Virus record (IMG/VR): IMGVR_UViG_3300047409_000809
Coordinates: 1-36,858 of that record
DNA from: a virus
Length of the DNA: 36,858 nt
Reading direction: 5' to 3' (one strand)
Shown: positions 1 through 36,858 of the stretch, piece after piece
Layout: every line of letters begins with the position of its first letter
How positions within the stretch are numbered: the stretch's first letter is position 1
Translations under genes and position numbers: made by a program
The notes under the pieces: generated by a model
What the model saw: the letters and a program-made list of their open reading frames with translations, nothing else
Database searches by the model: none
Told to the model about the DNA's origin: nothing

Positions 1-35
1 GTCCCGGGGCGATCGGTCTGGACTTTTGACCCGCC

Positions 36-437
36 CTACCCCCGGCCCAGGTCGCGGGTCAGGCGGATCGCGCGGCGGCTGTCGAGCCTCAGGTCGGCGG
101 CGGTGCAACCGCCCGAAGCGAACAGCGCCTCGAGCTTCTGCTTGACCACCGAGTGATGCCACGCGCAGGCCGATTGCCAGTTCGTCGAGTCCCAGAACTT
201 GGCGCGATCGCCCTTGTGGGGCTCGACGTGGTCGACCACCGCGACCGCCTCGAACCGCCCGACCGCCATGCATCCGACACAGAACGGATGCGCCCGCTTG
301 TACGCCGTGGCCGCCTTGTCCCAGGCGCGCGAGTAGCCGCGCGCCCGCGCACTGCCCCGCCTCTGGTCATACGCCTTGAGCTGCTCGGGACGGGAGGCCT
401 GGCCACGCGGCCGGAACGTTCGCGGCATCTCCGGCAT
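36..437 (-). CDS. HNH endonuclease
   Basis: 133 residues. Two Cys pairs hold the zinc-ribbon-like fold (C-x2-C in HPFCVGC, later SACAWHH). The HNH core is visible as VDHVEPHKGD (DH), then an Asn in STNWQSAC and the terminal HH with a following Lys. Phage HNH nucleases of this size usually sit next to the small terminase and aid DNA packaging or cos cleavage; that gene would lie just left of position 1. It is the last gene of the leftward early operon seen here, 49 bp after the NusG-like gene. ATG at 437 is the first start; ATG at 428 is an alternative. Family call is firm, packaging role is inference. Confidence 0.85.
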   Translation of the reverse strand: MPEMPRTFRPRGQASRPEQLKAYDQRRGSARARGYSRAWDKAATAYKRAHPFCVGCMAVGRFEAVAVVDHVEPHKGDRAKFWDSTNWQSACAWHHSVVKQKLEALFASGGCTAADLRLDSRRAIRLTRDLGRG

Positions 438-486
438 GGCGCTTGTCTCATGCTGCCGCCGCGCCGGTGACTCTGCCCCGCGAGGC

Positions 487-1170
487 TCAGAGCACTCGGA
501 CCTGGTTGACGGAGACCTCGATGGGAGTGACCCGTCCGAAGAGCGCCATCAACACAGTGATTCGCCCGCGGTCGTCAAGCTTCTCGATGCGGCCGACCTG
601 GTATCTCCACACCTCATCGTCCACTTCGACCGCATCGCCGACCTTGAACGGCATGGCGATCTTGCCCCGCCCGCCGGCCTTCTTCGACGCCTTGGCCGCG
701 CTCACCTCGAACAGCGCCTGCAGCTCGGCTTCCTTGTCGCGCACGATCGCGATCGCGCGCTCGGGCACGATCGCCGGCCGCTCGAACGACCGCTCGATCA
801 TCCCGCCGATGCCGCGCACCGCATAGATCCGCTTCCAGCCGAGGTCGGTCTCGTCGAAGCGGACGAAGATATAGCCGGGGAAGAACGACCGCCGCACATT
901 CCGCCGCTTGAAGTAGTTCTGCCTGACCGAGGTGATGAAAGTCGGCCGGTACACCTCGAAGCCGCGGTAGATCAGCATCTCCTCGGCGGTCGCCTCCTTC
1001 ACACCCCCGGTCAGCGCGATGTGCCAGGCCGGATCGCCCCCGCCCCCGCCCGGACACGGCTCGGTCCGCTCCGGCACCGGGATCGGCCAGAGCTGCCCCC
1101 ATTTGCCGTCGGCGACCACCTCGGCATGCCGGCGCGCCTCGTCGCTGATCGGACGGAGGTCCAGGCTCAT
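487..1170 (-). CDS. NusG/RfaH-like transcription elongation factor
   Basis: 227 residues. An N-terminal NGN-like region contains EMLIYRGFEVYRPTF and SFFPGYIFVRF, typical of the NusG family. A C-terminal KOW-like segment contains MPFKVGDAVEV and ITVLMALFGRVTPIEV. NusG paralogues bind the clamp helices of RNA polymerase and alter pausing or termination. The start is ATG 1170, which overlaps the stop of the upstream initiator gene (ATGA). The reading frame extends further upstream but only into that gene. Its place at the end of the early operon, ahead of the presumed packaging and late genes, suggests a late-gene antiterminator; that role is inferred. Confidence 0.85.
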   Translation of the reverse strand: MSLDLRPISDEARRHAEVVADGKWGQLWPIPVPERTEPCPGGGGGDPAWHIALTGGVKEATAEEMLIYRGFEVYRPTFITSVRQNYFKRRNVRRSFFPGYIFVRFDETDLGWKRIYAVRGIGGMIERSFERPAIVPERAIAIVRDKEAELQALFEVSAAKASKKAGGRGKIAMPFKVGDAVEVDDEVWRYQVGRIEKLDDRGRITVLMALFGRVTPIEVSVNQVRVL

Positions 1171-2357
1171 CGCGTTTCTCCCATGATGCGGGCCGACTCG
1201 TCGCGCAGCGCCGCGTCCCGCTCGCGCGCGTCCGGCGGCACCAGCGACGGCACCCAGAACACCTTCGCCTTGTCCGGCCGCGGCAGGTCGACTCCGGCCC
1301 CCTTCAGCGCCGTCACCCACGCCGCGAACGCCGCCCCGCCGACCTCGACCGCGACGAACGTCCGCGCCGCCATCTCGATCTCCTCGAAGCGTGCCATCCC
1401 GACCGGCCAGCCGATGCCCTTGCCAGCCAGCTCGATACGCTGGCGGAGCGCCACGCTCTCCGGCGAGCGCGGATCGCGGAGGCGGTCGCCGAGCTGCCGC
1501 ATCGTGTCGAACAGGAGCCACGACCAGGCCCGGTCGAAGGCCCCGACGATCTTCCGCTCGGCCGCCACGATCGCCGGCGCCGAGGCCGCGGCAACCTGCG
1601 GCACGTTCAGCCAGCGGCTCTTCTCGCCGATGAGGTTGTGCAGGTACGGGAGCGCCTTGCCCTTGCGCCGAGCCCTGTGGAAAACGAGGAAAGCGGGCAC
1701 TGCCGCGACCAGTTGCTGGCGCTCACTCGCCGAGAGGCGCGACAGTGCGTTCACTGCCAGCCCCTCGCTGTCGAGCGCATAGTCCGGCCAGAGCGTCGCC
1801 AGGGCGGCGAGCGCTTCGGCGACGGTCAGCCCTTCCCCGCTGGCTCGCGCGCGCGCCTCTCTCTCTTGGTTCCTAGGTTCCATAACTGGTTCTTGTTGCC
1901 GCACCAGTGCGGCAGCGTCAGCCGCAGATTGCGGCAGCGTTTGCGGCAGCGCGTTGCCGCAATCTGCGGCAGCGTCGGCATCCTCGGGCGCCGTCTCGGC
2001 GTTACCGCAATCTGCGGCAGCGTAGCGGGGCTCGATGATGCAGCCGCGCGGCAACAACGGCTCGATCTCGGCGAGCGGCGCGGCGAAATGCGGCGACGTC
2101 GCCAGGATGAAGAAATCGACCGTCTTGCGCCCCTGGAAGCGCAGCGGAATCCGCCGGATCAGCCCGCGCTCGACCAGGTCCGGGATCCGCCGCTGGATGC
2201 TGTCGGCCGACTGCTCGCTCTCCTCGACGATCGTCTGCTGCGACGGCCAGGCGCAGCCGGCATCGTTGGCATAGTTGGCGATCGACCACAGCACGGCCTT
2301 GCCGCTCGGCCCGCCGGCCTTCTGCCCGATCGCCCAGGTGACCGCCTGGAAGCTCAC
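1167..2357 (-). CDS. Helix-turn-helix replication initiator-like protein
   Basis: 396 residues from a GTG at 2357 that overlaps the preceding stop (GTGA). The N-terminal third is a winged helix-turn-helix (GKAVLWSIANYANDAG, WPSQQTIVEESEQSADSI, IPDLVERGLIRRI), the arrangement found in phage O-like and plasmid Rep-like initiators. A low-complexity linker (about residues 110-160, twice AAADCGNA) is encoded by palindromic iteron-like DNA. The C-terminal region is alpha-helical with no recognised enzyme motif. Lambda keeps its origin inside the O gene, and the same layout is suggested here. An upstream ATG at 2471 would run through the preceding gene and is less likely. Initiator function is inferred from fold and iterons. 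Confidence 0.65.
   Translation of the reverse strand: MSFQAVTWAIGQKAGGPSGKAVLWSIANYANDAGCAWPSQQTIVEESEQSADSIQRRIPDLVERGLIRRIPLRFQGRKTVDFFILATSPHFAAPLAEIEPLLPRGCIIEPRYAAADCGNAETAPEDADAAADCGNALPQTLPQSAADAAALVRQQEPVMEPRNQEREARARASGEGLTVAEALAALATLWPDYALDSEGLAVNALSRLSASERQQLVAAVPAFLVFHRARRKGKALPYLHNLIGEKSRWLNVPQVAAASAPAIVAAERKIVGAFDRAWSWLLFDTMRQLGDRLRDPRSPESVALRQRIELAGKGIGWPVGMARFEEIEMAARTFVAVEVGGAAFAAWVTALKGAGVDLPRPDKAKVFWVPSLVPPDARERDAALRDESARIMGETR
1896..2022. repeat. Iteron-like palindromic repeats, putative replication origin
   Basis: Five related units lie inside the initiator-like gene: 1896-1917, 1921-1939, 1941-1951 (half unit), 1954-1974 and 2002-2022. The common form is TTGCCGCAatcTGCGGCAG followed by CG, itself a palindrome. 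A comparatively A+T-rich stretch (about 1858-1897, including TTGGTTCCTAGGTTCCATAA) adjoins the cluster. Iterons plus an AT-rich block inside an initiator gene is the lambda-type origin plan. The repeats also encode an Ala-rich linker, so a purely protein-level explanation remains possible. Confidence 0.5.
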
Positions 2358-2542
2358 GCCGGCACCGCGACGCACGCCGGCGTCCGCTCGGTCTGGATCC
2401 GATCGACGCCGCGCCACCATTCGATCCAGGTCGACGCCGGTTCGTGCCGCGTGACTTTGCAGAGGCCGCATCGGAGGCAGACCCGCTCAGTCTTGTACAC
2501 GAACCGGGCCGGCTCGCCCCATTGATGGCGAGGTATGGTCAT
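2354..2542 (-). CDS. Small Cys-rich hypothetical protein
   Basis: 62 residues from ATG 2542, which overlaps the stop of the HD gene (ATGA); ATG 2551 is an alternative start. It contains a CLRCGLC cluster followed by basic and Trp residues (STWIEWWRGVD), suggesting a metal-binding knuckle. No family is recognised. It is translationally coupled at both ends (GTGA into the initiator gene), so it is almost certainly expressed with the early operon. Confidence 0.6.
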   Translation of the reverse strand: MTIPRHQWGEPARFVYKTERVCLRCGLCKVTRHEPASTWIEWWRGVDRIQTERTPACVAVPA

Positions 2543-3174
2543 GATGACCATCCCCCGAGCCCACGGCACGCCGGCAGCCAGCGCCGGCAGTCCTCACGGA
2601 GCTGCGCCTCGGCCCGCTGCCACGCCCACGGCACGATGCGCCTACCCGCGAGCGGCTCCTCCCCGGCCAGGATCTCCCACGGATGCGGACAGCGCATCAG
2701 GTCGCGCCATTCCGTGTTGAGCATGATCCGGTCGTAGCGCTCGACGATCACGCCGATGTCGCCGGGCGGCGGCCAGTCGAGCCCCGCGGCCGCGGCGACG
2801 GCACGGTCCATCCGCTCGGTCATCCGCCGGTAGGCGGCGAGGATGACGCCGGAGAGCACCCCGAATTCCGTCTCCGCCACCGCCGCCAGCGCGCGCTTCT
2901 TCGGCGTCGTCTCGTCGCGGAAATAGGCCTCGTGAAAGTCATGGATGAGGAAGTATCCGGCCGCCGCCGCCGGCGCCCCCGACTCGTGCACCGCCAGGGT
3001 CCCGCGCGACAGGTGCTCGGCGACCGAATAGACGGTGTCGGGCGTGGCGCCGTTGTAGCGCGGCTCCTTGGCGAGGTGCGTGCACATCGCGTCGAAGTCG
3101 ATGTCCTCCGGATGCGGATCGAACAGGTCGATCGTCCGCCCATCGGCATGCACGAAGACGGTCTCGCGCCTCAT
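2539..3174 (-). CDS. HD-domain phosphohydrolase (YfbR-like)
   Basis: 211 residues. The order of metal ligands fits the HD superfamily: His in YSVAEHLSRG, then FLIHDFHEAYFRDE (the HD pair with a catalytic Glu), and a distal Asp in VERYDRIMLNTEW. The N-terminus (TIDLFDPHPEDIDFDAMCTH) is typical of phage and prophage YfbR-type 5'-deoxynucleotidase relatives. These remove phosphate from dNMPs and can shift nucleotide pools during replication. It starts at ATG 3174, overlapping the methyltransferase stop. Family is firm, substrate is not shown. Confidence 0.8.
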   Translation of the reverse strand: MRRETVFVHADGRTIDLFDPHPEDIDFDAMCTHLAKEPRYNGATPDTVYSVAEHLSRGTLAVHESGAPAAAAGYFLIHDFHEAYFRDETTPKKRALAAVAETEFGVLSGVILAAYRRMTERMDRAVAAAAGLDWPPPGDIGVIVERYDRIMLNTEWRDLMRCPHPWEILAGEEPLAGRRIVPWAWQRAEAQLREDCRRWLPACRGLGGWSS

Positions 3175-3908
3175 AGCGCCAGCGCCTCCTGCTCATCGCG
3201 CCTCGGCGGCACCTTGACGAACATGTTCGGCTGACGAATCTCGGCCTCGATCCGCTTCCGCGCCGTCGCGAAATGGCCCGCATCGAGCTCGATGCCGACG
3301 AAGCGGTAGCCGGCGCGGAGGGCGGCTATCCCGGTGCTGCCTGACCCCATGTAGGGGTCGACCACGACCGCCCCATCGGCGAGGCGGCATTGCTCGAGCA
3401 CCCAGCCCATCAGCGCGATCGGCTTCTGCGCCGGGTGCACCCGTCGCCCGCTGACCGCCACGTTCTCCTCCCCGCCGCGTACCAGGCCCCGCCAGATGTG
3501 ACTGAACATGCGCCCGGGTCGATCGAGGTTCGTCCAGGCGACCTCGAAATCGGCGTTGTTATCGGGCGGCGTGCCGGCCCGCTTGTCCCACACCAGCCAG
3601 CAACGCGCGTCCGGCAGCCGCGAGGAAAAATGATTGCCGCCGAATAGCACGACGACGGGAAAGCCGAGGAGGTGCGCGGGATCGAATGGCTCATCGTCGC
3701 CGATGATGTGCCGCGATTCCTGCTTCCACGCCGTCATCGAGAACTTGCCGATCGGCCGGCGACCGCCGGTGATCGCGCCATAGTTCATGCCATAGGGCGG
3801 GTCGCCCACGATCGCGTCGACCGGATCCAGCGTCGGCAGGATCTCTCGGCAGTCGCCGAGCCAGAGCTGCACGCGCCCGTCGAGGAGGCTGACCGGCGCG
3901 TTCATCAT
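3171..3908 (-). CDS. DNA methyltransferase (beta-class, N6-adenine/N4-cytosine)
   Basis: 245 residues. The catalytic motif IV comes first (AIVGDPPYGMNYG) and the SAM-binding motif I last (VVVDPYMGSGSTGIAALRAG, then FVGIELD), the beta-class order. The central part (NADFEVAWTNLDRPGRMFSH, HPAQKPIALMGW) is the usual middle of small phage DNA methyltransferases. The DPPY motif fits N6-adenine, though N4-cytosine cannot be excluded. There is no restriction partner nearby, so it is an orphan enzyme, probably protecting phage DNA or regulating genes. Two adjacent ATGs (3908, 3905) follow the C5-methyltransferase stop. Confidence 0.85.
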   Translation of the reverse strand: MMNAPVSLLDGRVQLWLGDCREILPTLDPVDAIVGDPPYGMNYGAITGGRRPIGKFSMTAWKQESRHIIGDDEPFDPAHLLGFPVVVLFGGNHFSSRLPDARCWLVWDKRAGTPPDNNADFEVAWTNLDRPGRMFSHIWRGLVRGGEENVAVSGRRVHPAQKPIALMGWVLEQCRLADGAVVVDPYMGSGSTGIAALRAGYRFVGIELDAGHFATARKRIEAEIRQPNMFVKVPPRRDEQEALAL

Positions 3909-5917
3909 CCCGCCCTCGCCATTTCCGGGCAGTTCGCCCTGACCAGCGCGGCGGCGTGCGGCGGGCAGACGCTGTTGCCGACCATGCGGCCCTTGGCTTC
4001 GCCGGAGAGCGGGCGGCCCTCGAACTCGATGTCGATCCGGTAGTCGGGCGGGAAGCCCTGCGCCAGGAACCGCTCGCGCGCGGTCAGCATGCGCATGCCG
4101 ATGTCGACGATGACGTAGGGCTCGCCGGCGATCGTCACCGTCACCAAGCCGACGCGGTCCCGGCCGGTCACGGTGTGGAGCGGCGCAACCGCGTCCTGCC
4201 ACTGGCCGCCGCTGCCGTAATACTTGGTCAGGAAGGCCGCCACCATCGCGGCATGGTTGGCCTCGGCGCAGAGCGTCTTCAGCGGCTCCTCGGCGCCGTA
4301 GCTCTGCCGCTCCGAGCCCTTCATGTTGAGCATGTGGGCGGCGACCAGGCCCTGCGTGCAGCCCTTGCCGACGATGGTCGAGACCGGCTCGGTCGGTGCA
4401 TGCCCGACCATGTCGGTGTTGTGCTGGGCGAGGAACGCCGCGACCAGGGCATGCCGCGGGTCGCAGGTGACCGTCCTCAGCGGCTCGTCCGCCCGGGCGC
4501 TGCGATTGTCGCCGCCTTGGCCCTCACCGTAATAGGCGGAGAGAACCGGCGCGACCAGCGAGGCGCCGTTGCCGCCAGGCACGATCGTCGACACCGGCCC
4601 ATCGACCGATGCGACGCGAGGATCCTGCCCGGGCCGCTCGCCGTAGCGCGGCACCATGAACGGCGCGACGACGGCATGATTGTTGCCGAGCGCCTGGACC
4701 GTCCCGAGGGGCTCCTCGACCGAGTATTCGCGCCGCCCGCCGCTGTCGCCATGTGCCAGACCGGCAAGGAACGGCGTCACGATCCCAAGCGGCGCCGCCC
4801 CGCCCGGGTGCGTCTCGCTATGCGCCGCCGTCACCGTGTGCAGCGGCTCGTCCACCCGGTGCCCGGTCGAGTTCTGCCGCCACTTCGTCACGAACGGAGT
4901 CACCAGCGCATGCTCGCCGCGATGCGCCGTGGTTTGCGTCCTAAGCGGCTCGCTCGTCCCGTTGCACCGCAGGTCGCCAGCATGCGTCACCGGCACGATG
5001 CAAGAGCCGAGGAACGACGAAGGAGCGACCGGGACCAGGAAAGGCTCGGCCGCATCGATCACATACCGTTTCACCCCGCGCGCGATCCTCGCCATCGTCG
5101 CCTCGGCGAGCGGCCGGTTCACCCGCGTGCCGGTGACCCGGTAATACGCCCGCGCCTCCTCCCGCGTCATGAAGATCGACGGGCAGGGCAGCGACCAGTC
5201 GATGATCTCCGCGGCGGTCCGCCACGGCCTCAGCGAGCCCGCCTTGACCGCGTCCGACTTCGGGTCGCCATGGGTCGGCTCCGGCCACACGATCGCCTTG
5301 CCGTCGCACCGCGCGATGACGAACAGCCGCTTGCGGATCGTCGGCGCGCCATGGGCCGAGGCGCGGTCCTCCCGCCACTCGACGGCATAGCCGAGCCGGC
5401 GGAGCTGCCGCACCCATTCGTTGAACGTCTCGCCCGCCCGCGCCGGGTCCGGCCGGAGCTTGCCCTCGCCGTCCTCGGAAAGCGGCCCCCATTGCCGCCA
5501 CTCCTCGACGTTCTCGAGGATGATCACGCGCGGCCGCCGCTTCTTCGCCCACAGGATCACGATCCAGCCGAGGTCGCGGCTGTTCCGCGCCGCATGGCGG
5601 ATCGGCACGCCGCCCTTGGCCTTGGAGTGGTGCGTGCAGTCGGGCGAGGCCCAGAACAGCCCGATCGGCCGCCCCGGCTCGACCGAATCCGGGTCGACCT
5701 TCCAGATGTTGTTGGAGAGGTGCCGCGTCGCCGGATGGTTGGCGGCGTGCATCGCCAGCGCCATGCCGTCGTGATTGATCGCGACGTCGGGCGAGCGCCC
5801 GAGCGCCATCTCGATCCCGGTCGAAGCCCCGCCGCCGCCGGCGAAGCTGTCGACGATGATCTCCTCGCCCGGCCGCGCCGTCGTCGCCTGCAGGAACTCG
5901 GTGAAGCTCGGGCTCAT
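3905..5917 (-). CDS. C5-cytosine DNA methyltransferase with internal repeats
   Basis: 670 residues. Motif I is VDSFAGGGGASTGIE, motif IV carries the catalytic Cys as FWASPDCTHHSKAKGG (SPDC rather than the usual PPC), motif VI is ILENVEEW, motif VIII is RKRLFVIAR, and motifs IX/X lie in LTARERFLAQGFP and GRMVGNSVCPPHAAAL. Between VIII and IX, about residues 320-590, lie eight degenerate units of roughly 30-36 residues (core EPLxTVT...HALVAPF). This is where target recognition normally sits, and it makes the protein much longer than a typical single-domain enzyme. The start at ATG 5917 overlaps the previous stop. It is an orphan enzyme with no restriction partner. Confidence 0.9.
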   Translation of the reverse strand: MSPSFTEFLQATTARPGEEIIVDSFAGGGGASTGIEMALGRSPDVAINHDGMALAMHAANHPATRHLSNNIWKVDPDSVEPGRPIGLFWASPDCTHHSKAKGGVPIRHAARNSRDLGWIVILWAKKRRPRVIILENVEEWRQWGPLSEDGEGKLRPDPARAGETFNEWVRQLRRLGYAVEWREDRASAHGAPTIRKRLFVIARCDGKAIVWPEPTHGDPKSDAVKAGSLRPWRTAAEIIDWSLPCPSIFMTREEARAYYRVTGTRVNRPLAEATMARIARGVKRYVIDAAEPFLVPVAPSSFLGSCIVPVTHAGDLRCNGTSEPLRTQTTAHRGEHALVTPFVTKWRQNSTGHRVDEPLHTVTAAHSETHPGGAAPLGIVTPFLAGLAHGDSGGRREYSVEEPLGTVQALGNNHAVVAPFMVPRYGERPGQDPRVASVDGPVSTIVPGGNGASLVAPVLSAYYGEGQGGDNRSARADEPLRTVTCDPRHALVAAFLAQHNTDMVGHAPTEPVSTIVGKGCTQGLVAAHMLNMKGSERQSYGAEEPLKTLCAEANHAAMVAAFLTKYYGSGGQWQDAVAPLHTVTGRDRVGLVTVTIAGEPYVIVDIGMRMLTARERFLAQGFPPDYRIDIEFEGRPLSGEAKGRMVGNSVCPPHAAALVRANCPEMARAG
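4150..4965 (-). repeat. Eight degenerate repeats inside the C5 methyltransferase
   Basis: In-frame repeats with recurring cores: SEPLRTQTT, DEPLHTVTAA, EEPLGTVQAL, DGPVSTIVPG, DEPLRTVTCD, TEPVSTIVGK, EEPLKTLCAE and VAPLHTVTGR. Each is followed by a small hydrophobic block such as HALVAPF or GLVAAHM and, in several, by a Tyr/Gly-rich turn. The units are diverged at DNA level, so they are old or under diversifying selection. Confidence 0.8.
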
Positions 5918-6213
5918 GCGTTCCGCGCCCCCAGCCCGCACGCCGAGAGCGCCCGGAAGAGGAGGTCATACGACCCGCGCTTGACCCGGTCGAAGCCCTC
6001 GACCTTTGCGACGATCGCCTCCTCATCGTCGACGAATTTTCCCGCCCGCCAGCGCTCGCGCAGCGCCCCCTTGAAGGGCGGCGTCTTGGTGAGCACGACC
6101 TGGTAGTCGCCGATCAGCCGATCGCCGCCGACATTGGCTATCTCGACCAGGCCGATCGTCCGCTTGCGCGTCTCGTCCCCGCCGGGAAGCATCTCGATCG
6201 TGCAGCGGATCAT
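5914..6213 (-). CDS. Conserved phage hypothetical protein
   Basis: 99 residues from ATG 6213 (ATGA coupling with the upstream gene). It begins MIRCTIEMLPGGDETRKRTI and has alternating hydrophobic segments (LIGDYQVVLTK, DDEEAIVAKVEGFDRVKRG) suggesting a small beta-sandwich. Small proteins with this beginning are common in alphaproteobacterial prophages, but no function is known to me. The reading frame extends to an ATG at 6273, which would run into the preceding gene. Confidence 0.65.
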   Translation of the reverse strand: MIRCTIEMLPGGDETRKRTIGLVEIANVGGDRLIGDYQVVLTKTPPFKGALRERWRAGKFVDDEEAIVAKVEGFDRVKRGSYDLLFRALSACGLGARNA

Positions 6214-6431
6214 GACGCCACCCCGTTCCGCCGCATGTCCAGCGCGCTCTGCCCGGGCAGCGGGTCGCCGCACAGCGCCGCGGTGATCGACCGCGGCGCC
6301 CCCGCATAGGCCGCCGCTGGTGCCCGCTTCGGCGCGCGGTCGGCGAGGTCGCGGCTGAAGCCGCGATGCGCCACCTTGCCGCTCCAGGCGACGCCCTTGA
6401 CCGCCGCCTGCTCTTTCGACCGGTCCCGCAT
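6210..6431 (-). CDS. Hypothetical protein
   Basis: 73 residues starting at ATG 6431, immediately after the TAA of the ParB/MT-A70 gene, and ending in ATGA overlap with the next gene. Lys/Arg/Ala-rich and without predicted membrane segment or known motif. Support comes from its fit in the tightly packed operon rather than from homology. Confidence 0.55.
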   Translation of the reverse strand: MRDRSKEQAAVKGVAWSGKVAHRGFSRDLADRAPKRAPAAAYAGAPRSITAALCGDPLPGQSALDMRRNGVAS

Positions 6432-7973
6432 TTACGCGACCGCCTCCGGCGCGCCCTCGTACACCGGCAGCCCCGTCTCGACCGCGACCGCGTCACGATC
6501 CTTCTTGATCTGCTCGGTGACGTAGACGTCCGGCCGCCACAGCTGGAACCACCATTTCAGCGCGCCGCCGGCGGCCGCGAGCGCGGCGCGTTGATCGTCG
6601 CTGAGCAGGGCGGCGCCGGGGTCGGGCGCCTCGTTCCCCCACGGATCCCAGCCCGGCCGCCCGCTGCGCGCGTTCAGCTCGATCTTGGTCAGCCCGGGGA
6701 AATACGCTTCGATCAGTTCGTACTGCCAGGCCGGCTTCGCACTGTGTCCGCCCGGCGGCGACTCGACCGATGATGCCCATTGCCTCCCCAGCGCCGGGGC
6801 CGGGACGTCGCCGCGCGTGCCGACGAGGAGGAGCTCGTGCGTGTTCCGGAACCAGTAGCCGGTGCCGAGCCGATCCTTCTCCCAGACGACATGCGAGACG
6901 TAGTCGAACCCCCAGGCGCCCATCACCATCAGCGCCTGCGGCAGCATCGGCACCGTCGCCCATAGGAAGAGCACCGCGTCGCGGTCGGCGATCGCTTCGA
7001 CCGGCCGCGACGCGATCACCTCGGCCGCCGAGGTCGGATAGTGATTGTCCGCCGCCCGGTCCATGCCGGTCGCCCGCGACCACGGCTCGAACCGCCACTC
7101 CGGATCCGCCAGGATGACGCCATAGCGCTTGTCCGGCAGCGCCCGCTGCCTCTCGCCGAGGACACGCTCGCGCTCTTCCCGGCGGTCGCGCTTCTCGTCC
7201 TGCTTCTCCCGGCGGAGCTCTTTCACCGCCCCGGCGAACGCCCGCCTGGTGTCGTCGCTCTTCGCCACCTCGAGCACCAGCGCCCGCTGCTGCTCGAGCG
7301 GCAGCGCCTTGACCAGCTCGGCCGCCGCCGACACCGACACCTCGCCGCGGGTCACCGCATCAGCGAGCTCGGGCGCGCCGTCGCGCCGTACGGCTTTCGC
7401 CCGCTCAACCGATCGTTCGCCGACATTCAGGAGCCGCGCCGCTTCCGCGTCGGACTTCGCGCCAATTGGCGCTATGTCCGTCCTGCTGCCGCGCGGCATG
7501 GTCGCCAGCGTCGCGGCAATCATCGATCGCTGGCTTTCGTCGAGATGCCGCCGGTGCAGGTTCTTCGAGATGACGAAGGTGACCGGGTCGCCGCCAAAGG
7601 CGCCGCTGATCCCCTCCTCGCCGAAGTGGACGAAGTTCCAGTCCTCGCGCGGATTGACCTCCGCCGGGAAAACCCCCGCCGCGACGCCGGCCCGGTAGCG
7701 GTTGCGCCCGTCGAGGATCTGGCCCTCGAGGATGACGATCTCCTCGGCGATCCCGTTCGCGGCGATGTCGGCGACGAGCTCGTCGAATTCCACTCCCTCG
7801 ATCAGCGGAAACGCATTGGCGATCGGATGCCCACAGAGACCGCCCGGCACCAGGGGCGCCGGCCCCACGATCGCCGGAACCGCCGCCGCCCCCTCCCCCC
7901 TGGTGGGGGAGGGCTGTTTCTCTTGGCGAGCTTGCGAGCCTAGAGAAACAGGGTCGATGGGTGCGCCGATCAT
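6432..7973 (-). CDS. ParB-like domain / MT-A70 adenine methyltransferase fusion
   Basis: 513 residues. About residues 55-230 form a ParB/Srx-like part: GQILDGRNRYRAG corresponds to the nucleotide-binding box of ParB, KNLHRRHLDESQR to the second box, and EAARLLNVGERSVERA is a helix-turn-helix. A charged coiled linker follows (KELRREKQDEKRDRREER). The C-terminal half is an MT-A70-type enzyme with the catalytic motif as ILADPEWRFEPWS (DPEW variant) and FLWATVPMLPQAL, THELLLVGTRGD. Likely an N6-adenine DNA methyltransferase. The first ~40 residues are partly encoded by inserted palindromic DNA (7891-7951). Start ATG 7973 overlaps the previous stop. Confidence 0.85.
   Translation of the reverse strand: MIGAPIDPVSLGSQARQEKQPSPTRGEGAAAVPAIVGPAPLVPGGLCGHPIANAFPLIEGVEFDELVADIAANGIAEEIVILEGQILDGRNRYRAGVAAGVFPAEVNPREDWNFVHFGEEGISGAFGGDPVTFVISKNLHRRHLDESQRSMIAATLATMPRGSRTDIAPIGAKSDAEAARLLNVGERSVERAKAVRRDGAPELADAVTRGEVSVSAAAELVKALPLEQQRALVLEVAKSDDTRRAFAGAVKELRREKQDEKRDRREERERVLGERQRALPDKRYGVILADPEWRFEPWSRATGMDRAADNHYPTSAAEVIASRPVEAIADRDAVLFLWATVPMLPQALMVMGAWGFDYVSHVVWEKDRLGTGYWFRNTHELLLVGTRGDVPAPALGRQWASSVESPPGGHSAKPAWQYELIEAYFPGLTKIELNARSGRPGWDPWGNEAPDPGAALLSDDQRAALAAAGGALKWWFQLWRPDVYVTEQIKKDRDAVAVETGLPVYEGAPEAVA
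7891..7951. repeat. Palindromic element embedded in the methyltransferase N-terminus
   Basis: Two adjoining inverted repeats: 7891-7913 (CCCTCCCCC ... GGGGGAGGG) and 7914-7951 (CTGTTTCTC ... GAGAAACAG). They encode a low-complexity stretch (SLGSQARQEKQPSPTRGEG) ahead of the ParB-like domain. Similar host-type palindromes occur between genes in many Rhizobiales genomes; that comparison is from memory. Confidence 0.55.
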
Positions 7974-8236
7974 CCGCCAGCCTTCCTGACCAGCCCGAGC
8001 GTCCGTGCCGCGCTGAGATTGACGAACTGGTTCGGCGCGCTCTCGACCCGCTCGAAATTGGTGGCCGAGGAGGGATGCCCCTCCCCGGCCACCAGCTCGG
8101 GCTCCACCGAACCGTCAACCGGCAAGTCCGCTGCCGGTTGCCGCGCCTCCGCTTCGACGCCCTTGCCCGGCTCGGGAACGGCCCCGGGCGCGTGCCCGAA
8201 CTGCCGCTCGAATTCCTTCCGCCAGTCGAAGCTCAC
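7970..8236 (-). CDS. Hypothetical protein
   Basis: 88 residues from GTG 8236 that overlaps the previous stop (GTGA); it ends in ATGA overlap with the ParB/MT-A70 gene. Begins VSFDWRKEFERQFGHAPGA, has an acidic/Pro-rich middle and a C-terminal helix-like segment (NQFVNLSAARTLGLVRK). No family is recognised. An in-frame ATG at 8290 exists but would lie deep in the previous gene. Confidence 0.55.
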   Translation of the reverse strand: MSFDWRKEFERQFGHAPGAVPEPGKGVEAEARQPAADLPVDGSVEPELVAGEGHPSSATNFERVESAPNQFVNLSAARTLGLVRKAGG

Positions 8237-8475
8237 GACCCACCCCCGTCGAGGAGCGCCGCGCACGCGAGCACCGCCACCGCGCCCCACACGGCGAGCC
8301 AGGCGAGCGCCACGTGGCTCGGCATCGGCGGCGCCAACCCGGCGTTAACCAGCCCGGCGGATTCAATCGTGGACACATCGCCGCAGGGCCGCCGCGTGCC
8401 CGCTCCCTGACGTAGTCTCGCCGGATGGGGGCCAAGCGGCGGCGGCCAGGGCTGGCGGCACGACCGGTTATTCAT
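8233..8475 (-). CDS. Small membrane protein
   Basis: 80 residues. ATG 8475 is preceded by GAGG seven bases upstream and follows the Cro-like stop by ten bases. The N-terminal half is Pro/Arg-rich; the C-terminal half is one strong transmembrane helix (HVALAWLAVWGAVAVLACAA). A GTG at 8376 would give a 47-residue version keeping the helix but lacks a clear ribosome site. Function unknown; a superinfection-exclusion role is possible but unsupported. Confidence 0.5.
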   Translation of the reverse strand: MNNRSCRQPWPPPLGPHPARLRQGAGTRRPCGDVSTIESAGLVNAGLAPPMPSHVALAWLAVWGAVAVLACAALLDGGGS

Positions 8476-8484
8476 CGCCCGACC

Positions 8485-8754
8485 TCACGCCGCCGACTGA
8501 AGCGCGCCGGCCGCCACGTCCGGATGCAGCCGGCAGAGATCGATCAGGAGTTCCCGCTCGCGCCGTTCCAGCTCGGCGACGAGCTTGCCGAGAACCCCCC
8601 GGTATCCCCGCAATTGCGGGTTCGCGTCCCCGGCTGTCTTCCAGCGGTGCACGGAGGAGTACGGCGTCTCAGCCACACGGCACAGTCGCAACAGCGACAG
8701 GCCGAGCTTTTCGGCTCGCTTTTCTATCTCTTCTATGCGAATCAGATGTTCCAT
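8485..8754 (-). CDS. Cro-like HTH transcriptional regulator
   Basis: 89 residues, first gene of the leftward early operon. A helix-turn-helix is visible in EKLGLSLLRLCRVAETPYSSVHRWKTAG, followed by a coiled C-terminus (GKLVAELERRERELLIDL). It is divergent from the CI-like repressor, as Cro is in lambdoid phages. ATG 8754 is the first start after an in-frame stop and has no Shine-Dalgarno sequence; with the candidate promoter below the mRNA would be almost leaderless. Confidence 0.75.
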   Translation of the reverse strand: MEHLIRIEEIEKRAEKLGLSLLRLCRVAETPYSSVHRWKTAGDANPQLRGYRGVLGKLVAELERRERELLIDLCRLHPDVAAGALQSAA

Positions 8755-8762
8755 CTGTGGGC

Positions 8763-8791
8763 AAGGTTTCGTGAGAAGGCCTTCGTGTCAA
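8763..8791 (-). promoter_or_regulatory. Candidate early leftward promoter
   Basis: On the minus strand a perfect -35 hexamer TTGACA (8791-8786) is followed 17 bases later by a weak -10 (AACCTT, 8768-8763). The predicted start of transcription is close to the ATG of the Cro-like gene at 8754. The -10 match is poor, so this is tentative. Confidence 0.4.
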
Positions 8792-8810
8792 TTGCAGAGA
8801 TGCTAGATGC

Positions 8811-8833
8811 TGTGCACGGCCATCCGTTGCACA
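8811..8833. promoter_or_regulatory. Candidate repressor operator 1
   Basis: Inverted repeat TGTGCACGG-CCAT-CCGTTGCACA in the divergent switch region; the arms match except for one extra base on the right. It contains a TTGCAC hexamer that could be a -35 for the rightward repressor promoter. Operator role is inferred from position. Confidence 0.45.
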
Positions 8834-8839
8834 CTATCT

Positions 8840-8855
8840 TTCGCATGGATGCGAA
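8840..8855. promoter_or_regulatory. Candidate repressor operator 2
   Basis: Perfect 7-bp inverted repeat TTCGCATGGATGCGAA lying 46 bp before the repressor ATG at 8902. It overlaps an alternative ATG at 8845, which argues against that start and for an operator or leader site. Confidence 0.45.
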
Positions 8856-8901
8856 TGTTCCCTCTCAGAGCAAGCGGCGGAACGACCAGAAGGCGGCGAT
8901 C

Positions 8902-9483
8902 ATGGCCTGGCTGCGGGCGATCATCGCCGCGCACGGCAACCCGCCGACGCTCGCCCGCAAGATGGCCGCGAAGGGTTACCCGCTGTCGGCGGCAACGCTC
9001 TATCGCATGCTCGACGAGGACGCGCCCAACAATCCCGATCTCGACACCATCGGCAAGATCGAGCAGGCTTTCGGCCATCCTCTCGGCGTGGCGCCGAAAT
9101 CCACCGCGGCCCGCAACCCCGGCTTCGCCGAGCCGGAAGCAACCGAGATAGACCGCGCGGCGGCACCTCTGGAACTCACGCCCGGCCTCAACCAGGGAGT
9201 CTGGCGAATCGGCAGCCGCGCGCTCGACCTGGCCGGGTTCGTGCCCGGCGACCTGGTCCTCTTCGATTCGAGCCAGGCACCGCGGCCCGGCGACCTGGTG
9301 GTCGCCCAGGTAGCCAATCGGTCGGGCGAGACCGACACCGTGATCAGGCTCTACGATCCGCCCTACCTGATCACGCGCTCTGCCGATCCGGCGGTTTCGA
9401 CGAAGCCGCTGCCGGTCGACAATGACCGCGTCTGGATCTGGGGAGTCATGGTAAGAATGCTGAGAAGCCGCCGCGACGGCTGA
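8902..9483 (+). CDS. CI-like phage repressor (S24-type C-terminal domain)
   Basis: 193 residues from ATG 8902, chosen because AGAAGG lies eight bases upstream; ATG 8845 and 8800 are in-frame alternatives. The N-terminus is a DNA-binding helical domain (LARKMAAKGYPLSAATLYRM, DLDTIGKIEQAFG). The C-terminus resembles the LexA/CI dimerisation domain (VWRIGSRALDLAGFVPGDLV, PRPGDLVVAQV). The usual SMxP catalytic Ser motif is not recognisable, and the usual Lys position reads VIRLY. If this alignment is right the repressor would not self-cleave. It is divergent from the Cro-like gene. Confidence 0.8.
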   Translation: MAWLRAIIAAHGNPPTLARKMAAKGYPLSAATLYRMLDEDAPNNPDLDTIGKIEQAFGHPLGVAPKSTAARNPGFAEPEATEIDRAAAPLELTPGLNQGVWRIGSRALDLAGFVPGDLVLFDSSQAPRPGDLVVAQVANRSGETDTVIRLYDPPYLITRSADPAVSTKPLPVDNDRVWIWGVMVRMLRSRRDG

Positions 9484-9509
9484 TCAAGCCGGGCAACGAC
9501 GAGGACGCC

Positions 9510-9926
9510 ATGCGTCGCATTATCGCCGGGATCATCCTCTTCGCGTGCGTGGTGATTGCGATTCATCAAGCGACGAAGACCTTCGTCGAGACCGACGCCG
9601 GCGCCAAAGCGAAGGCCACGGCCGCCGCCGAACCTGAAAGCTGCGATGCCGCCAGCTTCTCGGTCGACAAGCTCCACGGCACGACCGAGCGAGGCTATCT
9701 GCGGGTGACCGGAATCGTCCACAATGACTGCGACGAGCCGATGGGCGTCCAGCTCAAATGGACGGGCTACTTCGCCGACGGCTCAATCGCTTTTTCTGAG
9801 AATTTCTGGCCGGCAAGCACGACCAATATCCATGCCCGCTCCGGCTATCCCTTCGAGGCCATCCACCGTGCCCCTGAAGGCGAGTCGCGCTACCGCATCG
9901 AGCCGATCCGCGCCAGATCCTGGTAG
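9510..9926 (+). CDS. Membrane-anchored or secreted hypothetical protein
   Basis: 138 residues, 26 bp after the repressor, with GAGGA before the ATG. One N-terminal hydrophobic helix (RRIIAGIILFACVVIAI) acts as anchor or signal. The rest looks like a beta-sandwich (GYLRVTGIVHNDCDEPMGVQ, QLKWTGYFADGSIAF) resembling FxLYD-type extracytoplasmic domains, with two Cys that could form a disulfide. Being co-transcribed with the repressor it is probably expressed in the lysogen, as lysogenic-conversion or exclusion genes are; that role is inference. Confidence 0.65.
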   Translation: MRRIIAGIILFACVVIAIHQATKTFVETDAGAKAKATAAAEPESCDAASFSVDKLHGTTERGYLRVTGIVHNDCDEPMGVQLKWTGYFADGSIAFSENFWPASTTNIHARSGYPFEAIHRAPEGESRYRIEPIRARSW

Positions 9927-10000
9927 CGCGACCGCGAGGATCAGGAACCTCCCAATCTCCTTAAGTGTTCTCACCGGGGCCTTCGCCGCGCGCGGCCTTC

Positions 10001-10016
10001 CGTTTCACGTGAAACG
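10001..10016. promoter_or_regulatory. parS-like centromere site
   Basis: Perfect 16-bp palindrome CGTTTCACGTGAAACG. Its central 14 bases (GTTTCACGTGAAAC) are identical to the core of the bacterial chromosomal parS consensus TGTTTCACGTGAAACA bound by ParB (Spo0J) proteins. It lies in a 200-bp non-coding gap between the lysogeny genes and the rightward operon. Chance occurrence of such a 14-mer in 37 kb is well below 1 in 1000. Whether host ParB or the phage ParB-like methyltransferase binds it is untested. Confidence 0.75.
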
Positions 10017-10024
10017 CCAGAGAC

Positions 10025-10053
10025 GTGACGTTTATTCCCATCCGTGATAATAC
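10025..10053 (+). promoter_or_regulatory. Candidate rightward promoter beside the parS-like site
   Basis: A -10-like GATAAT (10046-10051) with a weak upstream GTGACG (10025-10030) sits in the most A+T-rich part of the 9927-10126 gap, ahead of the rightward operon. The spacing (15) is short, so this is tentative. Nothing else recognisable lies in the gap. Confidence 0.3.
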
Positions 10054-10126
10054 TACGTTGCATACTTGCGACATTTAAGGCAACATCCCCTCCTGTTCGC
10101 ACGACTCGCGACCTTTGAGGCCCCCG

Positions 10127-10402
10127 ATGTTCCCCACCGACCGCATCATCACCGAGCTTCGCTCCGCCCGTATCGGCTTTGCCGAGGGACCGCTGCGCGA
10201 CCGCGCCATCGTCCCCCTGATCGGCGACGCCGTCCTCGCCGAGCGCCGGGCCAACCGGCACGGCACGGCCCGCGCGCTCCGCGACCGCTACGGCTTCTCG
10301 CCCGCCGAGCTCGGCCGCCTCGCCGCCAGGGGCCTCAACCACGCCGGCCGCGCCGCCGCCGACCTCGCCCTTCTCGCGGTCCCCGACGACCTCGCCGCAT
10401 GA
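10127..10402 (+). CDS. Hypothetical protein, possible HTH
   Basis: 91 residues from ATG 10127 with GAGG six bases upstream; an in-frame TTG at 10115 lacks such a site. Arg/Ala-rich; the segment ALRDRYGFSPAELGRLAARG could form a helix-turn-helix. First gene of the rightward operon. No family recognised. Confidence 0.5.
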   Translation: MFPTDRIITELRSARIGFAEGPLRDRAIVPLIGDAVLAERRANRHGTARALRDRYGFSPAELGRLAARGLNHAGRAAADLALLAVPDDLAA

Positions 10403-10403
10403 C

Positions 10404-10445
10404 GTAGGGCGGATTAGCGCCCCTTCGGGCGCGTAATCCGCCTAC
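10404..10445. repeat. REP-like palindrome, family A
   Basis: Starts GTAGGGCGGATTAGCGCC and ends with the near-inverse GCGTAATCCGCCTAC around a CCTTCGG loop. It occupies the gap between two early rightward genes. The same family occurs at 22996, 24979, 25036, 29032 and 29083. Confidence 0.8.
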
Positions 10446-10472
10446 TTCGCACCGCCCCGGAGAAATCTCCGC

Positions 10473-10679
10473 ATGCTCTCGCACCTCACCTGCCTCGTCG
10501 ACGCTCTCGACGCCCGCATCGCCGGCGAGGCGGAGCGAATCGAGAAGGGCATCGCCAACGCGCGAGCGCAGGGCACCGCGATGCACAAGGACTACTGGAC
10601 CCGTCTCTACGCCCTTCGCGAGCACCGCCGCGCCGCCCTGATCCTGATCGACGCCATCACGGAGGCCGTAGCGCCATGA
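10473..10679 (+). CDS. Small alpha-helical hypothetical protein
   Basis: 68 residues, amphipathic helical throughout (CLVDALDARIAGEAERIEKG, KDYWTRLYALREHRRAALIL). Coupled by ATGA to the next gene. A short inverted repeat GGAGAAATCTCC (10460-10471) sits just before the ATG at 10473 and includes the only GGAG-like ribosome site. No family recognised. Confidence 0.55.
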   Translation: MLSHLTCLVDALDARIAGEAERIEKGIANARAQGTAMHKDYWTRLYALREHRRAALILIDAITEAVAP

Positions 10680-11080
10680 CCCAGCCCCGCCCCACCCCGC
10701 GCCAGGCTCGCTGGCCCGCGGAAGCCACTCCCCTGGTCCCGGTCGCTCCGCTCCTCGCCTCTTCTCCCGGGCCGCTCGAATCGCCCTTTACCCCTGAGCC
10801 TGCCCCCCGACTTGATCGGGGGGACCGCGACCCGGCCGGCGCAAGACCTCCCGCGCCGACCGGGACTCCCGCCGCCTGGCGCGGCACCAGCGGACGCGTT
10901 CGCGGCGGCCCGCCACCCTTCGCCCGCTACGTCCTCGAGCCCGGCGCCGCCGCCCCCCGCCCCGATCCCGCCGCCGCCCCTCGGCACCGCCCGGGCCTTC
11001 TCCTGATCATCGCGGCGACGGCGAGCTGGGCGACCGTCCTGGTCGCGCTCTTCCTGCTCGCGCTGGTGTGGCCGACATGA
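10676..11080 (+). CDS. Pro-rich membrane protein
   Basis: 134 residues: a long Pro/Ala/Arg-rich, probably disordered N-terminus and a C-terminal transmembrane helix (LLLIIAATASWATVLVALFL). The disordered part contains two sequence blocks that are repeats at DNA level (10734-10763 and 10803-10823), suggesting the gene grew by insertion of palindromic elements. ATGA coupling at both ends supports expression. Function unknown; a holin-like role is not supported by position. Confidence 0.5.
   Translation: MTQPRPTPRQARWPAEATPLVPVAPLLASSPGPLESPFTPEPAPRLDRGDRDPAGARPPAPTGTPAAWRGTSGRVRGGPPPFARYVLEPGAAAPRPDPAAAPRHRPGLLLIIAATASWATVLVALFLLALVWPT
10734..10763. repeat. Dispersed repeat, family B, copy 1
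   Basis: Thirty bases beginning TGGTCCCGGTCGCTCCGC and ending GCCTCTT. It is identical, in inverted orientation, to 17171-17200. Related copies with a different centre are at 24430-24467 and 29469-29506. This copy is translated inside a membrane protein gene. Confidence 0.75.
10803..10823. repeat. Short palindrome inside coding sequence
   Basis: CCCCCCGA-CTTGA-TCGGGGGG, an 8-bp perfect stem with a 5-base loop. Host-type palindromes of this form are common between genes in Rhizobiales (from memory). Here it lies in frame within the Pro-rich membrane protein gene. No T-run follows, so it is not a terminator. Confidence 0.6.
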
Positions 11081-11316
11081 ATCCTCATCGGCTCCGCGAC
11101 GGCATGCAGGCCATCGTCGACCACCTCGCCCGCGGCATCGACCTAGTCGGCCCGGTCCGTGTCAGCGGACACTGGAAGGGACACGCCCGCGAGCGGCCCT
11201 GGGGCTTCGCCGACGGCCGCCGCGCCTCGAAGATATCGATCGAGGCGCTCGCCGCCCGCGGACTGATCCGCATCGAGGAGAAGAACGGCCGCCGCCGGGC
11301 GGAGCTGCAACGATGA
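11077..11316 (+). CDS. Small basic hypothetical protein
   Basis: 79 residues from ATG 11077 (ATGA coupling). It has a pattern like a small winged helix: SKISIEALAARGLIRIEEKNGRRRAEL reads as recognition helix then wing. DNA binding is a guess from that pattern. It ends in ATGA overlap with the next gene. Confidence 0.5.
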   Translation: MNPHRLRDGMQAIVDHLARGIDLVGPVRVSGHWKGHARERPWGFADGRRASKISIEALAARGLIRIEEKNGRRRAELQR

Positions 11317-11564
11317 CCCCGGACGAGCTCGCCCGCCTCGATCGCGTGACCCAGACCGTCGGCGCCGTCATCCACCTCCTGCGCCGCGACCTGCCGGCGA
11401 TCGAGGAGTTCCTCGCCGACCAGCCGACCCGCGACAGCGAGCGCCGCGCCGCCCTCGCCGTGGTGCAGCCGATCTTCGCCGCCGCGCACGAGCTCGTCGC
11501 CGCCTACGACCGCCAGGCCGGCCGCGCCGCCGCCGCCCTCCTCGCCGTGCGGGAGATGAAGTGA
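11313..11564 (+). CDS. Small alpha-helical hypothetical protein
   Basis: 83 residues, helical and Ala-rich (LARLDRVTQTVGAVIHLLRR, AALAVVQPIFAAAHELVAAY). Coupled to both neighbours (ATGA upstream, TGATG downstream). No family recognised. Confidence 0.5.
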   Translation: MTPDELARLDRVTQTVGAVIHLLRRDLPAIEEFLADQPTRDSERRAALAVVQPIFAAAHELVAAYDRQAGRAAAALLAVREMK

Positions 11565-12619
11565 TGGCCGACCACAGCGCGATCGAATGGACCGACGCGA
11601 CCTGGACGCCGATCCGCGCCCGCAACCACAAGACAGGCAAGGTCGGCTGGCACTGCGAGCACGCCACGACCGGATGCGAGAATTGCTACGCCGAGGGCAT
11701 AAACAAGCGGCTCGGCACTGGCCTGCCCTTCAAGCCGGGGCATCGCGCCGACATCGAAATCTTCCTCGACGAGGCGATGCTCACCCAGCCGCTCCGCTGG
11801 AAGAAGCCGCGTCGCGTCTTTGTATGCAGCATGACCGACCTGTTCGCGAGCTTCGTCACCGACGAGATGATCGACCGCGTCTTCGCCGTCATGGCGCTCT
11901 GCCCACAGCATACGTTCCAGGTGTTGACCAAGCGGGCGGAGCGGATGCGGACGTGGTTCGCCGAGCGCTGGCAGCCGGCACCCGCGCAGCATCTCGATCT
12001 CGGCGGAGGCGACGCGATCGATGTGCCCGCCGAGGAGACCGGGCACGGTCGGCACGAGGAGGTCTATCAGGCCTGCGAACACATCTTCGAGCTGATCCCC
12101 GCGATGGTCGACACCGAGAACGAGGCGCTGTGGAACGAGCGCGGCAGCCTGAAGTGTCGGGATTTCGCGTGGCCCCTCCCCAACGTCTGGTTGGGCGTCT
12201 CGGCCGAACGCCAGCAGGAGGCCGACGAGCGCATCCCTCACCTCCTGCAGACGCCCGCCGCGGTCCGCTTCGTCTCGCTCGAGCCGCTGCTCGGACCGAT
12301 AAACCTCGACCCCATCAACTGCGGCGGCGGAATCCTCTGGAATGCCCTCGGCCGCACCAAGGGCGGCGAGATCGGCTGCCTCGACTGGGTAATTGTGGGA
12401 GGCGAGAGCGGCCGCAACGCCCGCCCGATGCAAATCGAATGGGCCGAATCCATCCGCGACCAATGCCGCGCCGTCGCTGTCGCCTGCTTCATCAAGCAGC
12501 TCGGCGCCGAGCCGACGGTCGCCGGCCATCCGCTCGAGCTTCGCGACCGCAAGGGCGGCGACTGGTCAGAGTGGCCGGAGGCTTTTCGCGTCCGTGAATT
12601 CCCGGGGGTGCGCCCATGA
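11564..12619 (+). CDS. DUF5131 (phage Gp37/Gp68) family protein
   Basis: 351 residues. Typical opening HSAIEWTDATWTPI, then a Cys cluster (HCEHATTGCENCYAEGI) like that of radical-SAM relatives, followed by VFVCSMTDLFA, HTFQVLTKRAERM, PNVWLGVSAE, VRFVSLEPLLGPI and DWVIVGGESGRNARP, all hallmarks of the family. Members often occur beside three-Cys-motif partner (TcmP) proteins; none is adjacent here. Biochemical role is not established. Start ATG 11564 rather than GTG 11561 because of the TGATG junction. Confidence 0.85.
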   Translation: MADHSAIEWTDATWTPIRARNHKTGKVGWHCEHATTGCENCYAEGINKRLGTGLPFKPGHRADIEIFLDEAMLTQPLRWKKPRRVFVCSMTDLFASFVTDEMIDRVFAVMALCPQHTFQVLTKRAERMRTWFAERWQPAPAQHLDLGGGDAIDVPAEETGHGRHEEVYQACEHIFELIPAMVDTENEALWNERGSLKCRDFAWPLPNVWLGVSAERQQEADERIPHLLQTPAAVRFVSLEPLLGPINLDPINCGGGILWNALGRTKGGEIGCLDWVIVGGESGRNARPMQIEWAESIRDQCRAVAVACFIKQLGAEPTVAGHPLELRDRKGGDWSEWPEAFRVREFPGVRP

Positions 12620-13038
12620 CCGGAACCGTCAACCTCTACGGCACCGTCGGGATCCTCAACGTGGGACAGGGCGACACCAAGCTCAGCTTCGACCCGGCCA
12701 GCCCCGCCGAGCGCATCCGCGCCGCGCGCATCGTCGCCGACATGCTCCGCCGCGGCTACGCCCTCCTCGTCGAGGTCGAGCGCGACGGCGTCAAGAAGTT
12801 CGAGCGGGCGCTCTCGTTCCGCGAGGACACTTGCGAATACATCATCGCGGACTTCGATCCGGTCACCGCCGAGAAGGCGGACAGAGAAGAGGCCGAGCAT
12901 GTCGACGAACCTGTCGCGCCAGCAGCGGCGAGCGAGGGAGAGACAGGAGCGAAAGCTCCGGCGCGCCGGGGGCGCAGACGCAGCGTCGACGCCGGCAGCA
13001 CGCGAGCGGTCGCGGTCGCGCGATCCGCGGGCGGGTGA
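12616..13038 (+). CDS. Hypothetical protein with long out-of-frame overlap
   Basis: 140 residues. The first ~90 residues look folded (VNLYGTVGILNVGQGDTKLS, ERIRAARIVADMLRRGYALL, TCEYIIADFDP). The last ~47 are Ala/Arg/Ser-rich and are encoded by DNA that also codes, in another frame, for the start of the next gene. Conserved phage protein of unknown role; ATGA coupled to the DUF5131 gene. Confidence 0.6.
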   Translation: MTGTVNLYGTVGILNVGQGDTKLSFDPASPAERIRAARIVADMLRRGYALLVEVERDGVKKFERALSFREDTCEYIIADFDPVTAEKADREEAEHVDEPVAPAAASEGETGAKAPARRGRRRSVDAGSTRAVAVARSAGG

Positions 13039-13759
13039 GGCGACCGGCATCGCCCTCCTCGAGCGCTTCGACAACTTCGCCGTCTTCCGCAATGGCATCG
13101 GCAGACTCGCCGCCCTGCGCGACCAGTGGGCCGGCATCCCCATGCCGATCGACGGGATGCCGCTGACGATCGAGCCGCGCTACTACAAGGCCGCCGAGCT
13201 GGAGCGGATCGGCCAGAAAGAACGCGAGCCGCCACGGCCAGACGACCGTCCGATCACGGTCCGCAACGCCTGGCACGACCGCCGCCACGGCACGATCTGG
13301 GTCTATGAGGAGGACGGCCGCGTCCGCCATCTCAAGGCCGGTCGCCATCGGCGCCTCGACATGGAGGTCATGACCCTCGGCGCCTCGGTCGCCTGGGGCA
13401 TCGAGCAGGAAGGCCGCGCCGTGCAGCTGCTCGGCACGCTCCTCAAGCACCACGCCTTCAAGCAGTACCTGCTCACCGGCATGTTCCTCGAGACGAGCGA
13501 GAGAAGCGGCCTCACCTATCTCTTCCGCAAGCTCCGGCCGACCGTCGTGCTCGACGCGCGCGACCAGGAAGCCAACACGACGCGGGTGCTGTGTTGCCTC
13601 TGCATGCACCCGATCGGCTTCTACGACGACACCTGGGCCGGCGCGATGACGCCGACCGACGACGTGATCGCCCACCTGATGCTGATGCGCGGCGACGAGC
13701 CGATGCTGTGGCGGCGTAGCAACCAGCACCCGCCCTGGGCGCCGGAGGCCGGGCTGTGA
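12899..13759 (+). CDS. Hypothetical phage protein
   Basis: 286 residues from ATG 12899 with AGAAGAGG upstream. A basic N-terminus (LSRQQRRARERQERKLRRAG) precedes a folded body (PMPIDGMPLTIEPRYYKAAE, HGTIWVYEEDGRVRHLKAG). A Cys pair lies near the end (VLCCLCMHPIGFYDDTW). No catalytic motif is recognised. It overlaps the previous gene by 140 bp in a different frame and ends in GTGA overlap with the next. Confidence 0.6.
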   Translation: MSTNLSRQQRRARERQERKLRRAGGADAASTPAARERSRSRDPRAGEATGIALLERFDNFAVFRNGIGRLAALRDQWAGIPMPIDGMPLTIEPRYYKAAELERIGQKEREPPRPDDRPITVRNAWHDRRHGTIWVYEEDGRVRHLKAGRHRRLDMEVMTLGASVAWGIEQEGRAVQLLGTLLKHHAFKQYLLTGMFLETSERSGLTYLFRKLRPTVVLDARDQEANTTRVLCCLCMHPIGFYDDTWAGAMTPTDDVIAHLMLMRGDEPMLWRRSNQHPPWAPEAGL

Positions 13760-13983
13760 CCCGCCTCACCCTCGACGCGATGATTCCGGGCGGCATCCGG
13801 ACGACCGACCACGTCCACCACGTCACCAACGACGGCACCTGCTCGCGCTGCCGAAAAGCCCCCGCCGAGGAGGAGGTGCCGCTGATGCTCTGGTTCAACG
13901 CTAACACCGACATGCTGATCTACTGCGAGACATGCACCAGCGAGGACGCCTGGGCGGCGATGGCGCCGATCGTGCCGGCATGA
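13756..13983 (+). CDS. Small CxxC zinc-binding-like protein
   Basis: 75 residues from GTG 13756 (GTGA junction). Two Cys pairs, CSRC and CETC, about 40 residues apart, suggest a treble-clef or ribbon zinc site; several His lie before the first pair (DHVHHV). Function unknown. Confidence 0.55.
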   Translation: MTRLTLDAMIPGGIRTTDHVHHVTNDGTCSRCRKAPAEEEVPLMLWFNANTDMLIYCETCTSEDAWAAMAPIVPA

Positions 13984-14237
13984 CCGACGACTACGTCACC
14001 GTCACCACGGTGCTGCGCGCCGTCCGCGACCTCTCGATCTACGTCGACCGCCGCGTCGGCGGCCGGCCCGGCGACGAGGTCTGCATCCCGCGCTCGCTCC
14101 TCTTCGGCGGCGACGATTTGCGCGTCGCCGAGCGCGGCATCGGCTGCGAGGTCAAGCTCCGCATTCGCCGCTGGAAGGCCGACGAGCTCGGCCTCCTCGA
14201 GGACCGGCACGCGGGGCAGGGGAGGCTGTTCGGGTGA
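13980..14237 (+). CDS. Small hypothetical protein
   Basis: 85 residues from ATG 13980 (ATGA junction). Compact and mixed alpha/beta in appearance: VTTVLRAVRDLSIYVDRRVG, then DEVCIPRSLLFGGDDLRVAE. Ends RLFG overlapping the next GTG. No family recognised. Confidence 0.5.
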   Translation: MTDDYVTVTTVLRAVRDLSIYVDRRVGGRPGDEVCIPRSLLFGGDDLRVAERGIGCEVKLRIRRWKADELGLLEDRHAGQGRLFG

Positions 14238-14749
14238 TTCCGACTCGCTTCACCCAGGCCGACGCCGAGCGCGCCTACGACGAGTGGGGCGCCAACTGCG
14301 GCCCCGGTGCGATCGCCGCAATCACCGGCAAGACGCTCGATGAGGTCCGTCCATTCCTCGGCGACTTCGAGGCAAAGCACTACACCAACCCCACGCTGAT
14401 GTTCGATAGCCTAAAGCGGCTTGGCATCGATTGGAGGAAGGTGACCACCTCGGTTGGACTATGGCCGAACCACGGTCTGGTGCGCATTCAATGGGAAGGG
14501 CCATGGACGGCGCCGGGAGTCCCAATGCGCGTCCGGTACCGGCACACTCACTGGGTCGGCGCCGAGACGAGCTCCAACGGCCCCAAGCACGCCGAGACCA
14601 GAATCTTCGACATCAACTGCATGTGCGTCGGCGGATGGGTACCGCTGAAGGAATGGTCTGAGAGCGTCGTTCCTTGGATCTTGCGGGAGCTTGTACCGAA
14701 GGCTGACGGCCGCTGGCACATGACGCATGTCATCGAGGTCGCGCGCTGA
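14234..14749 (+). CDS. Papain-like cysteine peptidase-like protein
   Basis: 171 residues from GTG 14234. The catalytic triad pattern of papain-like folds can be traced: Cys in GANCGPGAIAAITGKT, His in YRHTHWVGAE and Asp/Asn in IFDINCMCVGGW. The NCGP motif opening a helix is typical of C39/C58-like and related phage or toxin peptidases. The substrate is unknown; in an accessory operon it might process a host or phage protein. Confidence in fold is moderate, in activity low. Confidence 0.5.
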   Translation: MIPTRFTQADAERAYDEWGANCGPGAIAAITGKTLDEVRPFLGDFEAKHYTNPTLMFDSLKRLGIDWRKVTTSVGLWPNHGLVRIQWEGPWTAPGVPMRVRYRHTHWVGAETSSNGPKHAETRIFDINCMCVGGWVPLKEWSESVVPWILRELVPKADGRWHMTHVIEVAR

Positions 14750-15132
14750 TGGTTGCCTATTCCTTCCGCCCCCGCTTCGTCGACCCGATCCGCGCTGGCA
14801 GCAAGCGCCAGACGATCCGCGCGGAGCGCAAGCGGCACGCCCGACCGGGGGAAGAACTGCAGCTCTACACCGGCATGCGCACACGCCAGTGCAAGCTGAT
14901 CGGCCGCGCGAAGTGCCAGGACGTCATAGCCGTGACGCTCCTCTTCAACGACGCCGACAGCGAGGCGGAGGGCGTCATTGCGCCGGGCTTCGTCGTCGCC
15001 GACGGCCGCGACGCCTTCGCGCACCGGGATGGCTTCGCGACCTGGTCTGAGCTGAAGGCGTTCTGGCGGGTGAGCCATCCAGGCATCGACGAGTTCACCG
15101 GCGTTCTGATCACGTGGGGGCCGCTGCTTTGA
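14749..15132 (+). CDS. ASCH-like domain protein
   Basis: 127 residues. Pattern of the ASCH/PUA-like fold: FRPRFVDPIRAGSKRQTIRA at the start (substrate-exposed K/T motif), PGEELQLYTGMRT, CKLIGRAKCQDVIAV, and an aromatic end (ELKAFWRVSHPG). Such proteins bind RNA or modified nucleosides and are frequent in phages. Starts at ATG 14749 sharing a base with the previous stop. Confidence 0.65.
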   Translation: MVAYSFRPRFVDPIRAGSKRQTIRAERKRHARPGEELQLYTGMRTRQCKLIGRAKCQDVIAVTLLFNDADSEAEGVIAPGFVVADGRDAFAHRDGFATWSELKAFWRVSHPGIDEFTGVLITWGPLL

Positions 15133-15539
15133 TTCCCCTCGACCGCAACGTCACCATGAACGAGGCGGCCGCCTGGCTCGGCATCGGTCGCACCTGGCTG
15201 CAGCATCTGATCAAGCGCCACCCCCACTATTTCGGGTCGTCGCGCAAGAAGCTATTCTCCGAGGCGCACCTCCTCGCGCTGCGCGCCGCGCTCGAGCAGG
15301 AAGCCCGCGAACAGCTGGCGCGGAAGGAGAAGCCGCCATGCCGTACAAGCTTGTCCCGCCGCGACCGGGCCGCTCGCCCTACTTCTCCGTCCGAGGCACG
15401 CATTGCGGCATCTACCTTGACAAGACTACAGGCCTTGCTGACGAAGCCAAAGCGCGGGCCGTCCTCCGCGCCTGGCGCGACGACGCCGAACGTGGTCGCC
15501 TTTCCCGACCCGGCGAGCCCGTCTTCGCCGACGCGGTAG
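15129..15539 (+). CDS. Excisionase-like HTH protein
   Basis: 136 residues from TTG 15129 (TTGA junction). It begins with a MerR/excisionase-type helix-turn-helix (TMNEAAAWLGIGRTWLQHLI) and a basic wing (GSSRKKLFSEAHLLALRAAL). The last ~67 codons overlap the integrase start out of frame and read as low-complexity Ser/Pro/Arg. Position directly before int supports a directionality-factor role; that is inference. Confidence 0.6.
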   Translation: MIPLDRNVTMNEAAAWLGIGRTWLQHLIKRHPHYFGSSRKKLFSEAHLLALRAALEQEAREQLARKEKPPCRTSLSRRDRAARPTSPSEARIAASTLTRLQALLTKPKRGPSSAPGATTPNVVAFPDPASPSSPTR

Positions 15540-16360
15540 CCGCCTACCTCGAGACCGGCGGCGATCCCCGCTATCTCGGCCGCTACGATCCCACGACCTC
15601 CACCTGGAGCGGCATAACCGGCCGCCTCCTCGAGGTGCGCCTCTCCGAGATCGACCAGGCGCGCATCGACGAGACCGCGATCGCGCTCTACCCGGCCGCC
15701 TCGGCCGCAACCCGCAACCGCCACGTCTACACGCCGATCTCGGCGGTCCTCAAGCACGCCGGCATCGACCGCAAGATCCGGCGGCCGAAGGGCTGGCGGG
15801 GCCGCCCGCGCACCGACTGGATGCAGCCCGAGCAGGCCTTCCGGCTGATCGGCAAGGCCGGCGCCATCGACGCCGAGCTCGGCATCTTCCTGACGCTCCT
15901 TCTCTATACCGGCATGCGGCTCAACGAAGCGCTCAAGCTCACCTGCGACAAGCTCGACCTCGAGGAGGCCTGGTGCTTCACGCCGAAAACCAAGAACGGC
16001 GACCCGCGCATGGTCTTCCTGCCGCCGGCGGCGGTCGCCGCGCTCGCCAACCACCCCGCCGGGCTCGCCCGTCGCGGCCGCGTCTTCCGCTTCAACAAGA
16101 ACGGCCGCCTCTACCAGCTGATGGCGAAGGCCAAGGCCGCAGCCGGCGTCGACGTCGGCTTCGTCACCTTCCACATCTTCCGCCACACCTGGGCGACTTG
16201 GATGCGCCGCTACGCCGGCCTCGACACGACCGGCCTGGTCGCCACCGACGCCTGGCGCGACCGTCAGAGCGCCGCCCGCTATGAGCACGTCGTCGTCAGC
16301 GAGGAAGCCCGCAAGGCCGTGCTCCTGCCAGTGGAGTCCAGGAAGGGGAGAGCCAAGTGA
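15338..16360 (+). CDS. int: Tyrosine-type site-specific integrase
   Basis: 340 residues. Catalytic residues visible: Arg194 in TGMRLNEA, His279 and Arg282 in HIFRHTWATWMRR, and nucleophile Tyr315 in SAARYEHVV. The N-terminus (GTHCGIYLDKTTGLADEAKA) is the arm-binding part and the middle the core-binding SAM-like domain. It catalyses recombination between phage attP and a host tRNA gene; the tRNA-Val 3' half lies 425 bp downstream. The start at ATG 15338 follows GGAAGGAGAAG. Confidence 0.92.
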   Translation: MPYKLVPPRPGRSPYFSVRGTHCGIYLDKTTGLADEAKARAVLRAWRDDAERGRLSRPGEPVFADAVAAYLETGGDPRYLGRYDPTTSTWSGITGRLLEVRLSEIDQARIDETAIALYPAASAATRNRHVYTPISAVLKHAGIDRKIRRPKGWRGRPRTDWMQPEQAFRLIGKAGAIDAELGIFLTLLLYTGMRLNEALKLTCDKLDLEEAWCFTPKTKNGDPRMVFLPPAAVAALANHPAGLARRGRVFRFNKNGRLYQLMAKAKAAAGVDVGFVTFHIFRHTWATWMRRYAGLDTTGLVATDAWRDRQSAARYEHVVVSEEARKAVLLPVESRKGRAK

Positions 16361-16713
16361 GAATGGCAAGCGACCCGGCTGTACAAGCCGCCGCACGCAT
16401 CATTTTCGAGCGACTGGTGGTTATCGATGAGCGGGGTGAATCAACGACATGGGACGATACCGACCAGACCGAGCGTGAACGATGCATTCAGCACGCGCGC
16501 TTCATCCTCGAGGCCGCGGACGCTGCCGCTGGTCGGATAAGCACATCCGATTTTGCATCACTTCGCAAAGCTCGGGAATATGTGTCCCGCGCTGCGGATG
16601 ACTACGAGGCCGAACTCGACAACGGACGCGCCGACGACCGTTCTCGCCTTAAAGAGATCCGTGAAGATCTTGCGGCGATTGATGTCATGATCGCTCCCTA
16701 CAAAGGCAAGTGA
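16357..16713 (+). CDS. Hypothetical alpha-helical protein
   Basis: 118 residues from GTG 16357, overlapping the integrase stop (GTGA); ATG 16363 is an alternative. Helical and acidic (SLRKAREYVSRAADDYEAEL, LKEIREDLAAIDVMIAPYKG). Codon choice is visibly less G+C-biased than its neighbours, suggesting recent acquisition. It is the last gene before attP. No family recognised. Confidence 0.5.
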   Translation: MRMASDPAVQAAARIIFERLVVIDERGESTTWDDTDQTERERCIQHARFILEAADAAAGRISTSDFASLRKAREYVSRAADDYEAELDNGRADDRSRLKEIREDLAAIDVMIAPYKGK

Positions 16714-16784
16714 ATCAACCGGGTGATTCGGGGGATTCCCGGGGACTCGCCGACGAAATCGCAGTAAACAGGCATAGCGAACCG

Positions 16785-16831
16785 CCTTCACACGGGTGGG
16801 GTCACAGGTTCAATCCCTGTCGCGCCCACCA
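16785..16831 (+). other. attP core: 3' half of tRNA-Val(CAC)
   Basis: Reads from the anticodon loop TTCACAC (anticodon CAC) through stem GGGTG, variable loop GGGTC, T arm ACAGG-TTCAATC-CCTGT, acceptor strand CGCGCCC, discriminator A and CCA. All parts after the anticodon fit a tRNA. The 5' half is absent: only two bases of the 5' anticodon stem pair and no D arm precedes it. This is the arrangement of an integrase crossover core. With phage genes on both sides it is best read as attP. Confidence 0.75.
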
Positions 16832-16876
16832 CCAACCCCGCGGAATTCCGCCGTTTCGTCTCTCGCCTGAAAGCCC

Positions 16877-16896
16877 CTGTCCGGTGCTGTCCGGTG
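16877..16896. repeat. Tandem 10-bp repeats, candidate integrase arm sites
   Basis: Two perfect adjoining copies of CTGTCCGGTG, followed by looser relatives (ATCGGTGG, ACGGTGG) up to about 16918. Direct repeats at this distance beside an attP core fit arm-type integrase or accessory-protein sites. The gap 16832-16947 otherwise holds nothing recognisable. Confidence 0.5.
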
Positions 16897-16947
16897 AACA
16901 TCGGTGGAACACGGTGGCTCGACCCGTGGAAAATCCGTGGACTCGGT

Positions 16948-17169
16948 TCACGGCTCGTTCGCCTTCTTGAGCACCTCCGGCAGCCGCGCGAAGGCCCGGG
17001 CGAACCGCCGCGCCTCGGCCCGGGTCAGGCCCTGCATCGCGTTCCGCCGGGTCGGCTCGTCCTCGCCGTAGAACCACGCGATCGTCTGGCCGGTGGCATC
17101 GTCCACGCGATAGCCGCCGGGCGTCTCCACGACGGCCCAGGGCGCGGGAAAGCGGCGTTCGGTGGCCAT
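16948..17169 (-). CDS. Conserved small hypothetical protein
   Basis: 73 residues. Reads ERRFPAPWAVVETPGGYRVD, then TGQTIAWFYGEDEP and LTRAEARRFARAFARLPEVL. Short proteins of this pattern are very common in Rhizobiales chromosomes, function unknown. It lies beyond the late terminator and next to attP, so it may be a passenger captured by imprecise excision. The reading frame extends far upstream but only ATG 17169 gives the conserved length. A family B repeat (17171-17200) ends just upstream of its start. Confidence 0.65.
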   Translation of the reverse strand: MATERRFPAPWAVVETPGGYRVDDATGQTIAWFYGEDEPTRRNAMQGLTRAEARRFARAFARLPEVLKKANEP

Positions 17170-17170
17170 C

Positions 17171-17200
17171 AAGAGGCGAGGAGCGGAGCGACCGGGACCA
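17171..17200. repeat. Dispersed repeat, family B, copy 2 (inverted)
   Basis: Exact inverted copy of 10734-10763 (30 of 30 bases). It lies immediately upstream of the 16948-17169 gene, between it and the late terminator. Confidence 0.75.
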
Positions 17201-17213
17201 AAGTAAAGCCCAT

Positions 17214-17251
17214 AAACGAAAAAGGCCGCCCGGCGGTCAAGCCGGGCGGCC
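17214..17251 (-). terminator. Intrinsic terminator of the late operon
   Basis: Perfect 11-bp G+C stem (GGCCGCCCGGC, 17224-17234, pairing with 17241-17251) with a six-base loop. On the minus strand it is followed by TTTTTCGTTTA. It ends leftward transcription after the endolysin gene. Confidence 0.85.
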
Positions 17252-17315
17252 AAGTGCATCCCTGTTGGGATCTGGGGTATCAGGGATGGTTCGAATAGTC
17301 TATCGCGGCCGGGCG

Positions 17316-18059
17316 CTACGCTTCGTTGACCGAGAGCTTGCCGCCCTTCATGCGCGGCAGCGCGATGGCGGGCCGGTCGACGCGCGCCGGCCACCGCGTC
17401 GCGATCGTGTCCTGCTTCGCCTTGGCGGTCACGCTGACGGCGTTGGACTGGTTGCCGCCGAGAATGATCCAGGCCTCGCCGTCGAGGCTCTCGCCGACCA
17501 GGAAGGCGACGTGGCCGGCGTTGCCGCGCGCGAACACGATCACCGCGCCGAAGGTCGGCTCGACCGGCTTGCCGAACGTCGCCCAGTTGCGCGCCCAATA
17601 GGGATTGGCCGGCAGCGGCTCGTGCGGCACCGTGACCGCGATGCAGGTCTGCACGAAATCGCCGCACCAGGGCAGTTTCGCGGGATCCCCGAGGGTCGCG
17701 CCGTCGCTCCTCAGGAACGCGACCAATTTCGCCTTGCCGGCGCCGGTCTCGGTCAGGCCCTTCTTGGTCAGGCCGAGCTGGACCCAGGGTGCCCTTACCA
17801 GCGGCGCCGGCGTCGGCGCCGAGGCCCCGCCTTCATCTCCAGTGCCGCCATCCCCCGGGAACAGCGCCGCCAGCGTCTTCGCCCCGACCGTCCCCGGCCA
17901 CTCGATCGCGACCCGGCTGTCGGCCTGGAACTTCTGCACCGCCTCGCGGGTGTAGCGGCCGGGGTCGCCGTCGGCGCCCGCCGGCCCGAGGTCGTAGCCG
18001 GCCGCGATCAACGCCTCCTGGATCTCCTTCCATGTCCTACTGGGCAACGGAGCCTCCAT
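17316..18059 (-). CDS. Endolysin: peptidoglycan-binding plus CHAP-like (TIGR02594-type) domain
   Basis: 247 residues. The N-terminal ~70 residues are a PG_binding_1-type domain (WKEIQEALIAAGYDLGPAG, YTREAVQKFQAD, VGAKTLAALFPG). After a Pro/Ala linker comes an NlpC/CHAP-like peptidase with Cys in LPWCGDFVQTCI and His in NAGHVAFLVGES. The pair cleaves peptide cross-links at lysis. No signal peptide is seen, so a holin would be needed; none is recognised nearby. It is the last gene before the terminator. ATG 18059 lies 23 bases inside the previous gene. Confidence 0.85.
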   Translation of the reverse strand: MEAPLPSRTWKEIQEALIAAGYDLGPAGADGDPGRYTREAVQKFQADSRVAIEWPGTVGAKTLAALFPGDGGTGDEGGASAPTPAPLVRAPWVQLGLTKKGLTETGAGKAKLVAFLRSDGATLGDPAKLPWCGDFVQTCIAVTVPHEPLPANPYWARNWATFGKPVEPTFGAVIVFARGNAGHVAFLVGESLDGEAWIILGGNQSNAVSVTAKAKQDTIATRWPARVDRPAIALPRMKGGKLSVNEA

Positions 18060-18261
18060 TCCGCAAGCTGCGCGTCTCGATGACGACGCCGGCCTCGGTC
18101 AGCAGCGAGCATTCGCCGTCGGTGAATTCGACCGCGACTAGCGGCGTTTCCGGCGATCCCGTCGCCACGCTGAACTTCACCGAGCGCGAATCGAAGAAGG
18201 TGTGGTGGTAGACGTTGCCGTAATAGGAGACGCCCGCCGCGTCGGTGCACTTGACGATCAT
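18037..18261 (-). CDS. Small hypothetical protein
   Basis: 74 residues, beta-rich in appearance (SRSVKFSVATGSPETPLVAV, ECSLLTEAGVVIETRSL). Lies between the tail fibre and endolysin genes and overlaps the latter. No membrane helix, so not a holin. No family recognised. Confidence 0.55.
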   Translation of the reverse strand: MIVKCTDAAGVSYYGNVYHHTFFDSRSVKFSVATGSPETPLVAVEFTDGECSLLTEAGVVIETRSLRNGGSVAQ

Positions 18262-18270
18262 TCCCGCTCC

Positions 18271-19383
18271 TCAGGTTTTGACGACGAAGTTCATCACGAC
18301 GGAGGGCTGCACGATGCGGACCCCGACATCGCCGCCGGTATTGCCGATGCTGGTGCTGAGCGTCAGCACGTGGGCATGGGCCCCGCCGGAGCTCACGCCA
18401 CCCGTGAGCGCGTGATTGTGCAGGCCGTCGTTCGCCGTTGCCACAAAGCTGTCGTAGAACGAGATGCTGGTCCCGGTCCCTGCCGTGGCCAGGAATGTGC
18501 TGCCCGACCCGATTGTCACCCGGTGGTAGTCATGGTTATGGGTCCCGCCGTTGGCGACCGCCAGGGTGTCGGCATGGACGTGACCGCCATGCGTATCGGT
18601 GGTGCCGCTGGTCGACGCCGAGTGGCTGTGCACCGGCAGGTTGGCGACGAGGAGGACCACCGCCTGCGCCCCGCCGGCGGCCGCGAGCCGGGTCCCGTCG
18701 AAGCCGGCGACCGCCGTCGTGATCAGCGCGGCGTCGGTGCCGCCCATGTCGCCGCGGCCGATCATGGCGCGGTCCTTGACGTCAGGCACGTTGAACGTCG
18801 TCGTGCCGTTGCCGGCGCCCCACGGCAGGATCCGGAGCGCCACGCCGGTGTTGGTCGCCGTCGCGTTTGCGCTGAGGGTGATCGTCGAGGCGCTGATCGC
18901 CGCGATGGTGGTCCCCGCGGTGATGCCCGTCCCCTCGACCTTGGCGCCGATCAGGCCTTTCTGGCGCAGATCCTCGGAGACGCTGCTGATCGTCGCGCTG
19001 GCGTTGGCGACGTTGCCGGTCACCGACTTGGTGATCGCATTGAACAGAGGAGCATTGGTCGCGCGCGACACCGCGGCGCCGTCGGCCCACAGCCAGCCGG
19101 GGGCGAGGTCGATCTCGGCCGAGGCGCGGATCGTGCCGGGCCGCGGCGCGAAGAGGAGATAGAGGTCGATGTCGTCGGAGCCGTCGCCGGCGGTCCCGGC
19201 GAGGATCGGATGCGACGGGGTGAACGAATCGTCGGTGTAGATCATCCCGGCGACGGCGTAGGCCGGGCGGCCGGTGCCGGCGTGGCCGGTGTCCTCGGCC
19301 GCCTCGCGCTGGCTGAGGAGGGCGGCGAGGTCGGTCCCCGAGGTGGTCGAGGGGTCGATGGTGCCGTGGGCGAAGCGGGTCAT
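18271..19383 (-). CDS. Tail fibre protein with collar-like C-terminus
   Basis: 370 residues from ATG 19383, two bases after the hub protein stop. The middle contains the tail-collar pattern (LAPGWLWADGAAVSRATNAP, GNGTTTFNVPDVKDRAMIGR). The C-terminus is Gly/Ser/His-rich with repeated HSHS, HGGHVHAD, THNHDYH and HNHALTGG, typical of trimeric fibre tips that bind metal along the axis. A Ser/Thr/Ala-rich insertion (about residues 118-190) splits the collar. Probably receptor-binding. A longer reading frame in this phase is a shadow of the hub gene. Confidence 0.8.
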   Translation of the reverse strand: MTRFAHGTIDPSTTSGTDLAALLSQREAAEDTGHAGTGRPAYAVAGMIYTDDSFTPSHPILAGTAGDGSDDIDLYLLFAPRPGTIRASAEIDLAPGWLWADGAAVSRATNAPLFNAITKSVTGNVANASATISSVSEDLRQKGLIGAKVEGTGITAGTTIAAISASTITLSANATATNTGVALRILPWGAGNGTTTFNVPDVKDRAMIGRGDMGGTDAALITTAVAGFDGTRLAAAGGAQAVVLLVANLPVHSHSASTSGTTDTHGGHVHADTLAVANGGTHNHDYHRVTIGSGSTFLATAGTGTSISFYDSFVATANDGLHNHALTGGVSSGGAHAHVLTLSTSIGNTGGDVGVRIVQPSVVMNFVVKT

Positions 19384-19385
19384 TT

Positions 19386-22300
19386 TCAGGTCACCGTCGG
19401 GATTTCCACGCCATAGCCGATGGCGTGGTAGTCGAAGGTCCGGCTGATCACGGCGCCGGCGGCGGACTTGGCCAGGAACGTCGCCCCGCCGGCGCTGCTC
19501 GACACCACCTGCAGGGTCTCGCCGGTGGCGATGTTGGCGTTGGAGACGGTCACCGCCTTCAGCGCCTTGAAGGGCGGCTCGAACGGCACGAACAGGCCGC
19601 CCGGCGCGGTGCCGGTCAAAAGGTTCTTCTCGGCGACGTGGCGGTCGGTCATGTCGACGACGACGCCGAGGCGCGACACCGCCGGCGAGATGCGCCCGTC
19701 GGCGGAACCGTCGAGCCAGATGCCGAACTCGAAGGCGCGGGCGCTCTGGTCGGCGATCGAGAAGACGATCCAGTCCGACCACAGCGCCCCCGAGGCGCCG
19801 GGGTCGTCGGCGGTCCAGCGGTAGACCGGCCGCACGCCCCACTGGCTCGGGTCGGTCGAATCGAGCGCCGGAACGTCGGCGAGCGTCGTCCATGTGTCCA
19901 TCGTATCGCCGATGGAGTTGCCCGCCGCGAGCACCACCGCGGTCAGCCGGCTGGTATAGACGGCACCGAGGTCGAGGTCGCCGGCGAACTGGTAGAAGCC
20001 GGTGACGCCGTAGAGCCCGCCGGAATCGACGGTCAGCTCGAGCAGGCTGCCGCTCACCGTCGTGCCGCTGTGCACGCCGGCGAAGGCCGGGTCCTCGTCG
20101 ATCGCCTCGACGACGTTGGGCAGGCTGGTCGCCTGCACGAAGGAGATCGCCGCGCCGGCGTTGACCGACTCGATGCCGGAGAAGGTCACCGCCTTGACGC
20201 TGAATGTCCCCGGCCGCGCCGGGATCTCGGCATAGTTGGTGACGACCAGCGCGATCTCGAGCGACGAGCCCCAGGTCGCGCTGCCGTCGGTCACCGGGGA
20301 GAACTTCACGACGTAGTGGCTGAGGTTGAGCGCCGCGACCGGCACCCACGAAATGCGGGTCACGTCGCCCCTGGTCACCACGACGACACCGGTCGGGTCG
20401 GGCGGCGGCACCAGGAGGCCGAGGAGGAACACGGTGTCGCTCTCGACCCAGGTCGAGGCGGACCCGTCGGCGAACAGCGAGCGCACCCGGAAGCGCCAGG
20501 CGCCCGCCTCGAGGTCGTCGCGCTCGGCGACGAGGTGCGGCGCCGCCACCACGGCGAAGCCGGTCCAGTCGCCCGACGCGTCGACGTCGAGCATGCCGAA
20601 CTCGAAGGCGCGGATGGTGCCGACCCGGGGCACCTGGACGGTCAGCTGGGCGAGCGCCTTGGTGGCGATGCCCGAGCCGGCGAGCCGCTCCGAGACGGTG
20701 AGCGATTGCGGCGTCAGGCTGTACGGATCCGGCGGCTGGGTGATGCCGGGGTCGTAGGCCGGGATCTCGCCGGTGTCGGCGTCGTCGATCGCGGGCGCGT
20801 CGTCGACCAGGGTGAGCTGCGCCGAGAGGTCCGGCCCGGGTCGGACGTCGAGGACGCGATAGTCCCGCGTCACCCGGTCGGTCTCGCCGAAGGAGAAGAG
20901 GTCGCCCGGCTCGGGCATGTCGGTCGAGAGATCGGGGTCGAGCGCGATCGTGTCGGTCTCGTTGGCGGTGTTGAAGACGACCCGGATCAGCGCGGAGCCG
21001 TCGGCCAGGCGGAAGCGCACCTGGTAGGCGCTGCCGACCTCCATCAGGACCCGGCTGTCGACCGTGACGGTCTGCGCCAGCCCGTCGACCGATTTCACCC
21101 GGCCGTAGCCGGTGCCGACGAGGAGGACGTCGTTGGTCACCGCGACCCGGTCGCCACGCTCGAGGCGAAGCGATTCGGCATCGGCGGTGAGCGTATGGGT
21201 CTCCGGCCGGAGCTCGGCCTGCGCCAGGAAGAAGCGGCCGTGCCGCCAGACGTTCTGCGACCGGGTGACGCCGGGGACCTCGATCGCCTCGAACACCGTG
21301 GCGTTGCCGGCGTTGTAGCCGTCGGCATAGACGATGCGCTGGTCCTCGTTCCAGCCGCGGTCCTGGTTGATGAAGCGGATGCGGAGGCCGTGCGGCATCT
21401 CGCGATAGGACCGCTGCGTCGAGAATCCCGAGAAATTGCGCGGCGTGAAGTGCCAGGCGGTGACGTCGGAGCGCCGCGGGAAGCTCACTCCCCACTTGCC
21501 GTTGCGGAGCGCCACCGTCGCGCGGCCGGCCGCGGCGATGTCGGCGAGGGCCTCGCGCACGCTCCGGTTCTCCGAGATCACGGCATTATAGGAATAGTCG
21601 TTGGCGACGCAGTCCCGCCACCAGTCCTCGAGGCTGGCAAGGTCGAGCTGGGCGTCGCTCCGCGGCCGCGCATTGGCCGGCCCCTGCAACACCTGGCGGA
21701 ACAGGTCGGCCGGGTTGCGCGAGATGACGTTGGCATGCCAGGCGCTGCCGTCATAGCCCTCTGCCACCACCGACTCGGCGACCAGGTTGAGCGTGTTGAT
21801 GATCCCGTTGAGCTGGTCGGTGGCGCGGATGCGGAGCGCGATCAGGGCCAGCTTCTTCGGAAAATTGACCGGGTGGCCGTGGGTGAAGCTCCGCAGCGCG
21901 ATCCACTGGATGGCCTCGGCGACGGTATCGGCGCCGCTGTATTCCGCCGTCTGCTTGCGCACCTGGACGTCGTATTGCGCCCGCGTCACGTCGAAGCGGT
22001 CGCCGCGGCGGACCGTGTCGCGCGAGCGGGTGAAGACGATGTCGGGCCGGTCGGTCCAGGAGACGTCGCCGACCTTGCGGTAGCGGACGTTGACCGTGAC
22101 CGGTCGGTCGGCGTACTTGCCGGTCAAGTGGTCATAGCGGAAGACGCCGTTGACCGCGACCAGGTCGAGCGAGATCTGGTCGGCGTCGGTGTCGGTCCGC
22201 CGCTGGACGAAGCCGTCGGTGGCGAGGAGGTTGACGGCGAGCTCGGTCTCGCTCGGGATCACAGGGAAGAGCGACGTCGCCGCATCGGTGGCGTAACCCT

Positions 22301-23066
22301 CGCGGACCTGGCTGTCGACCTCCTCGAACGCCGTCAGCGGGGTCTCGCCGATCTTGATCTGGCTGATCGCGAGCGGCCCGTAGCCGACGCAGAAGAGAAG
22401 GTTGAGGAACTGCTTCTGCCCGGAGAAGAAGGTATAGGGCCGCGCCGCATAGAACGGCGACAGCCGGTGGCGGCCGAGGACGACGGGGATGGTCTCCCAC
22501 GGCCGCGCCTCGTTCTGCGCCCCGGCGAGCATCGGCAGCCCGCGCGAGGCCCGGCTGTCCCCGCTGCCGCTGGCGATCCGCGGCGGCCGGATCGGCACCA
22601 GCGCATTGATCAGGAGCGACCCGCCGATGGTGATGGCGCCGCCGACCAGGGCAGCGCCGACCGAGCCGATGATCGGCCCGAGGATCGGCACGACGAACAG
22701 CGCCGCGATCGCCAGGGCGAGGAACAATCCGGAGCGCAGCGTCTTGTCGTCGCCGGCGACCGGCCGGAACACCACGACGGTGCCGGGCTTCGGCCGGACC
22801 CGCGCCCAGTGCTCGCGCGGCACCCTGACATCGCCGACCGAGGCGACGATCATCTCGCGCGGCCAGTCGTGCCGCGCCTCGATCAGGGCCAGGTCGAGCG
22901 TCTCGGCAATGGTCAGCCCGGCCGGCACCTCGATCTGCCGCAGCTCGTTGCATAAGACATGGTTCGACCCGACGACGCGGACGGTCGCCGCCGGCGTAGG
23001 GCGGAATAGCCGCTCTTCGCGGCGTATTCCGCCTACTTCCGAACCACTATCCGGCCAGCGCACCAT
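19386..23066 (-). CDS. Tail tip / host specificity protein (gpJ-like hub)
   Basis: 1226 residues, the largest gene here. It contains a short hydrophobic hairpin (FLALAIAALFVVPILGPIIG), the TipJ-like hub region (WETIPVVLGRHRLSPFYAAR, GYGPLAISQIKIGETPL, RSFTHGHPVNFPKKLALIAL, YNAVISENRSVREALADIAA) and fibronectin-like domains (PDPTGVVVVTRGDVTRISWV). It forms the baseplate hub and connects to fibres. Residues about 8-24 (GSEVGGIRREERLFRP) are encoded by a family A palindrome. ATG 23066 is the likeliest start; TTG 23081 is possible and no start lies after the repeat. Confidence 0.88.
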   Translation of the reverse strand: MVRWPDSGSEVGGIRREERLFRPTPAATVRVVGSNHVLCNELRQIEVPAGLTIAETLDLALIEARHDWPREMIVASVGDVRVPREHWARVRPKPGTVVVFRPVAGDDKTLRSGLFLALAIAALFVVPILGPIIGSVGAALVGGAITIGGSLLINALVPIRPPRIASGSGDSRASRGLPMLAGAQNEARPWETIPVVLGRHRLSPFYAARPYTFFSGQKQFLNLLFCVGYGPLAISQIKIGETPLTAFEEVDSQVREGYATDAATSLFPVIPSETELAVNLLATDGFVQRRTDTDADQISLDLVAVNGVFRYDHLTGKYADRPVTVNVRYRKVGDVSWTDRPDIVFTRSRDTVRRGDRFDVTRAQYDVQVRKQTAEYSGADTVAEAIQWIALRSFTHGHPVNFPKKLALIALRIRATDQLNGIINTLNLVAESVVAEGYDGSAWHANVISRNPADLFRQVLQGPANARPRSDAQLDLASLEDWWRDCVANDYSYNAVISENRSVREALADIAAAGRATVALRNGKWGVSFPRRSDVTAWHFTPRNFSGFSTQRSYREMPHGLRIRFINQDRGWNEDQRIVYADGYNAGNATVFEAIEVPGVTRSQNVWRHGRFFLAQAELRPETHTLTADAESLRLERGDRVAVTNDVLLVGTGYGRVKSVDGLAQTVTVDSRVLMEVGSAYQVRFRLADGSALIRVVFNTANETDTIALDPDLSTDMPEPGDLFSFGETDRVTRDYRVLDVRPGPDLSAQLTLVDDAPAIDDADTGEIPAYDPGITQPPDPYSLTPQSLTVSERLAGSGIATKALAQLTVQVPRVGTIRAFEFGMLDVDASGDWTGFAVVAAPHLVAERDDLEAGAWRFRVRSLFADGSASTWVESDTVFLLGLLVPPPDPTGVVVVTRGDVTRISWVPVAALNLSHYVVKFSPVTDGSATWGSSLEIALVVTNYAEIPARPGTFSVKAVTFSGIESVNAGAAISFVQATSLPNVVEAIDEDPAFAGVHSGTTVSGSLLELTVDSGGLYGVTGFYQFAGDLDLGAVYTSRLTAVVLAAGNSIGDTMDTWTTLADVPALDSTDPSQWGVRPVYRWTADDPGASGALWSDWIVFSIADQSARAFEFGIWLDGSADGRISPAVSRLGVVVDMTDRHVAEKNLLTGTAPGGLFVPFEPPFKALKAVTVSNANIATGETLQVVSSSAGGATFLAKSAAGAVISRTFDYHAIGYGVEIPTVT
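22996..23036. repeat. REP-like palindrome, family A, inside the hub gene
   Basis: Forty-one bases from GTAGGGCGGAATAGCCGC to GCGTATTCCGCCTAC. Identical to the inverse of 25036-25076. It is translated as the N-terminal tail of the gpJ-like protein. Confidence 0.85.
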
Positions 23067-23460
23067 GTCGATAGAATCCAACGATGCGCCCCTCGAACAG
23101 ACCCGACCGGTAGCGGTCGATGCGCGCCGCGGCGCCGGAATAGGTGTGCAGCATCAATCCGCGCCGGACGACCACGCCGAGATGGCTCGCATGCCGCCCC
23201 TCGCGCATCAGGACGGCATCGAGCCGCCGCTCCGCTCCCGCCGGCAAGGCCTGCCAGGCGCCGATGTGCCCGCGGATCAGCTCGGCATTGGCGGCCGCCT
23301 CGGCGACGGACCCGTACAGCTCGTCATAGCTCGGCAGCTCGACGCCAGCGGCCTGCTGCAGCGCCAGGCGGACCAGCCCCCAGCAATCGCAGCCGGCGCG
23401 CGTGCGCCCGCGGGCCGCGAACGGGATGCCGAGGAGCTGCTCGAGCGGCTCGGCGCTCAC
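23047..23460 (-). CDS. NlpC/P60 family tail peptidase
   Basis: 137 residues from GTG 23460. Catalytic Cys in AGCDCWGLVRLALQQ, followed by PSYDELYGSV and the His in RHASHLGVVVRRG, the classic phage tail-assembly NlpC/P60 order directly upstream of gpJ. It probably cuts peptidoglycan peptide bonds during DNA entry. The end YRSGLFEGRIVGFYRH is typical of the subfamily. It overlaps the hub gene by 20 bp. Confidence 0.85.
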   Translation of the reverse strand: MSAEPLEQLLGIPFAARGRTRAGCDCWGLVRLALQQAAGVELPSYDELYGSVAEAAANAELIRGHIGAWQALPAGAERRLDAVLMREGRHASHLGVVVRRGLMLHTYSGAAARIDRYRSGLFEGRIVGFYRHGALAG

Positions 23461-23468
23461 CGGCCCGC

Positions 23469-23756
23469 CTACTTCAACCGCCCTTCCCGATTGAGGCGGG
23501 CGAGCACCTTCTGCGCCGGCCCTCCCCATAGATCGGGAGCGATGCACGGGAATTTCGGGTCTTCTTCGCAGTGACGGCAGCGGCTGAGCGGATAGCGGCA
23601 GAGCTCCTGCGCGATCATCGTGAAGGTCTGTCCACGCGCCGCGACGCGCTCGAGCTCGACCGCCATCGGGGCAATCTCGGCGACAGGAGGCGGAGGGGAC
23701 ACTCCCTCGATGGCCGCGGCCACTGCCGTCGTCAGGCGTGCGTCAACGTCCGACAT
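23469..23756 (-). CDS. Small tail-module hypothetical protein
   Basis: 95 residues from ATG 23756. Contains a Cys/His group (LCRYPLSRCRHCEEDPKFPC) that could bind metal, and a helical start (DARLTTAVAAAIEGVSPPPP). Sits where tail-assembly or hub-chaperone proteins are found upstream of NlpC/P60. No family recognised. Confidence 0.5.
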   Translation of the reverse strand: MSDVDARLTTAVAAAIEGVSPPPPVAEIAPMAVELERVAARGQTFTMIAQELCRYPLSRCRHCEEDPKFPCIAPDLWGGPAQKVLARLNREGRLK

Positions 23757-23935
23757 GCTCGCTTCTCCGCACTCTGCCGCGCCAGGTCGAGATCGTAGGG
23801 ACCGGCGCATTCTCCCTGGCGCAAGATCACCATCCAGCCGAACCGGTCGCGCCCGACGCAGGCGAGGCGGCGCGCTCGCTTGCCCCGGGCGATCAGCCAC
23901 CAGCTGCCGCACCGGTACTTCCACCTCAGGCGCAC
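23732..23935 (-). CDS. Small basic hypothetical protein
   Basis: 67 residues from GTG 23935. Rich in Arg and Trp (VRLRWKYRCGSWWLIARGKR, RDRFGWMVILRQGE) with several Cys. Overlaps both neighbours by short out-of-frame stretches (10 and 25 bp). Weakly supported by density alone. Confidence 0.4.
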   Translation of the reverse strand: MRLRWKYRCGSWWLIARGKRARRLACVGRDRFGWMVILRQGECAGPYDLDLARQSAEKRACRTLTHA

Positions 23936-24417
23936 TTGTCGCGTTTTCCCTTGAGGTCCCCGCGCGCGCAGATCACTGTCCCGGTCGCCGCATCGAAGCT
24001 GCGATAGTTCTTGCGGCACCACGCCGCCTGGTCTCGCGAGCCCGCGACGTATCCGGAGACCGACTGCCGGTTACAGACGTGCGGCGACAGCTTCGGAGGC
24101 GCGGACGGACGTGCCGGCGGCACCGGTGCGGCCTCGTCGGCGGGATCCGTGGCCGGGACGCTGCCGATCTCCGGCGGCGTCGCGTCTGGCAAGGGCGTCG
24201 CCGCGTCGGGCAACACGCTCTTCAGCGCCGGCAGGCCATCGGCCGGCAGCGTCGGCGTCTCGTCGGCGTTGAGGCAACCCGTATAGGCCCTGACCCAGAC
24301 GTAGCGGATGACGGAATCGGTCAGCATCCGCGCGAATGGGCGGCACACCGCAGGATCGGCCGCACAAACCGATGACGACCACGCGATCGCGATCGCGAGG
24401 ACGAGGAAGCTCTTCAT
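23926..24417 (-). CDS. Secreted Cys-rich hypothetical protein
   Basis: 163 residues. Clear signal peptide (KSFLVLAIAIAWSSSVCAAD) with cleavage after CAA or nearby. The mature part has paired Cys at both ends around a Pro/Ala/Asp-rich centre; the C-terminal block (SPHVCNRQSVSGYVAGSRDQ) is probably a small disulfide domain. GGAA precedes ATG 24417. A secreted protein in the tail operon is unusual; it could be a lysis, spanin-like or lysogenic-conversion product. No family recognised. Confidence 0.6.
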   Translation of the reverse strand: MKSFLVLAIAIAWSSSVCAADPAVCRPFARMLTDSVIRYVWVRAYTGCLNADETPTLPADGLPALKSVLPDAATPLPDATPPEIGSVPATDPADEAAPVPPARPSAPPKLSPHVCNRQSVSGYVAGSRDQAAWCRKNYRSFDAATGTVICARGDLKGKRDKCA

Positions 24418-24429
24418 CGGAATTTCCTT

Positions 24430-24467
24430 GATCCCGGTCGCGCCCAAGCGGGCGCTCCTCGCCTCTT
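24430..24467. repeat. Dispersed repeat, family B, copy 3
   Basis: Begins GATCCCGGTCGCGCCC and ends GCTCCTCGCCTCTT with a GCGCCC/GGGCGC stem at the centre. It fills the gap between the DUF1833 gene and the secreted protein gene. Confidence 0.65.
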
Positions 24468-24468
24468 G

Positions 24469-24969
24469 TCAATGCAGCGCCGGGAAGCTCGCCGGGTCGA
24501 ACGTCCCGGCCGGGAACGGCTCCTTGTCGAGCGCGTCGATGGTCAGGGTCAGCTGCACCGCGGCGGCGTCCCAGCTCGCGTCGGTCAGGTCGAGGACCGG
24601 CAGCGTCATGCCGACCGTGTCGGGGTCGGAGGCGACGACGAGCTCCATGGTCACGCTCGCCGGCGTCGACACCGAGCGGAGGAGCGTGATCTGCTCGCGG
24701 CCGACGTTCGACACCCTGACCCCGGCCCGTTGCGGCGCCCCGTCGGCATCGTCGGGGAGGGTGATCTCCATCGGCACGAAGATGAAGTCATCGCCGCGGC
24801 TCGCCGTCTTGTAGATCAGCGGCGTGTCGCTGACCCTCTCCGTCGGGTCGGACGAGAAGCGCAGCGGCTCGGCGAGCACGGCATGGTCGATCGTCACCAG
24901 CATGACGAAGACCTCGCCGGTATCCTGCCCGGTCAGCGCAAGGATCATCGCCGGCGTCAGAGAGCGCAT
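24469..24969 (-). CDS. DUF1833 family phage tail protein
   Basis: 166 residues. Family pattern: GEVFVMLVTIDHAVLAEPLR, RVSDTPLIYKTASRGDDFIF, PMEITLPDD, SVTMELVVASDPDTV. DUF1833 proteins are found downstream of tape measures in lambda-like tails and probably form part of the distal tail. Starts at ATG 24969, beside the family A palindrome pair. Confidence 0.85.
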   Translation of the reverse strand: MRSLTPAMILALTGQDTGEVFVMLVTIDHAVLAEPLRFSSDPTERVSDTPLIYKTASRGDDFIFVPMEITLPDDADGAPQRAGVRVSNVGREQITLLRSVSTPASVTMELVVASDPDTVGMTLPVLDLTDASWDAAAVQLTLTIDALDKEPFPAGTFDPASFPALH

Positions 24970-24978
24970 GGGGACCTC

Positions 24979-25076
24979 GTAGGGCGGATTAGCGCCTTTT
25001 CGGCGCGTAATCCGCCTACTTGGAGCGGTGATGAAGTAGGCGGAATACGCCGCGAAGAGCGGCTATTCCGCCCTAC
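24979..25076. repeat. Family A palindromes, head-to-head pair
   Basis: Copy 24979-25019 (GTAGGGCGGATTAGCG...) and an inverted copy 25036-25076 are separated by 16 bp, filling the gap between the DUF1833 gene and the next tail gene. The second copy is identical to 22996-23036 in the opposite direction. A pair of opposed REP-like units resembles a BIME. Confidence 0.8.
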
Positions 25077-25081
25077 GCGCC

Positions 25082-25441
25082 TTACGGCAGGACCTCGAGC
25101 TGCAGCGTGGCGAGCCAGTGGCCGCGGCCGGCCCGGCTCATCTCGGGCAGCGCGTCGGCGAAGCGCACGAGGAGGTCGCCCGAGCCGCCGTCCGGGTCGC
25201 GGAAGGTGAACGTGCCGGTGCCGCCGAGGAGGGTCACCTTGACGAAGGTCGTCAGCGTGGCGCGCTGCGCCGCCGTGAGGAGGAGCTGCCCGCTCAGCTG
25301 ATCGGAGACCGCCGAGGTCCGCGCCCGGCTCTTGCCGGGGCCGGCGTCCATCGGCGTGCGCAGCCGCCCGTCGCCGATCTGCCAGGCGACGGTGTCCGGC
25401 AATAGGCACTGCGGCAGGTCGTCGGGCCAAGCTTCCGCCAT
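25082..25441 (-). CDS. Phage tail protein, distal tail-like
   Basis: 119 residues from ATG 25441. Reads WPDDLPQCLLPDTVAWQIGD, RTPMDAGPGKSRARTSAVSD, LTTFVKVTLLGGTGTFTFRD, the usual pattern of the small minor tail protein just after the tape measure in alphaproteobacterial siphoviruses. Likely a structural component of the tail tip; exact homologue is not named. Confidence 0.65.
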   Translation of the reverse strand: MAEAWPDDLPQCLLPDTVAWQIGDGRLRTPMDAGPGKSRARTSAVSDQLSGQLLLTAAQRATLTTFVKVTLLGGTGTFTFRDPDGGSGDLLVRFADALPEMSRAGRGHWLATLQLEVLP

Positions 25442-25445
25442 CGGC

Positions 25446-27155
25446 TCACCGCCTCACGGTCGAGAGGCCTGCGCCGCGCACCTGGAGCATCTTCGATATC
25501 CGCGACGACGGGTCGTGCCCCTTGGCCGCGACGATCTCGTCGATGGTCACGTCGAGCCGCATGCCGCCGCCGGGCGTCTGGCTCTTCTTCTGGCTGACGC
25601 TGGCATTGGCGTTGTTGATCACGTTGACCACGACGCCGCCGCCGGCGCCGCCGCGGCCGGTGCCGATGACGCCCGCGGTCCGCGGCACGAAGATCTCGGC
25701 GCCGCGCTCGCCGACCACGACCGGCTTGCCGGCCGAGACGGAGCCGCCCGAGGCGAAGAGCTGGCCATTGGCGCCGCCGAGCGTCCCGGCCGAACCGAGC
25801 AGGCCGGCCACAATCTTGTCGAAGCCGGTATCGAGGAGCTTGTCGGTGATGCGGTCGAGGACATCGCCGACGGATTCGAGCACGCTCTTGCCCTCGCGCA
25901 GGTCGCCGACGAAGGTCGACAGCGCCGTCCGCGCCACGTCGCGGAACAGGTTCATCTTCTCGATCGCCGCGTCCTGCGAAAACGCCAGGTCATCGACGCT
26001 CGCGGTCGCATCCCGCGTGATCCTGTCGAACTCGCTCAGTGCCGGCGCCGCCCTGCCGCCGGCGGCGGCGCCAACCCGCTCATATGAGGCAGCCACATCG
26101 TCTACTGCCGTCCGGTGTCGCTGCAAGTCGGTCGTGGCCGCATCGATCGAGCTGGTTCCGCTCGTCGTCTGCTGTCCCCCGGGCATGGCCAGAGGTGCTT
26201 TGCCAGCCTCCTGGTTTCTCTTCAGCAGCGCGCGGTCGGCATCGCTGAAGAGGACCACCCCGCCCGGGTTCAAGAACGCTTTCTTGACCGCGCTGGCCGC
26301 GTCGATCAGGAGGTTGACCTCCTTGAGCGTCGTCGACACGAATGCCGAGATTTGAGCGGCGAGCTGCTCGAAACTCTGCTGGAATTCGCTCGACGTAAGG
26401 AACTTGACCAGGTCCTGCAGGGCGGGCACGAACGCCTCCGCAATGACCGCCTCCCCCTTGACCCATAGCGCGTTGAGGATATCGAGCTGGTCCCCCGCGT
26501 CCTGCAGGGCGGCCACAGTCTCGTTGCTGATGACGAGCCCCAGCCTCTCGGCGCTCTCCCGCTGCCGGTCGATCGCCTCGGCCCCGAGGGCGGCCACCTG
26601 TGCAAGCTGCGTCCCGGCCTTGCCGAAGACGTTCATCAGCTGGGCGTTCCGCTCCAGCGGGTTCTGTATCCTGCCGATGCGGTCGAGGAGCACCGTGAAC
26701 ACCTCGTCCGGCGACTTGCTCCTGAGGTCGTCGAACGACAGGCCGAGCTGCTGCAGGACGGCGAGAGCATCCTTCCCCCCGGCGCTTGCCTGGGCCATGA
26801 ACTTGGTAAGCCCCCGGAAGCCGGCGGCGATGTCCTCCGTCGAGGCGCCGTTCTGCTGGGCAACGAACGTGAACTGCTGCAGTTGCTCGGCTGTGATGCC
26901 GAGCTTCTCCGACAGGTCCCCGATCGCCTCGCCCGCCTCGATGCCTGCCTTGACGATCCGCGTGAGCCCAGCCACCGAGAGCCCGGCGCCAAGCAGCCCC
27001 ATCGCCTTATTGACCGCACCGGGGAGCTTGTTGAACGTCGACTGGATCCGCGATGACGCGGTCACGGCGCGTTTTTCGGCCTGCGCCATCTTCTTCTCGA
27101 AGTCGGTGATCCGGCCCTCGAGCTTGACCAGGAGCGTCTCTACCTCGGTACCCAT
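25446..27155 (-). CDS. Tail tape measure protein
   Basis: 569 residues, short for the family, predicting a fairly short tail. The N-terminus is a coiled coil (LLVKLEGRITDFEKKMAQAE). The middle has the TMP pattern (DLSEKLGITAEQLQQFTFVA, FRGLTKFMAQASAGG, FTVLLDRIGRIQNPLERNAQ). The C-terminus has LFASGGSVSAGKPVVVGERG and AEIFVPRTAG, typical of lambda-like TMPs. It follows the tail chaperones with a TGATG junction. Confidence 0.9.
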   Translation of the reverse strand: MGTEVETLLVKLEGRITDFEKKMAQAEKRAVTASSRIQSTFNKLPGAVNKAMGLLGAGLSVAGLTRIVKAGIEAGEAIGDLSEKLGITAEQLQQFTFVAQQNGASTEDIAAGFRGLTKFMAQASAGGKDALAVLQQLGLSFDDLRSKSPDEVFTVLLDRIGRIQNPLERNAQLMNVFGKAGTQLAQVAALGAEAIDRQRESAERLGLVISNETVAALQDAGDQLDILNALWVKGEAVIAEAFVPALQDLVKFLTSSEFQQSFEQLAAQISAFVSTTLKEVNLLIDAASAVKKAFLNPGGVVLFSDADRALLKRNQEAGKAPLAMPGGQQTTSGTSSIDAATTDLQRHRTAVDDVAASYERVGAAAGGRAAPALSEFDRITRDATASVDDLAFSQDAAIEKMNLFRDVARTALSTFVGDLREGKSVLESVGDVLDRITDKLLDTGFDKIVAGLLGSAGTLGGANGQLFASGGSVSAGKPVVVGERGAEIFVPRTAGVIGTGRGGAGGGVVVNVINNANASVSQKKSQTPGGGMRLDVTIDEIVAAKGHDPSSRISKMLQVRGAGLSTVRR

Positions 27156-27397
27156 CAGTGATAGATCCTCGCGTGCCGCTCGATCATCTCGTCGAACTTC
27201 TCGTTGCTCGGCGGATCCGGCATCTCTTCCTCGTCGCTATGGGCGCGCCGCCAACCCTCGACGCAGGCCGAGAATTCCCACAGCGACATCCCGTCGACTT
27301 GCGCCGGGGTGAAGCCGATCACTGCGCCAGCGCCGTAGATGGCGGCGAAGGCGAGTCTCCCATGGGGGAGGGGCGCGTCGGCCTTCGCCGCCCGGCT
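27155..27397 (-). CDS. Tail assembly chaperone, frameshifted T part
   Basis: About 80 residues read in the -1 frame after the slip at 27397-27403. The body is LAFAAIYGAGAVIGFTPAQV and MSLWEFSACVEGWRRAH, the usual second chaperone before the tape measure, ending in an acidic helix (NEKFDEMIERHARIYH). No ATG with a ribosome site precedes the conserved part, so it is probably made only as a 195-residue fusion with the upstream chaperone, as G-T is in lambda. It ends overlapping the TMP start. Confidence 0.75.
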   Translation of the reverse strand, partial: SRAAKADAPLPHGRLAFAAIYGAGAVIGFTPAQVDGMSLWEFSACVEGWRRAHSDEEEMPDPPSNEKFDEMIERHARIYH

Positions 27398-27741
27398 TTT
27401 CCCGGGCTGTCCTCCTCGCTGCCGAAGAGGAGCACGGAGAGGATCGCCTGGGCGAGCGGCACCGATTCGGCGAGCGGCGCGTCGTCGACGTAGCGCGCCA
27501 CCAGTTTCAGCGCCGCGGTCGACGCCATGCCGCCGCCGACCAGCCCGAGCCGGATGGTCTCGCGCACGTCGTCGAGCCGCCAGGTCCCGCCGAGGAGCCG
27601 CTTCAACAGCTCCATCGGCCCGCAATCGGTCTTCTCCTGCAGCTCGCGCAGCTGCCCGATCGCGAGCCGGAATTTTTGGCGCCCGTCGGCCCAGTCGGTC
27701 TCGAGCTCGCCGTGCCGGTTCGCTCTTGCTTCCTCGATCAT
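27319..27741 (-). CDS. Tail assembly chaperone (GTA gp10-like, G part)
   Basis: 140 residues. Reads ANRHGELETDWADGRQKFRL, LKRLLGGTWRLDDVRETIRL, VGGGMASTAALKLVARYVDD, the pattern of Phage_TAC_11 / GTA-family gp10. The last ~25 residues after the slip site are low-complexity (RRRPTRPSPMGDSPSPPSTA), as expected of the unshifted product. It precedes the tape measure, whose folding it would assist. Starts at ATG 27741, ATGA coupled to the tail tube gene. Confidence 0.8.
   Translation of the reverse strand: MIEEARANRHGELETDWADGRQKFRLAIGQLRELQEKTDCGPMELLKRLLGGTWRLDDVRETIRLGLVGGGMASTAALKLVARYVDDAPLAESVPLAQAILSVLLFGSEEDSPGKAGRRRPTRPSPMGDSPSPPSTALAQ
27397..27403 (-). promoter_or_regulatory. Programmed -1 frameshift site GGGAAAA
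   Basis: On the minus strand the zero frame reads G-GGA-AAA, a canonical X-XXY-YYZ heptamer close to lambda's GGGAAAG. Slipping one base back enters the second chaperone frame. A G+C-rich potential hairpin (GGGCG ... CGCCC) begins five bases downstream. Confidence 0.75.
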
Positions 27742-28187
27742 GACGAGGCCGCGGTCCAGGTCACCTCGCCGTCCGAGGCGATCTCGACCTCGAGGGTCGC
27801 CTTCTCACCCTGGTTGCCGGTGATGTTGAACGTCGTCAGCACCGCGGCGAGCGAGAAGTAGCCGCCGCCATTGGCGAGCGACTCGTCGAGCGACACCTGG
27901 ATGTTCTTCGAGGCGCCCGACAGGAACCAGTCCTGCCACTCGTCCTTCGATTCCATGGCGAGCACCCCCGAGCCGGTGATCCCGGCCGAGAGCGCGCTGA
28001 CCACCCGCTCGGTCCAGCTCGGCGCGTCCGGATCGTCGCAGTCCGGGACGTTGAAGTCGTTGGTCGCCGCGCTGAAGTTGATGCCCTTGGCGGTCAGCCC
28101 GCACGGCGCCGCGAAGGTCTCAGGGCTCGCGCCGTCGCCGAGCATGATCAAGAGGTGACTGCCGTTCATCGTGGTCGGTTTGGCCAT
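27738..28187 (-). CDS. Major tail tube protein
   Basis: 149 residues. Pattern of GTA gp9 / TP901-1-type tube proteins: GSHLLIMLGDGASPETFAAP, LTAKGINFSAATNDFNVPDC, FLSGASKNIQVSLDESLANG, AVLTTFNITGNQGEKATLEV. Forms stacked hexameric rings of the tail. Located between the terminator protein gene and the chaperones as in related phages. Confidence 0.85.
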   Translation of the reverse strand: MAKPTTMNGSHLLIMLGDGASPETFAAPCGLTAKGINFSAATNDFNVPDCDDPDAPSWTERVVSALSAGITGSGVLAMESKDEWQDWFLSGASKNIQVSLDESLANGGGYFSLAAVLTTFNITGNQGEKATLEVEIASDGEVTWTAASS

Positions 28188-28203
28188 GGTCTCCTTGCCT
28201 TCT

Positions 28204-28240
28204 GTAGGGTGGGCAAAGGCGTTTCAGCCGTGCCCACGCG
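28204..28240. repeat. Dispersed repeat, family E, copy 1
   Basis: GTAGGGTGGGCAAAGGCG followed by TTTCAGCCGTGCCCACGC; inverse halves GTGGGCA/TGCCCAC. It fills the gap between the tail tube and DUF3168 genes. A second copy is cut by the right edge of the window (36839-36858). This motif is very widespread between genes in Proteobacteria (from memory). Confidence 0.65.
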
Positions 28241-28247
28241 GATTTCG

Positions 28248-28649
28248 TCACGCGGAACCGTCCGGCTCGGTGAGCGCCCGGAACGTCATGGCGATGTGGC
28301 TGGTCAAGCCATCAGGGTCGCGGAGCGCCCGGGCATCCTGGAACTCGATGAGGACGAGCCGGTGCCCGTCGAGGACGAGCGCCGCGTCGTGCAGCGCGGA
28401 GCGGACCTGGTCGCCGATCCGCTTCGCCTCGGGGAAGCCGACCGCGCGCGACCAGACGTCGACCGCGAGGAACGACTCGGTCCCCTCGATGCAGTCGGCG
28501 AAGTCGCCGATCGACTGGCCCTCGCCGAGCGTGACCCGCGGAAACGGGTTGCTTGCCGGCACCTGGTCGAAGACGTTGCCGGCGGCGTCGGTCTGCCCGC
28601 GCAGCGCCGCGACGAACGCCTTCTGCAGCGCCAGGCTCGGATCAACCAC
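28248..28649 (-). CDS. DUF3168 family tail terminator / completion protein
   Basis: 133 residues. Begins DPSLALQKAFVAALRGQTDA, then VFDQVPASNPFPRVTLGEGQ and ESFLAVDVWSRAVGFPEAKR, ending SHIAMTFRALTEPD. This is the DUF3168 (GTA gp8-like) pattern. These proteins cap the tail tube at the head end. Overlaps the HK97-gp10-like gene by 8 bp. Confidence 0.85.
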   Translation of the reverse strand: MVDPSLALQKAFVAALRGQTDAAGNVFDQVPASNPFPRVTLGEGQSIGDFADCIEGTESFLAVDVWSRAVGFPEAKRIGDQVRSALHDAALVLDGHRLVLIEFQDARALRDPDGLTSHIAMTFRALTEPDGSA

Positions 28650-29022
28650 CCGCCGCCTCCTTCACCGCCTTCGAGGTCGCGCTGCGGATGCGCGTCTTGA
28701 ACTTCTTGCGGAGGAGCCGGTAAGCCGGAAAGAAGAACGGCTGCGCCGGCGCCTTGACCGTGCCGAACTCGAGGAACCGGGCATAGAACGCCTTGCCCTC
28801 GCCGGCGACGACCTCCTGCGACAGATCGTGCGCGCCGTCGCGGGCATGGATCGAATCGATCACAGTCCCGGTATGGCGGCTCCGCTCGGCCAGCGACTTC
28901 TGCGCCGAGACCAGTTCGCCGGCCGACTTGACCAGCGCCTCGCGCATGCGCGTCCGCGCCTTCTCCGGCATGGCCCGAAGCTTCGCCCGCAACCGATCGA
29001 GCCCCTGGACCGTGGCCGCCAT
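28642..29022 (-). CDS. HK97-gp10-like phage protein
   Basis: 126 residues. Helical start (GLDRLRAKLRAMPEKARTRM) and the diagnostic AFYARFLEFGTVKAPAQPFF followed by FPAYRLLRKKFKTRIRSA. HK97-gp10 family proteins sit at the head-tail interface or help tail completion. Starts at ATG 29022, just after the family A pair. Confidence 0.85.
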   Translation of the reverse strand: MAATVQGLDRLRAKLRAMPEKARTRMREALVKSAGELVSAQKSLAERSRHTGTVIDSIHARDGAHDLSQEVVAGEGKAFYARFLEFGTVKAPAQPFFFPAYRLLRKKFKTRIRSATSKAVKEAAGG

Positions 29023-29031
29023 TGCACCTCC

Positions 29032-29123
29032 GTAGGGCGGAATAGCCCGCTTCAGGGCGTATTCCGCCTACTTTCAGCCGAAGTAGGCGGAATACGCCGC
29101 GAAGGGCGGCTATTCCGCCCTAC
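29032..29123. repeat. Family A palindromes, second head-to-head pair
   Basis: Copies at 29032-29071 and, inverted, 29083-29123 separated by 11 bp. The second copy overlaps the end of the head-closure gene and supplies its TAG stop codon (29122-29120). With 24979-25076 this is the second BIME-like pair in the structural operon. Confidence 0.8.
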
Positions 29124-29452
29124 GCCGCCACGCCCGCTTCACAGAGCAGGTCGATGAACTGGCGCTTCTCGTCCGGGGTCACGGCGCGGATGTTGTAGAT
29201 CGCGCCGCGCGCGTCGGTGGCTCGCCAGCCCGTGGTGATGCGCAACGCCTCGCTCGACCGCCTGAGGGTGAGCACGACCGGCTGCCGCCCCTCGAGGCGC
29301 GCCGCGATCACGTCCTCGCCGCCGCGCAACGCCTTGAAGCCGGCCCACACCGTGAACTGGTCGACGAAGCCGGATTCCTCGTTGCCGTAACCGTCGGTGC
29401 CGGTGCCCCGCACCGCGAAGGTGATCCTCTCATTGAGCTTTCCGGCCGGCAT
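29120..29452 (-). CDS. Head closure / head-tail adaptor protein
   Basis: 110 residues. Begins MPAGKLNERITFAVRGTGTD, then FTVWAGFKALRGGEDVIAAR and RGAIYNIRAVTPDEKRQFID, the Phage_H_T_join (SPP1 gp16-like) pattern. It closes the head and docks the tail. Its stop lies within a repeat element, so the C-terminal Ala may be secondary. Confidence 0.85.
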   Translation of the reverse strand: MPAGKLNERITFAVRGTGTDGYGNEESGFVDQFTVWAGFKALRGGEDVIAARLEGRQPVVLTLRRSSEALRITTGWRATDARGAIYNIRAVTPDEKRQFIDLLCEAGVAA

Positions 29453-29648
29453 CCGCCACCTCTTCCCCGGTCCCGGTCGCGCCGAAGGCGGCGCTTCTCG
29501 CCTCTTCCGCCACGCCGGCGCGCACCGCCGCTTCGCCGCAAACCCGGCGAACGATCACTGCCTCGGGCCGCGGCCTGAACACGATCGCGACCCGCCCGGC
29601 CCGCTCCGGGATCCGCCAGCGGAACTCGCGGATGAACAGAACCCTCAT
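29430..29648 (-). CDS. Small phage hypothetical protein
   Basis: 72 residues from ATG 29648 (ATGA junction). The first half reads RVLFIREFRWRIPERAGRVA and VIVRRVCGEAAVRAGVAEEA, a short motif common beside connector genes in alphaproteobacterial phages. The second half (SAAFGATGTGEEVADAGRKA) is encoded by a family B palindrome and probably replaces the original end. Overlaps the head-closure gene by 23 bp. Confidence 0.6.
   Translation of the reverse strand: MRVLFIREFRWRIPERAGRVAIVFRPRPEAVIVRRVCGEAAVRAGVAEEARSAAFGATGTGEEVADAGRKAQ
29469..29506. repeat. Dispersed repeat, family B, copy 4
   Basis: Begins GGTCCCGGTCGCGCC and ends GCTTCTCGCCTCTT around GGCGC stems. It is translated as the C-terminus of the 29430-29648 gene. 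Confidence 0.7.
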
Positions 29649-30295
29649 GCGGCGGCCCTTGCCTCGAACCACTGCCGCTGCCGTGGCGTCATTTCCCACG
29701 GGCGCGGCTGGCCATGGAACGCGACGATCCGTGCACCGGCAGGCACCCGCTGCAGCGGGCGGCAATGCAGCTTGAAGCTGACCACCTTGCCCGGGTGCCT
29801 TTCCTGCCAGAGCTCGGGCATGATCGGTGCGTTGAACCGGATAAAGCCCTGATCGCCCCAACGCTCGGTCGTCCGGTACTCCCGCATGAAGCGCTCAGGC
29901 GCCTCGAGGAACGCCGCATAGATCGCCGAGAGGTCCCAGTCCCAGGCCATCACGCCGGAGCCGATGCGCTCGGCCGCCCAGAAATTCCTGAGCACTGTGA
30001 AGCGATGCCCGACGGCGATGTCGCCGAGGCGGCCGACCGCGATCGTGTCGAGGTCGAGATAGAGCACCGGTCCGCCAAACGTCCCCGGTGAAAAGAGCTC
30101 GAGCTTCGACCACCATCCCGGCCAGCCGTGCCTGAGCGGGATGACCCGGTCGACCGCGCTGCCGACGTCCATGTCGGAGAGGCAGACGAGCTGGTGCTTG
30201 ATGCCGAGGTGCCGCTTGACGCCGTCGGCGAGGCGGGCGACGTGCTCGGGGCGGTAGTCGCCGCCCGAGCGGAGGACGAAGGCGACGGTCAGCAC
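29645..30295 (-). CDS. Glycosyltransferase (GT-A, DxD type)
   Basis: 216 residues from GTG 30295, overlapping the FkbM gene stop by 7 bp. Pattern of phage/rhizobial GT8-like enzymes: LTVAFVLRSGGDYRPEHVAR, HQLVCLSDMDV, WPGWWSKLELFSPGTFGGPV, and the metal-binding LYLDLDTIAVG (DxD). Later GSGVMAWDWDLSAIYAAFLE and WGDQGFIRF. It transfers a sugar from a nucleotide donor; acceptor unknown. It is part of a three-enzyme island inside the head-tail module. A longer reading frame upstream is a shadow of the FkbM gene. Confidence 0.75.
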   Translation of the reverse strand: MLTVAFVLRSGGDYRPEHVARLADGVKRHLGIKHQLVCLSDMDVGSAVDRVIPLRHGWPGWWSKLELFSPGTFGGPVLYLDLDTIAVGRLGDIAVGHRFTVLRNFWAAERIGSGVMAWDWDLSAIYAAFLEAPERFMREYRTTERWGDQGFIRFNAPIMPELWQERHPGKVVSFKLHCRPLQRVPAGARIVAFHGQPRPWEMTPRQRQWFEARAAA

Positions 30296-30954
30296 GGCCG
30301 GAGCAACAGGTTCCGCCCGTCGAGCATGCCGGCGCGCCGGTACCCTTCGATCGACCCCATCACCGCCGCCGCCTCGCTTGGCCCGAGCGCCTCGCAGAGG
30401 ATCGCCGGCCGGCACCGCTTCAGCGTCTCGACGGCGCCGCGGAGGACCGCCGGCTCGCCGCGCTCGGTGTCGATCTTGATCGCGGTCACCTCGGCGAGCT
30501 CGAGCGAATCGATCGTCACGGTGCGGATCGGCAGCTTGACGCCCTTCAGGCGGATCAGGCTCGCCCCCGAGGTGAAGGGCACTTTCGGATTGTAGGTGAT
30601 CGTCGTCTCCCCGACGGCGTCGGCGACCGCGGCATCGGAGATCTCGACCTCGACCCGGTTGATCCCAGCATTCTCGACGAGCCGGGCGCGGTTGAACTCC
30701 ATCGGCTCGAAGGCGAGCACGCGGCAGCCGTACTTCGCGGCGGCGATCGAAAACAGCCCGGTATAGGCGCCGACGTCGAGGACGGTGCCGCCGCGCGCGC
30801 AGAGCTGCGCCCACTTGGCGAGGCTCATCGGCTCGAACGGCCCGCGTCCGGCGATCGAGCCGCAGATGCGGTCGCCGGCGAGGACGAGCTCGACGGCCAC
30901 CAGCCCGACGGCGAAACGCATGGTTTCCATCTTTCGGGCCGGGGGCTTCGGCAT
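30289..30954 (-). CDS. FkbM family methyltransferase
   Basis: 221 residues. SAM-binding motif I is GGTVLDVGAYTGLFSIAAA, motif II CRVLAFEPMEFNRARLVENA, and the family-specific IRTVTIDSLEL and AIKIDTERGEPAVLRGAVET follow. FkbM enzymes O-methylate sugars or hydroxyl groups on glycans and secondary metabolites. AGGTGA precedes ATG 30954. Sandwiched between two glycosyltransferase genes, it may methylate the sugar they add; that is inference. Confidence 0.85.
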   Translation of the reverse strand: MPKPPARKMETMRFAVGLVAVELVLAGDRICGSIAGRGPFEPMSLAKWAQLCARGGTVLDVGAYTGLFSIAAAKYGCRVLAFEPMEFNRARLVENAGINRVEVEISDAAVADAVGETTITYNPKVPFTSGASLIRLKGVKLPIRTVTIDSLELAEVTAIKIDTERGEPAVLRGAVETLKRCRPAILCEALGPSEAAAVMGSIEGYRRAGMLDGRNLLLRPC

Positions 30955-30971
30955 CGTTCACCTATCGAGCG

Positions 30972-31790
30972 TCATTGAGCCGCGGGCTGGCCCGCTACCG
31001 GCGGCCGCGCCGTCTCGGGTGCCGGCGCCGGCACGTAGACGATCTGCGGGGCGGCCACGGGTGCCTTGGTGGCCGACGAGATGAAGGCGTAGCCGCCGAA
31101 GAGGAGGCCGGCCGCCGCCACTATGACACCCCAGAACTGGCCGATCCCCTCGGACTTGCCGGTACCCGTCGCCTGGTTGCGCGCCAGCGTCTCGACGAGC
31201 AGGGTGAGCTTGTCCATTTGCGGGTCGACGACGGTCTGCTTGCCCTTGCCCTCGGACGACGACAGCTCGAGCGCCGAGAGCCGCTTGTTGACGTCGGTGT
31301 AGGCCGCCGAGTTGCGCGCCTCCGCCGCGGTCGCCGTATCCGACACCTTCTTGTCCAACGTGGACGCAAGGTCTGTCGTCTGCTTCGCAAGGACAGTGAT
31401 CGCCGTGTTGGCCGCGACTGCTGTCTTGGCGACCTCCTCGCGGTCGACCTGCCGGATGCTGTCCAGCCGGCCCGACTCGGCGTGCTGGATCTTCTCCTGA
31501 TACCCTTCCCGAAGCCTTCCTATCTCGTCCTGGTGCTTCGCGCGCTCCTCGGCGATCTCTTTCAGATGCGCGATCTTCGCTTCGGTCAGTTCCTTGGAGG
31601 CGGCCCGAAGATCATCCTGGCGTCGCGCCTCGGCAATCGTGAGGTCCTTGACGTTCTGCGTCGGGTCTATCGTCGGGCCGCCGCCGGCGTCGACAGGGAG
31701 ACCCCGCGCCGGCACCTTTTCGTGGTTGTCACCGAACTGGTTCACCCTCGCTGACGTGGCCGCCATCGTTGTCCGCCCGGATTTCGTCAC
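30972..31790 (-). CDS. Coiled-coil protein with C-terminal membrane helix
   Basis: 272 residues from GTG 31790 (GTGA junction); ATG 31766 is an alternative. A long coiled coil (about residues 50-190: TIAEARRQDDLRAASKELTE, AHLKEIAEERAKHQDEIGRL) is followed by one transmembrane helix (FWGVIVAAAGLLFGGYAFIS) and a Pro/Ala-rich tail. No family recognised. Its place between glycosyltransferase and FkbM genes is odd for a membrane protein; anchoring the island enzymes or an exclusion role are guesses. Confidence 0.6.
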   Translation of the reverse strand: MTKSGRTTMAATSARVNQFGDNHEKVPARGLPVDAGGGPTIDPTQNVKDLTIAEARRQDDLRAASKELTEAKIAHLKEIAEERAKHQDEIGRLREGYQEKIQHAESGRLDSIRQVDREEVAKTAVAANTAITVLAKQTTDLASTLDKKVSDTATAAEARNSAAYTDVNKRLSALELSSSEGKGKQTVVDPQMDKLTLLVETLARNQATGTGKSEGIGQFWGVIVAAAGLLFGGYAFISSATKAPVAAPQIVYVPAPAPETARPPVAGQPAAQ

Positions 31791-32590
31791 TTGGCCCAGC
31801 GGTGCGAGGCGTAGTTCTTGTGGCTGGCGATGCGGTACGCGACCGGGTCACCAGCCGGCACGTACTTCTCCGGCGTGAAACCCGCCGCGATCGCCTCCTC
31901 GAGGAGCCCGTCGAACAGCGCCTGCAGCTCCGGCCGCCAGTGCGGCAAGACCCTGCCGTCGAACCAGTGCCGCTGCCCGGCCGCGGCGAGCCGGGGCAGG
32001 GCATGCCTGAGGTGCGGCTGGTGCGCCTCCGACGAGTAGTGGATGATCTTGATCCTGGGGTCGCCGAGGTCGGTGAAATCCTCGCCGTCGATGCAGTTCC
32101 AGTGGCCCTGGAAGGCCTGCACCAGGCGCGGGTTCTTGCGGTAGAACTCGGTCATCGAGCGGTGCGACCCGGGCCTCGCCCTGAGCACCGATATCGGCTC
32201 GACGAACTTCGCCGCCGCGGCGCAGTCCCACAGCGACACGCAATAGCGCCAGCTCTCGGCGCCGCCCTTGGCCAGCACCACCTTGCCGGCGGGGATCTCC
32301 TGCCGCCACAGCTCGGCGATGTCGGCCCGCGCGATCACGTCGGAATCCATGTAGATCGCGCGGCCCTCGAAGCCGGACAGCTCCGGTACCGCCCAGCGGA
32401 ACCCCGAGAATGGCGTCGACCAGAGCTCGGTCCGCCAGCCCTGGAAAGGGCTGTCCGCGTCACGGCTCTGCCGCATCCAAATGATCTCGACCGGCAGCGA
32501 GGCGAACTTCCGCAGCGTGTACTCGAGCACGGCCTGGCTCTCGGCATCCTCGCCGTTCGGCGCACAGCCGGCGAAGACCCGGACCGTCAC
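31787..32590 (-). CDS. Glycosyltransferase (GT8-like)
   Basis: 267 residues from GTG 32590 (GTGA junction with the connector gene). Reads VRVFAGCAPNGEDAESQAVL and YTLRKFASLPVEIIWMRQSR, then FEGRAIYMDSDVIARADIAE, whose DSD is the metal-binding motif of GT-A enzymes. Further on are FQGHWNCIDGEDFTDLGDPR and IKIIHYSSEAHQPHL, typical of GT8-like proteins that act on glycans or proteins. Acceptor unknown. Distinct in sequence from the second glycosyltransferase at 29645. Confidence 0.8.
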   Translation of the reverse strand: MTVRVFAGCAPNGEDAESQAVLEYTLRKFASLPVEIIWMRQSRDADSPFQGWRTELWSTPFSGFRWAVPELSGFEGRAIYMDSDVIARADIAELWRQEIPAGKVVLAKGGAESWRYCVSLWDCAAAAKFVEPISVLRARPGSHRSMTEFYRKNPRLVQAFQGHWNCIDGEDFTDLGDPRIKIIHYSSEAHQPHLRHALPRLAAAGQRHWFDGRVLPHWRPELQALFDGLLEEAIAAGFTPEKYVPAGDPVAYRIASHKNYASHRWAK

Positions 32591-33189
32591 AGGAAGATCC
32601 GGTGCGGCCCTAGGAGCTGCTCGACCGACATGGGCACGTCGGCGATCTGCCCGGGCACGATCGGCTCGCGGTAATCGTACCAGTGCGCCACCAGGATCTT
32701 CGCCGCCGTCTTGACGTCGTCGGGCACGTTGGCGGCGCCCTCGCCCTCGGATCCGCCGGAGCCGCCCGACACGCCGGGCTCGTATCCCGCCACGAAGAGG
32801 ACGCGGACCGCGTTGGCGGTGCACAGCGTCGCCGGCCAGCCGTCCGCCGTCGGAATGATCCAGCCGGGCTCGCTGACGTCGTCGACGTAGTAGCCGACGC
32901 TCGGCAGGACCTGCTCGACCCCGTCGCCGTCGACATAGCCGACCGAGACGACCTCGTTCAGCGGTGCGACCGGCAGCTGCAGCTCGCGCGCCGGGAAGGC
33001 GTCGAGCACCAGCTCCCAGGTGGTCAGGGTGAACGACCGGTTCAGCCGCCGGCCGATGTGCTCCCGCGCCGCCCGCACGAGGCCCCGGATCAGCTCGTCG
33101 TCGTCGGCCGTGTCGACCCGCGCATAGGCCTTGGCTTCGTCGAGCGAGACCAGCTCAGTTGCGGGCGATGTGACGATCCTGAGTGCCAC
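32587..33189 (-). CDS. Head-tail connector protein (gp6-like)
   Basis: 200 residues from GTG 33189 with GGAAGG upstream. Diagnostic start LRIVTSPATELVSLDEAKAY and ADDDELIRGLVRAAREHIGR, then YREPIVPGQIADVPMSVEQL near the end, as in Phage_connect_1 (HK97 gp6-like). It forms the ring beneath the portal. A Gly/Ser-rich insertion lies about residues 150-162. A much longer frame upstream is a shadow of the repeat gene. Confidence 0.88.
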   Translation of the reverse strand: MALRIVTSPATELVSLDEAKAYARVDTADDDELIRGLVRAAREHIGRRLNRSFTLTTWELVLDAFPARELQLPVAPLNEVVSVGYVDGDGVEQVLPSVGYYVDDVSEPGWIIPTADGWPATLCTANAVRVLFVAGYEPGVSGGSGGSEGEGAANVPDDVKTAAKILVAHWYDYREPIVPGQIADVPMSVEQLLGPHRIFL

Positions 33190-34264
33190 TGCGGTGCTGC
33201 CCTTCCTGGACGTTGACCCGGTCGCCGGCCGCGCCGAGCGCCACCAGTCGTGGTGCCGCCCGCCTGAGCCGGAGCGCGAACACCGGGAGGGCCTGGTCGG
33301 CTTCCGCGGCGAGCCCGGCCGGATGCGTCTTGATGAACGCCACCGGCAGGGCGGTGTCGGTCTCCCGCGCCATGCCCTGGGGCACGGCGACCGTGAAGGC
33401 GATGTCCGCCTCGATCGCCAGTCCGGCGACGTGGATCCTCGCCGGCGGCGCCGGCGGCGCGGTGTCGTTCTCCTGGGCAAGCCCGAGGAAGGCCCGCTTG
33501 GCGTGTCCCACCGCGGTCGCGGTATCGGTCTCGCCGGTGACCGCGGTCGTGCGGCCCTTGCCGGCCCGCGCCGGGAACGCCGCATCGGTCTCGGCCGCAA
33601 GCCCGATCGGCTGCGTCCGCACCGGTCGCGCGGCCAGCGCGGTATCGGTCTCGACCGCGACGCTGATCCGGCCGGGGATGGTGACCGAGGTGACCTCGTC
33701 GGTCTCGAGAGCGAGGTCGACGGCACGGACCCGGACCGCGCGCATCGCGAAGGCGCTGTCCGCCTCCGTGGCGAGCCCGGCGACGTGGGTCCGGAGCGGC
33801 CGCGCGGCGAGCGCCGCATCGCTCTCGTCGGCGAGACCGGCGACGCGCGACAGGCTGTGGCCGACCGCCTCGGCGCTGTCGCTCTCCGCGGCCGTCCCGA
33901 CCGGGATCGTGCGGACCGGCCGGGCTGCCGGCGCCGTATCGGCCTCGTCCGCCAGCCCGACCGGGCGGACCCGGCTGTGCGTGACGGCGTCGGCGCTGTC
34001 CGTCTCGACTGCCGCCCCGGCCGCATGCACCCGGGCAGGCGGCGCGGCGAGAGCGGCATCGGTCTCGCCGGCAAGACCGATCGCCCGGGTCCGGAGCGGC
34101 CTCGCGAGGAGACCGCTGTCAGCCTCGGCGGCAAGGCCGATCGTGCGCGCGTGGCTGTGGCTGACCGCCAGCCCGGCGTCGGTCTCGGTCGCGAGCCCGA
34201 CCGCAATGATCCGGAGCGGCCGCGCGACGGGATAGCCGAGCGGCCCGAGCCTGGTGAAGGCCAC
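33155..34264 (-). CDS. Tandem 20-residue repeat protein
   Basis: 369 residues. About residues 14-335 are ~16 units of 18-21 residues with core RxxxVGLAxETDxALAxRP; examples are RTRAIGLAGETDAALA, RTQPIGLAAETDAAFP and RIHVAGLAIEADIAFT. The unit is 60 bp at DNA level but diverged, so repeats are not recent. Regular beta-strand/turn spacing suggests an elongated beta-solenoid or fibre. It lies between capsid-side genes and the connector, so a head fibre or decoration protein is plausible. Overlaps the connector gene by 35 bp. Confidence 0.75.
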   Translation of the reverse strand: MAFTRLGPLGYPVARPLRIIAVGLATETDAGLAVSHSHARTIGLAAEADSGLLARPLRTRAIGLAGETDAALAAPPARVHAAGAAVETDSADAVTHSRVRPVGLADEADTAPAARPVRTIPVGTAAESDSAEAVGHSLSRVAGLADESDAALAARPLRTHVAGLATEADSAFAMRAVRVRAVDLALETDEVTSVTIPGRISVAVETDTALAARPVRTQPIGLAAETDAAFPARAGKGRTTAVTGETDTATAVGHAKRAFLGLAQENDTAPPAPPARIHVAGLAIEADIAFTVAVPQGMARETDTALPVAFIKTHPAGLAAEADQALPVFALRLRRAAPRLVALGAAGDRVNVQEGQHRSGTQDRHIARN

Positions 34265-34265
34265 G

Positions 34266-34838
34266 TCAGATCACGCTGAACTTGTCACCGGTCGCCGGCG
34301 CCGCCGGCAGCGCGGCGACGGTGAAGGTCGGCGCCGCGGCATTCGAGCTCGCCGAGATCGGTGACGACGCCCCGCGCAGCGCCGCCGTGGTGGTGTCCGA
34401 ATCGAACAGGACGACCCGGCCGACGAACTGGTTCGCCACGCCACCGGCCGGCTGGAACGACGAGGTCGGCAGCGACGTGGTCGAGGAACCCGCCGCCACG
34501 GTGCCGCGCCCGATCGACGGCGAGGTCCCGCCGGTCTGGATGGCGATGATCTGGTCGCACCACTCGGCGCCGGCGGCATCGGAGAAGACGACGACCAGGT
34601 TGTCGCCGTTCGTCTCCGCCTGGCTGAAGACGCACTTGACCGCCTTACCGGCCGCCGGCGTCACGACCGGCAGGGTGGCGAGGTTGTTGAAGGCGCCGCC
34701 GTCGATCGAGATCTTGACGTCGCCGGCGGCAAGCGTCGGGTTGGCCTGGAACGTCGACGGCGTGGCCTGGCTGACCAGCGCGACGTAGAAGGTCGCGCCG
34801 TTCGGGTCGTTCTTGATGACGGGGATCTGCGTCGTCAT
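34266..34838 (-). CDS. Hypothetical virion-associated protein
   Basis: 190 residues. Beta-rich, few Cys, Ser/Thr/Ala-rich C-terminus (ISASSNAAAPTFTVAALPAA). Segments TFQANPTLAAGDVKISIDGG and FNNLATLPVVTPAAGKAVKC, NLVVVFSDAAGAEWCDQIIA resemble the receptor-side domains seen in phage fibre or head-fibre proteins in which a polymer-like insertion is given. Function not established; it is one base from the repeat protein gene and likely acts with it. Confidence 0.6.
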   Translation of the reverse strand: MTTQIPVIKNDPNGATFYVALVSQATPSTFQANPTLAAGDVKISIDGGAFNNLATLPVVTPAAGKAVKCVFSQAETNGDNLVVVFSDAAGAEWCDQIIAIQTGGTSPSIGRGTVAAGSSTTSLPTSSFQPAGGVANQFVGRVVLFDSDTTTAALRGASSPISASSNAAAPTFTVAALPAAPATGDKFSVI

Positions 34839-34871
34839 TCGTCAGCTTTCCCGGACCGGCCCAGTGGTTCT

Positions 34872-35162
34872 CTAGGCGTAGGTCAGCACGTCCGTCGGCT
34901 GCGCGGTGATGGCCGCGATCAGGGCGTTGTTGGTGCCGGCGTCGGCGGTCGCCGCCGGCGCATCGGTGAAATCGCAGCCCACAACCTGTCCAGCTGGGAT
35001 AGTGGCGAACCACCAGAACGGATGGCCTAGGGGCACGAGCACCTTGACGTAGCTGCCCTGGTTGCCGGCCGGCGTGGTGAACGTGATCAACCGCGTCTCT
35101 GGCACGCCGTCGACCATGATTTCCTTCTCGCAGAGCACCTTGCCCATATTCGTGTTTCCCAT
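34872..35162 (-). CDS. Small hypothetical phage protein
   Basis: 96 residues from ATG 35162. Beta-rich with LITFTTPAGNQGSYVKVLVP and GHPFWWFATIPAGQVVGCDF. Compact, no membrane segment. In the capsid-side cluster it could be a decoration or fibre-base protein, but no family is recognised. Confidence 0.55.
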   Translation of the reverse strand: MGNTNMGKVLCEKEIMVDGVPETRLITFTTPAGNQGSYVKVLVPLGHPFWWFATIPAGQVVGCDFTDAPAATADAGTNNALIAAITAQPTDVLTYA

Positions 35163-35164
35163 GG

Positions 35165-35686
35165 TTAGGCGACCCGCTTGATTTCGACCGAGAGGTTCGT
35201 GGCGTCGGCGGGCGCGCCGGTGAAGTCGACAGTCGAGACGACGAAGTAGTCGAGAAACTTGTCCGCCTCGCGCACGAAGCCGCGGACATCGCCGTTGTCG
35301 TAGACCAGCGCGAAATAGTCGGTGTCGGCCTGCGGCTCGGCAAAGAAACACCAATACTGGCCGACGTCGAAACGAAATGCGGCGGCGAGGCGCGCGGTCA
35401 TGTCCATCCCGCTGATGTCACCATCGGCAACGCTCATGCGGGCGACGGCGTAGATCATCACGGAGCGTGAATCCGGCTCGGGAGACGGATCGGGCTCCGG
35501 TTCCTCGATCGAGAATTCGCCGGAGTGGTATTTCACGACCGCCTCGACCAGCGGAATTTCACGGGGAGCCGGCTGGCCCTCCGATGTTTCGTGATCGGCC
35601 AGGGCTTGGGTGAAGGCCGCGATGCGCGCCGCGAAAGCGGGCTCGCCACCCAAACGGTCGATTGTCGCGCGGGGTATCGCGAGCAT
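35165..35686 (-). CDS. Hypothetical phage protein
   Basis: 173 residues. A helical start (AIPRATIDRLGGEPAFAARI), an acidic Pro linker (EEPEPDPSPEPDS) and a beta-rich C-terminus (QYWCFFAEPQADTDYFALVY, DNGDVRGFVREADKFLDYFV). No family recognised. Separated by two bases from the next gene. Confidence 0.55.
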   Translation of the reverse strand: MLAIPRATIDRLGGEPAFAARIAAFTQALADHETSEGQPAPREIPLVEAVVKYHSGEFSIEEPEPDPSPEPDSRSVMIYAVARMSVADGDISGMDMTARLAAAFRFDVGQYWCFFAEPQADTDYFALVYDNGDVRGFVREADKFLDYFVVSTVDFTGAPADATNLSVEIKRVA

Positions 35687-35689
35687 TGC

Positions 35690-36457
35690 TCAAGCTCCTG
35701 CGAAGATGGCGAGCTTGGCGACGATCCGCGTCGGCTGGACGAGATTATGACTATTCGCCGCTGTGGCTGAGTGATTCACCGACTGGATAAACTGGCCCGA
35801 CCCGCCCGCCGTGTTCGTAGCCGCTGCCACGTTTGCCGGCGTCTCGCCCGTCGTCAAAGTGTGGTCCTGCTCACCACCAGTCGCGCCCGGCACGGTGCCA
35901 TAGATACCCTGGGAAGTTGAATGATTGAGGACGCCGCTGTCGGTACCGCCGAGGTTAGCCCGGCCCGCCGGGACATAGCCACGCCAGTCCGGCAGGCCGA
36001 AGGTGGTCGAGTGGTCGCCGTCGCCATGCGGCGCGTGGACAATCGTGTGCACGCCGGATTGCGAGCCGCTGGTGTTGACGGCCGCGCCGCCGGGGGTCGC
36101 CGAGAAGCGGAACGCATTGGCGGTGTAGCTGGTGCCCTCGAGGACGTAATAGACCGTGTTGGCGGTAATCCCTGTCGGGAGAGCGCCGCTGGTGCGCATC
36201 AGGAACGGATCGCCAGCCTTGAGGCCGTGAGCCGTCCAGCTGACGACGCCAGGCGTGGCGATCGTTACAGTCGCCGTGGCCGACTTCACCACCGCGGCAA
36301 ACAGAGCAGCGTATGTCGTGCGGCTGACGTTGCGACCGTCCGGCTCGAGACAGAGCGCCGGCAGCGTGTGGCCTTCGTAGAAGACCATCTCGCCGATGAA
36401 TCGGCCGTAGGATGGCGGAACACCACCCGGGGCGCTCATCGCGCGGACGCCGTCCAT
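35690..36457 (-). CDS. Phage tail-collar domain protein
   Basis: 255 residues from ATG 36457 with GGAGG eight bases upstream. Collar pattern: SYGRFIGEMVFYEGHTLPAL and RTTYAALFAAV, then after an insertion FGLPDWRGYVPAGRANLGGT, and a Gly/Thr/His-rich end (GEQDHTLTTGETPANVAAAT). The insertion (about residues 60-145) includes a carbohydrate-fibre-like segment (PFLMRTSGALPTGITANTVY). A collar/fibre protein among head-side genes is unusual; a capsid-attached fibre is possible. Confidence 0.7.
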   Translation of the reverse strand: MDGVRAMSAPGGVPPSYGRFIGEMVFYEGHTLPALCLEPDGRNVSRTTYAALFAAVVKSATATVTIATPGVVSWTAHGLKAGDPFLMRTSGALPTGITANTVYYVLEGTSYTANAFRFSATPGGAAVNTSGSQSGVHTIVHAPHGDGDHSTTFGLPDWRGYVPAGRANLGGTDSGVLNHSTSQGIYGTVPGATGGEQDHTLTTGETPANVAAATNTAGGSGQFIQSVNHSATAANSHNLVQPTRIVAKLAIFAGA

Positions 36458-36485
36458 TCACAGCCCCTCCGTCACGCCCGCCGGC

Positions 36486-36827
36486 TCAGATCTGTCCGCG
36501 CACGCGCTCGAAGTGGACGCGGGCCTCGCGGCCTTGCGTCGCCGCCTCGCTGCCGCGGCCGCGCGGGTGCGCCGACAATGCCCAGCTCTTCTTGGCGGTG
36601 CCGCCGCCGGCGATGTGGATGATGAGCGGCTTCTTCGGGTCGTGCCCAGCCGCCTCGGCGAGCTCCTGGACCTTCATCTTGACGCACTGATAGGCCGTCT
36701 CGAGCTGGTACTGGTCGGGCTTGCCGCCAAGGCCGAGCGCCTTCAGCACGGCCGGATAGGCGATGTCCGGATCGACGACGAAGACGCCGTCCTTGCGGTG
36801 CGTGACCCACTTCGGCAGAGCAGTCAT
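36486..36827 (-). CDS. Conserved phage hypothetical protein
   Basis: 113 residues from ATG 36827 with GGAGG six bases upstream. Reads TALPKWVTHRKDGVFVVDPD and DQYQLETAYQCVKMKVQELA, a pattern I associate with alphaproteobacterial siphovirus head-side genes; function unknown. The C-terminus is basic (HPRGRGSEAATQGREARVHF). First gene of the right-edge cluster; the operon continues beyond the window. Confidence 0.6.
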   Translation of the reverse strand: MTALPKWVTHRKDGVFVVDPDIAYPAVLKALGLGGKPDQYQLETAYQCVKMKVQELAEAAGHDPKKPLIIHIAGGGTAKKSWALSAHPRGRGSEAATQGREARVHFERVRGQI

Positions 36828-36838
36828 TGTGAACCTCC

Positions 36839-36858
36839 GTAGGGTGGGCAAAGGCGCG
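36839..36858. repeat. Dispersed repeat, family E, copy 2 (cut by window edge)
   Basis: GTAGGGTGGGCAAAGGCGCG, matching 28204-28221 at its first 18 bases. It borders the ribosome site of the 36486-36827 gene and continues past the window. Confidence 0.6.

Follow-up and report, generated by a model that had tools for sequence, protein, structure and literature searches.

A candidate glycan-building gene cassette at the connector/head-closure junction of a phage virion operon, and its relatives in other phages

Glycosylation of phage virions has been documented mainly in mycobacteriophages. Proteins of the Che8 virion (capsid and tail) are reported to carry glycans made by phage enzymes (Freeman 2023, cited by PMC11256854 and PMC12363180). 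Che8 encodes three glycosyltransferases, one of them fused to an O-methyltransferase domain; by domain content, gp108 is PF00535 plus PF13578/TylF, and gp110 is PF01755. A further set of genes is known from phage P1, where PmgO and PmgP are relatives of SiaT (a sialyltransferase-like family, phrog_4603), and PmgQ is a relative of GT2, one of the two glycosyltransferases described below; the gene order is pmgO-pmgP-ppp-pmgQ. All three P1 genes are non-essential and dispensable for plaque formation according to knock-down and deletion data (PMC10695390), and plaquing was normal in 24 out of 29 cases in a P1 knockout survey (PMC9024508). In the jumbo phage XacN1, ORFs 375–373 form a SiaT-SiaT-GT2 series, and at least two glycoproteins have been detected in this phage by proteomics, which the authors credit to other transferases (PMC5852040). 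Finally, the gtrABS clusters of temperate phages likewise contain phage-borne glycosyltransferases.

The window analyzed here, 36,858 bases long, comprises an entire IMG/VR virus record. It contains an integrase gene (15338–16360), judging by which the phage looks temperate, and a virion operon on the minus strand, stretching from approximately 36.8 kb down to 17 kb. No packaging, portal, or capsid genes were recognised in the 36,858-base record, and these genes are probably located past its ends. Within the operon, four genes separate the gp6-like head-tail connector/adaptor (32587..33189; PF05135, 4e-10; phrog_442, 1e-29) from the head-closure protein Hc1 (29120..29452; PF05521, 7e-21; phrog_25, 1e-20). 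From the connector to head closure, these are GT1 (31787..32590), a coiled-coil-like protein with a membrane segment (30972..31790), an FkbM-family SAM methyltransferase (30289..30954), and GT2 (29645..30295); all of them, like both flanking genes, are on the minus, late strand, and the coordinates agree with the original prediction. The G+C content of the cassette is that of the flanking DNA.

As read from the sequence, overlaps of 4–8 nt are present at four of six gene junctions, so that the cassette genes do overlap their neighbors inside the operon of virion proteins, in line with the original prediction. These overlaps are GTGA at both the connector/GT1 junction (the GTG start of GT1 overlapping the connector stop) and the GT1/coiled-coil junction, GTGCTGA at the FkbM/GT2 junction (the GTG start of GT2 overlapping the FkbM stop), and ATGA between GT2 and a small ORF of about 71 aa (29430..29647, minus strand). 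The coiled-coil gene and FkbM are separated by a gap of approximately 17 nt, and the small ORF overlaps the start of the head-closure gene by 22 nt. This arrangement is consistent with translational coupling, short of proof. The insertion into the head-tail module is thus as originally described, but the small ORF had been overlooked; as the cassette-free locus L144 has a 77-aa ORF in this position, similar as judged by eye, it appears to be an ordinary neck-module gene outside the cassette.

The FkbM-family protein, a predicted sugar O-methyltransferase, scores 54.5 bits against PF05050 (2e-14), the gathering cut-off being 22.7, and hence belongs to this family; it also matches phrog_8156 (3e-26). 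Its SAM-binding motif I is DVGAYTG, with G62, A63, and G66 invariant in homologues. FkbM enzymes are known for O-methylation of sugars. A scan of IMG/VR with FkbM alone yielded nothing confirmable.

GT2 is a full-length member of the PmgQ/phrog_1962 family (7e-48, profile positions 1–214 of 230) and is 34% identical to PmgQ of P1. In the GT2 alignment (38 homologues) twelve columns are invariant, including G10, GWW..K, D80/D82, DQ147-148, and S172. The structure model of GT2 (pLDDT 97) is glycogenin-like, with TM up to 0.70 at 16–21% identity to glycogenin and the best E of 1.5e-10. GT1 has 12 relatives in IMG/VR, with identity of 49–58%, and its relatives are scarce among isolated phages. The DSDVI, WN, and HY columns are conserved in 11 phage homologues of 48–58% identity, with D82-S-D84 invariant. 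A search of PDB with the GT1 sequence produced no match, but the AlphaFold model (pLDDT 93) has LARGE1, GlyE, GT8, LgtC, and glycogenin as top Foldseek matches, with E down to 2e-9.

These models and alignments suggest that both transferases fall into the GT8 fold group, each with a predicted GT8-type GT-A fold and a DxD motif (DSD in GT1, DLD in GT2), as in the GT8 family itself (glycogenin, LgtC, GlyE, and the LARGE1 domain). The difference from this family is that GT1 scores 17.9 bits against PF01501 (GT8), under the gathering cut-off of 24.3, and GT2 has no Pfam match. Sequence similarity between GT1 and GT2 is undetectable, and neither contains a prominent hydrophobic segment (KD19 below 1.2). 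The two GT-A-type transferases and the FkbM enzyme are those named in the original prediction. Glycogenin and GlyE act on proteins.

Two other proteins did not retain the roles initially assigned to them. The coiled-coil-like protein, whose single hydrophobic segment is C-terminal (maximal KD19 of 1.94 at residue 219), had been counted as a member of a four-gene block, but it is not common to other cassettes: its single IMG/VR relative (L130) is found in a locus without a recognised glycan gene, L006 and L052 have no such protein between GT1 and FkbM, and a 325-aa phrog_2518 protein occupies its position in L137. The upstream neighbor of the connector, a 369-aa repeat protein (33155..34264, minus strand; phrog_14065, 1e-9), consists of A-x-E-T/S-D-x-A repeats of about 20 aa, and spaced DNA repeats are seen in its gene. 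Proposed as a substrate of the enzymes, it has been rejected as a common one, since four or more copies of the motif were found in no other fetched locus; L137 matches this protein with 37% identity over 120 aa.

Approximately 130 loci have been gathered with profiles built from the window genes, and their neighborhoods have been read, with calls of head, protease, and terminase genes verified by PHROGs and Pfam. As the loci were picked by similarity to GT2 or GT1, they demonstrate recurrence, not its frequency. Sixty-four loci are non-redundant at 70% GT2 identity. The most frequent companion of GT2 is SiaT, present at a distance of at most 4.5 kb in 38 of the 64 loci; a methyltransferase is found at this distance in 35, and FkbM in 18. 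Recognised head, neck, or tail genes are located within 6 kb in 44 loci, and none in the remaining 20.

The original prediction called for a search for the same block in other phages, and indeed GT1-FkbM-GT2 or its variants are observed at the same place in many of them. For example, the siphophage locus L043 has the order portal-protease-head protein-SiaT-connector-GT1-GT2-FkbM-Hc1-neck-terminator-tail tube-tape measure, and L021, the order connector-GT2-methyltransferase-Hc1. In T7-like phages a GT2 pair is found between capsid and tail-tubular genes; the order in L062 is head protein-F4-GT2-tail tubular proteins, and in L104 the same with FkbM added. Glycan genes occur also in the MCP-connector interval. 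A natural prophage, that of Aidingimonas halophila (L002), carries the cassette as well. The gene set, comprising SAM methyltransferases and SiaT and, in single loci, GT-D, sulfotransferase, and cytidylyltransferase, points to glycan assembly, and this function of the cassette is well supported.

The GT2 motif matches at least 600 IMG/VR stretches, and the GT2 family is uncommon in alphaproteobacterial genomes (14 of 289). Away from the neck, members of this family adjoin a tail-fibre gene in Chlobot, lie near ribonucleotide reductase in jumbo phages, and precede terS in phiNP.

A control set blind to glycosyltransferases has been composed of 80 loci selected by similarity to the major tail (tube) protein MTP (27738..28187, minus strand) alone and annotated in the same way as the GT2/GT1 loci. 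Both the connector and Hc1 are present in 34 out of 51 non-redundant loci. In 25 of these 34 the connector-to-Hc1 gap is shorter than 1 kb, and none of the 25 gaps contains a glycan gene; the interruption predicted in the window is real, most relatives keeping the two genes within 700 nt of each other. The other nine loci have inserts of 1.3–7.5 kb, of which eight contain GT2, GT1, FkbM, or SiaT, and the ninth (L187) contains methyltransferase and radical SAM genes. With redundant loci counted, inserts of the glycan class constitute 9 of 12; large non-glycan proteins are observed at this site in the redundant loci L171 and L177, and hence the site is also a general insertion point. According to the original prediction, absence of the block from related phages would have spoken against it. 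This applies in part: most of the phages related by tail tube lack the cassette, as would be the case for an accessory element, and about a quarter carry it.

Moreover, we observe an asymmetry around the tail-tube gene: all 12 non-redundant loci that contain a core glycan gene have it on the 5' side, and none has it on the 3' side within 9 kb (binomial p = 2.4e-4, the searched sequence being of equal length on both sides). The nearest sibling of the window, L137, contains GT1-FkbM-GT2 at the same site, with the repeat protein also present; the identities are 51% for the connector, 53% for GT1, 48% for FkbM, 57% for GT2, 51% for Hc1, and 70% for MTP.

Compared to the described systems, the window genes resemble Che8 in combining several phage glycosyltransferases with a sugar-type O-methyltransferase, but BLASTP yields no meaningful match between them and gp108–gp110, and the Che8 genes lie at the 3' end of the genome of a phage with an actinobacterial host, not in the neck module. 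Homology to a few Myrna genes was not found either. The likeness of the P1 cluster consists in the relationship of PmgQ to GT2 and of PmgO/PmgP to SiaT, the commonest partner of GT2; the differences are that it is a putative morphogenetic cluster situated away from the capsid gene, that it has no FkbM or GT1, and that it contains a phosphatase gene. The gtrABS clusters occupy another genomic place, and their flippase and polyprenol-linked or multi-span transferases have no counterparts in the block. We have found no report describing this enzyme set at the neck in the open-licence literature. The locus represents a known kind, that of phage glycosylation cassettes, while its enzyme set, neck position, and breadth beyond actinobacterial hosts appear undescribed.

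We lean, with somewhat better than even confidence, towards an accessory cassette that is made late and decorates a virion protein with a short O-methylated glycan. Such a cassette would have been inserted into the virion operon at the connector/head-closure junction and would be translated late, along with head and tail proteins. Soluble GT8-fold GT1 and GT2 would draw on host nucleotide sugars to attach one or a few sugars to the acceptor, and FkbM would cap a sugar by O-methylation. The likeliest acceptor is an abundant protein of the capsid, neck, or tail tube that is exposed on the virion, given the capsid/neck tie, the fact that membrane and export functions are lacking, and Che8 as a precedent; the particle would thereby acquire a methylated-glycan coat. 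This coat could benefit the phage by keeping off binders from the host or the environment, or by changing adsorption or stability. In MTP, MCP, and neck proteins, the Ser/Thr content at the C-terminus shows no clean cassette-linked signature, this comparison being confounded by relatedness. Decoration of the virion has against it the dispensability of the P1 relatives, the non-homology and different location of the Che8 genes, the GT2 genes found away from the neck, and the ability of the neck site to accept non-glycan inserts (L171, L177; L187).

Alternatively, the cassette could act on glycans of the host surface (lipopolysaccharide core or capsule), either at a late stage of infection or in lysogens, and thereby stop progeny from sticking to debris or exclude related phages. 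Among the fold relatives of the transferases in Foldseek are LgtC and WbbM, both acting on lipopolysaccharide, and soluble peripheral transferases can work at the inner membrane face; the block also encodes a protein with a membrane segment. The integrase agrees with this explanation as well, as temperate phages modify O-antigen (PMC11990801). Still, we consider it less likely, as the gtrABS-type flippase and polyprenol-linked or multi-span transferases are missing, other cassettes do not share the membrane protein, the genes reside in the virion operon and not beside lysogeny genes, and in T7-like phages, too, they adjoin capsid and neck genes.

The latter observation bears also on the possibility that the connector/Hc1 junction is a general hot spot for cargo, and glycan genes there are functionally unconnected with the virion. 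The large non-glycan proteins of L171 and L177, the radical SAM and methyltransferase genes of L187, and the location of some GT2 genes elsewhere in phage genomes are compatible with it. However, one functional class dominates the inserts (the above 9 of 12, redundant loci included), glycan genes are found as well in the MCP-connector interval and, in T7-like phages, in the head/tail-tubular interval, and none is seen in the 9 kb on the 3' side of the tail-tube gene, making a mere hot spot improbable. The least probable explanation, to which we assign very little weight, is glycosylation of modified phage DNA bases against restriction. Phage glycosyltransferases often glycosylate DNA bases (discussed in PMC12619734), and three other genes of this phage code for DNA methyltransferases, but a scan of ten early and other non-late genes of this incomplete record revealed no base hydroxymethylase or thymidylate-synthase-like gene. 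The late structural position is unlike that of DNA-modification loci, and the known activity of FkbM enzymes is directed at sugars.

More broadly, and with confidence slightly short of even, we propose a widespread modular virion-glycosylation cassette, formed by SiaT, GT1, and GT2 with sugar methyltransferases, that resides in the capsid-neck interval of siphophages and T7-like phages and has a relocated form in P1. If this is the case, one would expect, from its recurrence in other lineages, that many phages besides actinobacteriophages have glycan-coated particles, which would affect adsorption, persistence, and immune recognition. As this kind of cassette recurs at the neck in many unrelated phages, sugars may decorate virus particles far more often than has been assumed. 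Since P1 has the PmgO/P/Q relatives and single-gene knockouts, this question can be addressed in a laboratory model. Sulfotransferase or nucleotide-sugar genes are occasionally seen in the cassette, and the richest variant, found in the control locus L153, comprises GT-D/methyltransferase, GT1, sulfotransferase, FkbM, two SiaT, a GT-2-family enzyme, and a PmgQ-like enzyme.

The largest cassette observed (L153:677-6862, a locus of the set of fetched phage loci) combines a GT-D/methyltransferase fusion and several glycosyltransferases with a sulfotransferase and two sialyltransferase-like proteins, and this gene content suggests a sulfated glycan. The neck cassette of another locus includes a cytidylyltransferase-like gene (PF01467, L203:4969-5385), suggesting that production of the activated precursor is encoded within some of the cassettes themselves. 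In the jumbo phage XacN1, ORF375-373 (L131:3020-5615) encode two proteins of the sialyltransferase-like family and a protein with the GT2 domain at its C-terminal end; all three genes are annotated as "hypothetical". They are candidate makers of the glycoproteins reported for this phage, at least two of which were detected by proteomics and attributed by the authors to other transferases (PMC5852040).

The connector–Hc1 interval of one more locus holds an inserted radical SAM/SPASM protein (L187:6084-6965), accompanied by a 744-aa protein with a methyltransferase domain; this insert possibly represents a different type of virion modification.

In the window, the connector is adjoined on its upstream side by a protein (33155-34264) with many copies of imperfect, approximately 20-aa repeats that keep an E-T/S-D core, and it has a match, a partial one, only in the nearest sibling, L137.

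Four gaps separating phage genes (10403-10447, 22992-23048, 24978-25078 and 29031-29127) contain REP/BIME-like palindromes, with the sequence GTAGGGCGGAATAGCC ... GGCGTATTCCGCCTAC; no such palindrome turned up when the sibling loci L137, L005, L138, L143 and L144 were scanned with a simple pattern. Three neighboring DNA methyltransferases, N4/N6 (PF01555), C5 (PF00145, with internal repeats) and MT-A70 (PF05063), are encoded at 3171-7973, accompanied by a NusG-like protein (487-1521).
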